DNA of 64,000 bases, from positions 62,001 to 126,000 of the forward strand of contig CAILNX010000037.1 in NCBI GenBank assembly GCA_903835685.1, given 5' to 3'. The stretch's first letter is position 1. Each line of letters begins with the position of its first letter. Below are positions 1-64,000 of this stretch, piece by piece. The notes under the pieces are model-generated. The model had not been told where the DNA came from. It saw only the letters and a list, made by a program, of their open reading frames with translations, and ran no database searches. Both the position numbers and the translations under genes were made by a program. Source of the DNA: an uncultured delta proteobacterium (GTDB taxonomy: Bacteria; Desulfobacterota; Desulfovibrionia; Desulfovibrionales; Desulfovibrionaceae).

Positions 1-1526
1 ATGGTGGCCATGAAGGCGTTTTTGGCCCGGTTGGCCGCCTCGGCCGATTCCTTGGCCTTGGTCAGGGCCTCTTCGGCCATCTTCCGGCGGATGCCCAGGG
101 CCAGGATGGAGGCCAGGCGTTCGAGGAACTGGAGGTCCTCCCGGGTGTAGTCGCGTTTGGCGTTCATGACCGCGATCTGGCCGGCCAGTTCCTGGCCGTG
201 CAGGGCCGGAACCGACAGAAAGCTGTTCACCTGGGCATGGCCCGGAGGCAGGCCCGAGGACCGGGGGTCTTCTGCCGGGGCATTGGTCAGCAGGGGTTTC
301 TTGTGGACCAGAACCCAGCCCCAGAGGCCGGTGAATTTGTTGAATACCGGGGTGTCGCACTCCCCGGCGCCTTCCTGCCGGGTGTCCTTGGTCAGGGTGG
401 GGCAGACCAGGTGCCCGGTGGCCGGGTCGATGTAGCCCACGTACCCCTGTGGACTGTCCGTGAAGCGCAGGGCGATGCTTAAGGCGATCTCGGCGATGCT
501 GTCCACGCTGTCGGCCTCAAGGGAGAGACGGGCCAGCTCCTCCAGAACCCCGCTCCGGCGCACCTCCCGGATGAGCCGCCGCTCCAGGTTTTTCCGGCCG
601 GTCAAGTCCGAGATGGTGGCGAAGGTCCCCTGGAATTGCCCGGAGTCGTCGTACAGGGGGGTGGCGTTGAACAGGGTCCACAAGACTTCGCCCTGGCTGG
701 TGAGCAGTCGGCGTTCGTACTTTTCGGACACCCCTTGCAGGCGGTTGGCCATGCGGATTTCATGGTCCTGGAGCTCATGGGGGTGGATGACGAAGGCCAG
801 ACCTCGGCCGAGCAGTTCCTCGGCCGGACGGCCCAGCATGTCGCACAGGGTCGGGTTCACGTACACGGTGTTGAAGGCCTGGTCCGTGACGATGATGCCC
901 TCGTTGGCCGTCTCCACGATGCGCCGGAATCTGGACTCGCTTTCCCGCAGGGCCGCGTCCATCTGCTTGGTGCGGATCTTTCGCCACATGGCGTCCATGA
1001 GCCGGATCAGGCAGCGGGTGTCCCGGTCCTGATAGGGTTCGGGCTTATCCTCCACCCCGGCCACGGCCACGATCCGGCCCTGGATCAGGATGGGCGTCAC
1101 CAGAAGCGAAGGTGTGGCGTCCGAGGCGTCCTGGCGCAGGATCGTCCCGGATCGGGCCACCTCCGGCCAGGGAAAGTCCCGGGGATCAAGGGCCGGGCCG
1201 CGATCCGGGAACTGGGCGGTTTGGCCTGCGGGGGCCGGGCGCGCATGCCGGGATTGCAACTCTCCGCGTTCGTTCAGAAGGACCAGATGGGCCCTGCGGC
1301 TCCGGGTGGCGGAAAGCGCGGCGTCCAGGGCGAAATCGATCAGAGCCTCGGGGGCCAGATCGTTCATGCGGCTTAAGTAGTCCAGGGCGTTCAGCAGGTG
1401 GTCGGTGGGGATGAAACGGTCTGATCCATCGGGATCGGGCAAAACCCCTCCCTGGATCTCTGGCGATCCGGGAGCAGGGGAGGTGGGGTGTCCCCTTGCG
1501 CTGGGCTTCGTCCGGTTCTTATTCAT
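1..1526 (-). CDS. GAF-PAS-GAF sensor histidine kinase (3' part beyond window)
   Basis: The frame is open leftward from an ATG at 1526 to the window edge (508 codons seen, no stop). Reading it shows a variable N-terminus, a GAF-like domain at about residues 50-165, a PAS domain at about 185-300 (FRRIVETANEGIIVTD opens it, and the PAC end reads GTFATISDLTGRKNLE), a second GAF-like domain at about 320-455, and then a coiled linker ending AANRAKNAFMATM. That linker is the sequence that normally runs straight into the H-box of a HisKA domain, so the kinase core should lie just outside the window. No membrane segment is visible, so it is probably a cytoplasmic sensor. GAF and PAS domains bind small ligands, haem or flavin, but the ligand here cannot be told. 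The gene is divergent from the nucleotidyltransferase gene at 1645. A diguanylate cyclase output is less likely than a kinase. Confidence 0.85.
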   Translation of the reverse strand, partial: MNKNRTKPSARGHPTSPAPGSPEIQGGVLPDPDGSDRFIPTDHLLNALDYLSRMNDLAPEALIDFALDAALSATRSRRAHLVLLNERGELQSRHARPAPAGQTAQFPDRGPALDPRDFPWPEVARSGTILRQDASDATPSLLVTPILIQGRIVAVAGVEDKPEPYQDRDTRCLIRLMDAMWRKIRTKQMDAALRESESRFRRIVETANEGIIVTDQAFNTVYVNPTLCDMLGRPAEELLGRGLAFVIHPHELQDHEIRMANRLQGVSEKYERRLLTSQGEVLWTLFNATPLYDDSGQFQGTFATISDLTGRKNLERRLIREVRRSGVLEELARLSLEADSVDSIAEIALSIALRFTDSPQGYVGYIDPATGHLVCPTLTKDTRQEGAGECDTPVFNKFTGLWGWVLVHKKPLLTNAPAEDPRSSGLPPGHAQVNSFLSVPALHGQELAGQIAVMNAKRDYTREDLQFLERLASILALGIRRKMAEEALTKAKESAEAANRAKNAFMAT

Positions 1527-1644
1527 AAGCTAATGCTGCCTACTTGGGTTGAGTCCAAATAGCAAGCAAGGGACCCTGGCGCGATTGGCGCGTTTCTCTC
1601 ACATTGAAGGGTCCCAGGGCTTTACACGCGGCCCAGGCTCTGCC

Positions 1645-2565
1645 ATGGCTGGACCTGTGAGCACCTCTGTCCCCACCCTCATTCTCCCGGCCGCTGGTCT
1701 GGGCACGCGCATGCGCGCCGTGGACCCGAGCCGGCCCAAGGAGTTGTTGCCCCTGGCCGGGCGGCCGCTCATCCAGCACGCCCTGATCCAGGGCATGCTG
1801 GCCGGGGTGCGCACCGTGGTGGTGGTCCTGCGGCCGGGCAAGGAAATGATCCGGCGCTACATCGAGGAGCCTTTCACCCAGCGCACCCTGTTTCCCAGGG
1901 CCTGGGCCGAGATGGATCGGCTGGGCACCCGCCTGCGCATCGAGTTCACGGTCCAGGACGAGGCTGACGGCGAATGCGGGGCCATTCTCAGCGCCCGGGA
2001 GGCCTGCGGCGACGAACCCTTTGCGGTCCTGTATCCGGACAACGTGTTCGCGGGCCGGGACCGTCTGGACCGGGGCGCACTGGAGGGGCTGGTGGCCGGG
2101 TTCCGGCGGGCGGCCAGTCCGGATGGGGCCAGTCCGGATGGGGCCTTGCATCTGCTCGGGCTCATGTGTCTGGGGCCGGAGCAGGCCGGGACCGTGAGCG
2201 ATTCCGGCCGGGTGGAGCTTGGGCCAGGGCCTGTGCCGGACTGGCCGGAACTGGCCGAAATCCGGACCTTCGCGCCCAAGGGCAACGGCTCCTTCGCGCC
2301 CGGACAGCCCGGCGAACCGCGGGCCTGCGGCCTGTACCTGGCCCTGCCCGAATATTTCGAGGCCATCGAGCGCGCCCGGCCCAGGGGCCGGGGAGAGGAA
2401 TTGACCGACGGGCAGGTGCGCCGGTTCATGCAGGAGCAGGGCGCGCGGTTCTTCGGCCTGCCCCTGCCCGGGCCGGTGTTCGACGCGGGCAATCCCGCAG
2501 GGTATCAGGCCTGCCGCGCTTTTCTCGAACCGGGTGCCAACAGTAAGAAATATGTCATCCGCTAG
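1645..2565 (+). CDS. GalU/RmlA-like nucleotidyltransferase (probable UTP-sugar-1-phosphate uridylyltransferase)
   Basis: It carries the sugar-nucleotidyltransferase signature LPAAGLGTRM close to the N-terminus and the following PKELLPLAGRPLIQHAL block. Enzymes of this fold transfer a nucleotide from NTP to a sugar 1-phosphate in the cytoplasm. At 306 aa it has GalU-like length, but it is much more diverged than the second GalU at 50167, so the sugar is uncertain. I chose ATG 1645 because the conserved region starts only about 10 residues later. A TTG at 1549 would add 32 unconserved residues, and neither start has a strong ribosome-binding site. A 15-bp direct repeat at about 2113-2142 codes ASPDG twice, probably a surface loop. 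Its stop overlaps the convergent pgpA stop by a few bases. Confidence 0.8.
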   Translation: MAGPVSTSVPTLILPAAGLGTRMRAVDPSRPKELLPLAGRPLIQHALIQGMLAGVRTVVVVLRPGKEMIRRYIEEPFTQRTLFPRAWAEMDRLGTRLRIEFTVQDEADGECGAILSAREACGDEPFAVLYPDNVFAGRDRLDRGALEGLVAGFRRAASPDGASPDGALHLLGLMCLGPEQAGTVSDSGRVELGPGPVPDWPELAEIRTFAPKGNGSFAPGQPGEPRACGLYLALPEYFEAIERARPRGRGEELTDGQVRRFMQEQGARFFGLPLPGPVFDAGNPAGYQACRAFLEPGANSKKYVIR

Positions 2566-3059
2566 AAGATCCCTAGGGCCAGGCCCAGGGTCAGCAGGGC
2601 ACAGGCCAAAATCCCGGCCGCCGCATCGTCGAGCATGACCCCGAACCCGCCCGGGAGCAGGGTTTCGCAGGGCCGCACGGGCCAGGGTTTGGCGATGTCC
2701 AAGACCCGGAACAGGACGAACCCCACGCACAGGGGAATGTCCAGGGGTGAACCGGCCGTGGACTGGGGCAGCAGGGCGAAGGTCAGCCATTGGCCCAGCA
2801 GTTCGTCAATGACCACCTCGCCCGGGTCCTTGCGGGAAAGGACCCGTTCAGCCACCCCGGCAGCCAGCGCGCCCAGCAGGAAGAGCAGGGCCAGCACCGC
2901 GATTCGCCCGCCTGGCCCCAGGGGCAAAAACAGCCAGGGGGCCAGGATCAGGGCCACCAGGGAACCGGCCGTGCCGGGCGCGGGCATGAGCCCGGCCGGG
3001 CCGAGGCGGGCGGTCCACAGGGCCAGGGTGTCCAGGGAGGTCCGGGTGTTCAAGGTCAT
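2562..3059 (-). CDS. pgpA: phosphatidylglycerophosphatase A
   Basis: A 165-residue membrane protein of the PgpA family, which dephosphorylates phosphatidylglycerophosphate to phosphatidylglycerol in the inner membrane. Visible marks are the N-terminal PAPGTAGSLVAL segment, the acidic KDPGEVVIDELLGQW motif (the likely catalytic/metal-binding acid cluster), a second segment FRVLDIAKPWPV, and a C-terminal hydrophobic helix after MLDDAAAGI. Three to four hydrophobic helices are present, and length matches the family. I start at ATG 3059, preceded by AGGAAC at a rather long spacing. Extending upstream adds about 54 residues of basic, unconserved sequence. It is convergent with the nucleotidyltransferase gene and divergent from the chemoreceptor gene. 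The intergenic 3120-3180 is AT-rich and probably holds promoters, but no clear -35/-10 pair is seen. Confidence 0.93.
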   Translation of the reverse strand: MTLNTRTSLDTLALWTARLGPAGLMPAPGTAGSLVALILAPWLFLPLGPGGRIAVLALLFLLGALAAGVAERVLSRKDPGEVVIDELLGQWLTFALLPQSTAGSPLDIPLCVGFVLFRVLDIAKPWPVRPCETLLPGGFGVMLDDAAAGILACALLTLGLALGIF

Positions 3060-3307
3060 GGGGCATCTTTGTTCCTGGCCCGGCCAAAGGTCAAGAGGCG
3101 GCCCAGTCGCGTTCGGAATGGACCCGCTTTTCGCGAACCCGTAAGGATAAGAAATTATTATTTTTACCTTCATCTTCTGGTGGGGGTTCTTGATGGGCGC
3201 GACTTGGGTTCTTGTCGCCAACTGGGCTTACCCGGTTGCCAGGCGTTGTCCGCCGGGCTAGAGAGGGGGAGCGTCCCGCACCCAAACCCCAACGCCTGGA
3301 GGCCGCG

Positions 3308-5404
3308 GTGTTCTCCTCCATCCGGTCCAAGATATCCATCATCATCGTGTTCATCCTCCTGCTCTCCACCGTGGTCATCTCCTGGCACACCCGGGTCGTG
3401 GTGCTCCGGGACATGGGCCTGGTCCGGGACAGGGCCGAGGACGGGCTTCTCGGGCTTTTTTTCGTCTACCTGGACGCCGAGTACATGGCCTTGCAGGACC
3501 ACGAGCAAAAGGCCCTGGAAATCCGCAAGCGCACCATCCGGGACAATGCGGCGGTCATGGTTTCGGCCATGGACCGTTACTCCGAGATGGTCGGCCAGGG
3601 GATATTGTCCGAGGACAAGGCCAAGAAGGCCGTCTTTGACCTGATCCGCAAGACCCGGTTCGGTAACGACGATTATTTCTTCCTTTACTCCTCCAAGCTG
3701 CTCGCCCTGGCCCACCCGGACCCGAGCATGGAGGGCCGGGACCTTTCCGAGGGCCGGGACGTGCAGGGCGTGCCCTATGGCCCCATGATGATCCGCCTGG
3801 CCCGGGAGCAGAAAGAGGGGTTTCTGAGCATCTACTGGAACAAGCTCGGGTCGGATCGGCCGGTGCCCAAGCTCCTGTACGTGCGGGCCTATCCCAGATG
3901 GGACTGGATTCTGGGCACGGGCATTTACATCGACGACATCGCCGAGGAGGTGAACCAGGAGCGGGAGCGCATCGTCCGGGATTTGCGCCTGGCTTGGCCC
4001 AAAATCGAGTTTGACGAAACCGGGGAGTTGTTCATCTTCGACGATCAGGGCCGGGTGGTGGTCCCGCCCCACAAGGCCCCGCCGAGCTTTGCCGACACCA
4101 TCAACCTGCGCACGGGCCGCAAGGTCCTGGCCGATCTGGCCCAGGCCGCCCGGGCCGACGGCCGTCTGGTCTACGAGGTGCGCGACAGCACGGGCCGCAG
4201 TGAAGAGAAGCAGGCCCTGGTCCACCTGTTCAATCCCTTCAACTGGTACGTGGCCGCGGCCACGGAGCGCAGCCAGGTGGAGGAACCGGCCATGAACCTG
4301 ATCCGCAACCAGATGGCCATTGGCGGGACCATCCTGGTCCTGGCCATGGTCCTCATCGCCTGGGTGGTGGGCCGGATCTGCGCCCCCTTGACCCGCCTGA
4401 CCGGGGTGGCGGCGGACATCGCCAGCGGGGATCTGGCCACGGCCCAGAACGGCCTGGAGGAGTTCTCCCAGTCCCAGGGCACGGTCCTGGAGCGGAATCT
4501 GGACGAAACCGGGCGGCTGCTCAGCATGTTCGCCACCATGACCGCCAACCTGCACTCCCTGGTGCTCAAGGTCCAGCGTTCCGGGGTGCTGGTCAAGGAG
4601 TCGGCGGCCAGCATCTCCCGCTCGGGCCACAGCATCGAGACCGCTGTGGAGGAGCAGGCCGCCTCTACCCGCCAGGTGAGCGCCACGGCCCGGGAAATCT
4701 CCACCACGGCCGCGGAACTGGCCCAGAGCATGAACGAGGTCTCCCTGGGGGCCAAGGACGCGGCCCTTCTGGCTGACGACGGCCTGGCCGGACTCATCAA
4801 GATGGGCCATTCCATGGAGCGACTCTCGGACGCCCGGCAGTCCATCTCCGTGCGGCTCTCGGCCATAAACGACAAGGCCTCGGTCATTGGCCGCATCGTG
4901 ACTACCATCTCCAAGGTGTCCGAAAAGATTAATCTTTTGTCCCTGAACGCCTCCATTGAGGCCGAGAAGGCCGGGGAGTACGGTCAGGGCTTTTCCGTGG
5001 TGGCTCGGGAAATACGCAAGCTGGCCGACCAGACCGAGGTGGCCGTGCACGACATCACCCGCATGATCGAGGAGATGCGTTCGGCCGTGGACAACGGGGT
5101 CACGGAGATGAACACCTTTGATCGGGAGGTGTCCCAGGGCGTGCGCGACGTGGCGGTCATCAGCAGCGGCCTGGGCGAGGTCATCGAGCGGGTGCGCTCA
5201 CTGGAGCCCCGGTTCGCCACGGCCAACCAGGGCATGCAGGGCCAGAGCCTGGGGGCCGGGCAGATCAGCCAGGCCATGGGCGAACTGCATTTGACCGTGG
5301 AGGCCACCAAGAACTCCCTGCACGAGTTCATGGAGGCAGCCATGCGCCTGGCCGACGCCATCAGCGAGATGGAGGCCGAGGTCTCCCATTTCCGGGTGGA
5401 GTGA
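3308..5404 (+). CDS. Cache-domain methyl-accepting chemotaxis protein
   Basis: A transmembrane chemoreceptor of 698 aa. Domains in order are TM1 at about 7-29, a periplasmic Cache-type ligand-binding region at about 30-330 (with YDDYFFLYSS-like sequence, NDDYFFLYSSKLLALAHPD, and PRWDWILGTGIYIDDI, typical of sCache_2/dCache modules), TM2 at about 336-357, HAMP, and a signalling domain whose hairpin tip KINLLSLNASIEAEKAGE lies near 541. This tip contacts CheA/CheW in the cytoplasm. No C-terminal CheR-tethering pentapeptide is seen. The start is GTG 3308, fixed by a GGAGG at 3298-3302 five bases upstream. An earlier start would put unlike, Pro/Arg-rich sequence before TM1. Cache domains often sense small carboxylates or amino acids, but the ligand is unknown. 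The glutaredoxin gene follows after 23 bases. Confidence 0.92.
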   Translation: MFSSIRSKISIIIVFILLLSTVVISWHTRVVVLRDMGLVRDRAEDGLLGLFFVYLDAEYMALQDHEQKALEIRKRTIRDNAAVMVSAMDRYSEMVGQGILSEDKAKKAVFDLIRKTRFGNDDYFFLYSSKLLALAHPDPSMEGRDLSEGRDVQGVPYGPMMIRLAREQKEGFLSIYWNKLGSDRPVPKLLYVRAYPRWDWILGTGIYIDDIAEEVNQERERIVRDLRLAWPKIEFDETGELFIFDDQGRVVVPPHKAPPSFADTINLRTGRKVLADLAQAARADGRLVYEVRDSTGRSEEKQALVHLFNPFNWYVAAATERSQVEEPAMNLIRNQMAIGGTILVLAMVLIAWVVGRICAPLTRLTGVAADIASGDLATAQNGLEEFSQSQGTVLERNLDETGRLLSMFATMTANLHSLVLKVQRSGVLVKESAASISRSGHSIETAVEEQAASTRQVSATAREISTTAAELAQSMNEVSLGAKDAALLADDGLAGLIKMGHSMERLSDARQSISVRLSAINDKASVIGRIVTTISKVSEKINLLSLNASIEAEKAGEYGQGFSVVAREIRKLADQTEVAVHDITRMIEEMRSAVDNGVTEMNTFDREVSQGVRDVAVISSGLGEVIERVRSLEPRFATANQGMQGQSLGAGQISQAMGELHLTVEATKNSLHEFMEAAMRLADAISEMEAEVSHFRVE

Positions 5405-5427
5405 GCATTTTTTCAGGAAGACAGGAC

Positions 5428-5688
5428 ATGAGCATCAGATTTTTCGGACTGACAACCTGTGTCGCTTGCAAGAAGGTCAAGGAGTACCTGGATCAATCCG
5501 GGGTCGAATACGACTGCGTGTTCGTGGACAAGCTCACGGGCGCGGAGCGTGAGGAGGCGGTTCGGGAATTGACCGCACACAACCCCAGGGCAACCTTTCC
5601 CACCGTGGTGGCCAAAGGCGTGGTTGTCGTCGGACTTGATCTGGAGAAGCTGCAGAAGACCATGCAGGTCTATACATCCGCGAACTAA
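5428..5688 (+). CDS. glutaredoxin-family thioredoxin-fold protein
   Basis: An 86-residue single-domain thioredoxin fold with the redox motif CVAC near residue 10 directly after the first strand (IRFFGLTTCVACKKVKEYL), a FPTVV segment carrying the cis-Pro loop and a C-terminal helix. Glutaredoxins and NrdH-type redoxins reduce disulfides or mixed disulfides in the cytoplasm. The CxxC with V-A between the cysteines differs from the CPYC of classical glutaredoxin. I chose ATG 5428 because AGGAAG (5415-5420) sits seven bases upstream. An overlapping GTG at 5401 would add nine unconserved residues. It is probably co-transcribed with the chemoreceptor, which ends 23 bases upstream. The substrate is unknown. 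Confidence 0.85.
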   Translation: MSIRFFGLTTCVACKKVKEYLDQSGVEYDCVFVDKLTGAEREEAVRELTAHNPRATFPTVVAKGVVVVGLDLEKLQKTMQVYTSAN

Positions 5689-5714
5689 GCGAGGTGGGGC
5701 GTTTCGTTGTGGGC

Positions 5715-6008
5715 CTAGACCTTGCGATCCAGCCTTCCGTCGGTCCGGACCAAGTGGCGCAGCACCACCTCGGGTTGAAGCTCCAGTATCTCGAAGGTGA
5801 GGACCTCGTCAGGGGAGAGGTCGCCGGAAACCCGGGCCACGAGGTGGTGGCCCTCGATGTCCACCCAGGCCAGACCGGGTCCGGCCGGGCGCAGGAACCG
5901 TCCCCGCACCTGCTCCCCGGGCCTGCGGTCGCGGCGGAAGGACTTGGCCCGGTCGCGGTTGGGGCCTGGCTGGCCGGGAAAGGAAGAGTCTTTGTCGCCG
6001 ATGCGCAT
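5715..6008 (-). CDS. small conserved-type hypothetical protein at the end of the flagellar operon
   Basis: A 97-residue protein with a basic, disordered first 35 residues (PGQPGPNRDRAKSFRRDRR) and a compact, probably beta-rich second half containing GLAWVDIEGHHLVARVSG and DEVLTFEILELQPEVVLRHL. The second half looks like a small OB- or barrel-like module and faintly recalls the beta-rich domain of FliK-type hook-length proteins, but I do not assign it. It starts nine bases after the preceding gene and is last of the leftward flagellar operon, so a flagellar or envelope role is a context inference only. No signal peptide or membrane helix is seen. Confidence 0.6.
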   Translation of the reverse strand: MRIGDKDSSFPGQPGPNRDRAKSFRRDRRPGEQVRGRFLRPAGPGLAWVDIEGHHLVARVSGDLSPDEVLTFEILELQPEVVLRHLVRTDGRLDRKV

Positions 6009-6017
6009 GGCTGATCT

Positions 6018-6431
6018 TTAACTCTTCTCCTGCCCCACGATCAGCTCCACTTCATCCACCGAGAGTCCGGTGGCCTGGGCCAGAACCTCCGGGGTCTTGC
6101 CCTGGCTGTGTCCGGTCAGGATGATTTGGCGCAGGAACTGCGGGGAGCGGCACAGCTCGTCGGCCTGGCGGAGCAGACGGCCGAGGGCCTTGGCCCGGTC
6201 CTCCAACTGCTGGTCCAGACGGGACAGTTCGGACTGGCGTTTCTCGAAGGTGCCGACCATCTCCTGCTCGAGTTGGGCGTTGAAGGTCAGCTTGTTCAGG
6301 AATTCCGCCTGGCGGGACTGGAGCTGTCCGAGCAGAATCTCGGATTTTTTCAGGCGCAGGAAAAAGAAGATGACCACGGAAAGAAGGCCCAGTTCGATGA
6401 GGGAGAAGAAGAGGAGCAGCCAGTCGGACAT
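6018..6431 (-). CDS. membrane-anchored coiled-coil protein with C-terminal HTH-like segment (DUF2802/DUF6115-like)
   Basis: A 137-residue protein: an N-terminal hydrophobic helix (LLLFFSLIELGLLSVVIFFFL), a long heptad-rich helical stretch from about 25 to 90, and a C-terminal segment ILTGHSQGKTPEVLAQATGL that reads like a helix-turn-helix. This build matches the DUF2802/DUF6115 proteins commonly found beside flagellar genes, whose function is not established. The start is uncertain: ATG 6431 gives an immediate membrane anchor, while ATG 6443 and TTG 6467 add 4 or 12 residues. None has a clear ribosome-binding site. It lies in the tight leftward flagellar operon, between two other small uncharacterised genes. 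Confidence 0.7.
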   Translation of the reverse strand: MSDWLLLFFSLIELGLLSVVIFFFLRLKKSEILLGQLQSRQAEFLNKLTFNAQLEQEMVGTFEKRQSELSRLDQQLEDRAKALGRLLRQADELCRSPQFLRQIILTGHSQGKTPEVLAQATGLSVDEVELIVGQEKS

Positions 6432-6471
6432 GGCGGGGAACATGCCCGGTTCCGGGCCAAAAGGCAATGAA

Positions 6472-6795
6472 TCAGATTTTCACGTCGATGATGTGCCCGG
6501 ACCAGGGCGAGGAGCTCGAACCCGAAGTATGTTCCTCCTCCTGGGTCGGATCCCGCTCACGGCGGTGGGGCGGAGGCTCCTGCTTCTTCTGGCCGCCGCC
6601 TTCGCGCTTGGCCGCCTCCAACTGCTCCTTCTTGTCCACGGTCTGGACCTTGGTGCCTTCCTTTTGCTGCTCCTTGGCCACAATGGGGTTGAGCATGTTC
6701 TGGAAGACTTCGGTCTTGGCCAGGTCCGCGTGAGCGATCTGCTGCACGTTGGGCAACTGCTGCACCGTGGTGGCGATGCTGAGTGGGTCGGTCAT
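6472..6795 (-). CDS. small Lys/Glu-rich hypothetical protein in the flagellar operon
   Basis: A 107-residue soluble protein. The first 45 residues are likely helical (SIATTVQQLPNVQQIAHADL, then AKTEVFQNML). The remainder is low-complexity and highly charged, rich in Lys, Glu, Gln and Pro, ending in the hydrophobic SGHIIDVKI. I do not recognise a family. Its ATG is one base after the stop of the FliL-like gene, so it is almost certainly translated from the same message. The next gene starts about 40 bases downstream. The sequence suggests an adaptor or a partner of the membrane-anchored neighbours, but that is conjecture. Confidence 0.65.
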   Translation of the reverse strand: MTDPLSIATTVQQLPNVQQIAHADLAKTEVFQNMLNPIVAKEQQKEGTKVQTVDKKEQLEAAKREGGGQKKQEPPPHRRERDPTQEEEHTSGSSSSPWSGHIIDVKI

Positions 6796-6796
6796 G

Positions 6797-7522
6797 TCAC
6801 TTCACCAGGTATTCCTCGATGAGAAGGTTGTCGAACTGGGTGGCCCCCATATACTGGTTGATCACGCCGAGCACGTCCTTCTTCAGCCGGTCCGTATTAT
6901 TACGGCCGGTCAGGTACTCCAGATTCTTGTTCTTGAGATAATAATAAATCGCGTCACGTAAAATGTAAATCTTGCGCTGGAATTCTATGGGGGTCTTGTC
7001 GTCCTTGGTCAGCAGGGAGAATCTGGCCGTGAGAAAGCGGATGGTGCCGTTGGCCGTGGTCTGCTCCACCAGGAAGGGGTCCATTCGTATCAGGGTATCC
7101 GTGGGCGGGGGAGGCGGCGGTGGGGCGGCCTCGGCCTTGGTTTTGGCCGGTTCGGCCTTGTGCTCGTCGGACTTGGGGGTCTCGGCCTTGGCCGCCTCCG
7201 AGGGCGGGGCTTCGGCCTTGGGCCGGGTGAAGAACCAGACCGCGCCGATCAGAAGCAGCAGGAGCACCGGTGCGCCGATGATGACCAGCTTGCTTTTGAG
7301 CCAGGCCGGGAGGGCTTTTTTCTCCTTGGCCGCAGAGACGTCCAGGGCCGGGGCCGCAGCGGCCGGGGCGGCCTCCTCCTCTTCCTCGTCCTCCAGAAAC
7401 GGCGCGTCGTCTAAGTCCAGATCGACCTTTTGGGCCGCGCGCGAGGCTTCCCCCTGGTCCAGTTCGGCCTTGGCCCCGGCAGGCGGGGCGTCGTCATCCG
7501 GAGGGGGGAGCAAAAACAGCAT
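6797..7522 (-). CDS. fliL: FliL-like flagellar basal-body-associated protein
   Basis: A 241-residue single-pass membrane protein. A long acidic cytoplasmic N-terminus (an EDEEEEE run and Ala-rich linker) precedes one membrane helix at about 77-98 (KLVIIGAPVLLLLLIGAVWF). A periplasmic Lys/Ala/Pro linker with a seven-proline run follows, then a C-terminal domain typical of FliL (TLIRMDPFLVEQ, ARFSLLTKD, IYILRDAIYYYLKNK, IEEYLVK). FliL surrounds the stator near the MS ring and affects torque and stator stability. It is longer than classic FliL (about 150-180 aa) because of the extra N-terminal tail and linker. It sits 30 bases after fliA and abuts the next small gene. It could be one of two FliL paralogues in the genome. 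Confidence 0.85.
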   Translation of the reverse strand: MLFLLPPPDDDAPPAGAKAELDQGEASRAAQKVDLDLDDAPFLEDEEEEEAAPAAAAPALDVSAAKEKKALPAWLKSKLVIIGAPVLLLLLIGAVWFFTRPKAEAPPSEAAKAETPKSDEHKAEPAKTKAEAAPPPPPPPTDTLIRMDPFLVEQTTANGTIRFLTARFSLLTKDDKTPIEFQRKIYILRDAIYYYLKNKNLEYLTGRNNTDRLKKDVLGVINQYMGATQFDNLLIEEYLVK

Positions 7523-7552
7523 GGGGCGTGGGGCCTCCCGCTCGAAAAACGG

Positions 7553-8347
7553 TTATTCCCCGTCCAGTTCGTACTGGGCGCGGAAGCTTTTGCGCAGCTT
7601 CTCCAGGGCCTGGGAATGGAGTTGGGACACGCGGCCCTCGGTGATGTCCATGACCTGGGCCGTCTCCTTCATATTCAGCTCCTCGCCGTAGTACAGGGAG
7701 ATGACCAGCTTTTCCCGGGGGGTCAGGTCGTCGATGAGCACCGCGATCTTGTCGATGATCTCCTGGAGGGCCGTGGACTGATAGGGCTCGTTCTCCTCAT
7801 GGGCCGAACGGCAGATGGGAAGATTCTCGTCAAAGGCGTCGATGCTCAAACAGAGCTGGTTCTGCAAGGCTTCCAGTCCTTGGCGCACTTCCCGTTCCTC
7901 CATGCCCGTCAGGTCGCGAATCTGGGCTTCGGTGGCCGGGCCACCGGTTTTGTGCTCGATCTGGCGGATGGCGTCTTCCAGGACCTTGACCTTTTGCCGC
8001 AATCCCCGGGAGAACCAGTCCATGCGCCGCAACTCGTCCAGCATGGCCCCCTTGATCCGGTTCTCGGAATAGGTCTCGAACTTAATCCCGAGCTCCGAGC
8101 GGAACTTGCCCAGGGCCTCCAGCAGGCCCAGGCTCCCGGCGCTGATGAGTTCGCCCAGCTCCACGCTCTGGGGCAGCTTGGCCTTCATGCGCAGGGCCAG
8201 AATCTTGATCTTCGGCGCGTAGTGCCGAACGATCTCCTCCCGATCCCTGGGACAGAAGTCCCCCCAGGAAACCTCTCCGCCTTCCAGCCTATGCCACGGC
8301 CCGGTCTTGGAAGAGGAGTTTTTTCCAGAAGAATTTAATGTTTCCAT
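7553..8347 (-). CDS. fliA: flagellar sigma factor sigma-28 (FliA/WhiG family)
   Basis: A 264-residue RNA polymerase sigma factor. Region 2 reads EIVRHYAPKIKILALRM through AGSLGLLEALGKF and FETYSENRIKGAMLDELR, the -10 recognition block ending with the DWFSR turn. Region 3 follows. Region 4 (LTPREKLVISLYYGEELNMK, ITEGRVSQLHSQALEKLR) is the -35 helix-turn-helix. It directs transcription of late flagellar and chemotaxis genes and is normally held by FlgM until the hook is finished. The start is ATG 8347 (a TTG just before it is also in frame), with AAGGAAC upstream. The 5' end overlaps flhG by 59 bases, suggesting translational coupling. No later start leaves region 2 intact. Confidence 0.95.
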   Translation of the reverse strand: METLNSSGKNSSSKTGPWHRLEGGEVSWGDFCPRDREEIVRHYAPKIKILALRMKAKLPQSVELGELISAGSLGLLEALGKFRSELGIKFETYSENRIKGAMLDELRRMDWFSRGLRQKVKVLEDAIRQIEHKTGGPATEAQIRDLTGMEEREVRQGLEALQNQLCLSIDAFDENLPICRSAHEENEPYQSTALQEIIDKIAVLIDDLTPREKLVISLYYGEELNMKETAQVMDITEGRVSQLHSQALEKLRKSFRAQYELDGE

Positions 8348-9116
8348 CAAGCTGGGACGTTCCTTTCCAAGTGTTGATGATCCTGGCGACGTCCACCACG
8401 CCCTTGGCCGCCGGTGAGGCCGGGGCCAAGTGGCAGAAGGGGGCCTGGCGGATCACCGAGTCCCGGACGCTCTTGTCCTGGGGGATGAAGCCGGCGAAAT
8501 CCAGGGAGACCCCGTTCAAAAAATGGTCGCAGGCCATGTGCAGCTTCTTGAAAATCTCCTTGGCCGCCTTTTCGCTCGGGGCCATGTTGATGAGCACCCG
8601 GAAGCGATCCACACCGTGCTTTATTTTCAGCACTTTGACCAGCGCATAGGCGTCGGTCAGGGAGGTGGGCTCGGTGGTCACCACCAGGAGCCGCTCCTGG
8701 GCCGCGATGTTGAAATACAGGACATTATCGTTGATTCCGGCTCCGGTGTCCACGATAAGATAGTCCAGTTCCGCTTCCAGTCCGTCCATGGCCTCCAGGA
8801 GGTCCAGCTTCTGGCCCGTGGACAGACTGGCCATGTCGCTCACCCCGGAGGAGGCGGGCAGGATGGAGAACCCGTAGGGCGTCTCGCACAGGACCTGGCG
8901 CAGGGTCACTCCCTCGTTGAACAGATGGAAGAGGTTCAGCTTGGGGGCCAGGCCGAGCAGCACGTCCACATTGGCCAGCCCCAGGTCGGCGTCCAAAAGG
9001 ACCACCTTTTTGCCTTGCTTGGCCAGGCTGTAGGCCAGGTTCACGGACAAATTGGTCTTGCCCACCCCACCCTTGCCCGAGGTGACTGAGAATACCATGG
9101 GGGAATCGAAGGTCAT
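8289..9116 (-). CDS. flhG: flagellar number regulator FlhG (FleN/YlxH, MinD-like ATPase)
   Basis: A 275-residue MinD/ParA-type ATPase. It has the deviant Walker A SGKGGVGKTNLSVNLA near residue 13, the LLDADLGLANVDVLLG block, the DYLIVDTGAGINDN Walker B/switch region and a C-terminal amphipathic stretch. FlhG works with FlhF to set flagellar number and position, and in some bacteria restrains flagellar gene expression. It lies 42 bases after flhF and overlaps fliA by 59 bases, the usual flhF-flhG-fliA order. Unlike many FlhG proteins it lacks the N-terminal DQAxxLR FlhF-activating helix before the P-loop: only about seven residues precede the first strand, so either the helix is missing or the start is further upstream. 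Confidence 0.93.
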   Translation of the reverse strand: MTFDSPMVFSVTSGKGGVGKTNLSVNLAYSLAKQGKKVVLLDADLGLANVDVLLGLAPKLNLFHLFNEGVTLRQVLCETPYGFSILPASSGVSDMASLSTGQKLDLLEAMDGLEAELDYLIVDTGAGINDNVLYFNIAAQERLLVVTTEPTSLTDAYALVKVLKIKHGVDRFRVLINMAPSEKAAKEIFKKLHMACDHFLNGVSLDFAGFIPQDKSVRDSVIRQAPFCHLAPASPAAKGVVDVARIINTWKGTSQLDGNIKFFWKKLLFQDRAVA

Positions 9117-9158
9117 GATCGCATGCGTCCCTTGTTTTGAAAGGTTGGGCGCGTCGTT

Positions 9159-10220
9159 CTACGCAGCCACGGGCAACTGGTGCTTGAAGATGAGTCGCCA
9201 CATGGTCTCGGCCTGGGCCGGGGCGAAACTCTGTTTGAGCCCGGCCCCGAAGGACAGGGCCGACACCGGCAGACCGCTCTGCGCAGCCACGTTGATCACC
9301 GCGCCGAAACTACAAGCTTCGTCGAGTTTCGTCCAGACGATACTTTTCACGGCTGGGGCCGCGTAGGCCTCCAGGAACTTCTTGTACTGGGCCGAGGCGA
9401 AATGGGGGGAAAGAATCAGGTGCGCGGCCGTGTCCGAGTGCCCGTTGACCCCCATGGTCGAGAGCCGGTCGTGCAGGGTGGCGCTGGCCGGGAGCCCGGG
9501 CAGGTCGATGTAGATCCTGTCAAAATTATGGCCCTCGCCCTTGAGGGCCGCGAAGTCCTCGGGACCGGCGATGTCCCTGAAGGCCAGGCCTGAGAGCTCG
9601 GCGTAGTGCTTGAGCACCATGCGGCTCTTGCCCTGGCCGTTGTCGGCCGAGGCCAGGCAGACCCGGAACTTGGGGTCGGCCTTCTTGTCCGCTAGGGCCA
9701 GGCGGATGAGCATGGAGGTCTTGCCCGCGCCGTAAGGGCCGCAGAACAGGTGGTATTTCTGGGACCAGGAGCGGGTGCCCCACCCTTTCAGCGGGACCAC
9801 GGGCTCCAGGGCCTGGAGGATGGACAGTCCGGCGTCTTCCCGCAGTTCCCGGAACAGGGCCAGGATGATCTTGGTGTCCACGCCCTCGCGCTCCAGGTAT
9901 TCCAGGGCCAGGCGCTGCCGGGGCGAGAGCATGTCCAGGTTCATCTGGGGTTTGATGAGCGACATGAGGCAGTCTTTGATCTCGCTCCACTCGTGCTGCC
10001 AGCGCGCGCCGCTGGGCGGCTGGGGCATGAGGTCCTCGGTCCTGGACAGGGCGCTTGCGGCCGCGGGCTTGGGCTCCACTGCGGCCATGACCTCGCAGAC
10101 CTTGACCCCGTTCTCGGTCAGGGTGCGGTTGCCCAGGATGATGGCCTCCTCGCCCAGTTCGGCCTTGACCTGGGCGAATACCACGGCGGGATTCGGTCCT
10201 CGATACGTCTTTACGTGCAT
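9159..10220 (-). CDS. flhF: flagellar biosynthesis GTPase FlhF
   Basis: A 353-residue SRP-type GTPase. The N-terminal B domain begins MHVKTYRGPNPAVVFAQVK, typical of FlhF. A helical N domain follows, then the G domain with P-loop GPYGAGKTSMLIRLAL, a YIDLPGLP G3-like element in place of the usual DTAG, and the TKLDEACSFG G4 motif. FlhF marks the site of flagellar assembly and recruits early basal-body parts at the membrane. It starts four bases after the flhA stop and precedes flhG. Several G elements look degenerate relative to Ffh/FtsY: DLPG replaces DTAGR, and the usual TTVAKLA is SMLIRLA. GTP hydrolysis may therefore differ, although the family assignment is safe. Confidence 0.93.
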   Translation of the reverse strand: MHVKTYRGPNPAVVFAQVKAELGEEAIILGNRTLTENGVKVCEVMAAVEPKPAAASALSRTEDLMPQPPSGARWQHEWSEIKDCLMSLIKPQMNLDMLSPRQRLALEYLEREGVDTKIILALFRELREDAGLSILQALEPVVPLKGWGTRSWSQKYHLFCGPYGAGKTSMLIRLALADKKADPKFRVCLASADNGQGKSRMVLKHYAELSGLAFRDIAGPEDFAALKGEGHNFDRIYIDLPGLPASATLHDRLSTMGVNGHSDTAAHLILSPHFASAQYKKFLEAYAAPAVKSIVWTKLDEACSFGAVINVAAQSGLPVSALSFGAGLKQSFAPAQAETMWRLIFKHQLPVAA

Positions 10221-10223
10221 GGG

Positions 10224-12329
10224 TTATCTCACTTCCACGGTTCCAATGGACTGAATCTTCAAATCCGCGGCAATTTCGGCCTGGGAGATCACCGGCAGGG
10301 TCGGGATGAAGCGGGTGATGAGCTGGGCCAGATGGGAGCGCAAATTGGGGCTGACCAGGAGCACGGGCTGGCCGTCGGGCACCACGGCCGCCTCCATGGT
10401 GGTGTTGATGGCCCGGATGAGCAGTTGGGCCTGGCCGGGCTCCAGCGCCAGGTAGGCCCCCCGGTCGGTCTGGCGCACGCCCTCGGCCAGGATGGTCTCC
10501 ACCGCCGGGGCCAGGGTCAGGATGGAGAGCATGCCGCCCGAGCCCAGGTAGGGCTTTAAGATGGTGCGGCCGAGCTTGGCCCGCACGTATTCCGTGAGCT
10601 GGGTGGTGTCCGCCACGCTGGGGCCGTAGTCGGCCAGGGTCTCCACGATGGACATGATGTCCCGGATGGACACCCCTTCCAGGAGCAGGTTCTGGAGGAC
10701 CTTCTGCACCTGCCCCAGGCTGAGTACATTGGGGATCAAGTCGTCGATGGCCTTGGGCGCACGTTCTTTCAGCCCGTCGAGCAGGTTCTGGACCTCCTGG
10801 CGGCCCAGGAATTCGTGCAGGTTGCGCCTGAAAATCTCGGTGATGTGGGTGGCGATGACCGTGGAGGGGTCCACCACGGTGTACCCGGCCAGCATGGCCT
10901 CTTCTTTCTGGGCCTCGGGAATCCACAGGGCCGGGAGGTTGAAGGCTGGCTCCACGGTGTCCACGCCCTGGATGCGGTGCTTGGCGTCGCCGGGGTCCAT
11001 GGCCAGGTAGTGGTCGATGAGGATCTCGGCCCGGGCCAGGGGGTTGCCCTTGATGAGCAGCCGGTATTCGCCGGGCTTGAGCTCCAGGTTGTCCCGCAAA
11101 TGCAGGGAGGGGATGATCACGCCCATGTCCAGGGCGAACTGGCGGCGGATGGAGCGGATGCGGGCCAGGAGGTTGCCGTTCTGGTCCTCGTCCACCAGGG
11201 GGATGAGCCCGTAGCCCACTTCCAGTTCGAGCTGATCGAGCGGCAGGAGTTGCTTGACCTCTTCGGGAGTGTCCATGCCCTGGGTCTCGGACTTCTTGGT
11301 CGGCTCCTTGACCTTGGCTTCCAGCTCGTCGCGGAAGCGCTGGGCCATGCGGGACACTGCGTACACGATCGCGGCCAGGGTCAGGAAGGGCAGGCCGGGC
11401 ATGCCCGGCACGATGCCGAAAAGCACCAGGATGCCGGAGACCAGGCGCAGGGCCCGGGGGTGGAAGGTGAGCTGTCCCAGGAATTCCTCGCCCATCTTGG
11501 CCTCGGCAGCGGCGCGGGATACGATGATGCCCGCGGCCGTGGAGATGATCAGCGAGGGGATGGTGGCCACCAGACCGTCGCCGATGGTCAAGAGGGTGTA
11601 GGTTTTCAGGGCGTCCATCCAGGTCATGTCCTTCTGGAGGGTCCCGATGAGGATGCCGCCCGCGAAGTTGACCATGTTGATGAGCATGCCGGCTTTCACG
11701 TCCCCCTGGACGAACTTGCCCGCGCCGTCCATGGCCCCGTAGAAGTCGGCCTCCTTGCGGATGAGCTCGCGCTGGCGGCGGGCCTGGTTCTCGTCCAGGA
11801 GCCCGGAGTTCAAATCCGCCTCGATGGCCATCTGCTTGCCGGGCATGGCGTCCAGGGTGAAGCGGGCGGCCACCTCGGCGATACGCGTGGTGCCTGCCAC
11901 GATGACCACTTTGTTCAGGATGAACAGGATGAGAAAGATGACCACGCCGATGATGTAGTTGCCGCCGACCACAAACTCGCCGAAGCTCTTGATGACCTGC
12001 CCGGCCGCGCCCGTGCCCTCGTCTCCGTGCAAGAGGATCATGCGGGTGGAGGCCACGTTCAAGGAGAGCCGCAGCATGGTGGTGATGAGCAAAAGCGAGG
12101 GGAAGATGGAGAACTCCATCGGCGATTCCATGAACATGGTGGTGATGAGCACCACCAGGCTGGTGGCGATGCTCACCGTGAGCATGAAGTCGATGCAGAT
12201 GGTGGGCAGGGGGATGATCATGAAGAACAGGATGAGCACCACGCCGCTGGCCAGCATGATGTCGCCCTGCTTGGCGAATCGCGAGTAATCTATGTGCAGG
12301 GCCGCGGAATCGAGCGGGTTCTTCGCCAT
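10224..12329 (-). CDS. flhA: flagellar type III export protein FlhA
   Basis: A 701-residue FHIPEP-family protein. The N-terminal half has about eight membrane helices and the family signature RLSLNVASTRMILLHG. The FHIPEP loop lies between membrane segments (RFTLDAMPGKQMAIEADLN, then a DFYGAMDGAGKFVQGD block). The C-terminal cytosolic half forms the ring that docks chaperone-substrate complexes. FlhA is the main component of the proton-driven export gate in the inner membrane. The length matches the family and the start has a standard MAKN sequence 47 bases after flhB. It is co-oriented and tightly packed with flhB upstream and flhF four bases downstream. Confidence 0.97.
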   Translation of the reverse strand: MAKNPLDSAALHIDYSRFAKQGDIMLASGVVLILFFMIIPLPTICIDFMLTVSIATSLVVLITTMFMESPMEFSIFPSLLLITTMLRLSLNVASTRMILLHGDEGTGAAGQVIKSFGEFVVGGNYIIGVVIFLILFILNKVVIVAGTTRIAEVAARFTLDAMPGKQMAIEADLNSGLLDENQARRQRELIRKEADFYGAMDGAGKFVQGDVKAGMLINMVNFAGGILIGTLQKDMTWMDALKTYTLLTIGDGLVATIPSLIISTAAGIIVSRAAAEAKMGEEFLGQLTFHPRALRLVSGILVLFGIVPGMPGLPFLTLAAIVYAVSRMAQRFRDELEAKVKEPTKKSETQGMDTPEEVKQLLPLDQLELEVGYGLIPLVDEDQNGNLLARIRSIRRQFALDMGVIIPSLHLRDNLELKPGEYRLLIKGNPLARAEILIDHYLAMDPGDAKHRIQGVDTVEPAFNLPALWIPEAQKEEAMLAGYTVVDPSTVIATHITEIFRRNLHEFLGRQEVQNLLDGLKERAPKAIDDLIPNVLSLGQVQKVLQNLLLEGVSIRDIMSIVETLADYGPSVADTTQLTEYVRAKLGRTILKPYLGSGGMLSILTLAPAVETILAEGVRQTDRGAYLALEPGQAQLLIRAINTTMEAAVVPDGQPVLLVSPNLRSHLAQLITRFIPTLPVISQAEIAADLKIQSIGTVEVR

Positions 12330-12376
12330 GTTTTTGACACTCCCCTGGTTGGGCCGTGGGTGGTTTTAAGGCTCGG

Positions 12377-13450
12377 CTATTTCTGGTACTTGCCCTTGAA
12401 CTTGTTCAGTTTCGCCAGAATGGAGGCGACCGCCTGATAGAGTTCTTCGGGAATGGTATCGCCGACCTCGACCTGCTTATACAAAGCCTGTGCCAGGGGC
12501 TTGTCCTCACGGATGGGAATGTCGTTTTTCATCGCGATTTCTTTGATCTTGAAGGCCAGGTGGCCCGCGCCCTTGGCCAGGACCAGGGGGGCCGGGGCCT
12601 GGATGGGGTCGTATTGCAGGGCGATGGCCAGATGGGTGGGGTTGGTGATGACCACGTCGGCCTTGGGCACGTTCTGGATCATGCGCTTGGCGATGGACTG
12701 GAGCATCTTCTGCTTCTGCTTGCTCTTGATGGTCGGATCGCCTTCGGCCTGGCGGCGCTCGTCCTTGACCTCCTCCTTGGTCATCTTGAGTTGTTCACCA
12801 TAGTCCCAGCGCGTGTACCACAGGTCCGCGGCCGCGATGAGCAGCATGGGCACCAGGGCGTAGGTGACCATCTTGGCCGCCACGCTTAAGATGTACACGG
12901 CCAGGGTGTGGGCGTCGTGATAGAAGAGCGGGGGCAGGTTGCCCATCTCCTGCTTGATGACCATGTAGGGGGCCACGGCCACGGCAGCGGCCTGGAGCAG
13001 GCTGCGGCCCATGCGCACCAGGGCCTTGGGGTCGAGCATGAGCCGTTTGAGCCCGGCCATGACGTTGAACACCCGGCCCCAGTCGAAATTCATGGTCTCA
13101 AAGGTCCACAGGGCGCCCACCTGCCAGCGCAGGATGGCGTAGGAGGCTGCGGCCACGATGAAGAGGACCGGCAGGGTCAGGATGGCCATCTTGTACATGC
13201 ACCACACGAAGAGGGCCAGGACCGACTCCGTATTGACCGTAAAGGTCGAGGATTCCTTGAAGATGCGGGTGAAGATGTCGTGGAACTGCTCGTAGTAGGA
13301 CTTCATCACCAGGCGCATGGCGATGAGCCCGGCCAGAAGGACCACGGTCTTGCCCATCTCCGCGCCCTTGGCCACGGACCCCTTTTCCCGGGCCTTGCTC
13401 ACCCGTTTTTGGGTGGCGTTCTCTGTTCTACTCGGATCTTCTTGGGGCAT
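12377..13450 (-). CDS. flhB: flagellar type III export switch protein FlhB
   Basis: A 357-residue FlhB with an N-terminal basic segment (RTENATQKRVSKAREKG), four membrane helices, and the cytoplasmic domain with the autocleavage site in VVITNPTHLAIAL (cleavage between N and P in NPTH). The C-terminal domain sets the change from rod/hook to filament export. The sequence TKEEVKDERRQAEGDP, which lies in the linker helix before the cleavage domain, is also strongly typical. It lies 21 bases after fliR and 47 bases before flhA in the leftward export operon. All features of an active protein are present. Confidence 0.96.
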   Translation of the reverse strand: MPQEDPSRTENATQKRVSKAREKGSVAKGAEMGKTVVLLAGLIAMRLVMKSYYEQFHDIFTRIFKESSTFTVNTESVLALFVWCMYKMAILTLPVLFIVAAASYAILRWQVGALWTFETMNFDWGRVFNVMAGLKRLMLDPKALVRMGRSLLQAAAVAVAPYMVIKQEMGNLPPLFYHDAHTLAVYILSVAAKMVTYALVPMLLIAAADLWYTRWDYGEQLKMTKEEVKDERRQAEGDPTIKSKQKQKMLQSIAKRMIQNVPKADVVITNPTHLAIALQYDPIQAPAPLVLAKGAGHLAFKIKEIAMKNDIPIREDKPLAQALYKQVEVGDTIPEELYQAVASILAKLNKFKGKYQK

Positions 13451-13471
13451 GGCGGGTCTCTCGGCTGTCCC

Positions 13472-14254
13472 TTATTGCATCGCGGCCTGGAACATGTGCA
13501 CGAACAGCGCGTCCAGCCCGCCGATGTAGTGCTCCATGTACTGGGCCATGGTGGTGAACATCATGCCCAGGAAGAGGAAGCCCACGGCGGTCTTGACCGG
13601 AAAGCCCAGGGACAGGATGTTCATCTGGGGCGCGGCCTTGGACACCAGGGCCAGGGCCAGGTCCACGATGAACAGGGAGGCCAGGATGGGCGCGGCGATC
13701 TTCACGGCCAGCACGAAGATGTCCGCAGACAGGCCAAGGACCTGGTTGGCCAGGGCCGGGGAAACGAACATGCTCCCCGGGGGCACCAGCCGGAAGCTTT
13801 CGGCCAGGGCCTGGAGCAGGAACAGGTGCCCGTTCAAGTTCAAGAAGACCAGCAGGCTGGTCATGTACAAGAAGTGGGCGGTGACCGCCTCCTCGGTGCC
13901 GGTGATGGGGTCCAGGACATTGACCATGGTGAAACCCATGCCGAACCCGGCCAACTGGCCGCCGGTCTGGATGGCCGCGATGAGAAAGTCCACGGTCATA
14001 CCAATGACAAAGCCCATGGACACCTCGCCCAGAATGAGCAGGACAATGCCCAGGCCCCCGGAGGGAAAGGCCTGGCCGGGAAAGGAGAGCTTGGGCCACA
14101 GGGCCAGGGACAGGACCAGGACCATGGCCGCCTTGACCGGGGCAGGCAGGGATTGTCCCCCGAAAATCGGCAGAAAAAAGAGGATGATGCTTGTCCTGAA
14201 CAGGGTCAGGAGAAAGCTGAAGGTCTGGGCTGGATCAAAATGGAAAATATCCAT
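13472..14254 (-). CDS. fliR: flagellar type III export protein FliR
   Basis: A 260-residue polytopic membrane protein. It has the hydrophobic N-terminal FSFLLTLFRTSIILFFLPIF, repeated membrane spans, and the ALVSKAAPQMNILSLGFP block that is characteristic of FliR/SctT. FliR forms the export-gate channel with FliP and FliQ. I start at ATG 14254, which has AGGGA five to six bases upstream. A TTG at 14269 would add five residues. It is the first recognisable gene of this leftward operon; fliP, fliQ and the basal-body genes are elsewhere. The 160 bases upstream to the peptidase gene contain no clear sigma-54 or sigma-70 promoter. Confidence 0.95.
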   Translation of the reverse strand: MDIFHFDPAQTFSFLLTLFRTSIILFFLPIFGGQSLPAPVKAAMVLVLSLALWPKLSFPGQAFPSGGLGIVLLILGEVSMGFVIGMTVDFLIAAIQTGGQLAGFGMGFTMVNVLDPITGTEEAVTAHFLYMTSLLVFLNLNGHLFLLQALAESFRLVPPGSMFVSPALANQVLGLSADIFVLAVKIAAPILASLFIVDLALALVSKAAPQMNILSLGFPVKTAVGFLFLGMMFTTMAQYMEHYIGGLDALFVHMFQAAMQ

Positions 14255-14418
14255 GCGCGTCCCTAGCAAGAGCGATGCCGAGCAAAGGCCCAGGCCCCGG
14301 GCAGGACGAAAGACACCCCTGGCTGGGCCTTGGAGGCCTTGCCGGTAGTGTTGCGAGATTTTCTAGACTTTGTCCAGTGGTATCTTGGCCCTGGAGAAAG
14401 GGCCGGGAAAGGAGGCGG

Positions 14419-15333
14419 CTACCCGATGATGTAGCGCATGGGATTGACCGGCACGCCGCTCAAGCGCACTTCGTAATGCAGGTGCGGGCCGGTGGTGCGG
14501 CCCGTGGACCCCACCTCGCCGATCTGTTCGCCCCGGCCCACCATCTGCCCGACCTTGATCTTCACGGCCGCGTTCTTCATGTGCGAGTAGCGGGTGGTCA
14601 GGCCAAAGCCGTGGGAGATGATGACCGTCCAGCCAAAGGAGTCGTCCCATCCGGCGAAGATGGCCCGGCCCGGGGCCGGAGCCAGGACCGGAGTCCCGGC
14701 CAGGCAGGAGATGTCCACGCCCAGGTGCTCCTCCTCCTTGCCGGTGAACTGGGAGAGGCGCGGGCCGAATCCCGAACTGACCCAGCCATTGGCCGGAAGC
14801 ATGGAGGGCACGGCTTCCAGCACACCCTGGTTGGACTTGACCATCTGGAACAGCTCTTCCTGCCGGGCCTTTTCCATCTTGGCGTCCGAGGCCAACTGGG
14901 CCAGAAAGGCGTTCAGCTTGCGGGCCAGAAGCTCCTGGCGGTGAAAGGGCAGGTAGTTCTTGGCGAAGTCCGGTTCCGGACTGCCGCCCACGGCCGTGGG
15001 CCGGGCCTCGTCCTTGGGGGCTTTTAGGCTGATCATGTCCCGCAACCGGGCGTCGAACTCCGAAACCCGGGTCAGGTCCTTTTCCAGGCCCTGGAGCTTC
15101 TGGTGCAGGGACAAGAGCTGGATGTTCTGGTCCTGCACGGTTTTTTCCGAAATATTCAGGCTGCGTTCAACAGTGTTGAACTCACGGTAGTACTTGAACA
15201 GATAGACGTTCACCCCGAGCATGGCCGTGAGCACCAGGCCGATGGTGATGGGCAGCCAGCCGCGCAACTGAAGCTTGCGGCACTGGCCTTGGCGGTCCTT
15301 GAAGACCACGATGTGGTATTTGCGGAAAATCAT
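14419..15333 (-). CDS. membrane-anchored M23/LytM-family metallopeptidase
   Basis: A 304-residue protein: short cytosolic N-terminus, one membrane helix at about 28-50 (LPITIGLVLTAMLGVNVYLF), a periplasmic coiled-coil region at about 55-110, a linker, and a C-terminal LytM/M23 domain. The zinc site motifs are intact (EHLGVDISCLAGTPV and GPHLHYEV), so it may be an active endopeptidase on peptidoglycan cross-links rather than an EnvC-like activator. The coiled coil plus LytM layout resembles proteins that act in division, elongation or envelope remodelling. A candidate promoter with a palindrome over its -10 lies upstream (15397-15433). The flagellar operon starts beyond its 3' end, so it might also clear wall for flagellar assembly; that is inference. 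Confidence 0.88.
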   Translation of the reverse strand: MIFRKYHIVVFKDRQGQCRKLQLRGWLPITIGLVLTAMLGVNVYLFKYYREFNTVERSLNISEKTVQDQNIQLLSLHQKLQGLEKDLTRVSEFDARLRDMISLKAPKDEARPTAVGGSPEPDFAKNYLPFHRQELLARKLNAFLAQLASDAKMEKARQEELFQMVKSNQGVLEAVPSMLPANGWVSSGFGPRLSQFTGKEEEHLGVDISCLAGTPVLAPAPGRAIFAGWDDSFGWTVIISHGFGLTTRYSHMKNAAVKIKVGQMVGRGEQIGEVGSTGRTTGPHLHYEVRLSGVPVNPMRYIIG

Positions 15334-15396
15334 GCTATTTCGTGAGTTTCTCTAGCTTTTTTCTGGTTCTCGGTTCTGTTTTCATCAGAAAGACCT

Positions 15397-15433
15397 GTAG
15401 GGCTACCCTACCTGTGTTTTTACTTTGCGTCAA
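15397..15433 (-). promoter_or_regulatory. candidate promoter with overlapping palindrome upstream of the M23 peptidase gene
   Basis: On the minus strand, TTGACG (15433-15428) is followed after 17 bases by TAGGGT (15410-15405), a consensus-like -35 and a weak -10. The -10 lies inside a perfect inverted repeat GTAGGG-3-CCCTAC at 15397-15411 that would also cover the start point. A repressor site is a reasonable inference, but the element was found by eye only. Confidence 0.4.
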
Positions 15434-15507
15434 CCGGGGCCAGGCTGAAAATGGGTACTGGCTCCCAACAAGCCAAGATCATTGGTGATAGATACGAATT
15501 TTGAGAA

Positions 15508-16281
15508 TTATTTGGTGACCTCAATGGGCTGGTCGCCCTGGCTGGCCCCCTGGCCGCTCAAGACCATGCGTTCCAGGCCGTTGAAGATGTTCTTCTTGAT
15601 CTTCCGGTTCCCGGCCCAGCGGGTGGCCACCCAGTCGAAGATCTCGTTCCGTTTGGTGCGCCCGGCCGAGGGGCAGGGGTTGTCCCAGACCGGAAGCCCC
15701 CATTGCCGGGCCGCGGTCTTGATGGTGGATTTCTCCAGGAAGAGCAGGGGCCGCACCACCTGGAGGCGGCCTTTAAAAAAGGACTCGCTCGGTCCCATGG
15801 TGTCGGCCCGGCCGTTCTGGGTCAGGTTCATGAAAAAGGTGGAGACCAGGTCGTCGGCATTGTGCCCCAAGGCCAGATGGGTCAACCCGTAGGTCTCGCA
15901 CAGGGCGAAGAGGCGCTTGCGGCGCAGCATGCTGCAAAAGAAGCAGGGCGAGTTCTTGCGGTTTTCCGGGGAATGGGCCCGGGGGCCGATGTCGGTCAGC
16001 TCGGCGTGGGCGGCCAGGCCCCTGCTCGCGGCCCAGTCCAGCAGGGGCTGGTGGTCCTCTCCGAATCCGGCGTTCACGTGCAGGAGCATGAGCTCGATGT
16101 CAAAGGGCAGGATGGCCTTGCGGATGAGCAGGACCTGGGACAGGACGAAACTGTCCATGCCCCCGGAGGTGGCCACGCCGATGCGCGCCCCGGGCTGGAC
16201 CATGGCCGTGGTCTGCATGAGCCGACCGGCCGAGGCCACGCAGGTCTTCTGGGCAAAGGAGAGCTTGGCGAAACGGCCCAT
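15508..16281 (-). CDS. TtcA-family PP-loop tRNA 2-thiocytidine-type synthetase
   Basis: A 257-residue PP-loop ATPase. It has the N-terminal PP-loop ATSGGMDSFVL, a central PCFFCSMLRRKRLF segment with a CxxC, the LALGHNADDL motif that is the family adenylation signature, and a third cysteine in NPCPSAGR. TtcA uses three cysteines to hold a [4Fe-4S] cluster and thiolates C32 of certain tRNAs in the cytoplasm. The cluster ligands and ATP site all appear present, and length fits. It starts three bases after metW and belongs to the metX-metW-ttcA operon; sulfur chemistry is the shared theme. It could modify a different tRNA position, as the family has several branches. Confidence 0.85.
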   Translation of the reverse strand: MGRFAKLSFAQKTCVASAGRLMQTTAMVQPGARIGVATSGGMDSFVLSQVLLIRKAILPFDIELMLLHVNAGFGEDHQPLLDWAASRGLAAHAELTDIGPRAHSPENRKNSPCFFCSMLRRKRLFALCETYGLTHLALGHNADDLVSTFFMNLTQNGRADTMGPSESFFKGRLQVVRPLLFLEKSTIKTAARQWGLPVWDNPCPSAGRTKRNEIFDWVATRWAGNRKIKKNIFNGLERMVLSGQGASQGDQPIEVTK

Positions 16282-16284
16282 GCC

Positions 16285-16890
16285 TTAGGCCCCTCTGCTG
16301 CCGAGCAGGAAAATGCCGTAGGAGGAGAACAGGTTGGGCATAAAGGTCACTTCCTGGCCGGTGCTTTCGTGGTGGTGGGAGCGGATATCGACCTCCTTCT
16401 GGATGTGGAACCCGGACTGGGCGCAGAACCGTCTGAAATCCTTGATGCTGATCACCCGGATATTGGGGGTGTCGTGCCATTGGTAGGGCAGTTCTCGGGA
16501 CACGGGCGCGCGGCCGGTGAAAAAGAACTGGAGCCGGTGGCCCAGGACCCCGAAATTGGGGAAGCTGACGATGCCCAGGCGTCCCACCCGGAGCATCTCC
16601 CGGATGAGCCGGGCCGGGTCCGTGACCTGTTGCAGGGTCTGGCTCAAGACCACGAAGTCAAAGGCCTGGTCCGGGTAGTCCTCGATCTCCTCGTAGATGT
16701 CCCCGTGGATGATGGCCAGCCCCCGCTCGATGCCCTGCTTGGCCTTGGCCTCCTCCAGCTCGATGCCGGTGCCGCGCACGCCCTTTTCCTGGCGCAGGTG
16801 CGCCAGCAGCTCCCCGGACCCGCAGCCCAGGTCCAGGACCTTGGCCCCGGGGTCGATCCAGGAGGCGATGACCTGTAAATCGTAGCGCAT
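16285..16890 (-). CDS. metW: MetW-family methyltransferase-like protein
   Basis: A 201-residue class I methyltransferase fold with the SAM-binding VLDLGCGSGELLAHLR near residue 17 and the IELEEAKAKQGIERG acidic loop. The MetW signature blocks are present (FDFVVLSQTLQQVTDP, VSFPNFGVLGHRLQFFFTGR, LPYQWHDTPNIRVISIKDF). MetW is needed with MetX for homoserine acylation in several bacteria and appears to act as a partner rather than a classical methyltransferase. It starts three bases after the metX stop, and the ttcA-like gene starts three bases after it, so all three are one transcript. Confidence 0.95.
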   Translation of the reverse strand: MRYDLQVIASWIDPGAKVLDLGCGSGELLAHLRQEKGVRGTGIELEEAKAKQGIERGLAIIHGDIYEEIEDYPDQAFDFVVLSQTLQQVTDPARLIREMLRVGRLGIVSFPNFGVLGHRLQFFFTGRAPVSRELPYQWHDTPNIRVISIKDFRRFCAQSGFHIQKEVDIRSHHHESTGQEVTFMPNLFSSYGIFLLGSRGA

Positions 16891-16893
16891 GGC

Positions 16894-18066
16894 CTAGTCC
16901 TCCCGGTCCTGGCCGACCCGGTCCAGAAAGCCCCGGATGAGCCGGGTCAGGGCCGGGTTGGGCAGCAGAAAGGCGTCGTGGCCCCAGTCGGCCGCGATCT
17001 CGCAGAAGCTCACGTCCAGGCTGTTCTTCTTCATGGCCTTGACCATGGCCTTGGACTGGTAGGTGGGGTAGAGCCAGTCCGAGGTGAAGGAGACCACCAG
17101 GAAGCTGGCCTTGGCCCGGGAAAAGGCCTGGACCAGGGAGCCCGCCCCGTGCTGCTGCTCCAGGTTGTAATAGTCCGCGGCCTTGGTCAGGTACAGAAAG
17201 GAGTTGGCGTCGAAGCGGTCCACGAACTTCTGGCCCTGGTAGCGCAGATAGCTCTCCACCTGGAAGTCGGCCTCGAAATTGAAGGAGATGTCGCTTCTGT
17301 CCTGGAGGCGGCGGTCGAACTTGGTGCGCATGGCCTGGTCCGAGAGATAGGTGATGTGCCCGATCATGCGGGCCACGGACAGGCCGTGGGCCGGGGCCTG
17401 GCCCCCGTAGTAGTCCCCGCCATTCCACAGGGGGTCGGCCATGATGGCCTGGCGGGCCACCTCGTTGAAGGCGATGGCCAGGGCCGAATGCTTGGTGGTG
17501 GTGGCCAGGGGGATGGCCGAGCGGACCATGTCCGGATAGCGCACGGCCCATTCCAGGACCTGCATGCCGCCCACGGACCCGCCGATGACGCAGTGCAGCC
17601 GGGTCACGCCCAGGTGCTCCAGCAGGGCCTTCTGCACCCGGACCATGTCCGCCACCGTGACCACCGGGAAATCCAGGCCGTAGGGCCGTCCCGTGGCCGG
17701 GTTGAGCGAACTCGGACCGGTGGTGCCCATGCACCCGCCGATGACGTTGGAGCAGACCACGAAGAAGCGGTCGGTGTCGATGCCCTTGCCTGGCCCGACC
17801 ATGATGTCCCACCAGCCGGGCTTTAAGTCCTCCCGGGTGTAGTACCCGGCCGCGTGGGAGTCACCGGTCAGGGCGTGGCACAGAAGAATGGCGTTGGACC
17901 GGTCGGCATTCAGGGTCCCGAAGGTCTCGTAGGCCACGCTCACCGGCCCGATGGTCCGGCCGGACTCCACGCCGAGCACGTCCGGGGGCTCGGCAAAGGT
18001 GAAGAAGCGCTTCTCGGTGCGACCCACCGAGGCCCCGGAGTCCGTGTGTTCAGTGTATTCACTCAT
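16894..18066 (-). CDS. metX: homoserine O-acyltransferase MetX
   Basis: A 390-residue alpha/beta hydrolase of the MetX family, which acylates L-homoserine (acetyl-CoA in most members) in the methionine pathway. The nucleophile elbow GGSVGGMQVLEWA places the catalytic Ser at residue 164. The C-terminal segment ASFLVVSFTSDWLYPTY and DWGHDAFLLP contain the Asp and His of the triad. Acetyl versus succinyl donor cannot be read safely. The gene has no recognisable ribosome-binding site: the AT-rich 30 bases upstream lack a purine block. It may be leaderless or translated by coupling to the pirin gene upstream. No SAM riboswitch was seen. metW follows after three bases. Confidence 0.95.
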   Translation of the reverse strand: MSEYTEHTDSGASVGRTEKRFFTFAEPPDVLGVESGRTIGPVSVAYETFGTLNADRSNAILLCHALTGDSHAAGYYTREDLKPGWWDIMVGPGKGIDTDRFFVVCSNVIGGCMGTTGPSSLNPATGRPYGLDFPVVTVADMVRVQKALLEHLGVTRLHCVIGGSVGGMQVLEWAVRYPDMVRSAIPLATTTKHSALAIAFNEVARQAIMADPLWNGGDYYGGQAPAHGLSVARMIGHITYLSDQAMRTKFDRRLQDRSDISFNFEADFQVESYLRYQGQKFVDRFDANSFLYLTKAADYYNLEQQHGAGSLVQAFSRAKASFLVVSFTSDWLYPTYQSKAMVKAMKKNSLDVSFCEIAADWGHDAFLLPNPALTRLIRGFLDRVGQDRED

Positions 18067-18096
18067 GGTATTTTTCGAACTATTTCTCTGAGATAA

Positions 18097-18933
18097 TTAT
18101 TTGACGAAAGTGCCGTCCTCGAATTCCCGGAACGCCGTATACAACTCCTCCTCGGTGTTCATGACAATGGGGCCGCGCCAGGCGATGGGCTCGTTCAAGG
18201 GCTGGCCGGTGACCAGCAGGAACCTAAGGCCCGAGGCCCCGGCCGTGACCGCCAGTTCGTCGCCCGGGCCGAAGAGCACCAGGGTGCGGTCCTCCACGCC
18301 GGTTCCGTCCACGGCGCCTGCCCCGTTTATGGCGTAGAGGAAGGCCGTGACTCCGGGCCGGGTGGGGTGGACGTATTCCACGCCCGGCTGCAGGGAGACG
18401 TCCAGGTATTCCGGCTCGATGACAATGTCCGCTGCCGGGCCGGACTGGCCGTTCGCGGTTCCGGCGATGATCTTGATCCTGACCCCGTGGCCCGCGTCCA
18501 CTTCCGGGATGTCCGCGGCGGTTATGCTCCGGTAGCGGGGGGGCATCATTTTGTGCCGGGCCGGGAGATTGGCCCAGAGCTGGAAGCCGTGCATGGAGCC
18601 GCTGGCGTCGCCCTTGGGCATTTCCTTGTGGACGATCCCGCTTCCGGCGGTCATCCACTGGACGTCCCCGGAGGAGATGACCCCGGAGTTCCCCATGCTG
18701 TCCCCGTGCTCCACATCCCCGCGCAGGACATAGGTGATGGTCTCGATGCCCCGGTGGGGATGCCAGGGAAAGCCCTTCAGGTAGTCGGCCGGGGTGTCCG
18801 AACGGAAATCGTCCAGGAGCAGAAAGGGGTCGAACAGGGAGGCCTCGAAGTATCCGAACACCCGGCGCAGCCGGACCCCGGCCCCTTCGGTGACGATCTC
18901 CCCCTTGAATATCTGTTCAATCTTGCGTCGCAT
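18097..18933 (-). CDS. pirin-family bicupin protein
   Basis: A 278-residue pirin-like double cupin. The first cupin carries the metal ligands in FPWHPHRGIETITYVL and a later His/Glu in the GSGIVHKEMP stretch, so a bound metal is likely. The second cupin (about 170-278) is the less conserved half. Bacterial pirins include quercetinases and regulatory or redox-sensitive proteins, so no specific reaction can be given. It is leftward and separated from metX by 30 AT-rich bases, so it may lead that operon or be a separate unit. Length fits the family. Confidence 0.92.
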   Translation of the reverse strand: MRRKIEQIFKGEIVTEGAGVRLRRVFGYFEASLFDPFLLLDDFRSDTPADYLKGFPWHPHRGIETITYVLRGDVEHGDSMGNSGVISSGDVQWMTAGSGIVHKEMPKGDASGSMHGFQLWANLPARHKMMPPRYRSITAADIPEVDAGHGVRIKIIAGTANGQSGPAADIVIEPEYLDVSLQPGVEYVHPTRPGVTAFLYAINGAGAVDGTGVEDRTLVLFGPGDELAVTAGASGLRFLLVTGQPLNEPIAWRGPIVMNTEEELYTAFREFEDGTFVK

Positions 18934-18970
18934 GTTGTCCTCTCTTCATGAAGGCGTGCGGTTCCAAGGA

Positions 18971-20563
18971 TCAGCGTCTTCCGGTATCCACCTTCATGTC
19001 CGCCGGGGCCGTGGCTCGGACCTGGAGGGTGATCTTGGTCTTCTGCCCGGGTTTGGGCTCGAGCTTCCAGACCAGGAGGTTTTCGTCTTCAGGGGTTGCG
19101 GGCTCGGGTTTGGGCTCGGCCGTGACCGAGATTTCGATGCGCTGGTCCCGGGACAGGGGCCGGGGCGTCTCCACGACGACCGGCACGGCCTGGGCCTTGG
19201 CGCTGACCACTTCGATCTCGTAATCCCAGGCATGGGTCTGCTTCTTGCCGATGACCCCGGCCTCCCCGGACTTCTTGTCCAGGAGCCGCTCCTTGGCCGT
19301 GATGAGCGGGTCCGGCCCGAAGAACAGGGTGGCCTCGCTGCCGGACAGGGCAAAGGGCCGCTTGGCCAGCATGGCCCCGTCCACCAGGAACAGGGCCTGG
19401 GCGGGCGGCAGGTCCACGGGGTCGGGCAGTTTGATCTCGGCCCGCAAAAAGGCCCGGCTGTCCAGGCTGGGCCTGAGCACCCAGGCGAATGTGGCTTTCC
19501 AGGCCGTCTCGGACAGGGTCAGGCGGATTTTCTCCCCGGCCGGGACCTCCCGGCGGCCGAGGTCCCACAGGCCCACGGTCCCGTGCTGGGCAAAGGCCGG
19601 AGCCGGGGCCGGGGCTATGGCGTTGTCCGCCATGGCGCCCACGGCCATCATGGGCGCGGGGGGCCGGGACTTGGCCATTTGCTGGACTTCGGGCCGGGGC
19701 TGGATGATCCATTCGGGCAGGGCGGGCGGCTCGGTGTTCACGGCCCGGGGCAGGGTGGCCAGGGCCACCTCGGCCTGGGCCAGGGCGGCTCCGGTGCTCT
19801 GCCAGATTTCCGCCTCGCTGGAGAAATGCACCAGGCCTTCGGCCGGGCGGGCGTCCAAACGGCTGATGGGCCGCCAGCCGCACCCGGCCAGGCGATAGGA
19901 CCAGGTCAGCTCTGCGGATTTGGCCGGAGTCGGCCCCAGGAACACGGACACGGCCCAGGCCGCGTCCTCGGGTCCGGCCGTGCGGGCCAGCCGGGCCTCC
20001 AGGGCCGCGATTTCCCGGTTCAAATCCTCCATGGACCGGTCCAGGTCGTATTTGTCGTTGGACGTGCGCTCCACGTCCGAGGACAAGGCCTGGGCCAGTT
20101 GCAGGGCCTCGGCCGAGGTGCGGGCCGGGGAGGTCCCGTGGCCCTTCCAGTATTCCAGGCGGGTGTTCGCGGCCGCGACCTTGGCCTCCACCCCGGCCCG
20201 CTTCTTTTTCAGGGCGGCGAGCTGGTCGGACAAAACCTTGCCCAGGCCCTGGCGTACATGGTCCTTGCGTTCCCAGGTGATGTCCGCCACGGTGAATCCC
20301 TTGGGCGGGTTCACGGCCAGGGTGGCCGGATCGGCCTGGATGGGCAGGAGGAGCACGGCCAGGGGCCGGGCCGGATTCCCGGCCAGGGGCAGGGTCTCCC
20401 GCTCGGTCATCTCGGCCGCGTCGGGAAAGAACACCGCCCGCAGGGTCTCGGCCCGGACAGGGACAACGCTCAGCAGAAGGGCCAGCAGCAGGACCAGAAC
20501 GCAGCCCAGGGAGCATGCCAGGGAGCAGACTGGGGCGCAGACCGGGGCGGCGTATCGGGGCAT
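18971..20563 (-). CDS. DUF4139-domain periplasmic protein with N-terminal DUF4140-like region
   Basis: A 530-residue exported protein. A hydrophobic signal segment at about 12-37 ends before AETLRAVFFPDAAEM. An N-terminal DUF4140-like domain is followed by a coiled coil at about 95-190 (LSDQLAALKKKRAGVEAKVA, LEARLA) and a C-terminal DUF4139 beta-rich domain (AELTWSYRLAGCGWRP, VGLWDLGRREVPAGEK, WDYEIEVVSAK). The family is often labelled mucoidy-inhibitor-like, and its molecular function is not known. The first 20 residues (PVCAPVC, SLACSLGC) come from an imperfect tandem repeat in the DNA at about 20505-20555 and may be an over-extended N-terminus. Divergent from bioB. Confidence 0.85.
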   Translation of the reverse strand: MPRYAAPVCAPVCSLACSLGCVLVLLLALLLSVVPVRAETLRAVFFPDAAEMTERETLPLAGNPARPLAVLLLPIQADPATLAVNPPKGFTVADITWERKDHVRQGLGKVLSDQLAALKKKRAGVEAKVAAANTRLEYWKGHGTSPARTSAEALQLAQALSSDVERTSNDKYDLDRSMEDLNREIAALEARLARTAGPEDAAWAVSVFLGPTPAKSAELTWSYRLAGCGWRPISRLDARPAEGLVHFSSEAEIWQSTGAALAQAEVALATLPRAVNTEPPALPEWIIQPRPEVQQMAKSRPPAPMMAVGAMADNAIAPAPAPAFAQHGTVGLWDLGRREVPAGEKIRLTLSETAWKATFAWVLRPSLDSRAFLRAEIKLPDPVDLPPAQALFLVDGAMLAKRPFALSGSEATLFFGPDPLITAKERLLDKKSGEAGVIGKKQTHAWDYEIEVVSAKAQAVPVVVETPRPLSRDQRIEISVTAEPKPEPATPEDENLLVWKLEPKPGQKTKITLQVRATAPADMKVDTGRR

Positions 20564-20590
20564 GGGGCCTCCGGGGTTGGGGATTTGTGG

Positions 20591-20614
20591 CCTCGGCCAG
20601 GCCAGGGGCCGAGG
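20591..20614. repeat. inverted repeat between the DUF4139 and bioB genes
   Basis: A perfect 8-bp-arm inverted repeat, CCTCGGCC and GGCCGAGG with an 8-base spacer, lies in the 137-base divergent region. It is not a BirA biotin operator (no AT-rich dyad of that type was seen) and has no T-tract. It could be an operator or a transcript hairpin, but chance is plausible in this GC-rich sequence. Confidence 0.3.
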
Positions 20615-20700
20615 GGCATTGCCTTCCTGGACCGAAATTGCTACCTGCCCGGCGGGGCAAGACTCATGTGAGCATAATGCCCGGCAAGGGGGATGGCAAG

Positions 20701-21666
20701 ATGGACGTACGCTGGGCGCTTGAACAGATTCTGGACGGGCGCGAACTCACCGGGGACGAGGCCCGGCCGCTTCTGGACTGGCCCCTGGACCGCATCGCGG
20801 AGCTGGCCCGGGCCGCGCTGGTTCTCAAGGAGCGCCGTTTTCCCGGCCGGGTCCAGTTCTGCGCCATCGTCAACGCCAAGAGCGGAACCTGTTCCGAGGA
20901 CTGCGCCTTTTGCGCCCAGTCCGCTCATTACCAAACCAACAGCCCGGAATATCCCTTGCTGGACGAGGAGCGGGTCCTGGACGCGGCCCTGCGCATGAAG
21001 CGGGCCGGGGCGCGGCGCTTCTCCATTGTCACCAGCGGCAAGGGCCTGGGGGCCGAGGACCTGAGCCGGGTGGCCCATATGGTCAAGGCCATCCGGGACC
21101 TGGACCTCATTCCCGACGCCTCCCTGGGCGTCCTGGACCTGGACCAGCTCATCGCCCTGCGCCAGGCGGGCCTGGCCGGGTACCACCACAATCTGGAGAC
21201 GGCCCGGTCCTTTTTTCTCCAGGTATGCACCACCCATGATTACGAGGAGGACGTGGCCGTGGTCCAGGCCGCGCGCGAGGCCGGGCTGTACGTCTGCTCC
21301 GGGGGCATTTTCGGGCTGGGGGAGAGCTGGGAGCAGCGCCTGGAACTGGCCCTGACCCTGCGGAGCTTAAGCGTGGACTCCGTGCCCATCAATTTCCTGG
21401 CGCCCATCCCGGGCACGCCCTGCGCCGACCGGCCGCCTTTGAGTCCCGAGGAGGCCCTGAAGATCGTGGCCCTGTACCGCTTCATCCTCCCCCGGGCGCA
21501 CATCCGCATCTGTGGGGGCCGGGAACGGGTCTTCGGGCCGCGCAAGGCCGAACTCCTGGAGTCCGGGGCCAGCGGGATTATGGTCGGCGACTACCTGACC
21601 ACCAAGGGCTCCTCCCTGGAGTCCGATCAGGAGGACCTGCGGGTCCTGGGCCTGGCCCTGTCCTGA
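20701..21666 (+). CDS. bioB: biotin synthase
   Basis: A 321-residue radical SAM enzyme that inserts sulfur into dethiobiotin. The cluster motif CSEDCAFC places the [4Fe-4S] cysteines at about 64, 68 and 71. Typical BioB blocks follow (RFSIVTSGKGLG, YHHNLETARSFF, CSGGIFGLGESWEQR, INFLAPIPGTP, RICGGRERVFGPRKAELLESGA). Start ATG 20701 is set by an AAGGGGGA block at 20686-20693. An in-frame ATG at 20677 is possible and would add eight residues. The usual second-cluster Cys/Arg ligands are in place as far as can be read. No other bio gene is adjacent. Confidence 0.97.
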   Translation: MDVRWALEQILDGRELTGDEARPLLDWPLDRIAELARAALVLKERRFPGRVQFCAIVNAKSGTCSEDCAFCAQSAHYQTNSPEYPLLDEERVLDAALRMKRAGARRFSIVTSGKGLGAEDLSRVAHMVKAIRDLDLIPDASLGVLDLDQLIALRQAGLAGYHHNLETARSFFLQVCTTHDYEEDVAVVQAAREAGLYVCSGGIFGLGESWEQRLELALTLRSLSVDSVPINFLAPIPGTPCADRPPLSPEEALKIVALYRFILPRAHIRICGGRERVFGPRKAELLESGASGIMVGDYLTTKGSSLESDQEDLRVLGLALS

Positions 21667-21682
21667 ACAACCCTGAGCCCTT

Positions 21683-21744
21683 GTGCAACCCCGGCCGAGC
21701 GAACGTGCAAAGACCTGCGCGTATTGTGTGCAACTTGCTGCACA
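21683..21744 (+). promoter_or_regulatory. phased GTGCAA half-sites and dyad upstream of the sigma-54 promoter
   Basis: GTGCAA occurs at 21683, 21705 and 21728, spaced 22 and 23 bases (about two helical turns). The last copy is part of an inverted repeat TGTGCA-6-TGCACA at 21727-21744. The cluster ends about 50 bases before the sigma-54 promoter, a normal place for enhancer sites of an NtrC-type activator. This is my pattern reading; no known operator is claimed. Confidence 0.55.
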
Positions 21745-21794
21745 TGCGGCGGTCGTTTGAAGTGTATCTCACTGATTATATTTAATGTTTGTGT

Positions 21795-21810
21795 TGGCAC
21801 GGCCATTGCT
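21795..21810 (+). promoter_or_regulatory. sigma-54 promoter of the ZraP-like gene
   Basis: TGGCAC-5-TTGCT matches the -24/-12 consensus exactly, with GG at 21796-21797 and GC at 21808-21809. Transcription should start near 21821, about 46 bases before the ATG at 21867. Sigma-54 promoters need an activator ATPase, which is consistent with the upstream repeats at 21683-21744. Confidence 0.85.
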
Positions 21811-21866
21811 AATCTTTGGGGCAATGGCGCATTCGCCTCACCCAAAATTTTTTTCAAGGAGTACTT

Positions 21867-22493
21867 ATGAGCGGTTTGATTCAGAAAAGCGTCCCGGCCC
21901 TGGCCCTGATTCTGGCTTTGAGTGGTGCGGCTTATGCCGCCGATGCCCCGGCCAAGGCCGACGCCCCGGCGGCCATGGCCCCCATGGCCGGACAGGGCAT
22001 GATGATGGGGCACATGCAGGGGCTGACTCCTGAGAAACAGGAATTGGCCAAGACCATCATGCAGGAGCACAAGGAAAAGGTCTTCCCCCTGCGCCAGGAA
22101 CTTTACGCCGACAACGCCGAGCTTGAGGCCCTGCTGTCCAAGGGCGACGCCGACCCGGCCAAGGTCAAGGCCGTGAATGACAAGATCGCCGGGGCCAACG
22201 CCAAGATCGCCGAAGAGTACGCCGCGTTCCGCCAGCGTTTGTTCAAGGAAGTCGGCCTGCGCCAGGCTCCTCATGGCATGGGCATGATGGGCGGCGGCAT
22301 GATGGGCGAGGGCGGCTGCCCCATGATGCAGAACATGATGGGCGGCAAGGGCATGGGCGGCAAGGGCGGCATGGGCATGATGGGTGGCATGGGCGGCATG
22401 GGCGGAATGGACATGTCCGGTCAGGCCAAGACCCCGGCCAAGGGCGCCAAGCCGGCCAAGATGGCCAAGATGCCGGGCATGGACAACCAGTAA
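21867..22493 (+). CDS. ZraP/Spy-like periplasmic metal- or stress-responsive protein
   Basis: A 208-residue secreted protein. A signal peptide (LIQKSVPALALILALSGAAY-A) is followed by a short Ala/Pro/Met stretch and an alpha-helical core (LTPEKQELAKTIMQEHKEKV, then FPLRQELYADNAELEALLSK) of the Spy/CpxP/ZraP LTxxQ type. A C-terminal Met/Gly-rich tail is built of GMGGM-like repeats with one Cys. Such tails can bind Cu or Zn. ZraP-type proteins chaperone and buffer zinc in the periplasm and, in enterobacteria, are made from a sigma-54 promoter under ZraR; the promoter here matches that pattern. The start ATG 21867 has AAGGAG five bases upstream. An upstream in-frame start at 21816 would place 17 unlike residues before the signal peptide and precede the predicted transcript start. 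Confidence 0.85.
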   Translation: MSGLIQKSVPALALILALSGAAYAADAPAKADAPAAMAPMAGQGMMMGHMQGLTPEKQELAKTIMQEHKEKVFPLRQELYADNAELEALLSKGDADPAKVKAVNDKIAGANAKIAEEYAAFRQRLFKEVGLRQAPHGMGMMGGGMMGEGGCPMMQNMMGGKGMGGKGGMGMMGGMGGMGGMDMSGQAKTPAKGAKPAKMAKMPGMDNQ

Positions 22494-22520
22494 TCCCCGG
22501 ATTTTTTCACGCCGAGAACA

Positions 22521-22555
22521 GGCGGGAAAGGCTGAACGGCCTTTCCCGCCTTTTT
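22521..22555 (+). terminator. rho-independent terminator of the ZraP-like gene
   Basis: Perfect 12-bp arms (GGCGGGAAAGGC at 22521-22532 and its complement at 22539-22550) with a 6-base loop are followed directly by TTTTT. It lies 28 bases after the stop codon. Confidence 0.93.
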
Positions 22556-22747
22556 CGTTTCCAAGGATTCTGAAAAGAATGGCATGGAGGAAAAAGGCTG
22601 AGAGGAAGGAGGAGGGAGAATTGTTTGCGGATCGAATGCGGTGGTTACGGCTCGGTGTTGTTTCTCGTTTCAGATGAAACGCCGATCTCGTTTATTTAAT
22701 TATTCTTTTTTGTTCTTTTTCTTGTCTGGTTCTATCGTGTCAACTCG
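22556..22747. other. AT-rich intergenic stretch without a supported gene
   Basis: The left part is purine-rich (about 22570-22622) and the right part is a T-rich tract (about 22688-22735). A 32-codon frame from ATG 22579 exists but lacks a convincing ribosome-binding site and follows a terminator. I see no tRNA or clear promoter here. It separates the ZraP-like gene from the leftward MauE gene that ends at 22748. Confidence 0.5.
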
Positions 22748-23203
22748 CTACGAGTGGTGATGATGCCCGGCCCGGGTTTCTCTCCAGAAAACGAAAGCAG
22801 CCAGGGCCAGGAGGACGGCGTCCCGGGCCAGGGCCAGGCCCAGGCCGTGGCCCGCGCCCGCAGCGGTCCCGAAACAGCCGCAGTCCACATTCAGCCCCCG
22901 GGCCAGGTTCAGGCCCAGGGCGGACATGAAGACCAGGAGCAGGAGACCCAGGGTCAGGGACGCGCCCCGGGTGAGGCTCCCGGCGCAGAGAAACAGGCCG
23001 CACACGGCCTCGATCCAGGGCAGGACCAGGGCCAGGCCCGGGACCAGAACCTCGGGGATCAAGTGGTAGTTGTCCACCAGACGGGCGAATCCTTCCGGGT
23101 GGACGATCTTGTCCAGGCTGGCCAGCAGGAAGACCAGGCCCAGGGCCAGACGGGCCGCGCGGTCCAATCGGGGCGCGCGAAGGTCTCTTTCCTTGTTCTT
23201 CAT
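22748..23203 (-). CDS. MauE/DoxX-type membrane protein
   Basis: A 151-residue polytopic membrane protein with four hydrophobic segments (ALGLVFLLASLDKIVHP, VPGLALVLPWIEAVCGLFL, LTLGLLLLVFMSALGLNLA, DAVLLALAAFVFW) and the MauE signature DCGCFG after the third. MauE/DoxX-family proteins support disulfide or cofactor chemistry in the periplasm in several systems. The DCGCFG cysteines are the likely redox or metal site, and a C-terminal HHHHS tail may add metal binding. The start is fixed by an ATGA overlap with the rhodanese gene stop (ATG 23203). The pair probably functions together; a role in sulfur or thiol transfer is inferred from the neighbour. Confidence 0.85.
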   Translation of the reverse strand: MKNKERDLRAPRLDRAARLALGLVFLLASLDKIVHPEGFARLVDNYHLIPEVLVPGLALVLPWIEAVCGLFLCAGSLTRGASLTLGLLLLVFMSALGLNLARGLNVDCGCFGTAAGAGHGLGLALARDAVLLALAAFVFWRETRAGHHHHS

Positions 23204-23697
23204 GGCTTGAACTCCAACGGCCCTCCGGCCTTGAGCCAGCCGTCCAGGCCCTCGGACAGGAGCCGCACCTCGGTCAGGCCCAGGCCTTGCAGCCGCTCGG
23301 CCATGGCCCGGCTCAGTTCGCAGCCCAGGCCGTCGCAATAGACCACCAGAGGCCTATCCGTGGGCAGGGCCGTGGCCCGGGCGGCCAGGTCCGGGTCCGT
23401 GAGTCCGGGGCCGAAGTTGAGCGCCCCGGGAATGGCCCCTTCCTTGAAGGTGGCCGGGTCCCGGGCGTCGATGAACTGGGCCTGGCCCGAGGCCAGCAGG
23501 GCCTTGGCCTCCTCGGGCGAGAGCTGCAAAAGCCCCTGGGCCTTGGCCAGGGCGGCCCGGATGGGGGCCAGGCCCTGGGTCAGGGGCAGAGGGGCCGGGC
23601 GCAGGGCATTGAAGGCCAGGGCCAGGAGCAGGGCCAGGACCAAAAGGGTCAGGCCCTGAAGGGGCAGCTTGGGATGATGCAAATGGTGTCGGCTCAT
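23200..23697 (-). CDS. membrane-anchored rhodanese-like sulfurtransferase
   Basis: A 165-residue protein with one N-terminal membrane helix (LTLLVLALLLALAFNAL) and a single rhodanese domain. The active-site loop YCDGLGCELS carries the catalytic Cys at its first position and an additional Cys four residues on. The usual DARDPATFKEGAIPGALN and GLDGWLKAGGPLE blocks are present. Single-domain rhodaneses move sulfane sulfur to acceptors such as cyanide or thiols. The helix would anchor it with the domain in the periplasm. Its stop overlaps the MauE start by four bases, so the two are one operon. The extra loop Cys is unusual and may form a disulfide with the catalytic one. Confidence 0.9.
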   Translation of the reverse strand: MSRHHLHHPKLPLQGLTLLVLALLLALAFNALRPAPLPLTQGLAPIRAALAKAQGLLQLSPEEAKALLASGQAQFIDARDPATFKEGAIPGALNFGPGLTDPDLAARATALPTDRPLVVYCDGLGCELSRAMAERLQGLGLTEVRLLSEGLDGWLKAGGPLEFKP

Positions 23698-23925
23698 GGG
23701 TGAATATTCCGTGCAAGGATGCAGTCCTATCCTGGTCCTTTCTAGGGGGTCGGCCGTCCGGCGTCAATGCGTCCCTCCGGGCCGTCCGCAAAATGGCCGG
23801 ACGCAACCGCGTATCCGGCTCTCACCGCAGGGTATTTCCTCAAGTTTCGACCCGGTGGCCAGGACCGGTCCATGTATATGTTTGCCCTCTTGTGATTTTT
23901 CCATGGTTTGCGTATGGGACAGCCC

Positions 23926-24777
23926 ATGAACGCTAAAGATTTCACCACCACGGTCAAAAACATTGATCCGGAGGAGGCCAGGGCGGTTCTCGCCAGGACC
24001 CGGGCTGCGGAAATCATGGTTCTGGATGTCCGGCAGGGATGGGAATACGAGGAGTTCCATCTCCCCGGGGCCAAGCTCATGCCCCTGCCCGACCTTCCCG
24101 ACCGGCTCGGCGAGTTGGACAAGGACATGGCCCTGATCGTGTACTGCCAGGCCGGGGTGCGCAGCATGGCCGCCTCCCGGATATTGGCCGGACACGGGTT
24201 CACCGACGTGTACAATCTCGTGGGCGGGGCCATGGCCTGGCGCGGGGATACGGCCCATGGCCCCCAGGAGCAGGGCATGAGCGGGATCACCGGCCTGGAG
24301 ACCCCCGAAGAGTTTTTGCGCATTGCCCTGGGCATGGAGCTGGCCCTCATGCGGTTCTATCAGCAGGCCTCGGCCGCCTCCCAAGACCCCAAGGTCCAGG
24401 AGACCCTGACCACGCTGGTGGGCATGGAGGGCAAGCACGCGGACGCGGTCTTCGCCCTGTACCAGAAGACGGCCGCAACCCCCCTGGACCGCGCCAGCCT
24501 GGAGACCCAGGTCCCGGCCGAGGCCGTGGAGGGCGGGGTCGGGCCGCAGGCCTTGGCCGAGGCCCATGGGGATGTCTATGACGCGCTTTTGTCCACCCCG
24601 CACGGGGTGGTGCAGGTGGCCATGATGGTGGAGGCCCAGGCCATGGACCTTTTCTTGCGGTGCTCCTATTTGGCGGAGTCCAAGGAGACCCGACGGGTCC
24701 TGCACACCCTGGCCCAGGAGGAGAAGTCCCACCTGAAGGTCTTGGGACGGCTCATGGAGACCCGGCCGGCGCGGTAG
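23926..24777 (+). CDS. rhodanese-ferritin-like (rubrerythrin-type) fusion protein
   Basis: A 283-residue two-domain protein. Residues about 8-105 are a rhodanese domain (LDVRQGWEYEEFHLPGAKLM, active loop YCQAGVRSMAAS with the catalytic Cys, VGGAMAWRGD). Residues about 120-280 form a four-helix ferritin-like domain with the expected carboxylate/His pairs GMELALMRFY, GMEGKHADAV, MVEAQAMDLF and AQEEKSHLKVL, so a di-iron site is probable. Rubrerythrin-type domains reduce peroxide or handle iron, and rhodanese domains transfer sulfur. The fusion suggests sulfane-sulfur or oxidative-stress chemistry in an anaerobe. Start ATG 23926 is used (GGGA at 23916-23919). No membrane segment, so cytoplasmic. 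Confidence 0.88.
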   Translation: MNAKDFTTTVKNIDPEEARAVLARTRAAEIMVLDVRQGWEYEEFHLPGAKLMPLPDLPDRLGELDKDMALIVYCQAGVRSMAASRILAGHGFTDVYNLVGGAMAWRGDTAHGPQEQGMSGITGLETPEEFLRIALGMELALMRFYQQASAASQDPKVQETLTTLVGMEGKHADAVFALYQKTAATPLDRASLETQVPAEAVEGGVGPQALAEAHGDVYDALLSTPHGVVQVAMMVEAQAMDLFLRCSYLAESKETRRVLHTLAQEEKSHLKVLGRLMETRPAR

Positions 24778-24874
24778 GCCGATGTCCGGGGGGGCCGACC
24801 CTGATCCGGCCTGGCCGGACGTATTCCCGCAGTCCCGAAACTCGGCTGCAAGTCCGAAAGAGGCAGAACCAGGC

Positions 24875-27604
24875 ATGGACAGGCGATTTGGGCCCAAGGC
24901 CACGGTTCTCGGCATCCTGATCCTGGTTATTTTCTGCCTTTCGTCCGGTGCGGCCCGGGCCGAAGACACGTCCCGGCCCGATCCCGGGGCGTCCCACATC
25001 CTGATCCTGCACTCCTATCATCAGGGGTTCACCTGGACCGACAGCATCAATGCCGGGATGCGCGCGGTGTTGGCCCGTGAGTTTCCGGACAGCCACATCT
25101 CCCTGGAGTACCTGGACACCAAGCGCCATCCGTCCCAGGAATCCTTTCCGGTCCTGCGGGAGCTTTTCGCCCGCAAATACGTTCACTTCCAACCCTCGGT
25201 CATCCTGTGCTCGGACGACGACGCCCTGGACTTCCTGCTGGCCTACGGAGACCGGCTTTTCCCCGGGGTCCCGGCGGTCTTTTGCGGGGTGAACAACTAC
25301 CAGGACTCCCGGCTGGCCGGGCACACGAACATCACCGGGGTGGCCGAGGACTTCGATCTGAAAGCCACCCTGGAAACCGCCCTGACCCTTCAACCGGCCG
25401 TTCGGCGGGTGGTGGTGCTCACGGATCAGACCACCTCGGGGATAGAGAATCTGGCTCGGTTCCATGCTGTCCGTCCCTTTTTTGCCGGTAGGGCGGAGTT
25501 CGTGGAACTCTCCAATGTGTCTGAAGAAGAACTGCGCACGGCGCTGTTACAGCAGCCCAGTGATAGCCTTATTCTGTTCCTCTCCTATTTCCGGGATCGC
25601 AAGGGCAAGGCCTTGGGCACGGATCGGGTTTTCTCCATCATTTCCGAAAGCGGAGACCTGCCCACCTATTCGTGCTGGGATTTCCTCCTGGGCCGGGGCC
25701 TGGTGGGCGGGAAAATGGTCAGCGGCCGCCAGCAGGGCGAAACCGCCGCTGTCCTGGCCGCGCGCATCCTGCACCACGAGCGGCCCGAGGACATCCCTGT
25801 GGTGCGGGACGCTCCCGGCGAGTTCATGTTCGACAGCAGGCAGCTCCAGCGCCTGGGCCTGGCCGAGTCCCTGCTGCCCGCGGGCAGCCGCCTGGTCAAC
25901 CTGCCCGACTCCTTTACCGAACGACACAAGTCCAACATCCGTTGGGCTCTGCTGGTCATCGCCCTGCTCCTGGCCGTGGTTGTGGCCCTGGTGGTCAATA
26001 TTGTCAGGCGACGGGCAGCGGAACGGGCGCTCAAGGCCGGGCAGGAGCATTTCCGCACCCTGGTCGATTTCACCTCGGACATGGAGTATTGGATCGCGCC
26101 GGATCGCAGCCTGGTGTACGTTTCTCCTTCGGCCGTGCGCATCACCGGCTACACCACCGAGGAATTCAGTTGCAACCCGAATCTGCTGGAGGCCATCGTC
26201 CATCCGGACGACCGCGTGGCCTACCAGGCGCATATCGTGGAGGAGTTCCAGGACACCGAGGCCGGGGTCTTGGACTACCGGATTGTGACCCGAGGGGGAG
26301 GCGTGCGCTGGATCGGCCATCTGTGCCGTCCCGTGGAGGACGCCGAGGGCAAATTCCTGGGTCGGCGGTGCAGCAACCGGGACATCACCGAGCAGAAGAA
26401 GATGGAGGCCGAGCTGCGGGTGGCCAAGGAGGAGGCCGAGGCCGCCACCCGCTCCAAAAGCGAATTTCTGGCCAACATGAGCCACGAAATCCGCACCCCG
26501 ATCACCGGCATCAACGGGCTCACGGACCTGGCCCTGACCTGGGACTTGAGCTCTGAGCGCAAGCACTACCTGGGCATGATCAAGGAATCGACCCAGTCCC
26601 TTCTGGCCATCATCAACGACATCCTGGACCTGTCCAAGGTGGAGGCCGGGAAACTGGAGATCTGCCCGGTGGATTTCGAGCTGGAACGGGAACTCTTGCA
26701 GCTTTCCTCGGCCTTTGCGGTCCAGGGCGGGGTGCGCGGGCTGGAGTTCCGGCTGGACTTAGACCCCCTGGCCCCCAGATTCCTGCACGGGGACATGGAT
26801 CATCTGCGCCAGGTGCTGGTGAACCTCCTGGGCAATGCGCTGAAATTCACGGACCAGGGCGGCATCACCCTGCGGGTGGAGCAGGTCTGGCGCAAGGGGG
26901 ATATGGCCCGGCTGCGCTTCAGCGTGGCGGACACCGGCATCGGCATTCCCAGGGAGAAGCAGGGCACGGTGTTTGAGAAGTTCCGCCAGGCCGACAGCTC
27001 CTTTTCCAAGCGGATCAAGGGCACGGGCCTGGGCCTGGCCATCTGCAAGGAACTGGTGGCCCTTCTGGGCGGAACCATCGCCCTGCGCAGCACCCCGGGA
27101 TTCGGGAGCGTGTTCAGCTTCGAGTTGGAGTTCGCGGTCCCGCCCACCTGTTCGGGCGATCTGGCCGAACCCGCGCCCGCGCCCGAGTCCCTGCCCCGGC
27201 AGCGCATTCTCCTGGCCGAGGACAACGAGGTGAACCAGACCTTTTTGCAGCTTTTTCTGGAGGACGCGGGCCACGAGGTGGTCATCGCCTCCAACGGAAT
27301 CCAGGCCCTGGAGTTTCTCAATCAGCAGCCCTTTGACCTGGTGCTCATGGACGTGCAGATGCCGGAGATGGACGGGGTGGAGGCCACCCGGCGCATCCGG
27401 GCCGATCATTCCGGCCGTTTCGATCCCCGCATCCCCATCGTGGCGCTCACGGCCTACAGCATGAAGGGGGACATGGAGCGCTTCCTGTCCGTGGGCATGG
27501 ACGCCTATGTGTCCAAGCCCGTGGACATGGAGGAGCTGTTCCAGGTCTTAAGCGTGCTGGTGGGGAGGCAGGAACGTCCTCCCGAGGGCGGGGTCTGTTC
27601 GTAG
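24875..27604 (+). CDS. hybrid sensor histidine kinase with periplasmic ABC-type substrate-binding domain
   Basis: A 909-residue membrane sensor. An uncleaved or cleaved signal segment (about 8-28) precedes a periplasmic binding-protein-like domain at about 35-345 (ILILHSYHQGFTWTD opens it, as in the ABC_sub_bind/type 1 periplasmic fold used in such kinases). A membrane helix at about 357-378 follows, then PAS at about 391-505, HisKA with phosphoacceptor His at about 537 (ANMSHEIRTPITG), HATPase_c (NLLGNALKFTDQG, DTGIGIP, GTGLGLAICKELV), and a receiver domain with Asp at about 826 (LMDVQMPEMDG). It senses an unknown small ligand and phosphorylates itself then its own receiver. ATG 24875 has AAGAGG about 11 bases upstream. 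Its partner regulator is not adjacent. Confidence 0.93.
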   Translation: MDRRFGPKATVLGILILVIFCLSSGAARAEDTSRPDPGASHILILHSYHQGFTWTDSINAGMRAVLAREFPDSHISLEYLDTKRHPSQESFPVLRELFARKYVHFQPSVILCSDDDALDFLLAYGDRLFPGVPAVFCGVNNYQDSRLAGHTNITGVAEDFDLKATLETALTLQPAVRRVVVLTDQTTSGIENLARFHAVRPFFAGRAEFVELSNVSEEELRTALLQQPSDSLILFLSYFRDRKGKALGTDRVFSIISESGDLPTYSCWDFLLGRGLVGGKMVSGRQQGETAAVLAARILHHERPEDIPVVRDAPGEFMFDSRQLQRLGLAESLLPAGSRLVNLPDSFTERHKSNIRWALLVIALLLAVVVALVVNIVRRRAAERALKAGQEHFRTLVDFTSDMEYWIAPDRSLVYVSPSAVRITGYTTEEFSCNPNLLEAIVHPDDRVAYQAHIVEEFQDTEAGVLDYRIVTRGGGVRWIGHLCRPVEDAEGKFLGRRCSNRDITEQKKMEAELRVAKEEAEAATRSKSEFLANMSHEIRTPITGINGLTDLALTWDLSSERKHYLGMIKESTQSLLAIINDILDLSKVEAGKLEICPVDFELERELLQLSSAFAVQGGVRGLEFRLDLDPLAPRFLHGDMDHLRQVLVNLLGNALKFTDQGGITLRVEQVWRKGDMARLRFSVADTGIGIPREKQGTVFEKFRQADSSFSKRIKGTGLGLAICKELVALLGGTIALRSTPGFGSVFSFELEFAVPPTCSGDLAEPAPAPESLPRQRILLAEDNEVNQTFLQLFLEDAGHEVVIASNGIQALEFLNQQPFDLVLMDVQMPEMDGVEATRRIRADHSGRFDPRIPIVALTAYSMKGDMERFLSVGMDAYVSKPVDMEELFQVLSVLVGRQERPPEGGVCS

Positions 27605-27610
27605 AAAATC

Positions 27611-28186
27611 CTAGTTCCCCTTGAGCGCGGCCCCGGGCAGGGCGAGCAGGCTCTTGACGCTGGCCGAACCGTCCACGCCCTTGGCCGCGTCCACGGCCCG
27701 GCTGATCTCGGTCCTGCTGCCCAAAAGCCCCAGGAGCACCACATTGCACTGGACCACGGCCACATCCACGTTGGGCGAGGTCAGATCGCTCCGCTGGATG
27801 AGTTCCGAGCGGATCTTGGTGCGCAGGGAGAGGTCGTCAAAGGTCCCGCAGGCCTCGTGCTCCTTCTTCTCCCAGAACACGGACTGCACCGAGACCACGT
27901 GGGCCACGGACTTGGCCAGCTTCACGGCCCGGTCCACCTGGCGCGGGTAGTCGTACTCGCCCACCAGATACACCCGGCCCTCGTAGGAGTGGACCGAGAT
28001 GTCCGAGAGCTTGGCCTCTTCGTCCTGGTACAGGAGTTTTTTGATATTGGCCTCGATCCAATCGTCCTGGGCCTGGGTGGACAGCCCGCGCTCGTCCACG
28101 GCCGCGTTGTACACGGCGCAGGAGGGCAGGGAGAAAAGGAGCAGGCCCAGCAGGGCGCACAGGGTCAGGATGGGGGTCAAACGCAT
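27611..28186 (-). CDS. BON-domain outer-membrane-type lipoprotein
   Basis: A 191-residue lipoprotein with a lipobox (SLPSC, Cys about 23). Two consecutive BON-like modules follow (DDWIEANIKKLLYQDEEAKLSD plus VYLVGEYDYPRQVDRAVKLA, then LSLRTKIRSELIQRSDL plus NVVLLGLLGSRTEISRAVDA). BON domains bind phospholipid and are typical of OsmY/DolP-type envelope proteins. It is convergent with the hybrid kinase, whose stop lies six bases upstream of its end, and follows the SNF2 helicase gene by about 80 bases on the same strand. It might be transcribed from the helicase promoter. Envelope maintenance is inferred from the family. Confidence 0.88.
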   Translation of the reverse strand: MRLTPILTLCALLGLLLFSLPSCAVYNAAVDERGLSTQAQDDWIEANIKKLLYQDEEAKLSDISVHSYEGRVYLVGEYDYPRQVDRAVKLAKSVAHVVSVQSVFWEKKEHEACGTFDDLSLRTKIRSELIQRSDLTSPNVDVAVVQCNVVLLGLLGSRTEISRAVDAAKGVDGSASVKSLLALPGAALKGN

Positions 28187-28267
28187 GGGGGTATCCTCAA
28201 GGAATATGTTGATTTTTGTTGTGTGGACAGGCCGATGTTCCGCATTGGGAAAATCGGGCCGGTCGCG

Positions 28268-31200
28268 TTAAATCTCGAAGAGCATCTCCAGGTCCTCGCG
28301 GGTCAGGGACTTCATGCCGCCCCCGCCCGGGATGATGGCGTCGGCCACGTCCTTCTTCATCTCCTGAAGCTTCAGGATCTTCTCCTCCACCGTGTTCTGG
28401 CAGATCATCTTGTAGGCGAAGACTTGGCGCTTCTGGCCGATGCGGTGGGTGCGGTCCGTGGCCTGGTTCTCCACGGCCGGGTTCCACCAGGGGTCGTAGT
28501 GGATGACGTAGTCCGCCGAGGTCAGGTTGATGCCCGTGCCTCCGGCCTTGAGCGAGATGAGGAAGATGGGGATGTCCGGGTCGTTGTTGAAGCGGTCCAC
28601 CTGGTCGAAGCGGTCCTTGCTGGACCCGTCCAGATAGGCGAAGGGCAGTTGGTTGATCTGGAGCCAGGAGCGGATGATGTGCAGCATCTGCACGAACTGG
28701 GAGAAGACCAGGACCTTGTGCCCGCCGTCGATGATGTCCGTGACCAGGTCCCGGAAGGCGTCGAACTTGCCCGAGGGCAGGTTGGTGGATATGCCGGGCA
28801 TGTCCAGCTTGAGCAGGCGCGGATGGCAGCAGATCTGGCGGAGTTTCAGCAGGGCGTCCAGGATGGACATCTGGCTCTTGGCCATGCCCTTTTCCTCCAC
28901 GTCGCGCAGGACCTGCTCTTTCAGCTTCTTGGCCAGGGCGTTGTAGAGGTCCCGCTGCTCGTCGATCAGGTCGCAGTAGTGGATGGTCTCGATCTTGGGC
29001 GGCAGGTCCTTGGCCACCTCGCTCTTGGTCCGGCGCAGGATGAAGGGCTTGACCCGGGAGCGCAGGTACTGGAGCGTCTCCTCGTCCCCGTCCTTGATGG
29101 GCTTTATTATCCCGCGCTGGAAGGAGTGCTGGGAGCCCAGGAAGCCGGGCATGAGGAATTCGAACAGGGACCAGAGTTCGAAGAGATTGTTCTCAATGGG
29201 CGTGCCCGAGAGGCACAGGCGCATGTGGGCGTCCAGGCGGCGCACGCTTTTCGCGGTGATCGTATTGGGATTCTTGATGTTCTGGGCCTCGTCCAGGATG
29301 ACCACGTTGTACTTGAATTTCAAAAGCTCATCCAAGTCCCGGCGCAGCAGGGCGTAGGTGGTGATGACCAGGTCCGAGGCCTTGATCTGCTTGAAGAGGT
29401 CCTCGCGCTTGGCCCCGTAGATGGTCAGCCGCCGCATGGTGGGCGTGAATTTGGCCGCCTCGCGCTCCCAGTTGGGCAGGACCGAGGTGGGCACCACGAT
29501 CAAGTTGGGACCCTTGGCCCCTTTTTCGATCATGTGCTGGACAAAGGCCAGGGTCTGCACGGTCTTGCCCAGGCCCATCTCGTCGGCCAGGATGCCCCCG
29601 AACCCGTAGTCGCGCAAAAAGTTCAGGTAGCTGAGTCCCTGGAGCTGGTAGGGCCGCAAGGTGGCGATGAGTCCCTTGGGCGGATTCAAGGGCCGGATTT
29701 CCTTGAAGTTGCCGATCTTCTCCTTGAGCTTCACAAAATAGGAGTCCGTGCGCACATTGGGCAGGTCGTCCAGCAGATGGTCCAGGGCCGGGGCCTCGAA
29801 CTGCTTGAACTGCTTCTGGGGCGGCTTTTCCGGGTCGTAGCCCATGGCTTTGAGCTTGTGTCCCAGCTTCTGGAGCCAGGACTCGGGCAGGCTGGTGTAG
29901 GACCCGTCTTTGAGTTGGACGTAGCGCTTGCCCTGGACCCAGGCCTTCCAGATCTCCTCGATGGGCACCTTGTGGTCGTCGTACTGCACGGCCAGGTCCA
30001 GGTTGAACCACTTGTTCTCCGGGTCGCTCTCCACCTCGGCCACGATGACCGGCTTGGACAGGCGCACCTTGTAGCGGGTCAGGTTCTGTTCCCCGTAGAC
30101 CCGGTAGGTTTCCACAAGTTTGGGGTAGAAATCCAGGAGGAAGGTGATGGCCGCTTCCTGCTCCATGAACCAGTTGGCGTTGTTGCGCTGCGCAAAGCCC
30201 ATCTCGGTCAGGGCGGTGATGAGCGCCGTCTCGGCCTCCCGGGCGCGGCGGATGAGGAAGGGCTTCTGCTGGTAGTGGTAGCTGCCGGTCTGCAGGTCCG
30301 GGTTGGGGCCGGGCAGGGAGACCTCCATGTGCTCGGTCTCGTAGATGTTGTGCACCTTCAAGGTGAGCAGGCTGCCCTCTTCGTCCAGAAAGAGCTTGGG
30401 ATTGTACGTGGCCGGGACGAAAATCGGTCCCATGCGCTCCAGGAAGTCCTCCTGGCCGTGCAAGTCGGACACGCTGATGTGGGTCCAGACCCGGTCGATG
30501 AATTCCGAGATGTCCGCGTGCGGGATGATCGGGCGCTGCTCCACCATTTCCTGGATCAGCTCCGAGTCCAGGCCGGTCTGCACCGGATAGAAGCCCTGCT
30601 TCCAGGACACCCACAGAGGCAGGCGGCCGTAGAAGAAGACTTCCTGGCCGGTGATGGAGAAGGGCGGTTTTCCCGAGCGGGCCAGCAGGAGGTCGAAGGA
30701 CAGCCCGTCCTCGGACAACTGGGGGGACAGCTTGAGCTGCATGGTCTGGGACTCGATGCGCATGGGCTGGTCCGTGTCCTTGTAGAACAGATAGTACTCG
30801 GACTTGATGGCCCAGAAGAACCAGGAGATCATGCCCGGGGGCAGGTCCACCCGGTGGCCGTAGTAGTCCTGGTGCAGGCCGATCTGCCGGGCGATGGCCG
30901 GGAGCATGGGCGCGGTCTCGCACCAGTCCGGGTTTTTGATGACCTGCTCCAGGGTGATCTCGTGCTGGACCTGGGACAGGCCGGACTTGTTCTGGCGTCC
31001 CCGGAACAGGGCCACCTGGAGCCTGCCCGGCTCGGGATGGAAACGGTAGACCACGTAGTGGTTGCCCGGCTCGGGCTCAAGCTCCGTGGCGAAAAAGGTG
31101 CGGAAGTTCTGCCGCCAGTCCACCCGGGGCTTGTGCACCGGCGCGTCCTGCCCGGACTCGTAGGACTTGACCACCTTTAAGGCCGTGGCCCCCACGTGGC

Positions 31201-31471
31201 GGCAGATGCCTGAGAAGGATTCCGGGCAGTTGCAATAGAAATTGACCACCTTGTCCTTGAGATTCAACCCCAGTTCCGAGGCGTAGACCTGGAAGTCGTC
31301 GCCCTGAACCTGTCCGTTGATGTCCCAGAACTGGTCCCGCTTCTTGATATCGACCTTCTGGATGCCCCCGGACCCGGCCAGGGACAGCGCATCTTCCAGG
31401 ATGTAATCCGGAATGTCGTGTATGAATTTCTGGAGGATTTCCCGAGCCAGGTTTTCCTCGCCAGTGGTCAT
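28268..31471 (-). CDS. SWIM-domain SNF2-family DEAD-like helicase/translocase
   Basis: A 1067-residue SF2 protein. N-terminally it has a SWIM zinc motif (FYCNCPESFSGICRHVGA, CxCx..CxH) near residue 90-110. A central accessory region follows, and the C-terminal two-thirds hold the SNF2 core: ADEMGLGKTVQTLAF (Walker A), LDEAQNIKNP (DEAQ box), FSQFVQMLHI, SLKAGGTGINL and DRTHRIGQKRQVF (motif VI). Bacterial SWIM-SNF2 proteins are thought to move along double-stranded DNA or displace bound proteins. Their in vivo roles are mostly unproven. The ATG 31471 is chosen over GTG 31546 because AAGGAG precedes it, although the spacing (about 11) is long. The long open frame on the opposite strand is an artefact of GC-rich codons. 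Confidence 0.92.
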   Translation of the reverse strand: MTTGEENLAREILQKFIHDIPDYILEDALSLAGSGGIQKVDIKKRDQFWDINGQVQGDDFQVYASELGLNLKDKVVNFYCNCPESFSGICRHVGATALKVVKSYESGQDAPVHKPRVDWRQNFRTFFATELEPEPGNHYVVYRFHPEPGRLQVALFRGRQNKSGLSQVQHEITLEQVIKNPDWCETAPMLPAIARQIGLHQDYYGHRVDLPPGMISWFFWAIKSEYYLFYKDTDQPMRIESQTMQLKLSPQLSEDGLSFDLLLARSGKPPFSITGQEVFFYGRLPLWVSWKQGFYPVQTGLDSELIQEMVEQRPIIPHADISEFIDRVWTHISVSDLHGQEDFLERMGPIFVPATYNPKLFLDEEGSLLTLKVHNIYETEHMEVSLPGPNPDLQTGSYHYQQKPFLIRRAREAETALITALTEMGFAQRNNANWFMEQEAAITFLLDFYPKLVETYRVYGEQNLTRYKVRLSKPVIVAEVESDPENKWFNLDLAVQYDDHKVPIEEIWKAWVQGKRYVQLKDGSYTSLPESWLQKLGHKLKAMGYDPEKPPQKQFKQFEAPALDHLLDDLPNVRTDSYFVKLKEKIGNFKEIRPLNPPKGLIATLRPYQLQGLSYLNFLRDYGFGGILADEMGLGKTVQTLAFVQHMIEKGAKGPNLIVVPTSVLPNWEREAAKFTPTMRRLTIYGAKREDLFKQIKASDLVITTYALLRRDLDELLKFKYNVVILDEAQNIKNPNTITAKSVRRLDAHMRLCLSGTPIENNLFELWSLFEFLMPGFLGSQHSFQRGIIKPIKDGDEETLQYLRSRVKPFILRRTKSEVAKDLPPKIETIHYCDLIDEQRDLYNALAKKLKEQVLRDVEEKGMAKSQMSILDALLKLRQICCHPRLLKLDMPGISTNLPSGKFDAFRDLVTDIIDGGHKVLVFSQFVQMLHIIRSWLQINQLPFAYLDGSSKDRFDQVDRFNNDPDIPIFLISLKAGGTGINLTSADYVIHYDPWWNPAVENQATDRTHRIGQKRQVFAYKMICQNTVEEKILKLQEMKKDVADAIIPGGGGMKSLTREDLEMLFEI

Positions 31472-31619
31472 GTCCGGTCGCGCTCCTTGCCTGGAATCGA
31501 TGTCGCCGGTCGGAGAAGACCAGCGGAATATGTCATTTTCGATCACTACCCCAGCCAGTCCATTTAATCAATACACATGGAGGAATCAAGAGCCGCTTGG
31601 CTTTTTTCCCGACTTACGC

Positions 31620-31634
31620 CACACTAGGAGTGTG
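31620..31634. repeat. short perfect inverted repeat upstream of the peptide-binding lipoprotein gene
   Basis: CACACT-3-AGTGTG lies 50 bases before the ATG at 31684, where an operator would be expected. The region upstream has a TTGGCT-like -35 but no convincing -10. I see it as a candidate only. Confidence 0.3.
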
Positions 31635-31683
31635 ACGAATGGGGCGCGGCGCCGGGCCGCCCTGAAACCGCTTGAGAGGAAGA

Positions 31684-33321
31684 ATGACACGGATCGCGAT
31701 CTGGTGCCTGGTGGCCCTCATGGCCCTGTGCGGATGCAAGGGGCAGGAGAACGGGGAGTCCTCCCCAAAAACCCAGGCTTCGGCCGGGGGGGGGGCCAGT
31801 CCCGCTGGCCCGGTCCCTGGAGGCCGCCTGGTGCAGGCCACCATCGGTGAGCCCTCCAACCTGATCCCCCCCCTGGCCAGCGACGGCCCCTCCCACGAGG
31901 TGGCCGACCTGCTCTATGTCGCGCCGCTCAAATACGACAAGAACATCGAGCTGGTCCCCTCGGCCGCCACGTCCTTCGAGGTTCTGGACGAGGGTCGGCT
32001 CCTGCGCTTCAGCCTGCGCGAGGACGTGCGCTGGCACGACGGAGTCCCGGTCACGGCCGAGGACGTGGAGTTCACCTATAAGCTCATGATCGACCCCAAG
32101 ACGCCCACGGCCTATGCCGAGGACTACAAGGCCATCCAGGAGTTCAAGGTCACCGGCCCGTACAGCTTCGAGGTGCGCTACGAAAAGCCCTTTGCCCGGT
32201 CCCTGGTCACCTGGGCCGGGGCCATTCTGCCCAAGCACGCCCTGGCCGGGGAGGACCTGCTGAAAACCAAGTACATCCGCGAGCCCCTGGGGGCCGGACC
32301 CTACCGGCTCAAGGAGTGGATCCCGGGCACGCGCCTGACCCTTGTGGCCAACCCGGACTATTTCGAGGGGCGGCCGTACATCGACGAGGTGGTCTATAGG
32401 GTCATCCCGGACCAATCCACCCAGTTCCTGGAACTGAAAGCCGGGAACCTGGACATGATGAGCCTCTCGCCCCAGCAGTATCTGCACCAGACCTCGGGTC
32501 CGGCCTGGGACGGCAAGTTCAACAAGTATCAGTACCTGGCCTTCGCCTACACCTATATGGGCTACAACCTGAAAAATCCCCTGTTCGCGGACAAGCGGGT
32601 GCGCCAGGGCTTAAGCCTGGCCATCGATACGGGTGAGATCGTGCAGGGCGTGCTGCTCGGCCTGGGCCAGCCCGCCGTGGGGCCGTACAAGCCCGGGACC
32701 TGGCCCGCAAGCGAGAAGCTGAAACCCCTGCCCTTTGACCCGGTCAAGGCCCTGGAGCTTCTGGCGGCGGCCGGATGGAAGGACAAGAACGAACAGGGCG
32801 TGCTGGTCAAGGACGGCCATGCCTTCGAGTTCACCATCCTGACCAATCAGGGCAACGACCAGCGGGTCAAGACCGCCACCATCGTGCAGAACCGGCTGAA
32901 AGGCGTCGGGGTCAGCGTGAAAATACGCACCGTGGAGTGGGCGGCGCTCATCAAGGAATTCATCGACAAGGGCAATTTCGAGGCCATCATCCTGGGCTGG
33001 AACATCACCCAGGACCCGGACGTCTACGACGTGTGGCACTCCTCCAAGGCCGTGCCCGGCGGGCTCAATTTCATCGGATACCAGAACCCGGAGCTGGACG
33101 ATCTGCTGGAAAAGGGCCGCCGGATGCTGAAACCCGAGGAGCGCAAGCCCGTGTACGACCGCATCCAGGAAATCCTGCGCGAGGACCAGCCGTACACCTT
33201 CCTGTACGTGCCCATGGCCCTGCCCCTGCTCTCGGCCCGGATCAACGGGGTGGAGCCCGCCCCGGCAGGCATCAGTCACAACTTCATCAAGTGGTGGATG
33301 ACCCCGGGAAAGGCCCAATGA
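31684..33321 (+). CDS. oligopeptide/nickel-type ABC transporter substrate-binding lipoprotein (SBP_bac_5)
   Basis: A 545-residue solute-binding protein. A lipobox (ALCGC) follows the signal peptide, then a Ser/Ala/Gly linker and the SBP_bac_5 fold (NLIPPLASDGPS, LREDVRWHDGVPVTAEDVEF, GAGPYRLKEW, YNLKNPLFADKRVRQGLSLAID, DVYDVWHSSKAVPG). It should capture oligopeptides or other peptide-like ligands at the membrane face. The permease and ATPase genes are not adjacent, so the protein may work with a transporter encoded elsewhere or act as a sensor subunit. The start ATG 31684 has a GAGGA block. A TTG at 31672 would add four residues. The stop overlaps the rel ATG by four bases. Confidence 0.93.
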   Translation: MTRIAIWCLVALMALCGCKGQENGESSPKTQASAGGGASPAGPVPGGRLVQATIGEPSNLIPPLASDGPSHEVADLLYVAPLKYDKNIELVPSAATSFEVLDEGRLLRFSLREDVRWHDGVPVTAEDVEFTYKLMIDPKTPTAYAEDYKAIQEFKVTGPYSFEVRYEKPFARSLVTWAGAILPKHALAGEDLLKTKYIREPLGAGPYRLKEWIPGTRLTLVANPDYFEGRPYIDEVVYRVIPDQSTQFLELKAGNLDMMSLSPQQYLHQTSGPAWDGKFNKYQYLAFAYTYMGYNLKNPLFADKRVRQGLSLAIDTGEIVQGVLLGLGQPAVGPYKPGTWPASEKLKPLPFDPVKALELLAAAGWKDKNEQGVLVKDGHAFEFTILTNQGNDQRVKTATIVQNRLKGVGVSVKIRTVEWAALIKEFIDKGNFEAIILGWNITQDPDVYDVWHSSKAVPGGLNFIGYQNPELDDLLEKGRRMLKPEERKPVYDRIQEILREDQPYTFLYVPMALPLLSARINGVEPAPAGISHNFIKWWMTPGKAQ

Positions 33322-35585
33322 TCCGCATCAACGACATTCTGGACAAGATATCCACCTACATCAAGGAGCCGGACCTGGCGCTGATCCAGGCGGCCTACGT
33401 GTTCTCGGCCAAGGCCCACGAGGGACAGGTGCGCCTGTCCGGCGAGCCCTACCTCATGCACCCCCTGGAGGTGGCCTACATCCTGGCCGAGATGCACCTG
33501 GACGAGGCCTCGGTGGCGGCCGGGCTCCTGCACGACACCGTGGAGGACACCAAGGCCACGGTGGAGGAGATCGACGATCTCTTTGGCGAGAACGTGGCCG
33601 ACATCGTGGACGGGGTCACCAAGATCAGCAAGATGCAGGTCCAGTTCGACTCCAAGGAGGCGGCCCAGGCCGAGAACATCCGTAAGATGCTCATGGCCAT
33701 GGCCGAGGACATCCGGGTGCTCATGGTCAAGCTGGCCGACCGCCTGCACAACATGCGTACCCTCCAGTTCCAGAACTCCGTCAAGCAGAAGCTCATCGCC
33801 CAGGAAACCCTGGACATCTACGCCCCCCTGGCCAACCGCCTGGGCCAGCACCGCATCAAGGTGGAGCTGGAGGACCTCTGCCTCAAGTACTTAAAGCCCG
33901 ACGTGTACACCCAGATCGACGAGGGCGTGGAGCACCACCAGCACTCGGGCCAGGAGTACATCGACCGGGTCCAGGCCCTCATGCAGGCCATGTTCACGGA
34001 GAACCACATCGAGGCCCGCATCCGGGGACGCACCAAGCATATCTTCAGCATCTACCACAAGATGCTGGACCAGGGCCTGTCCCTGGACCAGATTTTCGAC
34101 TTGATCGCCTTCCGGGTCATCGTGCCCTCGGTCAAGGACTGCTATGCCACCCTCGGCCTGGTCCACTCCATCTGGAAGCCCATCCCCGGCCGGTTCAAGG
34201 ACTACATCTCCATCCCCAAGGCCAACATGTACCAGAGCCTGCACACCACGGTGGTGGGGCCGGACGGGGAGCGCATCGAGATCCAGATCCGCACCGAGGA
34301 GATGCACCAGATCGCCGAATACGGGGTGGCCGCCCACTGGCAATACAAGGAGACCAGCAAGCGCGAAGGGTCCACCCGCAGCGAGGCGGGCAGCTCCCGG
34401 GACGCCGAGCGCTTCACCTGGCTGCGCCAGATCCTGGACTGGCAGCGGGAGCTGAAAGACCCCAAGGAGTTCATGGCCTCCCTGCGGATCGACCTGTTCG
34501 CCGACGAGATTTTCGTCTTCACCCCCCAGGGCGACGTGAAGGAGCTGCCCGAAGGGGCCACGCCCGTGGACTTCGCCTATTTGATCCACACTCAGGTGGG
34601 CGACCACTGCGCCGGGGCCAAGGTCAACGGCCGGTTGGTGCCCCTGGAGACCAAGCTGAAGAACAGTGACTCCGTGGAGATCATCACGGACAAGAACCGC
34701 CTGCCCAGCCGGGACTGGCTCAAATTCGTCAAGACGGCCAAGGCCAAGACCCGGATCAAGAATTTCATCCGCACCGAGGAGCGGGCGCGCAGCATCACCT
34801 TTGCCAAGGAGCTTCTGGAGAAGGAAGGCCGCCGCATGGGCCTGAACGTGGCCAAGGCCACCAAGGACGGGCACATGCGCACCCTGGCCGAGGAGTTCTC
34901 CTGCGGCACGGTGGACGACCTGCTCTCCAACGTGGGCTACTCCCGGTTCACCCCCCAGAAGGTCCTGCGCCGCCTCTGGGCCCTCATGCATCCGGACGAG
35001 GAGCGGCCGCCCACGGACAAGGCCCCGGCCGAAAAGGCCCCGGCGGAAAAGCCCAAGGCCGAAAAGTCCGCCACGGCCAAGGAAAAGCCCGGGGAGCGGG
35101 CCGCCGACCGGGCTGCGGCCCAGGCCGAGCAGGCTGCGGCCAAGAAGTCCGAGGTGGTCCAGATCAAGGGCGTGGACGACGTGCTCATCCGCTTCGCCGG
35201 GTGCTGCAACCCCCTGCCCGGGGAGCCCATCGTGGGCTACATCACCCGGGGCCGGGGCGTGACCATCCATGCCGTGGACTGTCCGAACATCTCCACCTTC
35301 GAGCCCGAGCGCAGGCTGGAGGTCTCCTGGGGACTGGAGGACAGCCAGCCCTTCCCGGCCAAGATCAAGATCCGCTGCAAGAACATCAAGGGCGTGCTGG
35401 CCAAGATTTCCAACGTCCTCTACGAGGAGGACGTGAACCTGGACTCCGGCACCTTCAACTCCAATGTGGACGGCATGTCCGAGATCGTGTTTACCGTGGA
35501 GGTCAAGGACTCCAACCACCTGTACCGGGCCATCGCCAAGGTCAAGAAGCTTGAGCCGGTGGTGGAGGTGGTGCGGGTGACGTAG
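33318..35585 (+). CDS. rel: bifunctional (p)ppGpp synthase/hydrolase
   Basis: A 755-residue RelA/SpoT homologue. HD hydrolase domain (HPLEVAYILAEMHLDEASVA, GLLHDTVEDTKATVEE, MVKLADRLHNMRTLQ) and synthetase domain (IRGRTKHIFSIYHKM, RFKDYISIPKANMYQSLHTT) are both intact. The RxKD version in the synthetase is typical of bifunctional Rel. TGS follows (DEIFVFTPQGDVKELPEGAT), then a zinc-finger-like segment with CC and C (FAGCCNPLPGE, AVDCPNI) and an ACT domain. A 50-residue Ala/Lys/Glu/Pro-rich insert at about 562-610 lies between the helical linker and the zinc/ACT region and is not typical. The ATG overlaps the binding-protein stop (ATGA), so the two genes are coupled. It senses amino-acid starvation on the ribosome. 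Confidence 0.95.
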   Translation: MIRINDILDKISTYIKEPDLALIQAAYVFSAKAHEGQVRLSGEPYLMHPLEVAYILAEMHLDEASVAAGLLHDTVEDTKATVEEIDDLFGENVADIVDGVTKISKMQVQFDSKEAAQAENIRKMLMAMAEDIRVLMVKLADRLHNMRTLQFQNSVKQKLIAQETLDIYAPLANRLGQHRIKVELEDLCLKYLKPDVYTQIDEGVEHHQHSGQEYIDRVQALMQAMFTENHIEARIRGRTKHIFSIYHKMLDQGLSLDQIFDLIAFRVIVPSVKDCYATLGLVHSIWKPIPGRFKDYISIPKANMYQSLHTTVVGPDGERIEIQIRTEEMHQIAEYGVAAHWQYKETSKREGSTRSEAGSSRDAERFTWLRQILDWQRELKDPKEFMASLRIDLFADEIFVFTPQGDVKELPEGATPVDFAYLIHTQVGDHCAGAKVNGRLVPLETKLKNSDSVEIITDKNRLPSRDWLKFVKTAKAKTRIKNFIRTEERARSITFAKELLEKEGRRMGLNVAKATKDGHMRTLAEEFSCGTVDDLLSNVGYSRFTPQKVLRRLWALMHPDEERPPTDKAPAEKAPAEKPKAEKSATAKEKPGERAADRAAAQAEQAAAKKSEVVQIKGVDDVLIRFAGCCNPLPGEPIVGYITRGRGVTIHAVDCPNISTFEPERRLEVSWGLEDSQPFPAKIKIRCKNIKGVLAKISNVLYEEDVNLDSGTFNSNVDGMSEIVFTVEVKDSNHLYRAIAKVKKLEPVVEVVRVT

Positions 35586-35632
35586 GCGGGTGACGCCCGG
35601 CATTGAACCATTGGTCCAGGAGGATTTACGAT

Positions 35633-36718
35633 ATGCCCCTTCCCTTCCAGAACGACGACGCGGCCCTGCGCCGCCAGGCGGACGAGGTTCTGGCCCAGCG
35701 CAAGAAGCACGGGCTGGAGAACATGGTCGGCGACCTTCAAGCCGTGGTGGTCATGACCGAGCCCGAGCATCACCAGGAGGCCGTGGCCGAGTTTTTGCGC
35801 TACACCGGCCTGAACGTGAAGGAGTCCTTTCAGGACCAGAACGTGAGCGCCTGCGTGCTCGGGTGTCCCGGGTCGGCCGACTTTTTGGTCTGCGCGCGCA
35901 AGGGCGGGGACAACCCCTTCCGCCAGGTCAACCTGCACCCCAAATCCTCCCACCTGCCCAACACCCGGCTGGAGACCTTTGTCTACACCTGTCCGGACCT
36001 TTCGCGCTACGCGGCCATCCAGAAGGCCCGGGGCAAACGGTTCCTGACCGACGGGCCGGTGGATTTCGGTCCCTACCTTTTTCTCCAGACCGAGCCCTCG
36101 GCCTTTACCGGCAACTCCCTGGGATTCCTGCAATGGAAAGGCCCGGTCGGACATTACGCCACCAGCCGCTCCGGGCCTTTGGGCTGGAGCGAGACCAAGC
36201 CCGGTTCGGCCTACACCAAGAATATCTTCGAGTTGGACCACACGGCCACCCGGGTGCGGGCCGAGGACCGGGACCCGGCCATCCTGGAATACATGGACTA
36301 CACCAACTACGATTTCGATTTCGCCGTGTACGTGGACGCCCTGAACTCCATCACCAACGTGGCCCGGCTGCCCGGCGCGGTCTACGCCCAGGTCTTCACC
36401 TCGGGCATCACCCCCTTCGTGGACCTGGACAATTCCGGCCCCACGGAAAAATACATCTCCAACTACGGGACCCGGGTCCACCACATGGCCTTCCGCACCG
36501 AGGACATCGAAACCACCTATCAGGCCCTTATAGACGATGGCATGACTTTCCTGGTGGAACTGGTGGGCTCCCGGGAGGACGGGCTCAAGCAGACCTTCAC
36601 CCGGTCCTCTCCCTACACCCTGTTGGTCAATGAATACATCAAGCGTTTCGATGGGTTCACCGGTTTTTTCAGCAAGAACAACGTGACCATGTTGACTGCG
36701 GCCACGGAGAAGCAGTAG
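35633..36718 (+). CDS. 4-hydroxyphenylpyruvate-dioxygenase-like VOC protein
   Basis: A 361-residue protein with the two-barrel VOC plan of HPPD. Blocks include RVHHMAFRTEDIETTYQAL and a C-terminal VNEYIKRFDGFTGFF. An N-terminal domain at about 30-170 is related to the first VOC module. HPPD needs two His and a Glu for iron. One His pair is visible (the HH of RVHHMAF), and the Glu could be in VNEYI, but the first-barrel ligand is unclear. In a strict anaerobe an O2-dependent dioxygenase is unlikely to be useful, so a different metal-dependent reaction is possible. The ATG 35633 has AGGAGGA eight bases upstream. It lies 47 bases after rel, and a promoter follows it (36731), so it may end the binding-protein/rel transcript. 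Confidence 0.7.
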   Translation: MPLPFQNDDAALRRQADEVLAQRKKHGLENMVGDLQAVVVMTEPEHHQEAVAEFLRYTGLNVKESFQDQNVSACVLGCPGSADFLVCARKGGDNPFRQVNLHPKSSHLPNTRLETFVYTCPDLSRYAAIQKARGKRFLTDGPVDFGPYLFLQTEPSAFTGNSLGFLQWKGPVGHYATSRSGPLGWSETKPGSAYTKNIFELDHTATRVRAEDRDPAILEYMDYTNYDFDFAVYVDALNSITNVARLPGAVYAQVFTSGITPFVDLDNSGPTEKYISNYGTRVHHMAFRTEDIETTYQALIDDGMTFLVELVGSREDGLKQTFTRSSPYTLLVNEYIKRFDGFTGFFSKNNVTMLTAATEKQ

Positions 36719-36730
36719 CCGGAAATCGGC

Positions 36731-36759
36731 TGGACACGATCCGAATCTTGATCTATAAG
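36731..36759 (+). promoter_or_regulatory. sigma-70-type promoter for the response regulator-phoH-ybeY operon
   Basis: TGGACA (36731-36736), 17 bases, TATAAG (36754-36759) match the consensus at 5/6 and 5/6. The start would be near 36766, about 48 bases before the ATG at 36814, whose AGGAAGG lies at 36804-36810. Confidence 0.65.
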
Positions 36760-36813
36760 GGGGAGAATACGAGGCCCTGTTCCCAGGGGCCGAGCGGCGG
36801 AAAAGGAAGGCGC

Positions 36814-37188
36814 ATGGCCAGTATCCTCGTTGTGGACGACGACCCCATCTCCCGGGCCACCTTGCGGTCCATCCTGGAAGGGAGCGGACATGCGGTGGAA
36901 GAGACCGTGGACGGGGTCCAGGCCATGAAGGCCTTCCGCAAGACCCCCTTTGACGTGGTCATCACGGACATCTTCATGCCGGAGAAAGAGGGCGTGGAGT
37001 TGGTGCGCGAGATGCGCCAGGAATTCCCCGGGGTGCGCATCATCGCCGTGTCCGGGGGCAGTTCCTCGGCCCGCTTCGACTCCCTGGACTGGATCAAGGC
37101 CTTTGGGGTGCGCCACACCTTTGCCAAGCCCTTTGACCGCCAGGCCATTCTGGCCGCCGTGGACGAACTTCTGACCCAAGGGGCCTAG
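36814..37188 (+). CDS. stand-alone CheY-like response regulator
   Basis: A 124-residue single receiver domain. It has the acidic pocket ILVVDDDPISRATL at the N-terminus, the phosphoacceptor Asp in VVITDIFMPEKEG, the conserved Ser/Thr turn IIAVSGG and the Lys in FAKPFDR. With no output domain it must act by protein-protein contact, for example on a kinase, a motor or a phosphorelay. Start ATG 36814 has AGGAAGG just upstream. phoH follows after 24 bases and then ybeY, so it leads a three-gene operon. It may link signal status to RNA/ribosome maintenance, though that is inference. Confidence 0.92.
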   Translation: MASILVVDDDPISRATLRSILEGSGHAVEETVDGVQAMKAFRKTPFDVVITDIFMPEKEGVELVREMRQEFPGVRIIAVSGGSSSARFDSLDWIKAFGVRHTFAKPFDRQAILAAVDELLTQGA

Positions 37189-37212
37189 ATCCCTGCTCTG
37201 GATCATCCCACC

Positions 37213-38208
37213 GTGCCCACCCGCCAACTCGAATTCGACAACGCCGCTCTGGCGGCCCGCCTTTTTGGCCCACACAACGCCAACCTGACCATCCTGGCCG
37301 AAAAGGCCGGGGTGGACGTGCAGTCCCGGGGCGGCACCGTGACCCTGACCGCCCCGGAGGGCGAGGACCTGGACCTGGCCGCCAGTGTCCTGGCCCAGTT
37401 GTACGACCTGGCCCGCACGGGCAAGGACGTGTTCCCCCAGGACGTGGACTGCGCCGTGCGCATCCTGGCCCGGGAGCCGGACGCCAGCCTGAGGAAGATT
37501 TTCCAGGACGTGGTCTACGCCGCCTCTCCGCGCAAGCAGATCGCGGCCAAGACCCTGACCCAGCGGGACTACCTGGCGGCCATCCGGGAGAACGACATGG
37601 TCTTCGGCGTGGGGCCGGCCGGTACGGGCAAGACCTACCTGGCCGTGGCCATGGCCGTGGCCGCCCTGACCCGGCGCGAGGTCAAGCGCATCATCCTCAC
37701 CCGTCCGGCCGTGGAAGCCGGGGAGAAGCTGGGATTTCTGCCCGGGGACCTGGCCGACAAGGTCAACCCCTATCTGCGGCCGCTCTACGACGCCCTGCAC
37801 GACATGCTGGATTTCCAGAAAGTGACCGAGATGCTGGAGACCGGGATCATCGAGGTGGCTCCCCTGGCCTTTATGCGCGGCCGCACCTTGAACGACGCCT
37901 TCGTGATCCTGGACGAGGCCCAGAACACCACCCGGGAGCAGATGAAGATGTTCCTCACCCGCTTGGGCTTCGGGTCCAAGGCCGTGGTCACCGGCGACGT
38001 GACCCAGATCGATCTGCCCGCCCATTCCCGCTCGGGCCTGCTGGAGGCCCGGGAGGTGCTGCGCGGGGTCACGGGCCTGGCCTTCATCCATTTTTCGGAC
38101 GAGGACGTCATCCGTCACCCCCTGGTGGGCCGCATCGTCCAGGCCTACGATCGATTCGATAGAGGGCGTTTCGACCAGAGCCAGAATCCCCCGAAGGACA
38201 AGGCGTGA
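37213..38208 (+). CDS. phoH: PhoH-family (YbeZ-type) ATPase
   Basis: A 331-residue P-loop protein with Walker A GPAGTGKTYLAVAMAV, the phosphate-sensor-like RIILTRPAVEAGEKLGFLPG, Walker B AFVILDEAQNT and the VTGDVTQIDLP block of the PhoH/YbeZ group. YbeZ acts with YbeY in 16S rRNA maturation and ribosome quality control in E. coli, and the ybeY gene overlaps its stop here. An N-terminal KH-like region (about 1-95) is typical. The start is GTG 37213. No strong ribosome-binding site is seen before it, so translation may be coupled to the response regulator gene 24 bases upstream. Confidence 0.93.
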   Translation: MPTRQLEFDNAALAARLFGPHNANLTILAEKAGVDVQSRGGTVTLTAPEGEDLDLAASVLAQLYDLARTGKDVFPQDVDCAVRILAREPDASLRKIFQDVVYAASPRKQIAAKTLTQRDYLAAIRENDMVFGVGPAGTGKTYLAVAMAVAALTRREVKRIILTRPAVEAGEKLGFLPGDLADKVNPYLRPLYDALHDMLDFQKVTEMLETGIIEVAPLAFMRGRTLNDAFVILDEAQNTTREQMKMFLTRLGFGSKAVVTGDVTQIDLPAHSRSGLLEAREVLRGVTGLAFIHFSDEDVIRHPLVGRIVQAYDRFDRGRFDQSQNPPKDKA

Positions 38209-38831
38209 TCCTTATCGACACCCTGGGACCCGGCGGCCGGGACCCCGGTTTTCCCCTGTCCCGATCCGAACTGACCGGCCTGTGCCAGCGCCTGCTTGCG
38301 GCCCTGGGTCTTGAGGGCAGGGAATTCGAGCTGACCCTGACCAGGGACGGGGACATGGCCCGGATCAACGCGGATTTCGCGGGCGTGGCCGCTCCCACCA
38401 ATGTTTTGAGTTTCCCGGCTGCCGAGGCCCTGGACCACGACGGCCCGGCCCCCCTTGACCCGGCCGACGTCCATCCGGGCTGCCCGCTCCCGGGCCTGTT
38501 CCTGCCCGCCGACCTTGACGGAGCACCCGAGGACGGCTGCTGCGTGGACGAGGAGGATTTCCGGCCCGACGACGACCTGGACGCTGGGGACGGGGAAATG
38601 GACGGGGAGCCGGGTGACGGACCCAGGGCCGACCCGAACTTTCTGGGGTCCATGGTCCTGTCCGTGGACACCCTGGCCCGGGAGGCCTTTCTCTACGGCC
38701 AGGACCCGGCCGCCCACCTGGCCCGGCTCCTGGCCCACTCCCTGCTGCACCTGGCCGGGGTGGCGCACGGAGAGGAGATGGAGGAGAGGACCGAGGCGGC
38801 CTTGGTCCAGGTCTTTTTTCCCGAGGCCTGA
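38205..38831 (+). CDS. ybeY: endoribonuclease YbeY with long acidic insertion
   Basis: A 208-residue zinc endoribonuclease. The catalytic motif HSLLHLAGVAH (about 178-188) has all three His. The N-terminal half carries the LTRDGDMARINADF and TNVLSFP blocks. YbeY matures 16S rRNA 3' ends. Between the VLSFP element and the LGSMVLS strand there is an extra stretch of about 70 residues, rich in Asp, Gly, Pro and Glu and with a Cys-Cys pair, where most YbeY proteins have about 10-15 residues. The gene starts at GTG 38205, overlapping the phoH stop by four bases, so translation is coupled. Core strands and active site remain intact, so it is probably functional. Confidence 0.93.
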   Translation: MILIDTLGPGGRDPGFPLSRSELTGLCQRLLAALGLEGREFELTLTRDGDMARINADFAGVAAPTNVLSFPAAEALDHDGPAPLDPADVHPGCPLPGLFLPADLDGAPEDGCCVDEEDFRPDDDLDAGDGEMDGEPGDGPRADPNFLGSMVLSVDTLAREAFLYGQDPAAHLARLLAHSLLHLAGVAHGEEMEERTEAALVQVFFPEA

Positions 38832-39008
38832 TCGTCGGCCCAGGGCGGTCTCCCTGGAACCGACAGCCTCTTGCCCGGCCCGCCCGGACCCAGGCCGGGA
38901 GCCGATTCCCGCTTTACAATCCCTTCCTGCTGAGGCAATACTGCAATTTTTCGCCGCTTCCGGAGGCTCGTGCCAGGACGCGGCCATCCGCATGTATTGG
39001 GAGACGAC

Positions 39009-39986
39009 ATGAGACAATTTCTGCGTATTGTGGACATCCCCCTGTTCGAGGCCGGACAGGTCCTTTTGCGGGCCAAGGAGATCAAGGACCAGAAGGTTCG
39101 CAGCACGCTCCTGGCGGGCCAGACGGCCCTTTTGCTCTTCGAGAAGGCCTCCACCCGCACCCGTTTGTCCTTTGAGATGGCCGTGCGCCATTTGGGCGGC
39201 TCCACCATCTTCATGACCCCCACGGAGTCCCAGCTCGGCCGCAACGAACCGCTCACGGATTCGGCCCGGGTTTTCGGCCGCTACGTGGACCTCCTGATCG
39301 TGCGTACCTTTGAGCAGGCCAAGCTGGCCACCCTGGCCGAGTGCTCGGGCCTGCCCGTGGTCAACGCCCTGTCCGACGCCCACCATCCCTGCCAGGTCAT
39401 GAGCGACGTGCTGACCATCTACGAACGCACCCCGGACCTGGAGAACGTGCACGTGGCCTGGATCGGCGACGGGAACAACATGGCCCAGTCCTGGATCGAC
39501 GCAGCCTCCTATTTTCCCTTCTACCTGACCATGGCCTTCCCCAAGGGATACGAGCCCAGGGACCACGACGTCATCGCCCGGGCCCTGGCCCATGGGGCCA
39601 AGATCTTCATGACCCACGACCCGGCCGAGGCCATGGAGGGCGCGCACTACGTGAACACCGACGTGTGGGCCTCCATGGGTCAGGAAGAGGAGCAGGCCAA
39701 GCGCCTGAAGGCCTTCAAGGGCTTTGAGGTCAACGCGGGGCTCATGGCCCTGGCCGCGCCCGAGGCCAAGGTCATGCACTGCCTGCCCGCCCACCGGGGC
39801 GAGGAGGTCTCGGCCGAGGTCCTGGACGGGGAGAACTCCATCATCTTCGACCAGGCCGAGAACCGCATGCACATGCAGATGGCCATTCTCGAATGGGTGA
39901 CCCAGGGCATCGAGGTGGACTTCAAAGCCATCGAGGCCCTGGCCATGAACGTGCCCAAGGTTCCACCCATGCACGCCCCGTTCTAA
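39009..39986 (+). CDS. argF: ornithine carbamoyltransferase
   Basis: A 325-residue cytosolic enzyme that makes citrulline from ornithine and carbamoyl phosphate. Signature sequences are present in order: carbamoyl-phosphate loop [27 protein letters not shown] and the ornithine/carbamoyl-binding [14 protein letters not shown]. Length fits OTC rather than aspartate transcarbamoylase, and the HCLP motif favours OTC. ATG 39009 has GGGAG at 38999-39003. The 177-base region upstream probably holds the promoter (a TACAAT-like -10 near 38915), but I do not see a reliable -35 or an Arg box. argG and argH follow on the same strand. Confidence 0.96.
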
Positions 39987-40048
39987 CGTCAAACAAAGAC
40001 CCGCGCCTGCGGGGGCGACGTTCCCCCGGGCCTGTACGCGAGGAAGAC

Positions 40049-41245
40049 ATGCAGAGCGAGATCAAGAAAGTGGTCCTGGCCTACTCCGGTGGCCTGGACA
40101 CCTCCATCATTCTGAAATGGATCAAGAATACCTACAAGTGCGAGGTCATCACCCTGACCTGTGACCTGGGCCAGGGCGAGGACCTCTCCGGGGTCAAGGA
40201 CAAGGCCCTGAAAACCGGCGCGTCCAAGGCCTATGTCGAGGACATGCGCGAGGAGTTCGTGCGCGACTTCGTGTTCCCCACCCTGCGCGGCGGGGCCTTG
40301 TACGAGGGCCGCTACCTCCTGGGCACCTCCATCGCCCGGCCCTGCATCGCCAAGCGCCTGATTGAGATCGCCGAGGCCGAGGGAGCCCAGGCCGTGGCCC
40401 ACGGCGCAACCGGCAAGGGCAACGACCAGGTCCGCTTCGAGCTGACCGGTATGGCCCTGAACCCCAAGATCAAGACCATCGCGCCCTGGCGGGAATGGGA
40501 CATGAAGTCCCGGGCGGACTTGATCCAGTACGCCAAGGACAACGACATCGAGGTGCCCGTGACCCAGGCCAAGCCTTGGAGCACGGACGCCAACCTCCTG
40601 CACATCAGCTTCGAGGGCGGGGAACTCGAAGACCCCTGGAACGAACCGGCCCCGGGCTGCCACCGCTACTGCACCCCGGTGGAGCAGGCCCCGAACACCC
40701 CGGAGGTCATCGAGCTGTCCTTTGAGCACGGCGACCCCGTGGCCGTGAACGGCGAGCGCATGTCTCCGGCCGAGCTTCTGGCCCGGTTGAACGAAATGGG
40801 CGGTCGCCACGGCATCGGCCGGGTGGACATGGTGGAGAACCGTTTCGTGGGCATGAAGTCCCGCGGGGTGTACGAGACCCCGGGCGGCACCATCGCCTTT
40901 GTGGCCCATCGCGACCTGGAGGGCCTCTGCCTGGACCGCGAGGTTATGCACCTGCGCGACGGGCTCATCCCCCGCTACGCCGAGATGGTCTATTACGGCT
41001 TTTGGTATGCGCCCGAGCGCGAATGCCTCCAGGCCCTGATCAACAAGAGCCAGGAGCGGGTCACGGGCACGGTGCGCCTCAAGCTTTACAAGGGCCAGGC
41101 CATTCCCATCGGGCGGAAGTCCCCGTTCTCACTCTACGACATGAACCTGGCCACCTTCGAGGAGGACCAGGTCTACGACCAGTCCGACGCCGAAGGGTTC
41201 ATCAAGCTGGTGGGGTTGAGATTGAAGGGAAGGGCGCTCCGCTAG
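40049..41245 (+). CDS. argG: argininosuccinate synthase
   Basis: A 398-residue enzyme that condenses citrulline with aspartate using ATP. The PP-loop [18 protein letters not shown] is at the N-terminus. Other family blocks include [31 protein letters not shown], and the RMSPAEL and [19 protein letters not shown] segments. ATG 40049 has GAGGAAG two to eight bases upstream. It lies 62 bases after argF in an argFGH order, with argH after a 150-base AT-rich gap. It acts in the cytoplasm on the arginine branch. Confidence 0.97.
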
Positions 41246-41283
41246 GACTGCCTTCGCGGAAAGCTCGGGCAAGAACAAAGAAC

Positions 41284-41322
41284 AAGAAAAAGAATTTTTT
41301 TAATAAAATATCTCTTTTTCTT
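41284..41322. repeat. AT-rich inverted repeat between argG and argH
   Basis: Perfect 10-bp arms AAGAAAAAGA (41284-41293) and TCTTTTTCTT (41313-41322) flank a 19-base AT-rich loop in an otherwise GC-rich region. The Ts are not placed as for a standard terminator. It may be an unstable terminator, an UP-type element or a spacer, with argH expressed from its own promoter downstream. Confidence 0.45.
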
Positions 41323-41395
41323 CACTCTTGGTGTTCGCGTTGGCTTGTCCTGACGCGACAGAGGGCGAAACACGAGGCAGAGCCAAGGGACCGAA

Positions 41396-42802
41396 ATGTC
41401 CACGAAAAAGATGTGGGGCGGACGATTCGCCCGCAAGACCGCAGCCTCGGTGGAGGCCTATACCCTGTCCGTGACCTTTGACCGCAAGCTGGCGGCCGAG
41501 GACGTGGCGGGCTCCAAGGCCCACGCCCGGATGCTGGCCGAGCAGGGGATTTTGACCCTGGAAGAGGCCGAACGCATCCAGGAGGGCCTGGAATGGGTGC
41601 GCCAGGAGATTGCCGAGAACCGCTTCGAGTGGAAGCCGGAACTCGAAGACGTGCACATGAACATCGAGGCCCGGCTCACGGACCTTATCGGCCCCCTGGG
41701 CGGCAAGTTGCACACGGCCCGCTCGCGCAACGACCAGGTGGCGCTCGATTTTAGGCTCTACGTGTCCCGGCGCTTGACCCAGTGGGGCCAGGCCCTGGCC
41801 AACTTAAGCGCCGTGCTCCTGGACCGGGCCGAGGGCCAGCGCGAGACCCTGTTGCCCGGGTACACCCATCTTCAGCCCGCCCAGCCCGTGAGCCTGGCCC
41901 ACCACCTCCTGGCCTATGCCTGGATGTTCCGCCGGGACCACGAGCGGGTCACGGACGCCTTAAAAAGGGTGCGGGTCTCGCCCCTGGGTGCGGCCGCCCT
42001 GGCCGGGACCACCCATCCCATCAACCCAGACTCCGTGCGGGCGGCACTCGGCCTGGACGCCGTGTTCGGCAACAGCCTGGACGCCGTGTCCGACCGCGAT
42101 TTCGTGGCCGAGGCCCTGTTCGTCGGGAGCCTGATCATGGCCCACTTGAGCCGCCTGTGCGAGGAGCTCATTCTCTGGGCCAACCCCAATTTCGGGTTCG
42201 TGCGCCTGCCCGACGCCTATTCCACAGGCTCCTCCATCATGCCCCAGAAGAAGAACCCGGACGTGTGCGAGCTCATGCGCGGCAAGACCGGCCGGGTGTA
42301 CGGGAACCTCACCGCGCTTTTGACCATTCTGAAGGGCCTGCCCCTGTCCTACAACCGGGACCTCCAGGAGGACAAGGAGCCGTTTTTCGACACGGACGAG
42401 ACCGTGCGGGCCTCGCTGTCCATCATGGCCGACATGATGGCCGAGATGGGATTTAATCCCGAGAACATGCGCCGCTCCCTGGCCAAGGGCTTCCTGAACG
42501 CCACGGAGCTGGCCGACTATCTGGTGACCAAGGGCCTGGCCTTCCGCGAGGCCCACCACGCCACCGGCGCGGCCGTGGCCTTTGCCGAGCGCGAGGGCAA
42601 GGGCCTGGAAGACCTGACCCTGGACGATCTGCGCCAGTTCTCGGACCTGATCGGCGACGACGTGTTCGCGGTCCTGTCCTACGAGGCTGCCGTGGCCCGC
42701 CGGGTCTCCCCGGGCGGCACCGGGCAAAAGGCCGTGGACCGGCAGGTGGACGATTTGCGCGCCTGGCTGGCCGGGGTGATTCCGGCGGAGATCGGCGGAT
42801 GA
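41396..42802 (+). CDS. argH: argininosuccinate lyase
   Basis: A 468-residue fumarase/aspartase-superfamily enzyme that splits argininosuccinate into arginine and fumarate. The signature [12 protein letters not shown] is present, with the family N-terminus [18 protein letters not shown], the [13 protein letters not shown] and [17 protein letters not shown] blocks and the [16 protein letters not shown] active-site His region. Length is normal. ATG 41396 is supported by the fit of the N-terminus to the family. It ends the argFGH cluster. The next gene is a small hypothetical at 42842. Confidence 0.97.
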
Positions 42803-42841
42803 ACATGACTAAACTGTCGGCCGCAGCCCGGGAAGCGAACC

Positions 42842-43045
42842 ATGGGTACTGACAGCCATCCCCTGTACGGCGCGGAGCGCTTCAAGCCGTCCGAGCTCAA
42901 ACGCCTGCGGGAGTTGGTGCGCGCCCAGTTCCCGGGCGACGACTCCCTGTACCTGATGCACCTGGAGCGGGCCTGCCGGGTGGTGGCCGACGGCCTGGTC
43001 TCGGTGGGGGAACTCTTGGACGAGGTGGAGGCCTATTGCGGCTGA
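42842..43045 (+). CDS. small hypothetical protein after argH
   Basis: A 67-residue soluble, mostly helical protein with a HPLYGAERFKPSELKRLREL start and an acidic C-terminus ending VEAYCG. I do not recognise a family. It starts 40 bases after argH and has a purine-rich GGGAAG before it, so it may be part of the same transcript. It resembles the small conserved proteins that follow biosynthetic operons in related bacteria. No function is proposed. Confidence 0.55.
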   Translation: MGTDSHPLYGAERFKPSELKRLRELVRAQFPGDDSLYLMHLERACRVVADGLVSVGELLDEVEAYCG

Positions 43046-43115
43046 GTCCGGATTTGGATTTGCCCTAGCCCATCTGTTTTTTTCCCTCCCATCTCACGCC
43101 CATCACATTTTATTC

Positions 43116-43167
43116 TTGCAATGCCTTTTGTTTTCGGTATATGTATAGATTAACTGAATCTATACAT
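43116..43167 (+). promoter_or_regulatory. promoter with overlapping perfect palindrome (candidate operator)
   Basis: A -35-like TTGCAA (43116-43121) and a -10-like TATATG (43138-43143) are 16 bases apart. A perfect 11-bp-arm inverted repeat (ATGTATAGATT and AATCTATACAT, 5-base spacer) covers 43141-43167, that is, the end of the -10 and the start point. This is a strong operator layout for the lipoprotein gene at 43180. Confidence 0.7.
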
Positions 43168-43179
43168 GGGGGTATTGTG

Positions 43180-43602
43180 ATGAAATGGAGTTGGCCTATA
43201 TTGCTGAGCGCAGTTCTTGGGATGTGCCTGTCCTGTTCCCCGTTCATGGCCGCCAAGCAGCCCGGGTACAAGAACGTCAACCTATTTTCCGAGGGCACGC
43301 CCCGGAACGAATTGATCGCCGAGTTCGGGGTCCCCACCATCACCGAAGCCAAGGACGACGGGAAGCATGACATCTTTCGCTTCCGCCAGGGCTACACCGG
43401 CGGGGCCAAGGCGGGCCGCGCGGTCATGCACGGCGTCTTTGATGTGTTCACGCTGGGACTATGGGAGGTTGTCGGCACCCCCATTGAATCGGCCGCCGAT
43501 GGAAACGACATGGCTTATGAGGTGGTCTATGACGAAGGCGACCGGGTGAGGCAGGTCATCCCCCTGACCAAGGACCAGACCAGCAAGACCACCGGGACGT
43601 AG
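43180..43602 (+). CDS. small putative lipoprotein with SmpA/BamE-like start
   Basis: A 140-residue exported protein. The signal segment (WPILLSAVLGMCLSC) ends in a Cys-rich LSC-S that could be a lipobox, although the -3 residue is not typical. The next part, VNLFSEGTPRNELIAEFGVP, resembles the short helix-strand unit of SmpA/BamE-type proteins. The C-terminal half (GAKAGRAVMHGVFDVFTLGL, then WEVVGTPIE) may contact membrane or partner proteins. The ATG 43180 lies downstream of the palindrome and a GGGG block. It is followed by a 17-bp-arm terminator. Expression is probably controlled by a repressor at the palindrome. Its role is unknown. Confidence 0.75.
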   Translation: MKWSWPILLSAVLGMCLSCSPFMAAKQPGYKNVNLFSEGTPRNELIAEFGVPTITEAKDDGKHDIFRFRQGYTGGAKAGRAVMHGVFDVFTLGLWEVVGTPIESAADGNDMAYEVVYDEGDRVRQVIPLTKDQTSKTTGT

Positions 43603-43643
43603 AGAAGGCCTCTTGGTCGGGATTTGACTCGGCGTATTTCAGG

Positions 43644-43694
43644 GCGGCCGGGCTTCCATCGCTGAGAGGATGGAAGCCCGGCCGCGATTCTTTT
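43644..43694. terminator. strong terminator hairpin after the lipoprotein gene
   Basis: Perfect 17-bp arms (43644-43660 and 43669-43685) with an 8-base loop are followed by GATTCTTTT. The length and perfect pairing support termination of the lipoprotein transcript; the tRNA-Sec transcript, converging from the other side, could also end here. Confidence 0.88.
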
Positions 43695-43775
43695 GAGGGC
43701 AAAATGGCAAGGATAGGGCAAAAAGAAAGGGCGCCAAGGCTGTGAACCATAGTGCCCTAACGACAGTATGCAGAG

Positions 43776-43869
43776 TGGCGGAAGCGTATAGGGGTCGAAC
43801 CTACCGACGACCTCTCGACCGTCCACCGGATTTGAAGTCCGGGCGCCACACCGGTGACGATACGCTTCC
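43776..43869 (-). tRNA. selC: tRNA-Sec (anticodon TCA)
   Basis: The minus strand reads GGAAGCGT at its 5' end and ACGCTTCC at the 3' end (8-bp acceptor stem), a D arm, the anticodon loop around ACTTCAAATC giving anticodon TCA, a long variable arm, the T arm with GGTTCGACCCC, discriminator G and an encoded CCA. The 94-base length, the 8-bp acceptor and the extended variable arm are those of selenocysteine tRNA. It reads UGA at SECIS-marked sites. A -35/-10 pair lies just upstream on the same strand. Confidence 0.96.
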
Positions 43870-43881
43870 TTGGGACAGGGG

Positions 43882-43910
43882 TTGCTAGCAGGTTTGGGCC
43901 TTTCGCGCAA
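43882..43910 (-). promoter_or_regulatory. candidate promoter of the tRNA-Sec gene
   Basis: TTGCGC (43910-43905), 17 bases, TAGCAA (43887-43882) on the minus strand. The start would lie near 43875, about six bases before the tRNA 5' end at 43869. The -10 is weak, but the spacing and position fit. Confidence 0.4.
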
Positions 43911-43947
43911 CTGAAGTTTTTTTCATGCTTTTTCCTCGTCCCGCGCC

Positions 43948-43975
43948 TTGCTTTTCTTAATATTTTTCTTACATT
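43948..43975 (+). promoter_or_regulatory. possible ftsH promoter
   Basis: TTGCTT (43948-43953), 16 bases, TACATT (43970-43975) in a T-rich patch of a GC-rich region, giving a leader of about 105 bases to TTG 44088. The match is moderate. Confidence 0.35.
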
Positions 43976-44087
43976 GTCCGGGTTCGACCTCATTTTGAGG
44001 GCTTTGGTTCGTGGACATGGCGGCGGGCTCCGTGTTAGGCCGAGAGTTGCCTGACGACGGGCTTTGTTGTGCTATCGGAGGAAAGGT

Positions 44088-46091
44088 TTGAATAATTTCA
44101 CGAAGAATCTGCTCATCTGGGCGACCATTTCCCTGGTCATGGTCGTTCTCTTCAATCTGTTCAATCAGGCCCCCACGTCCCAGCTCAAGCTGAACTACAG
44201 CGACTTCCTCACCCATGTGAAGAGCGGGGACGTGGTGGCGGTCAAGGTCCAGGGCCAGAAGATCACCGGGGTCATGGTGGACAACAAGCGGTTCACCACC
44301 TTTTCGCCGCATGACACCACCCTGGTGGACACCCTCATCAAGAGCAAGGTGCAGATTTCGGCCGAGCCCGAGGACGAGGCCCCCTGGTACATGACCCTGT
44401 TCGTGTCCTGGTTCCCCATGCTCCTTTTGATCGGCGTGTGGATTTTCTTCATGCGCCAGATGCAGGGAGGGGGCAGCGGCGGACGAGGGGCCATGTCCTT
44501 TGGCCGGGCTCGGGCCAAGCTCCTGAGCGAGGACACGGCCAAGGTCACCTTCGAGGACGTGGCCGGGGTGGACGAGGCCAAGGAGGAGCTTTCGGAGATC
44601 GTTGATTTCCTGAAAGAGCCCAAGAAATTTACTCGTCTGGGCGGACGCATCCCCAAGGGCGTGCTCCTGATCGGGCCTCCAGGCACGGGCAAGACCCTCT
44701 TGGCCCGGGCCGTGGCCGGTGAGGCCGGGGTGCCCTTCTTCTCCATCTCCGGCTCGGACTTCGTGGAAATGTTCGTGGGCGTGGGCGCTTCCCGGGTGCG
44801 CGATTTGTTCGTGCAGGGCAAGAAGAACGCCCCCTGCCTCATCTTCATCGACGAGATCGACGCCGTGGGCCGCCAGCGTGGCGCTGGCCTGGGCGGCGGA
44901 CACGACGAACGTGAGCAGACCCTGAACCAGCTCCTGGTGGAGATGGACGGATTCGAGTCCAATGAGGGGGTCATCCTCATCGCGGCCACCAACCGGCCCG
45001 ATGTCCTGGACCCGGCTCTGCTTCGGCCCGGGCGTTTCGACCGCCAGGTGGTGGTGCCCACCCCGGACCTGCGCGGCCGCACGCGTATCCTCCAGGTGCA
45101 CAGCCGCCGGGTGCCCCTGGCCCCGGAAGTGGACCTGGGGCTTCTGGCCCGGGGTACGCCGGGATTTTCCGGCGCGGACCTGGAGAACCTGGTCAACGAG
45201 GCCGCCCTGGCCGCGGCCAAGAAGAACCAGGAAAAGGTGTTCATGGCCGACTTCGAGGAGGCCAAGGACAAGGTGCTCATGGGCAAGGAGCGCCGCAGCG
45301 TGATCATCAGCGAGGAAGAGAAGAAGACCACGGCCTATCACGAGGCCGGGCACGCGCTGGTGGCCATGACCCTGCCCGGCACCGACCCGGTGCACAAGGT
45401 GAGCATCATTCCGCGCGGCATGGCCCTGGGCGTGACCCAGCAACTGCCCACGGACGACCGGCACAACTACAGCCGCGACTTCCTGGAGAAGTCCCTGGCC
45501 GTGCTTTTGGGCGGCCGGGTGGCCGAGGAGGTCATCCTGGACCAGATGACCACCGGGGCCTCCAACGATATCGAGCGGGTGACCAAGATGGCCCGCAACA
45601 TGGTCTGCAAATGGGGCATGAGCGAGAAGCTCGGGCCGCTCTCCTTTGGGACCAGCGAGGACCATCCCTTCCTGGGCCGTGAACTGGGCCACGTGAAGGA
45701 CTACAGCGAGGATACGGCCCGGACCATTGATGACGAGGTCCGGCGCATTGTGGACGAGGCCCACGACAAGGCCAAGCAGATCATCCGGGAGAACATCGAG
45801 GTCCTGCACAAGATCGCGGCCGCCCTGCTCGAACGCGAGACCGTGACCGGCGCGGACATCGCCCTGCTCATGAAGGGTGAGCCCCTGCCGCCCTACAACC
45901 GCAACGGCGGTTCCCCTGACGGGGGCGGCGGCGCGGGCGCATCGACGCAGGCGGCCCAGGCCGAGCCTGCGACAGAGCCCACGGCCGACACGGCCAGTCC
46001 GGCGCAGCAGCCCCAGACCCCTGACCCGGCCAAGGCGGGCGGCGACGAGTTTCATCTGGAAGAGGCCGACGACGAAAAGAAGCCCCGATAG
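44088..46091 (+). CDS. ftsH: membrane-bound AAA+ zinc metalloprotease FtsH
   Basis: A 667-residue protease. Two membrane helices flank a periplasmic segment (about 8-28 and 104-122), followed by the AAA+ domain with GPPGTGKT near 196-203, the [14 protein letters not shown] Walker B and the [19 protein letters not shown] region (SRH). The zinc site HEAGH (His about 418, His 422) and the downstream acidic ligand block are intact. It degrades misfolded membrane proteins and regulators. TTG 44088 is the start because GGAGG (44077-44081) sits six bases before it. The C-terminus after residue 590 is a long low-complexity Ala/Gln/Pro/Asp/Glu tail. folP follows after 15 bases. Confidence 0.97.
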
Positions 46092-46106
46092 GGACCGCGA
46101 GGAACC

Positions 46107-46958
46107 ATGACGGGCGGGACGGTATGGAATGTCGGGGGGGGCCGGGTCCTTGGCCCCTCGCCTTTTTTCATCGCCGGGATCGTGAACGTCACCCCGGACT
46201 CGTTCTATGACGGCGGGCGGCACGCCAGCCCCGAGCAGGCCGTTCAGCACGGCCTCAAGCTGGCCCGGGAAGGCGCGGACATCCTGGACGTGGGCGGGGA
46301 GAGCACCCGGCCCTTTGCCCCGGAAGTGAGCGTGGACGAGGAACTGGCCCGGGTGATTCCGGTGATTCGGAGCCTGGCTCAGGAGCTTGGCCCTGACGGC
46401 CCGGTCCTTTCGGTGGACACCTCCAAGGCCCCGGTGGCCCGGGCCGCGCTCGAAGCCGGGGCGCTCATGGTCAACGACGTCTCGGCCTGTTGCTTCGATC
46501 CCGGCCTGGCGGAAGTCCTGGCCGAACACCAGCCCGGGTACGTGCTCATGCACAGCCAGGGGCGGCCCGGAGACATGCAGAAGGACCCCTGCTACCAGGA
46601 CGTGGTGGCCGAGATTCTGGCTTTTTTCGAGGAGCGCCTGGAATTTCTGGCCCGGGCTGGACTGCTGCGGTCCCGGGTGGTTCTGGACCCGGGCATCGGG
46701 TTCGGCAAGACGCTTGAGCACAACCTGGCCATCCTGGCCGGGATCGAGAAATTTCTGGTCCTGGGGCGGCCCCTGTATCTGGGCCTGTCCAACAAATCCC
46801 TGTGGGGAAAGCTCCTGGACCTGCCCCCGGACGGGCGTCAGACCGCCACCCAGGTGGCCACGGCGCTCATGGCCGCCCGGGGCGTGGCCGTGCACCGGGT
46901 GCACGAGGTGGAATTGACCCGGCAGACCCTGGCTCTCGTCAGGGCCGTCGCCGGGTGA
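46107..46958 (+). CDS. folP: dihydropteroate synthase
   Basis: A 283-residue enzyme of folate synthesis that joins p-aminobenzoate to the pterin. Family blocks are present: IAGIVNVTPDSFYDGGR, ADILDVGGESTRPFA, VLSVDTSKAPVARAALEAGA, MVNDVSA and VVLDPGIGFGKTLEHNL with a GLSNKSLWG segment. All catalytic loops appear intact. It starts 15 bases after ftsH and precedes cdaA by 15 bases, the usual ftsH-folP-cdaA order of this lineage. Confidence 0.96.
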   Translation: MTGGTVWNVGGGRVLGPSPFFIAGIVNVTPDSFYDGGRHASPEQAVQHGLKLAREGADILDVGGESTRPFAPEVSVDEELARVIPVIRSLAQELGPDGPVLSVDTSKAPVARAALEAGALMVNDVSACCFDPGLAEVLAEHQPGYVLMHSQGRPGDMQKDPCYQDVVAEILAFFEERLEFLARAGLLRSRVVLDPGIGFGKTLEHNLAILAGIEKFLVLGRPLYLGLSNKSLWGKLLDLPPDGRQTATQVATALMAARGVAVHRVHEVELTRQTLALVRAVAG

Positions 46959-46973
46959 GGGGCGGGAGCGGGC

Positions 46974-47720
46974 ATGCTTGAAATCGGAACCGTGGAGCTT
47001 TCCTGGCGGGAGATGCTGGATGTGGGCCTGGTGGCTCTCATCTACTACTACCTGCTGCTCCTCATCCGGGGAACCCGCGCGGTTTCGGTGCTCTACGGCC
47101 TGGTTCTCCTTCTGCTGGTCTACTACGCCTCGGACGAGCTGGGCCTGGCCACGCTCAACTGGTTTCTGGCCAATTTCCTGGGCTCCATCTTCCTGGTGGT
47201 CATCATCCTTTTCCAGGCGGACATCCGCAAGGCCCTGGCCCAGGTGGGCGGAGGCAGCTTCTGGCGCAAGGCCACCATCAAGAGCGAGGTCATGGAGGAG
47301 TTGGTGGCCGCCTTTCTGGCCCTGGCCAAGTCCAAGATCGGCGGCATCGTGGTCCTGGAGAAGAACGAATCCCTGGGCGAGATCGTCCAGCGCGGGGTGG
47401 AGCTGGACGCGGTCCTGACCAAGGAGCTGCTTTTGAGCATCTTTCAGCCCGGCACGCCTTTGCACGACGGCGCGGTCATCGTGCGCGCGGGCAAAGTGGC
47501 GGCGGCTTCCTGCATCCTGCCCCTGACCACGGGCATCGGCCGGGCCGCCTTTGGCACCCGGCACCGGGCGGCCATCGGCATCAGCGAGGAATCCGACGCC
47601 ATCGCCGTGGTGGCCTCGGAGGAGCGCGGGGAGATTTCCGTGGCCGTGGGCGGCAAGCTGACCACGGCCCTGGACGAGAAGCGGTTGCGGCGCGTGCTCA
47701 AAACCGTGCTGGAGAAGTAG
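46974..47720 (+). CDS. cdaA: diadenylate cyclase CdaA
   Basis: A 248-residue membrane enzyme that makes c-di-AMP. Three membrane helices occupy about residues 15-80, then the DAC domain with the active-site LHDGAVIV and GTRHRAAIGIS motifs. Both catalytic blocks are intact. c-di-AMP controls potassium/osmolyte balance and cell-wall homeostasis. In Gram-positives cdaA-cdaR-glmM is a unit; the same order is found here (cdaA, YbbR-like cdaR, glmM) inside a Gram-negative chromosome. It follows folP by 15 bases. Confidence 0.95.
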   Translation: MLEIGTVELSWREMLDVGLVALIYYYLLLLIRGTRAVSVLYGLVLLLLVYYASDELGLATLNWFLANFLGSIFLVVIILFQADIRKALAQVGGGSFWRKATIKSEVMEELVAAFLALAKSKIGGIVVLEKNESLGEIVQRGVELDAVLTKELLLSIFQPGTPLHDGAVIVRAGKVAAASCILPLTTGIGRAAFGTRHRAAIGISEESDAIAVVASEERGEISVAVGGKLTTALDEKRLRRVLKTVLEK

Positions 47721-47726
47721 GGCCTC

Positions 47727-48647
47727 ATGGGACACCGCTGGCAAATCGCACTCCTGGCCGTGGTTCTGGCCGTGTTCTCCTGGTATCTGGTCAGCGGCCG
47801 GGAGCGGGTGGAGAGCTGGATCCAGGTTCCGGTGGAGATGACCAATCCCCCGACCTCGCTGTTCATCAGCAAGGGCGCGGTGAACAAGCTGGAGGTGCGC
47901 GTGCGCGGTCCCAAGGGCATCGTGCGCTCCCTGACCGGCCGGGAAAAGCCCTATACCTTGAATCTGGCCGGGCTCCAGGTGGGGGACAACACCATCCTCA
48001 TTGAGGAACGCGGCCTCAAGCTGTCCAAGTCACTGGAAGTGATGGAGATCAAGCCCAACCGGGTGCAGATTTTGGCCGACCGCATCGTGACCCAGAGCGT
48101 GCCGGTGTCCATCCGTTACGCCGGGCAGTTGAACGACGACTACCGCATCCTCACCTCCAACTCCACGCCAGCGAGCGTGACCCTGCGCGGGCCTGAGAGC
48201 ATGATGCGCAAGGTGCCCAGCCTGGACACCAAGGGTGTGGTCCTGCCTGCCGAGCCGCCTGCGGTGTGGGCGGCCAGGATCGGCCTGCGGCCGCCGGGCG
48301 AGGACGTGGAGGTGGACCCGGTGGAGGTGGAGGTCAACATCGCCTTTGGCCTCAAAACCAAGGCCCTGTGGATTCGGATTCCCGTGGCCATGCAGGTGGC
48401 GGGCTCGGCCCAGGCCTCGCTCATCACCAAGCACGTGGGCGTGCTGGTGGAAGGCCCGCTCTCGGCCATCCGGAGCCTGGATTTGCGCAAGGACGTGGAG
48501 GCCACCCTGCTCCTGCCCGGCAACCCGGCCCCGGGCAAGCATACCTATCCTTACAAGGTGGTCATTCCCCAGGGCCTGACCATCAAGGAACTCAGCCCGC
48601 CTGCGGTGGAAGTCCAGGTGCATGGCCCGAGCCACAAAACACCATAG
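47727..48647 (+). CDS. cdaR: YbbR-domain protein CdaR, regulator of CdaA
   Basis: A 306-residue membrane-anchored protein with an N-terminal helix (RWQIALLAVVLAVFSWYLV) and several YbbR repeats (ESWIQVPVEMTNPPTSLFIS, VPVSIRYAGQLNDDYRI, RKVPSLDTKGVVLPAEPP). CdaR/YbbR binds the CdaA membrane part and tunes c-di-AMP production. It lies seven bases after cdaA and 27 before glmM. The C-terminus (IKELSPPAVEVQVHGPSHK) is typical of the last YbbR module. No enzyme motif is seen, consistent with a regulator. Confidence 0.93.
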   Translation: MGHRWQIALLAVVLAVFSWYLVSGRERVESWIQVPVEMTNPPTSLFISKGAVNKLEVRVRGPKGIVRSLTGREKPYTLNLAGLQVGDNTILIEERGLKLSKSLEVMEIKPNRVQILADRIVTQSVPVSIRYAGQLNDDYRILTSNSTPASVTLRGPESMMRKVPSLDTKGVVLPAEPPAVWAARIGLRPPGEDVEVDPVEVEVNIAFGLKTKALWIRIPVAMQVAGSAQASLITKHVGVLVEGPLSAIRSLDLRKDVEATLLLPGNPAPGKHTYPYKVVIPQGLTIKELSPPAVEVQVHGPSHKTP

Positions 48648-48674
48648 TTTTCCCCTTTTGGAGAGAAACGGACC

Positions 48675-50027
48675 ATGAGCAAACGCCTGTTCGGAACCGA
48701 CGGACTCCGTGGGTTTGTCAATGAATTCCCCATGATCCCGGAACTGGCCTTGCGGCTGGGTCTGGCTGCGGGGCAGTATTTCCAGAAGGACTCCCGCCGC
48801 CACAAGGTGGTCATCGGCAAGGACACCCGGCTCTCGGGCTATGTGTTCGAGACGGCCCTGACCTCGGGGTTCTGCGCCGCGGGCATGCACGTGAACCTGG
48901 TGGGACCCATGCCCACCCCGGCCATCTCCTTTCTCACCCGCAGCATGCGCGCGGACCTGGGCGTGGTCATCTCGGCCTCGCACAACCCCTTTCACGACAA
49001 CGGGATCAAGTTCTTCGACGCCCAGGGCTTCAAGCTGCCCGACGAGGTGGAGGACGAGATTTCGGCCATGGTCCTCGATCCTAGCGTGGAATGGGACTAC
49101 CCGGCTCCGGAGAAGATAGGCAGGGCCTTCCGCATCGAGGACAGCCCGGGCCGCTACATCGTGTACTTGAAATACAGCTTCCCCCAAAACCGCACCCTGG
49201 AAGGCCTGCGCATCGTGCTCGACTGCGCGCACGGGGCCACCTACAAGGTCGCGCCCCAGATTTTCGAGGAATTGGGGGCCGAGGTCATCCGGGTGGGTGT
49301 GGTGCCCAACGGCCTGAACATCAACGATAAATGCGGCTCCCTCTATCCCGAGGTCATTTCCCGCATGGTCCTGGACACAGGCGCGGACCTCGGCCTGGCC
49401 CTGGACGGGGACGGGGACCGGCTCATCGTGGTGGACGAGAAAGGCCAGGTCCTGGACGGGGACCAGCTCATGGCCCTGTGCGCCTTGGACCTGATGGAGC
49501 GCCAGGCCCTGGCCAAGGGGCTCCTGGTGTCCACGGTCATGAGCAACATGGCCCTGGAGGTGTTCATGGAAGAGCGGGGCGGGAAGCTCCTGCGCACCCC
49601 GGTGGGCGACCGCTACGTGGTGGAGGCCATGCGTCGGGAGGGCGCGGTGTTCGGCGGCGAACAGTCCGGGCACCTCATCTTCCTGGAATACAGCACCACG
49701 GGCGACGGCATCCTGGCCGGGCTCCAGCTTCTGCGCATCATGCAGGAAAAGAACCGGCCCTTGTCCGAACTCTCCCACCTGCTCATCCCCTATCCGCAAA
49801 AGCTCATCAACGTGCGGGTGAGCAAGAAGCCACCCTTTGAGCAGGTCCCGGCCCTGCAGGCGGCCGTGGCCAAGGTGGAGAAGGAGTTGGCCGGGCGCGG
49901 CCGGGTGCTTCTGCGCTATTCCGGCACCGAGCCCAAGGCCCGGGTCATGGTCGAGGGCCAGGACGCGGACAAGGTCGAGCGCTTGGCCCAGGAACTGGCC
50001 GAGCTGGTCGAGAAAAATTTGCAATGA
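48675..50027 (+). CDS. glmM: phosphoglucosamine mutase
   Basis: A 450-residue phosphohexomutase that interconverts glucosamine 6- and 1-phosphate for UDP-GlcNAc synthesis. The phosphoserine loop [17 protein letters not shown] places the active Ser at residue 102. The metal-binding ALDGDGDR and the phosphate-binding [12 protein letters not shown] blocks are intact. Gene order (cdaR-glmM) and length match the family. A conspicuous hairpin without a T-tract lies directly downstream (50028-50069) before galU. Confidence 0.97.
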
Positions 50028-50069
50028 TGTCGCATCTCCGTATCCGGCCCTTGAGCCGGAGATGAGACA
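50028..50069 (+). repeat. hairpin downstream of glmM
   Basis: Arms of 12 of 13 paired bases (TGTCGCATCTCCG and CGGAGATGAGACA) flank a 16-base loop directly after the glmM stop. There is no T-tract, so it is not a standard terminator. It could stabilise the message or separate glmM from galU expression. Confidence 0.55.
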
Positions 50070-50166
50070 AGGGGCCTGGCCGCTGTCCGCATCAGGACGG
50101 TGAGCCGCCGAAAGACCCGGGATGCTCCCGGCCTTTTGAAGCCCAACCCGAACCAGGAGTCTGTCC

Positions 50167-51033
50167 ATGAAGATCAAGAAAGTGATCGTGCCCGTGGCTG
50201 GCTGGGGTACGGGCCTTCTGCCCGCCACCAAGAACGTGCCCAAGGAAATGCTGCCCATCCACAACAAACCCATCATCCAGTACGTGGTGGAGGAGGCCCA
50301 GGCCGCCGGGCTCACCGACGTGGTCTTTGTCACCAACCAGAACAAGGTCATCATCCAGGACCATTTCGACTACAACCTGGCCCTGGAGCGGGTCCTGGAG
50401 CGGGCCGGGAAGCTCGATCTGATCAAGACCATCCGGGACGTGGCCGAGATGGTCACGGTCATCGCCATCCGCCAGAAGGAGCAACTCGGCCTGGGGCACG
50501 CCGTGCTCTGCGCCCGGGCCGTGTGTGGGGACGAGCCCGTGGCGGTCATGGTCGGCGACGACCTCATGTTCGGGCCGGACCCGGCCATCGGCCAACTCAT
50601 GGACGTGGCCCTGGCCGAGCACATGCCCGTGGTCGGGGTCATCGAGGTGCCCGAGAACCAGGTGGACAAGTACGGGATCATCCAGGGCGAGGAATTCGCC
50701 CCGGGCATGTACCGGGTGCGCGGGGTGGTGGAGAAGCCCGCCGTGGGCAAGGCCCCCTCGCGCCTGGCCATGGTCGGCCGTTACGTCCTGTTCCCGGACA
50801 TCTTCAAGCATCTGGAGAAGTGCAAGCCCGGCGTGGGCGGGGAAATCCAGCTCACCGACGCCCTGCAGGCCCTGGTCAAGGAGAACCGTCTCCTGGCCGT
50901 GAAGCTCAAGGGCCAGAGGTTCGACGCGGGCGACTGGCCCGAGTACCTGGCGGCCAACGTCTACATGGGCCTGAACGACCCGGCCATGCGGGACCTGCTG
51001 AAAAAGCGGTTGACCGAAGTGCTGGAGGGATAG
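50167..51033 (+). CDS. galU: UTP-glucose-1-phosphate uridylyltransferase GalU with altered nucleotide loop
   Basis: A 288-residue GalU-type enzyme making UDP-glucose for polysaccharides and envelope sugars. Blocks include PVAGWGTGLLPATKNVPKEML, NKPIIQYVVEEA, QLGLGHAVLCARA, VMVGDDLMFG and GRYVLFPDIF. In the first loop the normally conserved Arg (GxGTR) is replaced by Gly: codons GGT ACG GGC. The rest of the sequence is typical. The enzyme may have lost or changed activity, or a single-base error turned CGC into GGC. The paralogue at 1645 keeps the Arg. Start ATG 50167 is supported by the family N-terminus MKIKKVIVPVAGWG and an AGGAG at 50155-50159, seven bases upstream. Confidence 0.92.
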   Translation: MKIKKVIVPVAGWGTGLLPATKNVPKEMLPIHNKPIIQYVVEEAQAAGLTDVVFVTNQNKVIIQDHFDYNLALERVLERAGKLDLIKTIRDVAEMVTVIAIRQKEQLGLGHAVLCARAVCGDEPVAVMVGDDLMFGPDPAIGQLMDVALAEHMPVVGVIEVPENQVDKYGIIQGEEFAPGMYRVRGVVEKPAVGKAPSRLAMVGRYVLFPDIFKHLEKCKPGVGGEIQLTDALQALVKENRLLAVKLKGQRFDAGDWPEYLAANVYMGLNDPAMRDLLKKRLTEVLEG

Positions 51034-51069
51034 GGTGGAGAGGACCCCGAAAACCTCGGGGGCCGATTC

Positions 51070-53469
51070 ATGACTCAGATTCCCGGGCCGTCCTGCTGCC
51101 AGGTCCTGCTGGCCAGCCCGCCCCACGCCACCCTGACCTATCTGCGCCCGGCCCGGTTCCCGGACCTGGCCGTGGGCCAGCGGGTGCTCGTGCCCATGGG
51201 CCGGTCCCTGCGCATGGGGCTCGTCACCTCCCTGGACGCGGCCCCGCCCGAGGGCGTGACCTTAAAGCCCCTGCTCTGGCCCCTGGAGACCCGGCCCCTG
51301 CTGGACGCCGACTACCTGGCCCTGGCCGGGGAGCTCTCAGCCCGCCAGATGGTCCCGGTGGGCCGCATCCTGGAAACCATCCTGCCCCTGCGCCTGCGCT
51401 CCCCCAAGGTCCTTTTTTCGGTTCCGGGCGAGAAGGGCCTCTCGGCCCTCAGTCCCAAGCGGCTGGCCGCCCTGCCCGAGGCCGAGCAGGACCGGCTGGC
51501 CGCGCTCTTCGCCCGGGGGGGCATGAAGATCCGCTCCCAGGCCCTGGCCGAGGCCGAAGAGGAGTACGTGAGCCTGGCCTCGGACCCGCCCTGGCGGGTG
51601 CGGCCCGGGGCCGTGCGGCAACTCGCGGTCCTGGAGTTTCTGTTGGAGCACGGCCCCCAACTGCGGGAGCGGGTGGCCACGGCCCTGGGGCCGGGCACGT
51701 CCGGGACCGTGGAGACCCTGGCCCGGCACGGCCTGGTGCGCGTGGGACCCCTGGACGAGGACCCGCTTTTGCCTCTGGAGCCTGAGGAAAGCGACCCGGA
51801 TTCCTGCGGCCCGGGCCGGGTGTGCACCCCGGATCAGGCCCAGGCCCTGGAAGGGCTTTTTGCGGCCCTGGACCTGGGCACGGCCCAGACCCGGCTGGTG
51901 TTCGGCATCACCGGCAGCGGCAAGACCCATCTCTATATGGAACTGGCCGCGCGTTGCCTGAATTCAGGCCGTTCGGTCCTGCTCCTGGCCCCGGAAATCG
52001 CCCTGGCCTTGTCCCTGTGGCGGGAGGCCAGCCGCCGTTTCCCGGACCTCCCGGTCATCTTCCATCACGGGTCTCAGACTCCGGCCCGTCGCGAGCGCAC
52101 CTTCACGGACCTGGCCTGGGACAAGGCCGGGGAGGGTGGCCCGGCCCTGGTGGTGGGCAGCCGCTCGGCCCTGTTCCTGCCCCTGCCCCGCCTGGGCCTG
52201 GTGGTCATGGACGAGGAGCACGACGAATCCTACAAGCAGGAGGAGCGGCTCTCCTACCAGTCCAAGGAAGTGGCCTATTTTCGGGCCAGTCGGGCGGGCG
52301 CGCTCCTGGTTCTGGGCTCGGCCACCCCGGACGTGAAGACCTTTCACGCGGCCCAGACCGGGGCCATCCCCGTGTATGTGCTGCGCAACCGGGTGGGCGC
52401 GGCCCGGCTGCCGGACATCCGCCTGGTGCCCATGAGCGGCAAGAACGCCCAGGACGAGCCCTTTGCCGCCGAGACCAAAGACCGTCTTCAATCAGTGCTC
52501 GCGGCCGGGGACCAGGCCATGGTCATGCTCAACCGCCGGGGCTACGCGCCTATGATGTATTGCTTGGAATGCGGCAAGGACAACGAGCGCGAGGCCGTGT
52601 ACCGCTGCCCGGAATGCAACGTGGGCATGACCTATCACAAGACCCGGGAGCGGCTGATCTGCCACTACTGCGGCCTGACCTACCCCTTTCCCGTGCCCTG
52701 CGCCAAATGCGGGGGGCTGTCCTTCCTGCCCTTGGGCGGCGGGACCCAGCATCTGGAGGAGACCCTGGAGGGCCTGGTTCCGGCCGGGACGAGCGTCCTG
52801 CGCCTGGACCGGGACTCCACCCGGCGGCAGGAGCGCCTGGAGGACATCCTGGGCAGCTTTTTGCGCGGCGAGGCCCAGGTCATGGTGGGCACCCAGATGC
52901 TCTCCAAGGGGCATCATTTCCCCAATGTGACCTTGGTGGTGGTGGCGGACGGGGATCTGGGCCTGAACCTCCCGGACTACCGGGCCTCGGAGCGTTCCTT
53001 CCAGCTCCTGGTCCAGGCGGCCGGCCGTTCGGGCCGGGGGGACAAGCCCGGGGAGGTGCTCATCCAGACCCGCAATCCCGGGCACGTGTTCTGGGATTTC
53101 GTGGTCAAGGGAGACTATGAGGCCTTTTATCAGCGGGAGATCGAGCTGCGCCGCAAGTACAACTATCCGCCCTTTGTGAAACTCGGGCTGATCCGCTTCA
53201 GCTATCCGGCCGAGTGGGCCGATGGCGCTCTGGTCCTGGGACAGGTGGCCAAGGGCGTGCGCGAGGCGGCTCGGGAACTCGGGGCCGTGGTCCTGGGTCC
53301 GGCCCCGGCCCCTTTAAGCCGACTCAAGGGACGCAACCGTTTTCACTGCCTGGTCAAGGCCCAGCGCTGGCCCACGGTGCGGGAGCTTTTCGCCCGGGTG
53401 GTCCGGGGCCTGCCCCGGAACAGCGATTTCCGGGCCCAGTTGGACCTGGACCCGGTGAACATGCTTTAA
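51070..53469 (+). CDS. priA: primosomal helicase PriA
   Basis: A 799-residue replication-restart helicase. The Walker A motif is FGITGSGKTHLY, and the DEEH box is MDEEHDESYKQEE. A zinc-binding segment holds eight Cys (YCLECGKDNEREAVYRCPEC plus CHYCGL and CAKCGG). Helicase motifs V/VI (MVGTQMLSKGHHFPNV, QAAGRSGRGDKPGEV) are intact. The N-terminal 3'-binding domain reads less typically but length is right. It starts 36 bases after galU. Its stop directly abuts the convergent stop of the small gene at 53470 with no base between them. Confidence 0.95.
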   Translation: MTQIPGPSCCQVLLASPPHATLTYLRPARFPDLAVGQRVLVPMGRSLRMGLVTSLDAAPPEGVTLKPLLWPLETRPLLDADYLALAGELSARQMVPVGRILETILPLRLRSPKVLFSVPGEKGLSALSPKRLAALPEAEQDRLAALFARGGMKIRSQALAEAEEEYVSLASDPPWRVRPGAVRQLAVLEFLLEHGPQLRERVATALGPGTSGTVETLARHGLVRVGPLDEDPLLPLEPEESDPDSCGPGRVCTPDQAQALEGLFAALDLGTAQTRLVFGITGSGKTHLYMELAARCLNSGRSVLLLAPEIALALSLWREASRRFPDLPVIFHHGSQTPARRERTFTDLAWDKAGEGGPALVVGSRSALFLPLPRLGLVVMDEEHDESYKQEERLSYQSKEVAYFRASRAGALLVLGSATPDVKTFHAAQTGAIPVYVLRNRVGAARLPDIRLVPMSGKNAQDEPFAAETKDRLQSVLAAGDQAMVMLNRRGYAPMMYCLECGKDNEREAVYRCPECNVGMTYHKTRERLICHYCGLTYPFPVPCAKCGGLSFLPLGGGTQHLEETLEGLVPAGTSVLRLDRDSTRRQERLEDILGSFLRGEAQVMVGTQMLSKGHHFPNVTLVVVADGDLGLNLPDYRASERSFQLLVQAAGRSGRGDKPGEVLIQTRNPGHVFWDFVVKGDYEAFYQREIELRRKYNYPPFVKLGLIRFSYPAEWADGALVLGQVAKGVREAARELGAVVLGPAPAPLSRLKGRNRFHCLVKAQRWPTVRELFARVVRGLPRNSDFRAQLDLDPVNML

Positions 53470-53670
53470 CTATTCCCCGTCTTCGTAGGAGGAATCCTCG
53501 GTGGGCTCGGCCTCGTCGGCCATCTCCTCGAGTTCCTCGGCCATTTCCTCCAGTCTCACGCCCATGCGGTCGTAATCCTCGGGAAATTCCTCTTCCATGT
53601 TCTCGGCGATGTCGCGCAGCTTGGTGGCGACGGTGAGGAGCTTTTCAGTGTAGTTGCGGCCTTTGGCCAT
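53470..53670 (-). CDS. small acidic coiled-coil protein
   Basis: A 66-residue protein, strongly acidic, with a helical heptad stretch (EKLLTVATKLRDIAENMEE and MGVRLEEMAEELEEMADEAE) and a C-terminal acidic tail. It is convergent and back-to-back with priA, and its ATG has an AAGGAGA-type ribosome-binding site (complement of TCTCCTT, about 53677-53683). I recognise no family. It could be a partner protein or a chaperone, but there is no direct evidence. Confidence 0.65.
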   Translation of the reverse strand: MAKGRNYTEKLLTVATKLRDIAENMEEEFPEDYDRMGVRLEEMAEELEEMADEAEPTEDSSYEDGE

Positions 53671-53811
53671 GCTGGTCTCCTTGTGGTCTGTGCCTTCCCG
53701 GCCTCGGGTTTCGCCGCGCTCATGGCCCGACGAGAAAGGCTCTTAGTCGAAGCTCGACAAAGATACAAGGGCGCTCGGCACCCCTTTTCCGGGGAACTGC
53801 AAAAAACTGGG

Positions 53812-56800
53812 CTAGGGACTCCCGGCTCCGCTTTCGGCCGGATGCAGGGAGGGCGGAGGCGTCTTGCGGCCCTTGCGCCGGGCGTCCAGGAAGAGCCGGA
53901 AGCGGTCCATGTACAAATAGACCACGGGCGTGGTGTACAGGGTCAACACCTGGCTGAAGACCAGGCCGCCGATGATGGTGATGCCCAAGGGCCGCCTCAG
54001 CTCAGCGCCCGCGCCTATGCCCATGGCCAGGGGGAATGCGCCCAGCAGGGCGGCCATGGTGGTCATCATGATGGGCCGAAAGCGCAGCAGGCAGGCCCGG
54101 AAGATGGCCTCCTCCGGGGAGAGTCCGTCCCGGCGTTCGGCTTCCAGGGCGAAGTCCACCATCATGATCCCGTTCTTCTTCACGATGCCGATGAGCAGAA
54201 TGATGCCGATGAGCGCGATGACGCTTAAGTCCGTGTTGAAAATGAGCAGGGCCAGCACCGCGCCCACTCCGGCCGAGGGCAGGGTGGACAGGATGGTGAT
54301 GGGGTGGATGTAACTTTCGTAGAGCACGCCGAGCACGATGTACACGGTGATCAGGGCGGCCAGGATGAGCAGGGGCTGGTTGGCCAGGGAGGCCATGAAG
54401 GCCTGGGCCGTGCCCTGGAAGCTGCCCCGGACGTTTGCGGGCAGGCCCAACTCCCGGGAGGCCTCCTCGATGGAGGCCACGGCCTGGCCCAGGGCCACGC
54501 CCGGGGCCAGGTTGAAGGAAATGGTGGTGGAGGGGAACTGGCTCTGGTGGTTCACGGCCAGGGTGGTGAAGCGCGGCTCGTAGCGGGTGAACACCGAAAG
54601 AGGGGTCAGCTTGCCCGAGGAGGTGGGGACCCGGATGTCGCGCAAGGTTTCCGGGCTTTGCCAATACTTGGGGGCCACTTCCATGACCACGTGGTACTGG
54701 TTGAGCAGGGTGTAGGTGATGGACACCTGGCGCTGGCCAAAGGCGTCGGCCAGGGTGTCGTCCAGAAGCTTGGGACTGATGCCCATGCGGGAGGCCGTGT
54801 CCCGGTCCAGGGTCAGCCAGGATTGCAGGCCCTTGTCCTGCTGGTCGGAATTCACGTCCACAAGCTGGGGCAGGGTGCGCATCTTGACCAGCAGGCGCTG
54901 GCCCCAGGCGCTCAAGTCCCCGATGCTGTCGCTTTGCAGGGTGTACTGGTACAGGGCGTTGCTGCCCCGGCCGCCCACGCGCAGGTCCTGGACCATCTGC
55001 ATGAAGGTGGGCGCGCCTGGCACCTCGGCCAGGCGGCGGCGTAACCGGCCGAGCATGGCGTCCACGGTGCCAGTGCGCTGGTCATAGGGCTTTAGGGTGA
55101 TGAACATGCGCGCGGTGTTGGTGGTGGACCCGCCGCCCCCGCCCCCGCCCGAGAATCCGGCCACGTACTCCACGTCCGGGTCGGTCTTGATGATGTCGGC
55201 CACTTCCTTGAGCTTGTCCCGCATGGCCTGGAAGGAGATGTCCTGAGCGGCCTGGATGGCGGCCATGGCCCGGCCCACGTCCTGCTGGGGAAAGAAGCCC
55301 TTGGGCACCAGCATGTACAGGTACACGTTCATGACCACGGTGATCGCGATGAGAACGAGCATGAAGCGGGAGTGGCGCAAGGCCCAGCGCAGGCTTTTTT
55401 CGTAAGAGGAGTGCATCCAGACGAAGATGCGCTCGGTCTGGTGGTAGAGACGGCCGTGGGTCCTTTTCCCGTTGCCCTTGAGCAGGGTGGCGCACATCAT
55501 GGGCGTGACGGTCAGGGACAGGAGCAGGGAGACCATGATGGCTGCGGACATGGTCATGGCGAATTCCCGAAAGAGCCGACCGACCATGCCGCCCATGAGC
55601 AGGATGGGGATGAACACGGCCACCAGGGAGATGCTCATGGACAGGACCGTGAACGAGATTTCCCCGGCCCCGGTCAGGGCCGCCTGCATGGGAGAAGCCC
55701 CGTTCTCCATGTGCCGGGTGATGTTTTCCAGGACCACGATGGCGTCGTCCACCACGAACCCCGTGGCGATGGTCAGGGCCATGAGGGACAGGTTGTCCAG
55801 GGAGTAGTCCAGGAGGTACATGACCGCAAAGGTCCCCACCAGAGAGGCCACCACGGCCACCCCGGGGATGATGGTGGCCCGCAAGTCCCGCAGGAAGATG
55901 AAGACCACCAGGATGACCAGGCAGCAGGAGAGCAGCAGGGATATCTCCACGTGCTTCAGGGAGTTGCGGATGGGCGGGGTGCGGTCCAGGACCACGTCCA
56001 TGTTGATGCTCTCGGGCAGGGTGGCCTTCAAATGCGGGAGCAGGGCCCGGACGTTGTCCACGGTCTGGATGATGTTGGCCCCGGGCTGGCGGAAGACCAC
56101 CAGCATGACCGCCGGTTCTCCGTTCACCAGTCCGACCGTGCGCACGTCCTCCACGGACTGCTCCACTGTGGCCACGTCGGCCAGGCGCACGGCGGCCCCG
56201 GAGCGGTAGGCCAGGATCAGGGGTTCGTACTGCCAGGCCTCGTGCAACTGGTCGTTGGCCTCGATCTCCCAGGCCCGGTCCCCGGCGGAAATCTGGCCCT
56301 TGGGCCGGTTCACGTTGGTCTTGGCCAGGGTGCCGCGCACGTCCTCCAGGCTGATCTCGTACTTGTTCAAGGCCGTGGGATTGAGCGACACGCGCACGGC
56401 CGGAAGCGATCCGCCGCCGACGAAAACCTGGCCCACGCCAGGCACCTGGGCCAGCTTCTGCTGGAGGTAGGTGGAGGCCAGGTCGTAGATCTCGGGCTTG
56501 GACTTGAACTTGGAGGTCAGGGCCAGGATGAGGATGGGCGCGTCGGCCGGATTCACCTTGCGGTAGGTGGGGTTGTTGGGAAGATTGGCCGGGAGGAATC
56601 CCCGGGCCGCGTTGATGGCCGCCTGCACGTCCCGGGCCGCGCCGTCGATGTTGCGGTCCAGGTCGAATTGCAGGGTGATGCTGGTGCTGCCCCGGTAGCT
56701 GGTGGAGGTCATTTCCGTGACCCCGGCGATGCGGCCGAACTGGCGCTCCAGCGGCGCGGCCACGGCCGTGGCCATGGTTTCCGGGTCGGCCCCGGGCAGG

Positions 56801-56949
56801 GCCGCCTGCACCGAGATGGTCGGGAAATCCACCTGGGGCAGGGGCGAGACCGGGAGCAGGCGAAAAGCCATGGCCCCGGCCAGGACCAGGCCGATGGTCA
56901 TGAGGGTGGTGGCCACGGGCCGCCGGATGAAATGGGTGGAGAAGCTCAT
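53812..56949 (-). CDS. mdtC: RND multidrug/metal efflux inner-membrane pump (MdtC-like)
   Basis: A 1045-residue RND transporter with the characteristic N-terminal [20 protein letters not shown], a large periplasmic porter domain, the [20 protein letters not shown] segment carrying the membrane acidic pair (DD) of the proton-relay site, and a second symmetric half. About 12 membrane helices are expected. It starts where mdtB stops (ATGA overlap at 56946-56949), so the pair is co-translated and likely forms a heterotrimer, as MdtB/MdtC do. Substrate unknown: bile salts, novobiocin or metals are family options. Confidence 0.95.
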
Positions 56950-59900
56950 GGCCTGGGAGCGTCGGCCTTGTGCTCGCCCATGTGCCCACCCATGTGCCCA
57001 CCCGTGTGCCCACCCGTGTGCCCAGTCGTATGTCCGGACTGGGCCGGGGCCTGGCCGCGCACCCGCCGGGCCAGCCGGTCAAAGGCCAGGTAGATGACCG
57101 GGGTGGTGTACAGGGTGAGTATCTGGCTGATGACCAGGCCGCCGATGATGGTGATGCCCAAGGGGCGGCGCAGCTCCGAGCCCACGCCCGTGCCCAGGGC
57201 CAGGGGCAATGCCCCGAGCAGGGCGGCCATGGTGGTCATCATGATGGGCCGAAAGCGCAGCAGACAGGCCTGGTAGATGGCCTCCTCCGGGCTCTTGCCC
57301 TCTTCGCGCTCGGCGTCGAGGGCGAAGTCCACCATCATGATTCCGTTCTTCTTCACGATGCCGATCAAGAGGATGATGCCGATGACCGAGATGACCCCTA
57401 AGTCGGTCTTGAAGAGCATGAGGGCCAGCACCGCGCCCACCCCGGCCGAGGGCAGGGTGGATAGGATGGTGATGGGGTGGATGTAGCTCTCGTACATGAC
57501 CCCGAGCACGATATACACGGTGACCAGGGCGGCCAGGATGAGCAGGGGTTGGTTGCCCAGGGAGGACATGAAGGCCTGGGCCGTGCCCTGGAAGCTGCCC
57601 TGGATGCTCTCGGGAATGCCCAGGTCCTGGCTGACCTCCTGCACGGCCTTGACCGCATGCCCCAGGGACATGCCCTGGGCCACGTTGAAGGAGGTGGTCA
57701 CGGCCGGGAACTGGCCCTGGCGGCTGATGACCAGGGGACCGGTGGTCTCGGTCATGCGGGTCACGGCCGAGAGGGGCACGGGCTTGCCGTCGGTTCCGCG
57801 CAAATAGATGTTGTCGAAGCTGGAAAACCCTTTCTGCATCTCGGCCGCAGCGGTGAGCACCACCCGGTACTGGTTCAGTTCGGTGAAAATGGTGGAGACC
57901 TGGCGCTGGCCAAAGGCGTCGTACAGGGTGTCGTCGATCTGCTGCGGGGTGATGCCCAGGCGTGAGGCCGTGGCCCGGTCGATGGTCAGGTACACCCGGG
58001 GTCCCTTGTCCAACTGGTCGCTGCCCACGTCCAGAAGCTCGGGCCGCTTGCGCATGGATTCGACCAGCCTGGGCGCCCAGATGTTCAGCTCCTCGGAATT
58101 GGGGGCCTCCAGGGTGTACTGGTACTGGGTCCGGCTGACCCGGGCGTCCACGCTCAAGTCCTGCACGGCCTGCATGTACAGGACGATGCCGTCCACCTCG
58201 GCCAGGGCCGGGGTCAGGCGGCGGATGACCCCTTCCACGGTCTCCGGCCGTTCTTCCAAGGACTTCAAATTGATGAGGATGCGGCCGCTGTTCAGGGAGG
58301 TGTTGGTCCCGTCGATGCCGATGAAGGAGGACACGCTCTCCACGGCCGGGTCTTTTAGGATCACAGCCGCCAGGGCCTGCTGGCGTTCGGCCATGGCCGC
58401 AAAGGAGATGGACTGGGGGGCCTCGGAGATGCCCTGGATGAGCCCGGTGTCCTGGACCGGGAAAAAGCCCTTGGGGATGATGATGTACAGGACCACGGTC
58501 AGGGCCAGGGTGGCCACGGCCACGACCAGGGTGGCGCTCTGATGCCCCAGGACCCAGGTCAGGGTGCGGCCGTAGGCCTCGATGATCCGGTCGAACATGC
58601 GCTGGGTGGAGGAGAAGAAGCGGCCGCCGCCGTCCTCGGGCACGTGCTTCAAAATGCGCGCGCACATCATGGGCGTGAGCGTCAGCGAGACCACGGCCGA
58701 GATGAGGATGGTCACGCCCAGCGTTACCGCGAACTCCCGAAAGAGCCGTCCCACCACGTCGCCCATGAACAAAAGCGGGATGAGCACGGCGATCAGGGAG
58801 ATGGTCAGGGACAGAATGGTGAACCCGATCTGCTTGGAGCCTTTGAGGGCCGCCTCCAGGGGGGGCATGCCCTGTTCCACGTAGCGGCTCACGTTCTCGA
58901 TCATGACGATGGCGTCGTCCACCACGAATCCGGTGGAGATGGTCAGGGCCATGAGCGAGAGGTTGTTCAGGCTAAATCCCATGAGATACATGATCCCGAA
59001 GGTGCCCACCAGGGACAGGGGTACGGCCACGCTGGGAATGGTCGTGGCCGGGAGGTTGCGCAGGAACACGTAGATGACCATGACCACCAGGACCACGGCG
59101 AACAGGAGCTCGATCTGCACGTCCGTGACCGAGGCCCGGATGGTGGTGGTCCGATCCGTGAGCACGGACACGTTCACGGCCGAGGGCAGGGAGCTTTGCA
59201 ACTGGGGCAGGAGCTTCTTGATCCGGTCCACCACCTCGATGACATTGGCTCCGGGCTGGCGCTGGATGTTCATGATCACGGCCGGGGTCTTGTCCTTCCA
59301 GGCCGCCTGGCGCAGGTCCTCGGCCCCGTCCACCACCTCGGCCACGTCGGACAGGCGCACGGGCGCGCCGTTCTTGTAAGCCACGATAAGGGGTTTGTAT
59401 TCCTCGCTAGAGAAAAGCTGGTCGTTGGCCCCGATGATGGAGGCCTGGCGGGGGCCGTCGAAGCTGCCCTTGGCCTGGTCCACGTTGGCCTGGGAAATGG
59501 CCGTGCGCAGGTCCTCCAGGGTCAGGCCGAAGGAGGCCAGGGCCGTGGGATTGGCATGCACGCGCACGGCCGGGCGCTGGCCGCCGCTCAAGCTCACCAG
59601 GCCCACGCCCGGGAGCTGGGATATCTTCTGGGCGAAACGGGTGTCGGCCAGGTCCTCGACCTTGGGCAGGGGCAGGGTGTCCGAGGAAAGCGCCAGGGTC
59701 AGGATGGGCGCGTCGGCCGGGTTCACCTTGCTGTACACCGGGGGCGTGGGCAGGTCCTTGGGCAGGAAGGTGAAGGCCGCGTTGATGGCCGCCTGGACCT
59801 GCTGTTCGGCCACGTCCAGGTTCAGCTCCAGGGAGAACTGCATGGTGATGACCGAACTGCCGCTGGACGAGGCCGAGGTCATCTGGGTCAGGCCGGGCAT

Positions 59901-60119
59901 CTGCCCGAACTGGCGCTCCAGGGGGGCGGTGACCGAGGAGGCCATGACGTCCGGGCTCGCGCCCGGATAAAAGGTGCGCACCTGAATGGTGGGATAGTCC
60001 ACCTGGGGCAGGGCGGCCACGGGAAGCTGGCGGTAGGCCACGGCCCCGGCCAGGATGATGGCCACCATGAGCAGGGTGGTGGCCACGGGCCGCATGATGA
60101 ACGGTTGGGACAGGTTCAT
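56946..60119 (-). CDS. mdtB: RND efflux inner-membrane pump (MdtB-like) with His-rich C-terminal tail
   Basis: A 1057-residue RND transporter. The N-terminal [19 protein letters not shown], the [19 protein letters not shown] acidic pair and the duplicated porter and membrane halves are all present, so it is the MdtB partner of mdtC. After the last membrane helix comes an extra tail with repeated GHTG/GHMG units (His at every fourth position). It is encoded by a 12-bp tandem repeat at 56972-57031 and is not a normal RND feature. The tail could bind metal ions and so fits a metal-efflux role. It overlaps mdtA and mdtC by four bases each. Confidence 0.95.
56972..57031. repeat. 12-bp tandem repeat coding the His-rich tail of the MdtB-like pump
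   Basis: Five units of GCCCACCCxTGT-like sequence (the second to fourth differ by a single base, the outer two are more diverged). Each codes four residues on the minus strand. It is a simple VNTR-like element inside a coding region and may vary in copy number between strains. Confidence 0.85.
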
Positions 60120-61288
60120 GATGCTTTCTTGTCCTTGGCCCCGTCCTGTCCCTTGACGTCAACCTGGGAGCCCTCGCGCAGCCGGTCCGCGCCTTCGATG
60201 ACCACGCTTTCTCCGCCAGACAGGCCCTCCTCGACCACGGTCAGGCCATCGCTCAAGGCCCCGATCCGGATGTTTCGGGCGGTCACGGTTGCGTCGGGCT
60301 GGATCAGGTAGACGAAGGTCCCCTGGGGGCCGCGTTGGACCGCTGCGGCCGGGATGACCACCACCGAGGGGAGCACGGCCACCCGCATGCGCACATTGAC
60401 GAACTGGTTGGGAAACAGGGCGGCGTCTCCATTGGAGAAGGTGGCCTTGAGCTTGACCGTGCCGGTGTTCACGTCGATCTGGTTGTCCATGGTCAGGAGA
60501 TAGCCGTCGGAAAGCTTGCGTTTCTGCTCTCGGTCCAGGGCCTCCACCGGGAGTTTTTCCCCGGAGAGCAGGCGTTCGCTCACCTGGGGCAGGCTGTCCT
60601 CGGCAATGGTGAAGACCACGCTGATGGGGTCGAACTGGGTGATGACCAGAAGCCCGCCCGCGTCCGAGGCCCGGACCATGTTCCCCGGGTCCACCAGGCG
60701 CAGGCCCACCCGGCCGTCAAGGGGCGAGGTGATCCGGCTGAAGGTGATCTGGAGCTTGGCCGTATCGATCTGGGCCTGGTCGGACTTGACCGCGCCATCG
60801 TACTGGTGGACCAGGGACAACTGGGTGTCGGCCTGTTGTTTGGCGATGTAGTCCTGGCCCGCGAGGCTCTGGTAGCGGGCCAGGTCCACCTTGGCGTTCT
60901 CCAGGAGAGCCCGGTCCCGGGCCATCTGGCCCTCGGCCTGGGAGAGCTGGACCTGGAAGGGTCGGGGATCGATCTGGGCCAGAAGCTCACCCTTTTTCAC
61001 CGGCTGACCTTCGTTCACCGGAACCTGCATGAGCTCCCCGTCCACCCGGCTCTTGACCGTCACGGTGTTGAAGGGCACCACGGACCCGAGCCCGGACAGG
61101 GAGATGTTCACGTCCTGGCGCTTGGCCTGGTCGGCCACCACCGGGGAGCGGCGCACGGGCGGGCCGGACTTCTTCTCGGTCCCCGAGGACGGCCCGAAGC
61201 CGAAATAGGCTCCGGCCCCCAGGGCGCAGGCCAGCACCAGCAGCAACCAAATCGTGAGCGACCGCCCGAGGCGGCGAGGTTCAGACAT
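60116..61288 (-). CDS. mdtA: RND efflux membrane fusion protein (MdtA-like)
   Basis: A 390-residue periplasmic adaptor. A membrane-anchor helix at about 11-28 ([19 protein letters not shown]) is followed by a lipoyl/barrel-sandwich hybrid ([40 protein letters not shown]), an alpha-helical hairpin and beta-barrel/MPD domains ([31 protein letters not shown]). It bridges the pump to an outer-membrane TolC-type channel encoded elsewhere. Its stop overlaps mdtB by four bases. The start ATG 61288 has AGGA about nine bases upstream. A promoter is present at 61449-61477. Confidence 0.93.
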
Positions 61289-61448
61289 AAGGGTATCCTG
61301 TCATCCTGAGTGGCGGTCCCGGCGGCTGGCTTGCGCCAACCATCCGGCCCGGGAGGGGGAGGTCCGGTCCGTGTCCATACTGTTCCGTCAGCCCTGCCTG
61401 CACAGACAGGGGAGTTCCGGCCAGGCCAATGCGCGCCCGAATGGTGCT

Positions 61449-61477
61449 ATTTTACGGGCGAAGAGCCCGGGATGCAA
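61449..61477 (-). promoter_or_regulatory. promoter of the mdtABC-like operon with a palindrome in the spacer
   Basis: On the minus strand, TTGCAT (61477-61472), 17 bases, TAAAAT (61454-61449) form a housekeeping-type promoter (-10 matches 5/6). The spacer holds an inverted repeat of arms CGGGC and GCCCG with 5-base spacing (61455-61469). This is a natural repressor site. The start would be near 61442, giving a leader of about 150 bases. The remainder of the 312-base gap between the sensor gene and mdtA shows no other gene or clear element. Confidence 0.6.
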
Positions 61478-61600
61478 GTCTTTCATTGTCAGGGAGGTAG
61501 GACAACCCTGTGATTTGTTACAAAATCCTGTCCAACAGAAAATAGCGGCCAGACAGGGAGGGGCCAGCCTCTCTTCCAGGGGTACGGAATCGTTGCCCAG

Positions 61601-61993
61601 CTAGGATTTGGTGGCGTTGGCCGACTCGTGCCGACGCTTGCGCTTGGCCTCCATCTCCTTGAACTTCTGGACCTGGTCGGGGCGCAGCAGGTCCAGGATG
61701 CCGGGCTTGGCCTCTTCGAACAATTTCTTGATTTCCGGTTCAGCCTGGCGGCGTATCGCCCGGATCTTCTCATGGAGCTCGGTCATGAGGGGCTCCATGC
61801 GCTCGCGCTGGGCCTGGTCCAGGTCCAGGTCGGCCATGAATTTGCGTTTCATGTGCTCGTGGAAGGCGCTGGTGCCACCCTCGACCATGCTGGCCAGGTA
61901 TTTCTTGTGGTACTGGTTGATGACACTTGCGCCCAGGACTAGGCCCAGGACAAAGACCGCCAGCGTCCAGAGCATCTGTTTGCCGCTGTTCAC
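61601..61993 (-). CDS. membrane-anchored periplasmic sensor, CnrX/Spy-like
   Basis: A 130-residue protein. An N-terminal membrane helix (MLWTLAVFVLGLVLGASVI) anchors a helical periplasmic part (FMADLDLDQAQRERMEPLMT, then LHEKIRAIRRQAEPEIKKLF, then LLRPDQVQKFKEMEAKRK). The LRPDQ-type segment resembles the LTxxQ motif of CnrX and Spy/CpxP. CnrX-type proteins detect cobalt or nickel and release an anti-sigma factor. It is third in an overlapping trio behind a sigma and an anti-sigma gene (ATGA overlap at 61990-61993), which is the layout of metal-sensing cnr-type systems. His residues (YHKK, FHEHM) near the anchor could be metal ligands. Confidence 0.8.
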   Translation of the reverse strand: MNSGKQMLWTLAVFVLGLVLGASVINQYHKKYLASMVEGGTSAFHEHMKRKFMADLDLDQAQRERMEPLMTELHEKIRAIRRQAEPEIKKLFEEAKPGILDLLRPDQVQKFKEMEAKRKRRHESANATKS

Positions 61994-62301
61994 AAAGGAC
62001 CTCCGGGCAGGACGAATTCCGTGGTTTCCAAGTCAAAGAGGCTGGTCATGCCCCCGGCCAGGTCCAGGACCGGATCGCCGGGTCCCAGGAAGAACCAGGC
62101 CAGGATCAGGCAGGAGGCGGCCAGCACAAAGGCGGTCTTCCACCGCTCCCAGAGCGTGGACAGGGGGAGGGTCTGGATGGTGCGGACCTTGATCCGGCGC
62201 AGGACCCGGTCCTCGAATCCCGGCTCAAGAGTGGTCAGGTCCGGACGGGCCTTGCGGGCCAGGGAGAAGAGACGCCCAAGTTCATCCTGTTCTGCCATCA
62301 T
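61990..62301 (-). CDS. single-pass membrane anti-sigma factor-like protein
   Basis: A 103-residue protein: a helical cytosolic N-terminus (about 1-53), one membrane helix at about 55-72 (AFVLAASCLILAWFFLG) and a short periplasmic end. It fits a CnrY-type minimal anti-sigma factor rather than a zinc-binding RsgI/ChrR type (no HxxxCxxC is seen). ATG 62301 has GGAGG six bases upstream. It overlaps the sigma gene by 20 bases and the sensor gene by four. Together they form one translational unit. Confidence 0.8.
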   Translation of the reverse strand: MMAEQDELGRLFSLARKARPDLTTLEPGFEDRVLRRIKVRTIQTLPLSTLWERWKTAFVLAASCLILAWFFLGPGDPVLDLAGGMTSLFDLETTEFVLPGGPL

Positions 62302-62851
62302 GGTCGGCCTCCAAGAATTTTCGCAACCTGGCCCGGGCGCGGTGGGCCCGGACCCTCACATTGATTTGGCTCATGCCGGTCAGGTGCGCGGTCTGCTCCA
62401 CGCTTTCCCCTTCCAGTTCCAGAAGGGTGATGATGACCCGGTCCCGGGGATCGAGGCGGGCCATGAGCTTGTCCAGGGTGTCCCGGGCCTCCAGGGCGGC
62501 CAGGGCGCGCGGGCCGCGCTCGTCCACGATCTCGAAATCCAGGTCCCCGCCCAGGGAGGGGATGGTCTTGTTCCGTTTCAGGGCGCTCAAACAGCAACTC
62601 GCGGCCACCTTGCGCAGCCAGGTGGAAAAGGCCGCTTCGCCCCTAAATCCGTCCAACTCCCGAAAGGCCTTGAAAAAAGTTTCCTGGGCCAGGTCCTCGA
62701 CCTCGGAGCGGGTGCGTGCGAACCGCGCGGCCAGACGGAACACGGCGCTTTTGTTCCGGCGCACCAGTTCGGCAAAAGCCCGGCCGTCGCCTTTCTTGGC
62801 CGCTTCGACGAGCGGGCCTTCGGCGGCCATTGGGTCAAACCCGATTCCCAT
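62282..62851 (-). CDS. ECF-type sigma factor (sigma-E/CnrH-like)
   Basis: A 189-residue group 4 sigma factor. Region 2 reads AFAELVRRNKSAVFRLAARF through EDLAQETFFKAFRELDGF and AAFSTWLRKVAASCCLSALK. Region 4 contains LDPRDRVIITLLELEGESVE and MSQINVRVRAHRARARLRKF (helix-turn-helix). It should recognise a promoter with its own -35/-10 type after release by the anti-sigma factor. The start ATG 62849-62851 lacks a strong ribosome-binding site. An in-frame ATG at 62830 is possible. Upstream are a TATAAA box and a CACACGTGTG palindrome (62948-62957). Confidence 0.92.
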   Translation of the reverse strand: MGIGFDPMAAEGPLVEAAKKGDGRAFAELVRRNKSAVFRLAARFARTRSEVEDLAQETFFKAFRELDGFRGEAAFSTWLRKVAASCCLSALKRNKTIPSLGGDLDFEIVDERGPRALAALEARDTLDKLMARLDPRDRVIITLLELEGESVEQTAHLTGMSQINVRVRAHRARARLRKFLEADHDGRTG

Positions 62852-62947
62852 GCAGGTCCGTGAATCCCCAGGATATATGCTTCACCGGCCAGGACAGGGG
62901 AAAGGTCTGTCCCCTTGCACAATGGCCTGGCCCGGCGGGCCTGTCAT

Positions 62948-62983
62948 CACACGTGTGCGCTCTTTTATAGACCAAAGACCAAA
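62948..62983 (-). promoter_or_regulatory. candidate promoter region of the sigma-factor operon
   Basis: On the minus strand, a tandem 7-base repeat (TTTGGTC twice, 62983-62970) leads to TATAAA (62969-62964), and a perfect 10-bp palindrome CACACGTGTG (62948-62957) follows near the expected start point. A conventional -35 is not obvious. The leader to ATG 62851 would be about 105 bases. Confidence 0.45.
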
Positions 62984-63002
62984 ACAAAATGTTACGCCCG
63001 AA

Positions 63003-64000
63003 TTAAAATTTCGGCCTCCCGGGCCGGGAACGTTTGCTGCGCCCGTCCCCATGGCCGGTGCTCGGAATCAGGACCCCGTGCTGGGCCAGGCGTTCGGCAT
63101 CGGTGCGGGCCACGTGGATGGGCGCTCCGGTCAGGTCGCACCCGGCATGGAACATGGCTGCGGCCGCCGTGCCCGGCAGGGGGATGAAGCACTGGACCTG
63201 GGTGGGCTTCCAGCCCTTGGCTCCAAGCCAGGCCGAGAGTTCGCGCATGTCCGCCACCGTGCACCCGGGAAAGGCGCTCATGAGATAGGGGACCACGTAC
63301 TGCTCCTTCCCGGCCCGGGCCGATTCCCGGGTGAACAGGGCCAGGAAGTCCTCAAAGGTGGAAAAGGGCGGCTTGCGCATGAGTTTCAGCACCTGGCCAG
63401 ACTTGTGCTCGGGCGCGACCTTGGCCTGGCCGCCCACGAATTCGCGCACCAGACGGCCCAAGGCCTTCACGTCGGCCAGGGCCAGGTCCATGCGCCAGCC
63501 GCTGGCCACGCGCAGGTGGCGCACCCGGTCCAGGGACGCGGCCTCGCGCAAAAGGTCCACGAAAGCCCCCTGGTCCACCTGGAAAGAGCGGCACAGGGCC
63601 GGGGTCAGGCAACTGGCCCGCTGGCAAGCCCCGGGATCGGCCGTACACTTTCCGCCCCACATGTTGGCGCTGGGTCCGCCCACGTCGCTGATGCTCCCGG
63701 CGAATCCGGGCAAGGAGGCCACCCGGGCGATCTCGGCCAGGATGGAGGCCCGGCTCCGGGAGCGGATGCGCCGTCCCTGGTGCAGGGCCAGGGTGCAGAA
63801 AGAGCAGCCCCCGGCGCAGCCCCGGTGGGTGTTCACGCTGGTGAGGATCATGGCCGCGGCCGGAATGGGTTCGGCATACTCGGGATGGGCCGCTCGGGAG
63901 AAGGGCAGGGCGTACAGCCGGTCCAGGGCCTCGCCCTCTAGGCCCGGGCCGGGCGGGGTGAGGACCACCAGTCGTCCGCCCGAGGACTGCACGACCAGTT
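63003..64000 (-). CDS. YgiQ-family radical SAM protein (N-terminus beyond window)
   Basis: The frame is open from the window edge to its stop at 63003, so it is a C-terminal part of about 332 codons. It contains a radical SAM motif (NTHRGCAGGCSFCTLALHQGR, CxxxCxxC with the cysteines in GCAGGCSFC) and further Cys-rich blocks (GGKCTADPGACQRASC). These match the YgiQ/UPF0313 group of large radical SAM proteins of unknown function. The C-terminal tail is Gly/Arg/Ser/Lys-rich (STGHGDGRSKRSRPGRPKF). The missing N-terminal half normally carries further family sequence. Confidence 0.9.
   Translation of the reverse strand, partial: LVVQSSGGRLVVLTPPGPGLEGEALDRLYALPFSRAAHPEYAEPIPAAAMILTSVNTHRGCAGGCSFCTLALHQGRRIRSRSRASILAEIARVASLPGFAGSISDVGGPSANMWGGKCTADPGACQRASCLTPALCRSFQVDQGAFVDLLREAASLDRVRHLRVASGWRMDLALADVKALGRLVREFVGGQAKVAPEHKSGQVLKLMRKPPFSTFEDFLALFTRESARAGKEQYVVPYLMSAFPGCTVADMRELSAWLGAKGWKPTQVQCFIPLPGTAAAAMFHAGCDLTGAPIHVARTDAERLAQHGVLIPSTGHGDGRSKRSRPGRPKF

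Follow-up and report, generated by a model that had tools for sequence, protein, structure and literature searches.

A predicted sigma-54 promoter with a phased GTGCA array upstream of a zraP-like gene in a sulfate-reducer-type genome, and its likely ZraR-type activator

The closest described systems come from Escherichia coli and from Desulfovibrio. For E. coli ZraR, which has been tied to zinc, ethanol or envelope stress, the available portion of a ChIP-exo study gives zraP, zraSR and mgtA as targets and holds 12 further peaks to be spurious (PMC7657598). For Desulfovibrio vulgaris Hildenborough, the available regulon entries assign two regulators to envelope stress, namely, DVU3381, which acts on DVU3382-DVU3381 and DVU3384, and DVU1419, which acts on DVU0036, DVU1418-DVU1419 and an ncRNA upstream of DVU3282 (Kazakov 2015, PMC4641369). 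A second study tested the binding of DVU3381 by EMSA and notes that close relatives have kept its sites (Rajeev 2011, PMC3333781).

The window, that is, the whole 64-kb stretch of DNA analysed here, lies on contig C37 of a 3.94-Mb genome in 65 contigs; dsrA was found in this genome, in agreement with its preliminary description as a sulfate-reducer type. Sigma-54 promoters carry −24 GG and −12 GC elements at a fixed spacing within a flanking consensus. The 200-base intergenic region between bioB and zraP1 contains both such elements and, upstream of them, a phased array of putative activator sites. The features, in window positions, are as follows.

20692-21666, plus strand: bioB (biotin synthase), the upstream neighbour (TIGR00433, 368.9 bits against a cut-off of 225), with its stop codon at 21664-21666
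21683-21688, plus strand: GTGCAA half-site 1, at −112 from TGGCAC and on the family-wide half-site grid
21705-21710, plus strand: GTGCAA half-site 2, at −90 from TGGCAC
21727-21744, no strand assigned: dyad TGTGCA-N6-TGCACA, holding half-site 3 (GTGCAA, 21728, −67) and half-site 4 (TGCAC, 21739, −56); proposed main ZraR-type binding site
21795-21810, plus strand: sigma-54 −24/−12 element TGGCAC-GGCCA-TTGCT, an exact match to the consensus
21821, plus strand: predicted transcription start, placed from the −12 GC at 21808-21809
21856-21861, plus strand: ribosome-binding-site-like AAGGAG, from the sequence
21867-22493, plus strand: zraP1, encoding a 208-aa Metal_resist/ZraP-like protein (PF13801, 50.9 bits; PDB 3lay)
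22520-22551, plus strand: intrinsic-terminator-like hairpin with a T run (14 pairs, 9 of them GC)

The exact −24/−12 match, the three GTGCAA half-sites starting at 21683, 21705 and 21728 (spacing 22 and 23 bases), the dyad and the downstream ZraP-like gene had all been proposed in the preliminary description, and all were confirmed; the fourth half-site is the reversed TGCAC that closes the dyad.

The zraP1 product scored 50.9 bits with PF13801, above the gathering cut-off of 29.2, and the ZraP structure PDB 3lay (E 6.2e-6) was its sole solved relative at E 0.1. Its N terminus resembles a signal peptide by eye, and its C-terminal part is Met-rich. With the NCBIfam ZraP equivalog NF008584 the product reached 34.8 bits, far below the cut-off of 200, and it is therefore named ZraP-like and not ZraP. 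Compared with the Spy/CpxP/ZraP (Metal_resist, PF13801) envelope proteins, it is alike in its Pfam score over the cut-off and its Met-rich tail, but unlike in falling so far under the NCBIfam ZraP cut-off. The gene looks monocistronic. Shuffled sequence gives 1.4 terminator-like hairpins on average, compared with the single one seen here, so that the terminator call rests on position and stem length. Elsewhere in the window, a selenocysteine tRNA was detected at 43780-43869 on the minus strand (RF01852, 82.7 bits), so that some TGA codons of this genome are probably read as selenocysteine.

Within the 64-kb window, TGGCACNNNNNTTGCW has a single exact match, at 21795-21810. When one mismatch was allowed, three matches were found against 2.19 expected from shuffling; the hexamer pair alone is unremarkable, with one-mismatch forms at chance level, and the exact match was consequently treated as weaker evidence and not counted by itself. 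The dyad TGTGCA-N6-TGCACA is expected 0.01 times per shuffled window, and among 101 distinct TGCA cores in the 64 kb, the zraP1 promoter is the only place with four cores within 120 bases, and also the only place with three within 60 bases. Cores were counted as distinct TGCA because a raw half-site count doubles GTGCAC; such a raw count gave a second place near 46890, which consists of two cores each counted twice. The hexamer GTGCAA is rarer in the window (12 copies) than in shuffled sequence (27.2), and three of the 12 lie in the zraP1 array. A start near 21821, as predicted, would be consistent with the position of the element. As one part of the joint reading to which a probability is attached below, the bioB–zraP1 gap very probably holds everything that a sigma-54 promoter needs, enhancer included.

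The preliminary description placed the activator gene away from zraP1, and no Sigma54_activat match was present on contig C37, so that an activator inside the window was rejected. A hybrid kinase at 24869-27601 was also considered as the activator; at E 0.001, Pfam assigned it neither an AAA+ nor an HTH family. In the whole genome, rpoN gave a single match (Sigma54_DBD, 197 bits) and Sigma54_activat gave 32 matches, 29 of them above 170 bits. The genome-wide search for the exact dyad, TGTGCA-N6-TGCACA, returned three copies, in the window, at C43:60958 and at C19:42899, and every copy precedes a sigma-54-like element. The C43:60958 dyad, on the minus strand, precedes TGGCACGCATGCTGCT and then an operon of zraP2 (178 aa; PF13801, 54.4 bits), a sensor kinase (586 aa) and a regulator (464 aa; G000:C43:56885-58276, minus strand) with receiver, AAA+ and Fis-type HTH domains. 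The regulator is thus encoded together with a kinase and linked to a zraP-type gene behind a sigma-54-like element, as in a ZraSR-type system. The operator of this operon (L050:5459-5520) starts 8 bases past the stop codon of a dnaA gene (PF00308, 133.9 bits). The C19:42899 dyad precedes TGGCACAGGGGCTGCA, with a gap of 60 bases to the sigma-54-like element, and then a gene whose 546-aa product combines a cytochrome b domain with a His/Met-rich stretch.

When the pattern was loosened to TGCA 42-72 bases ahead of TGGCAY-N6-TGC, the genome gave 10 rows, corresponding to eight distinct places, against seven rows for the reversed pattern, indicating that the signal is carried by the arrays and not by the loose pattern. 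Four of the eight places have at least three half-sites each, and the remaining four have at most one. The array not yet described, at C43:302940, precedes a third zraP-like gene, zraP3, for a 141-aa protein with a Metal_resist score of 26.6 bits against the cut-off of 29.2. Accordingly, three of the four arrays stand before Metal_resist-type genes (one of them below the Pfam cut-off) and one before the cytochrome b gene; repeats scattered before unrelated genes, which the preliminary description had named as a sign against its reading, were not seen. Metal_resist gave six matches in the genome, of which two exceed the cut-off, and both of these have a dyad. Only one of the four arrays, that of the C43 operon, lies beside a gene for an NtrC-type regulator. 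Because the same array precedes its own operon, the ZraR-type regulator on C43 is most likely the missing activator of the window promoter. By sequence, E. coli ZraR matches a pair of regulators in this genome equally well (353 bits for L012, 352 bits for L014), and the name ZraR therefore rests on operon context and gene order.

The conservation of the arrangement was then read across the family. Of 149 family genomes, 33 carry the composite of dyad, gap and sigma-54 element, which makes 39 places against none for the reversed control, and in its strict form it occurs in 12 of the 44 genera searched. Thirty of the 39 places were read as loci, and in these the gap between dyad and element was 50-54 or 59-64 bases, two classes approximately one helical turn apart. 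The sequences behind the 30 composites were 20 ZraP-type genes (by tblastn), one cytochrome b gene, two genes for small exported-looking proteins and seven copies of a conserved, apparently noncoding stretch, all in one genus; in four of the 20 (L067, L070, L075 and L076) the ZraP-type gene came second, after a gene for a small exported-looking protein. Of the 149 genomes, 91 had a close relative of the C43 regulator, defined as a match of at least 490 bits and at least 60% identity by a line drawn after the scores had been seen. Below this line stood a match in G032, a 72%-complete genome, with 455 bits and 56% identity, which is possibly a true relative, followed by matches that scored no more than 453 bits, with identities of about 50% or lower. 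All 33 composite-bearing genomes were among the 91 with the regulator and none among the other 58 (Fisher 6e-9, a value that treats genomes as independent, which related genomes are not).

The strict composite was lacking in 58 of the 91 regulator-bearing genomes. Forty regulator loci were read, 38 from these 58 genomes and two from genomes with the composite elsewhere, and zraP was detectable beside the regulator in 25 of the 40. A sigma-54-like element and at least three half-sites lay upstream in 24 of these 25 zraP loci (in L197, one of the three is at −16); L205, with zraP present, had no half-site array. The other 15 loci, of which three are cut by contig ends, had neither zraP beside the regulator nor an array within the part that was scanned. 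Since 24 of 25 zraP loci carry arrays, the strict dyad is one form of a looser array.

The half-sites of this array follow a common grid. In 29 promoters, chosen for having at least three half-sites and not for the dyad, the 122 half-site cores were periodic at 11.25 bases with a vector strength of 0.475, whereas 2000 random placements, each taken at its best period, reached 0.30 at most; this statistic is descriptive, as related promoters are not independent. The window sites at −56, −67, −90 and −112 sit on the family grid, and 'phased enhancer-like repeats', the wording of the preliminary description, was therefore a fair one.

Taken together, the reading we prefer, with a probability of roughly 86%, is that the C43 ZraR-type regulator and RpoN drive zraP1 and three more promoters via the GTGCA array. 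The elements, the way they are shared and conserved, and the linkage within the operon were observed directly; to arrive at a mechanism, we infer regulator binding, phosphorylation, rpoN dependence and the stress signal from the general behaviour of NtrC-type activators. RpoN-RNA polymerase would occupy the element at 21795-21810, and the C43 kinase, encoded just before the regulator, would sense envelope or metal stress and phosphorylate the regulator. The phosphorylated regulator would then multimerise on the GTGCA array 56-112 bases upstream, open the sigma-54 promoter and turn zraP1 on. The same protein would activate its own operon, zraP2-kinase-regulator, as well as the zraP3 gene and the His/Met-rich cytochrome b gene, with zraP1 as an unlinked second target of the C43 system.

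That the promoter is sigma-54 dependent and yet served by another NtrC-type regulator, such as a paralogue whose DNA-binding domain is similar, or by a pair of regulators acting through the same sites, is in our judgement quite improbable. Many alternative regulators exist, given the 29 Sigma54_activat matches above 170 bits and the equal closeness of L012 and L014 to E. coli ZraR, and 17 of 33 regulator motifs of D. vulgaris fall into similarity groups in the available part of the regulon study (Kazakov 2015, PMC4641369). Nevertheless, the C43 regulator gene is the only one of the NtrC type beside any of the four arrays, the array in relatives precedes zraP-kinase-regulator operons with the same regulator, and none of the 58 genomes lacking a close relative of the C43 regulator yielded the composite.

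The dyad might alternatively be the operator of an unrelated repressor or of a CRP/FNR-like regulator, with the sigma-54-like element incidental. It is a good palindrome, and sigma-54-like sites with one mismatch readily arise by chance in the window, which lends this alternative some appeal; yet dyad and element are kept together at two spacings in the 30 loci, the 39 places in 33 genomes contrast with none in the reversed control, and a simple consensus scan of 21600-22700 detected no sigma-70-type promoter, so that we regard it as very improbable.

The contigs of a broader genome collection were also scanned with nearly the same pattern (gap of 42-70 bases), giving 57 stretches; many of these records belong to the same species as the family genomes, so that this count and that of the 39 places are interdependent. 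By title or gene match, 29 of the 57 were sorted as Desulfovibrio-type or deltaproteobacterial, and among these a ZraP-type match was present in 21, in many cases followed by kinase and regulator. Examples with both are L087, L092, L095, L097, L108, L112 and L125, in which the regulator is 63-68% identical. In L123 the site is at the end of the stretch, and in L084, where an unrelated-looking gene lies behind it, the site is probably due to chance. On L114, a 7.3-kb contig of Desulfovibrio sp. A2, composites at 563-649 and 2282-2368 each precede a gene for a small exported-looking protein. The other 28 stretches come from other groups, eight of them from Pseudomonas (L101, L118, L121, L126, L130, L132, L133 and L134). 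By eye, the first frame behind the composite is sigma-factor-like in seven of these eight records, and no frame was listed for L126. The Pseudomonas composites look like a separate sigma-54 regulon and not noise, and their enhancer-binding protein is probably another one that happens to use a similar site. A chance resemblance of no regulatory meaning, to which the shortness of the GTGCA half-sites and the 28 stretches outside Desulfovibrio-type records might point, is hardly credible against 0.01 dyads per window shuffle, the conservation and operon linkage, and a sigma-factor-like frame recurring in seven of eight Pseudomonas records.

In Nitratidesulfovibrio, approximately 650 conserved bases (L082:2105-2750) lie behind the same array and its sigma-54-like element. 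The same stretch was observed in L057, L058, L060-L064, L090 and L109 and, by similar frames, in L103 and L137. It has a noncoding appearance: of 53 indel runs relative to one reference, 37 have lengths that three does not divide, and seven of eight sequences have a terminator-like hairpin. Rfam returned nothing at the gathering score for L082, L064, L051 and L050. The stretch may be the ncRNA upstream of DVU3282 that appears in the available regulon entries (Kazakov 2015, PMC4641369).

In this regulon, only the cytochrome b target would come as a surprise to a specialist. At E 1e-30, the gene (L051:2031-3671) was found in two of the 149 family genomes, the host genome included. The copy in the relative, L159, has a sigma-54-like element and three half-sites upstream; since the start codon follows the element only after about 440 bases, the link between array and cytochrome gene is weaker there. 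Both genomes have a gene for a Met-rich small protein next to the cytochrome gene, divergent in the host and downstream in L159.

L051:1281-1691: host Met-rich small protein, 136 aa, with no Pfam match
L159, 1225 onward and 2678 onward: His/Met-rich cytochrome b and Met-rich small protein, respectively

It is conceivable, although we consider it unlikely, that the regulon, with its membrane cytochrome b and the His/Met-rich N-terminal region of that protein, links the capture of metal in the envelope by ZraP-like and Met-rich proteins with the passing of electrons to periplasmic metal, and that the 11-base grid is an extended cooperative enhancer for a ZraR filament or multimer rather than a site for a single dimer.

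Compared with the ZraPSR system of E. coli and Salmonella, the present system is alike in its ZraP-type protein, sensor kinase, NtrC-type regulator and sigma-54 dependence as predicted here, and the C43 regulator is 46% identical to E. coli ZraR over 444 aa. Two differences stand out. In E. coli, zraP and zraSR are divergently oriented, whereas here zraP2 heads the operon and zraP1 is unlinked; and the 237-base zraP-zraSR intergenic region of E. coli contains no GTGCA or TGCAC, which suggests a ZraSR-like working with another operator. Conserved ZraSR-like sigma-54 control through a different operator, as first put forward in the preliminary description, is thus supported. That description had missed the link of the activator to the paralogue zraP2, the family-wide grid of about 11 bases and the precedent in D. 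vulgaris. A gene that bears the name zraP in D. alaskensis G20, a possible counterpart of zraP1 or zraP2, showed the strongest down-regulation of all genes at 15 uM copper, and copper as an inducer is therefore unsupported in that organism (PMC8836040).

In D. vulgaris, the DVU3381 and DVU1419 regulons are alike in having an NtrC-type two-component system, sigma-54, and an own operon with distant small targets, within the same bacterial group (PMC4641369 and PMC3333781, as far as available). The likeness concerns regulon layout, and one of the two regulators may be the counterpart. Two Nitratidesulfovibrio-type regulator loci (L228 and L229) had no zraP and no array. The available entries for these two regulons give no second or third zraP-like gene and no cytochrome b target (PMC4641369). 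This type of regulon is already in print for D. vulgaris, and the present promoter is a well-conserved example of a known envelope-stress control. What is added here is the likely activator and its location, a regulon of four promoters, a conserved grid and the cytochrome b target. The reading of a single promoter is thereby extended to a defined regulon in sulfate reducers, with four promoters, one candidate regulator and one operator grammar, and to an example of a homologous stress circuit in which the wiring has been kept and the DNA code has changed.
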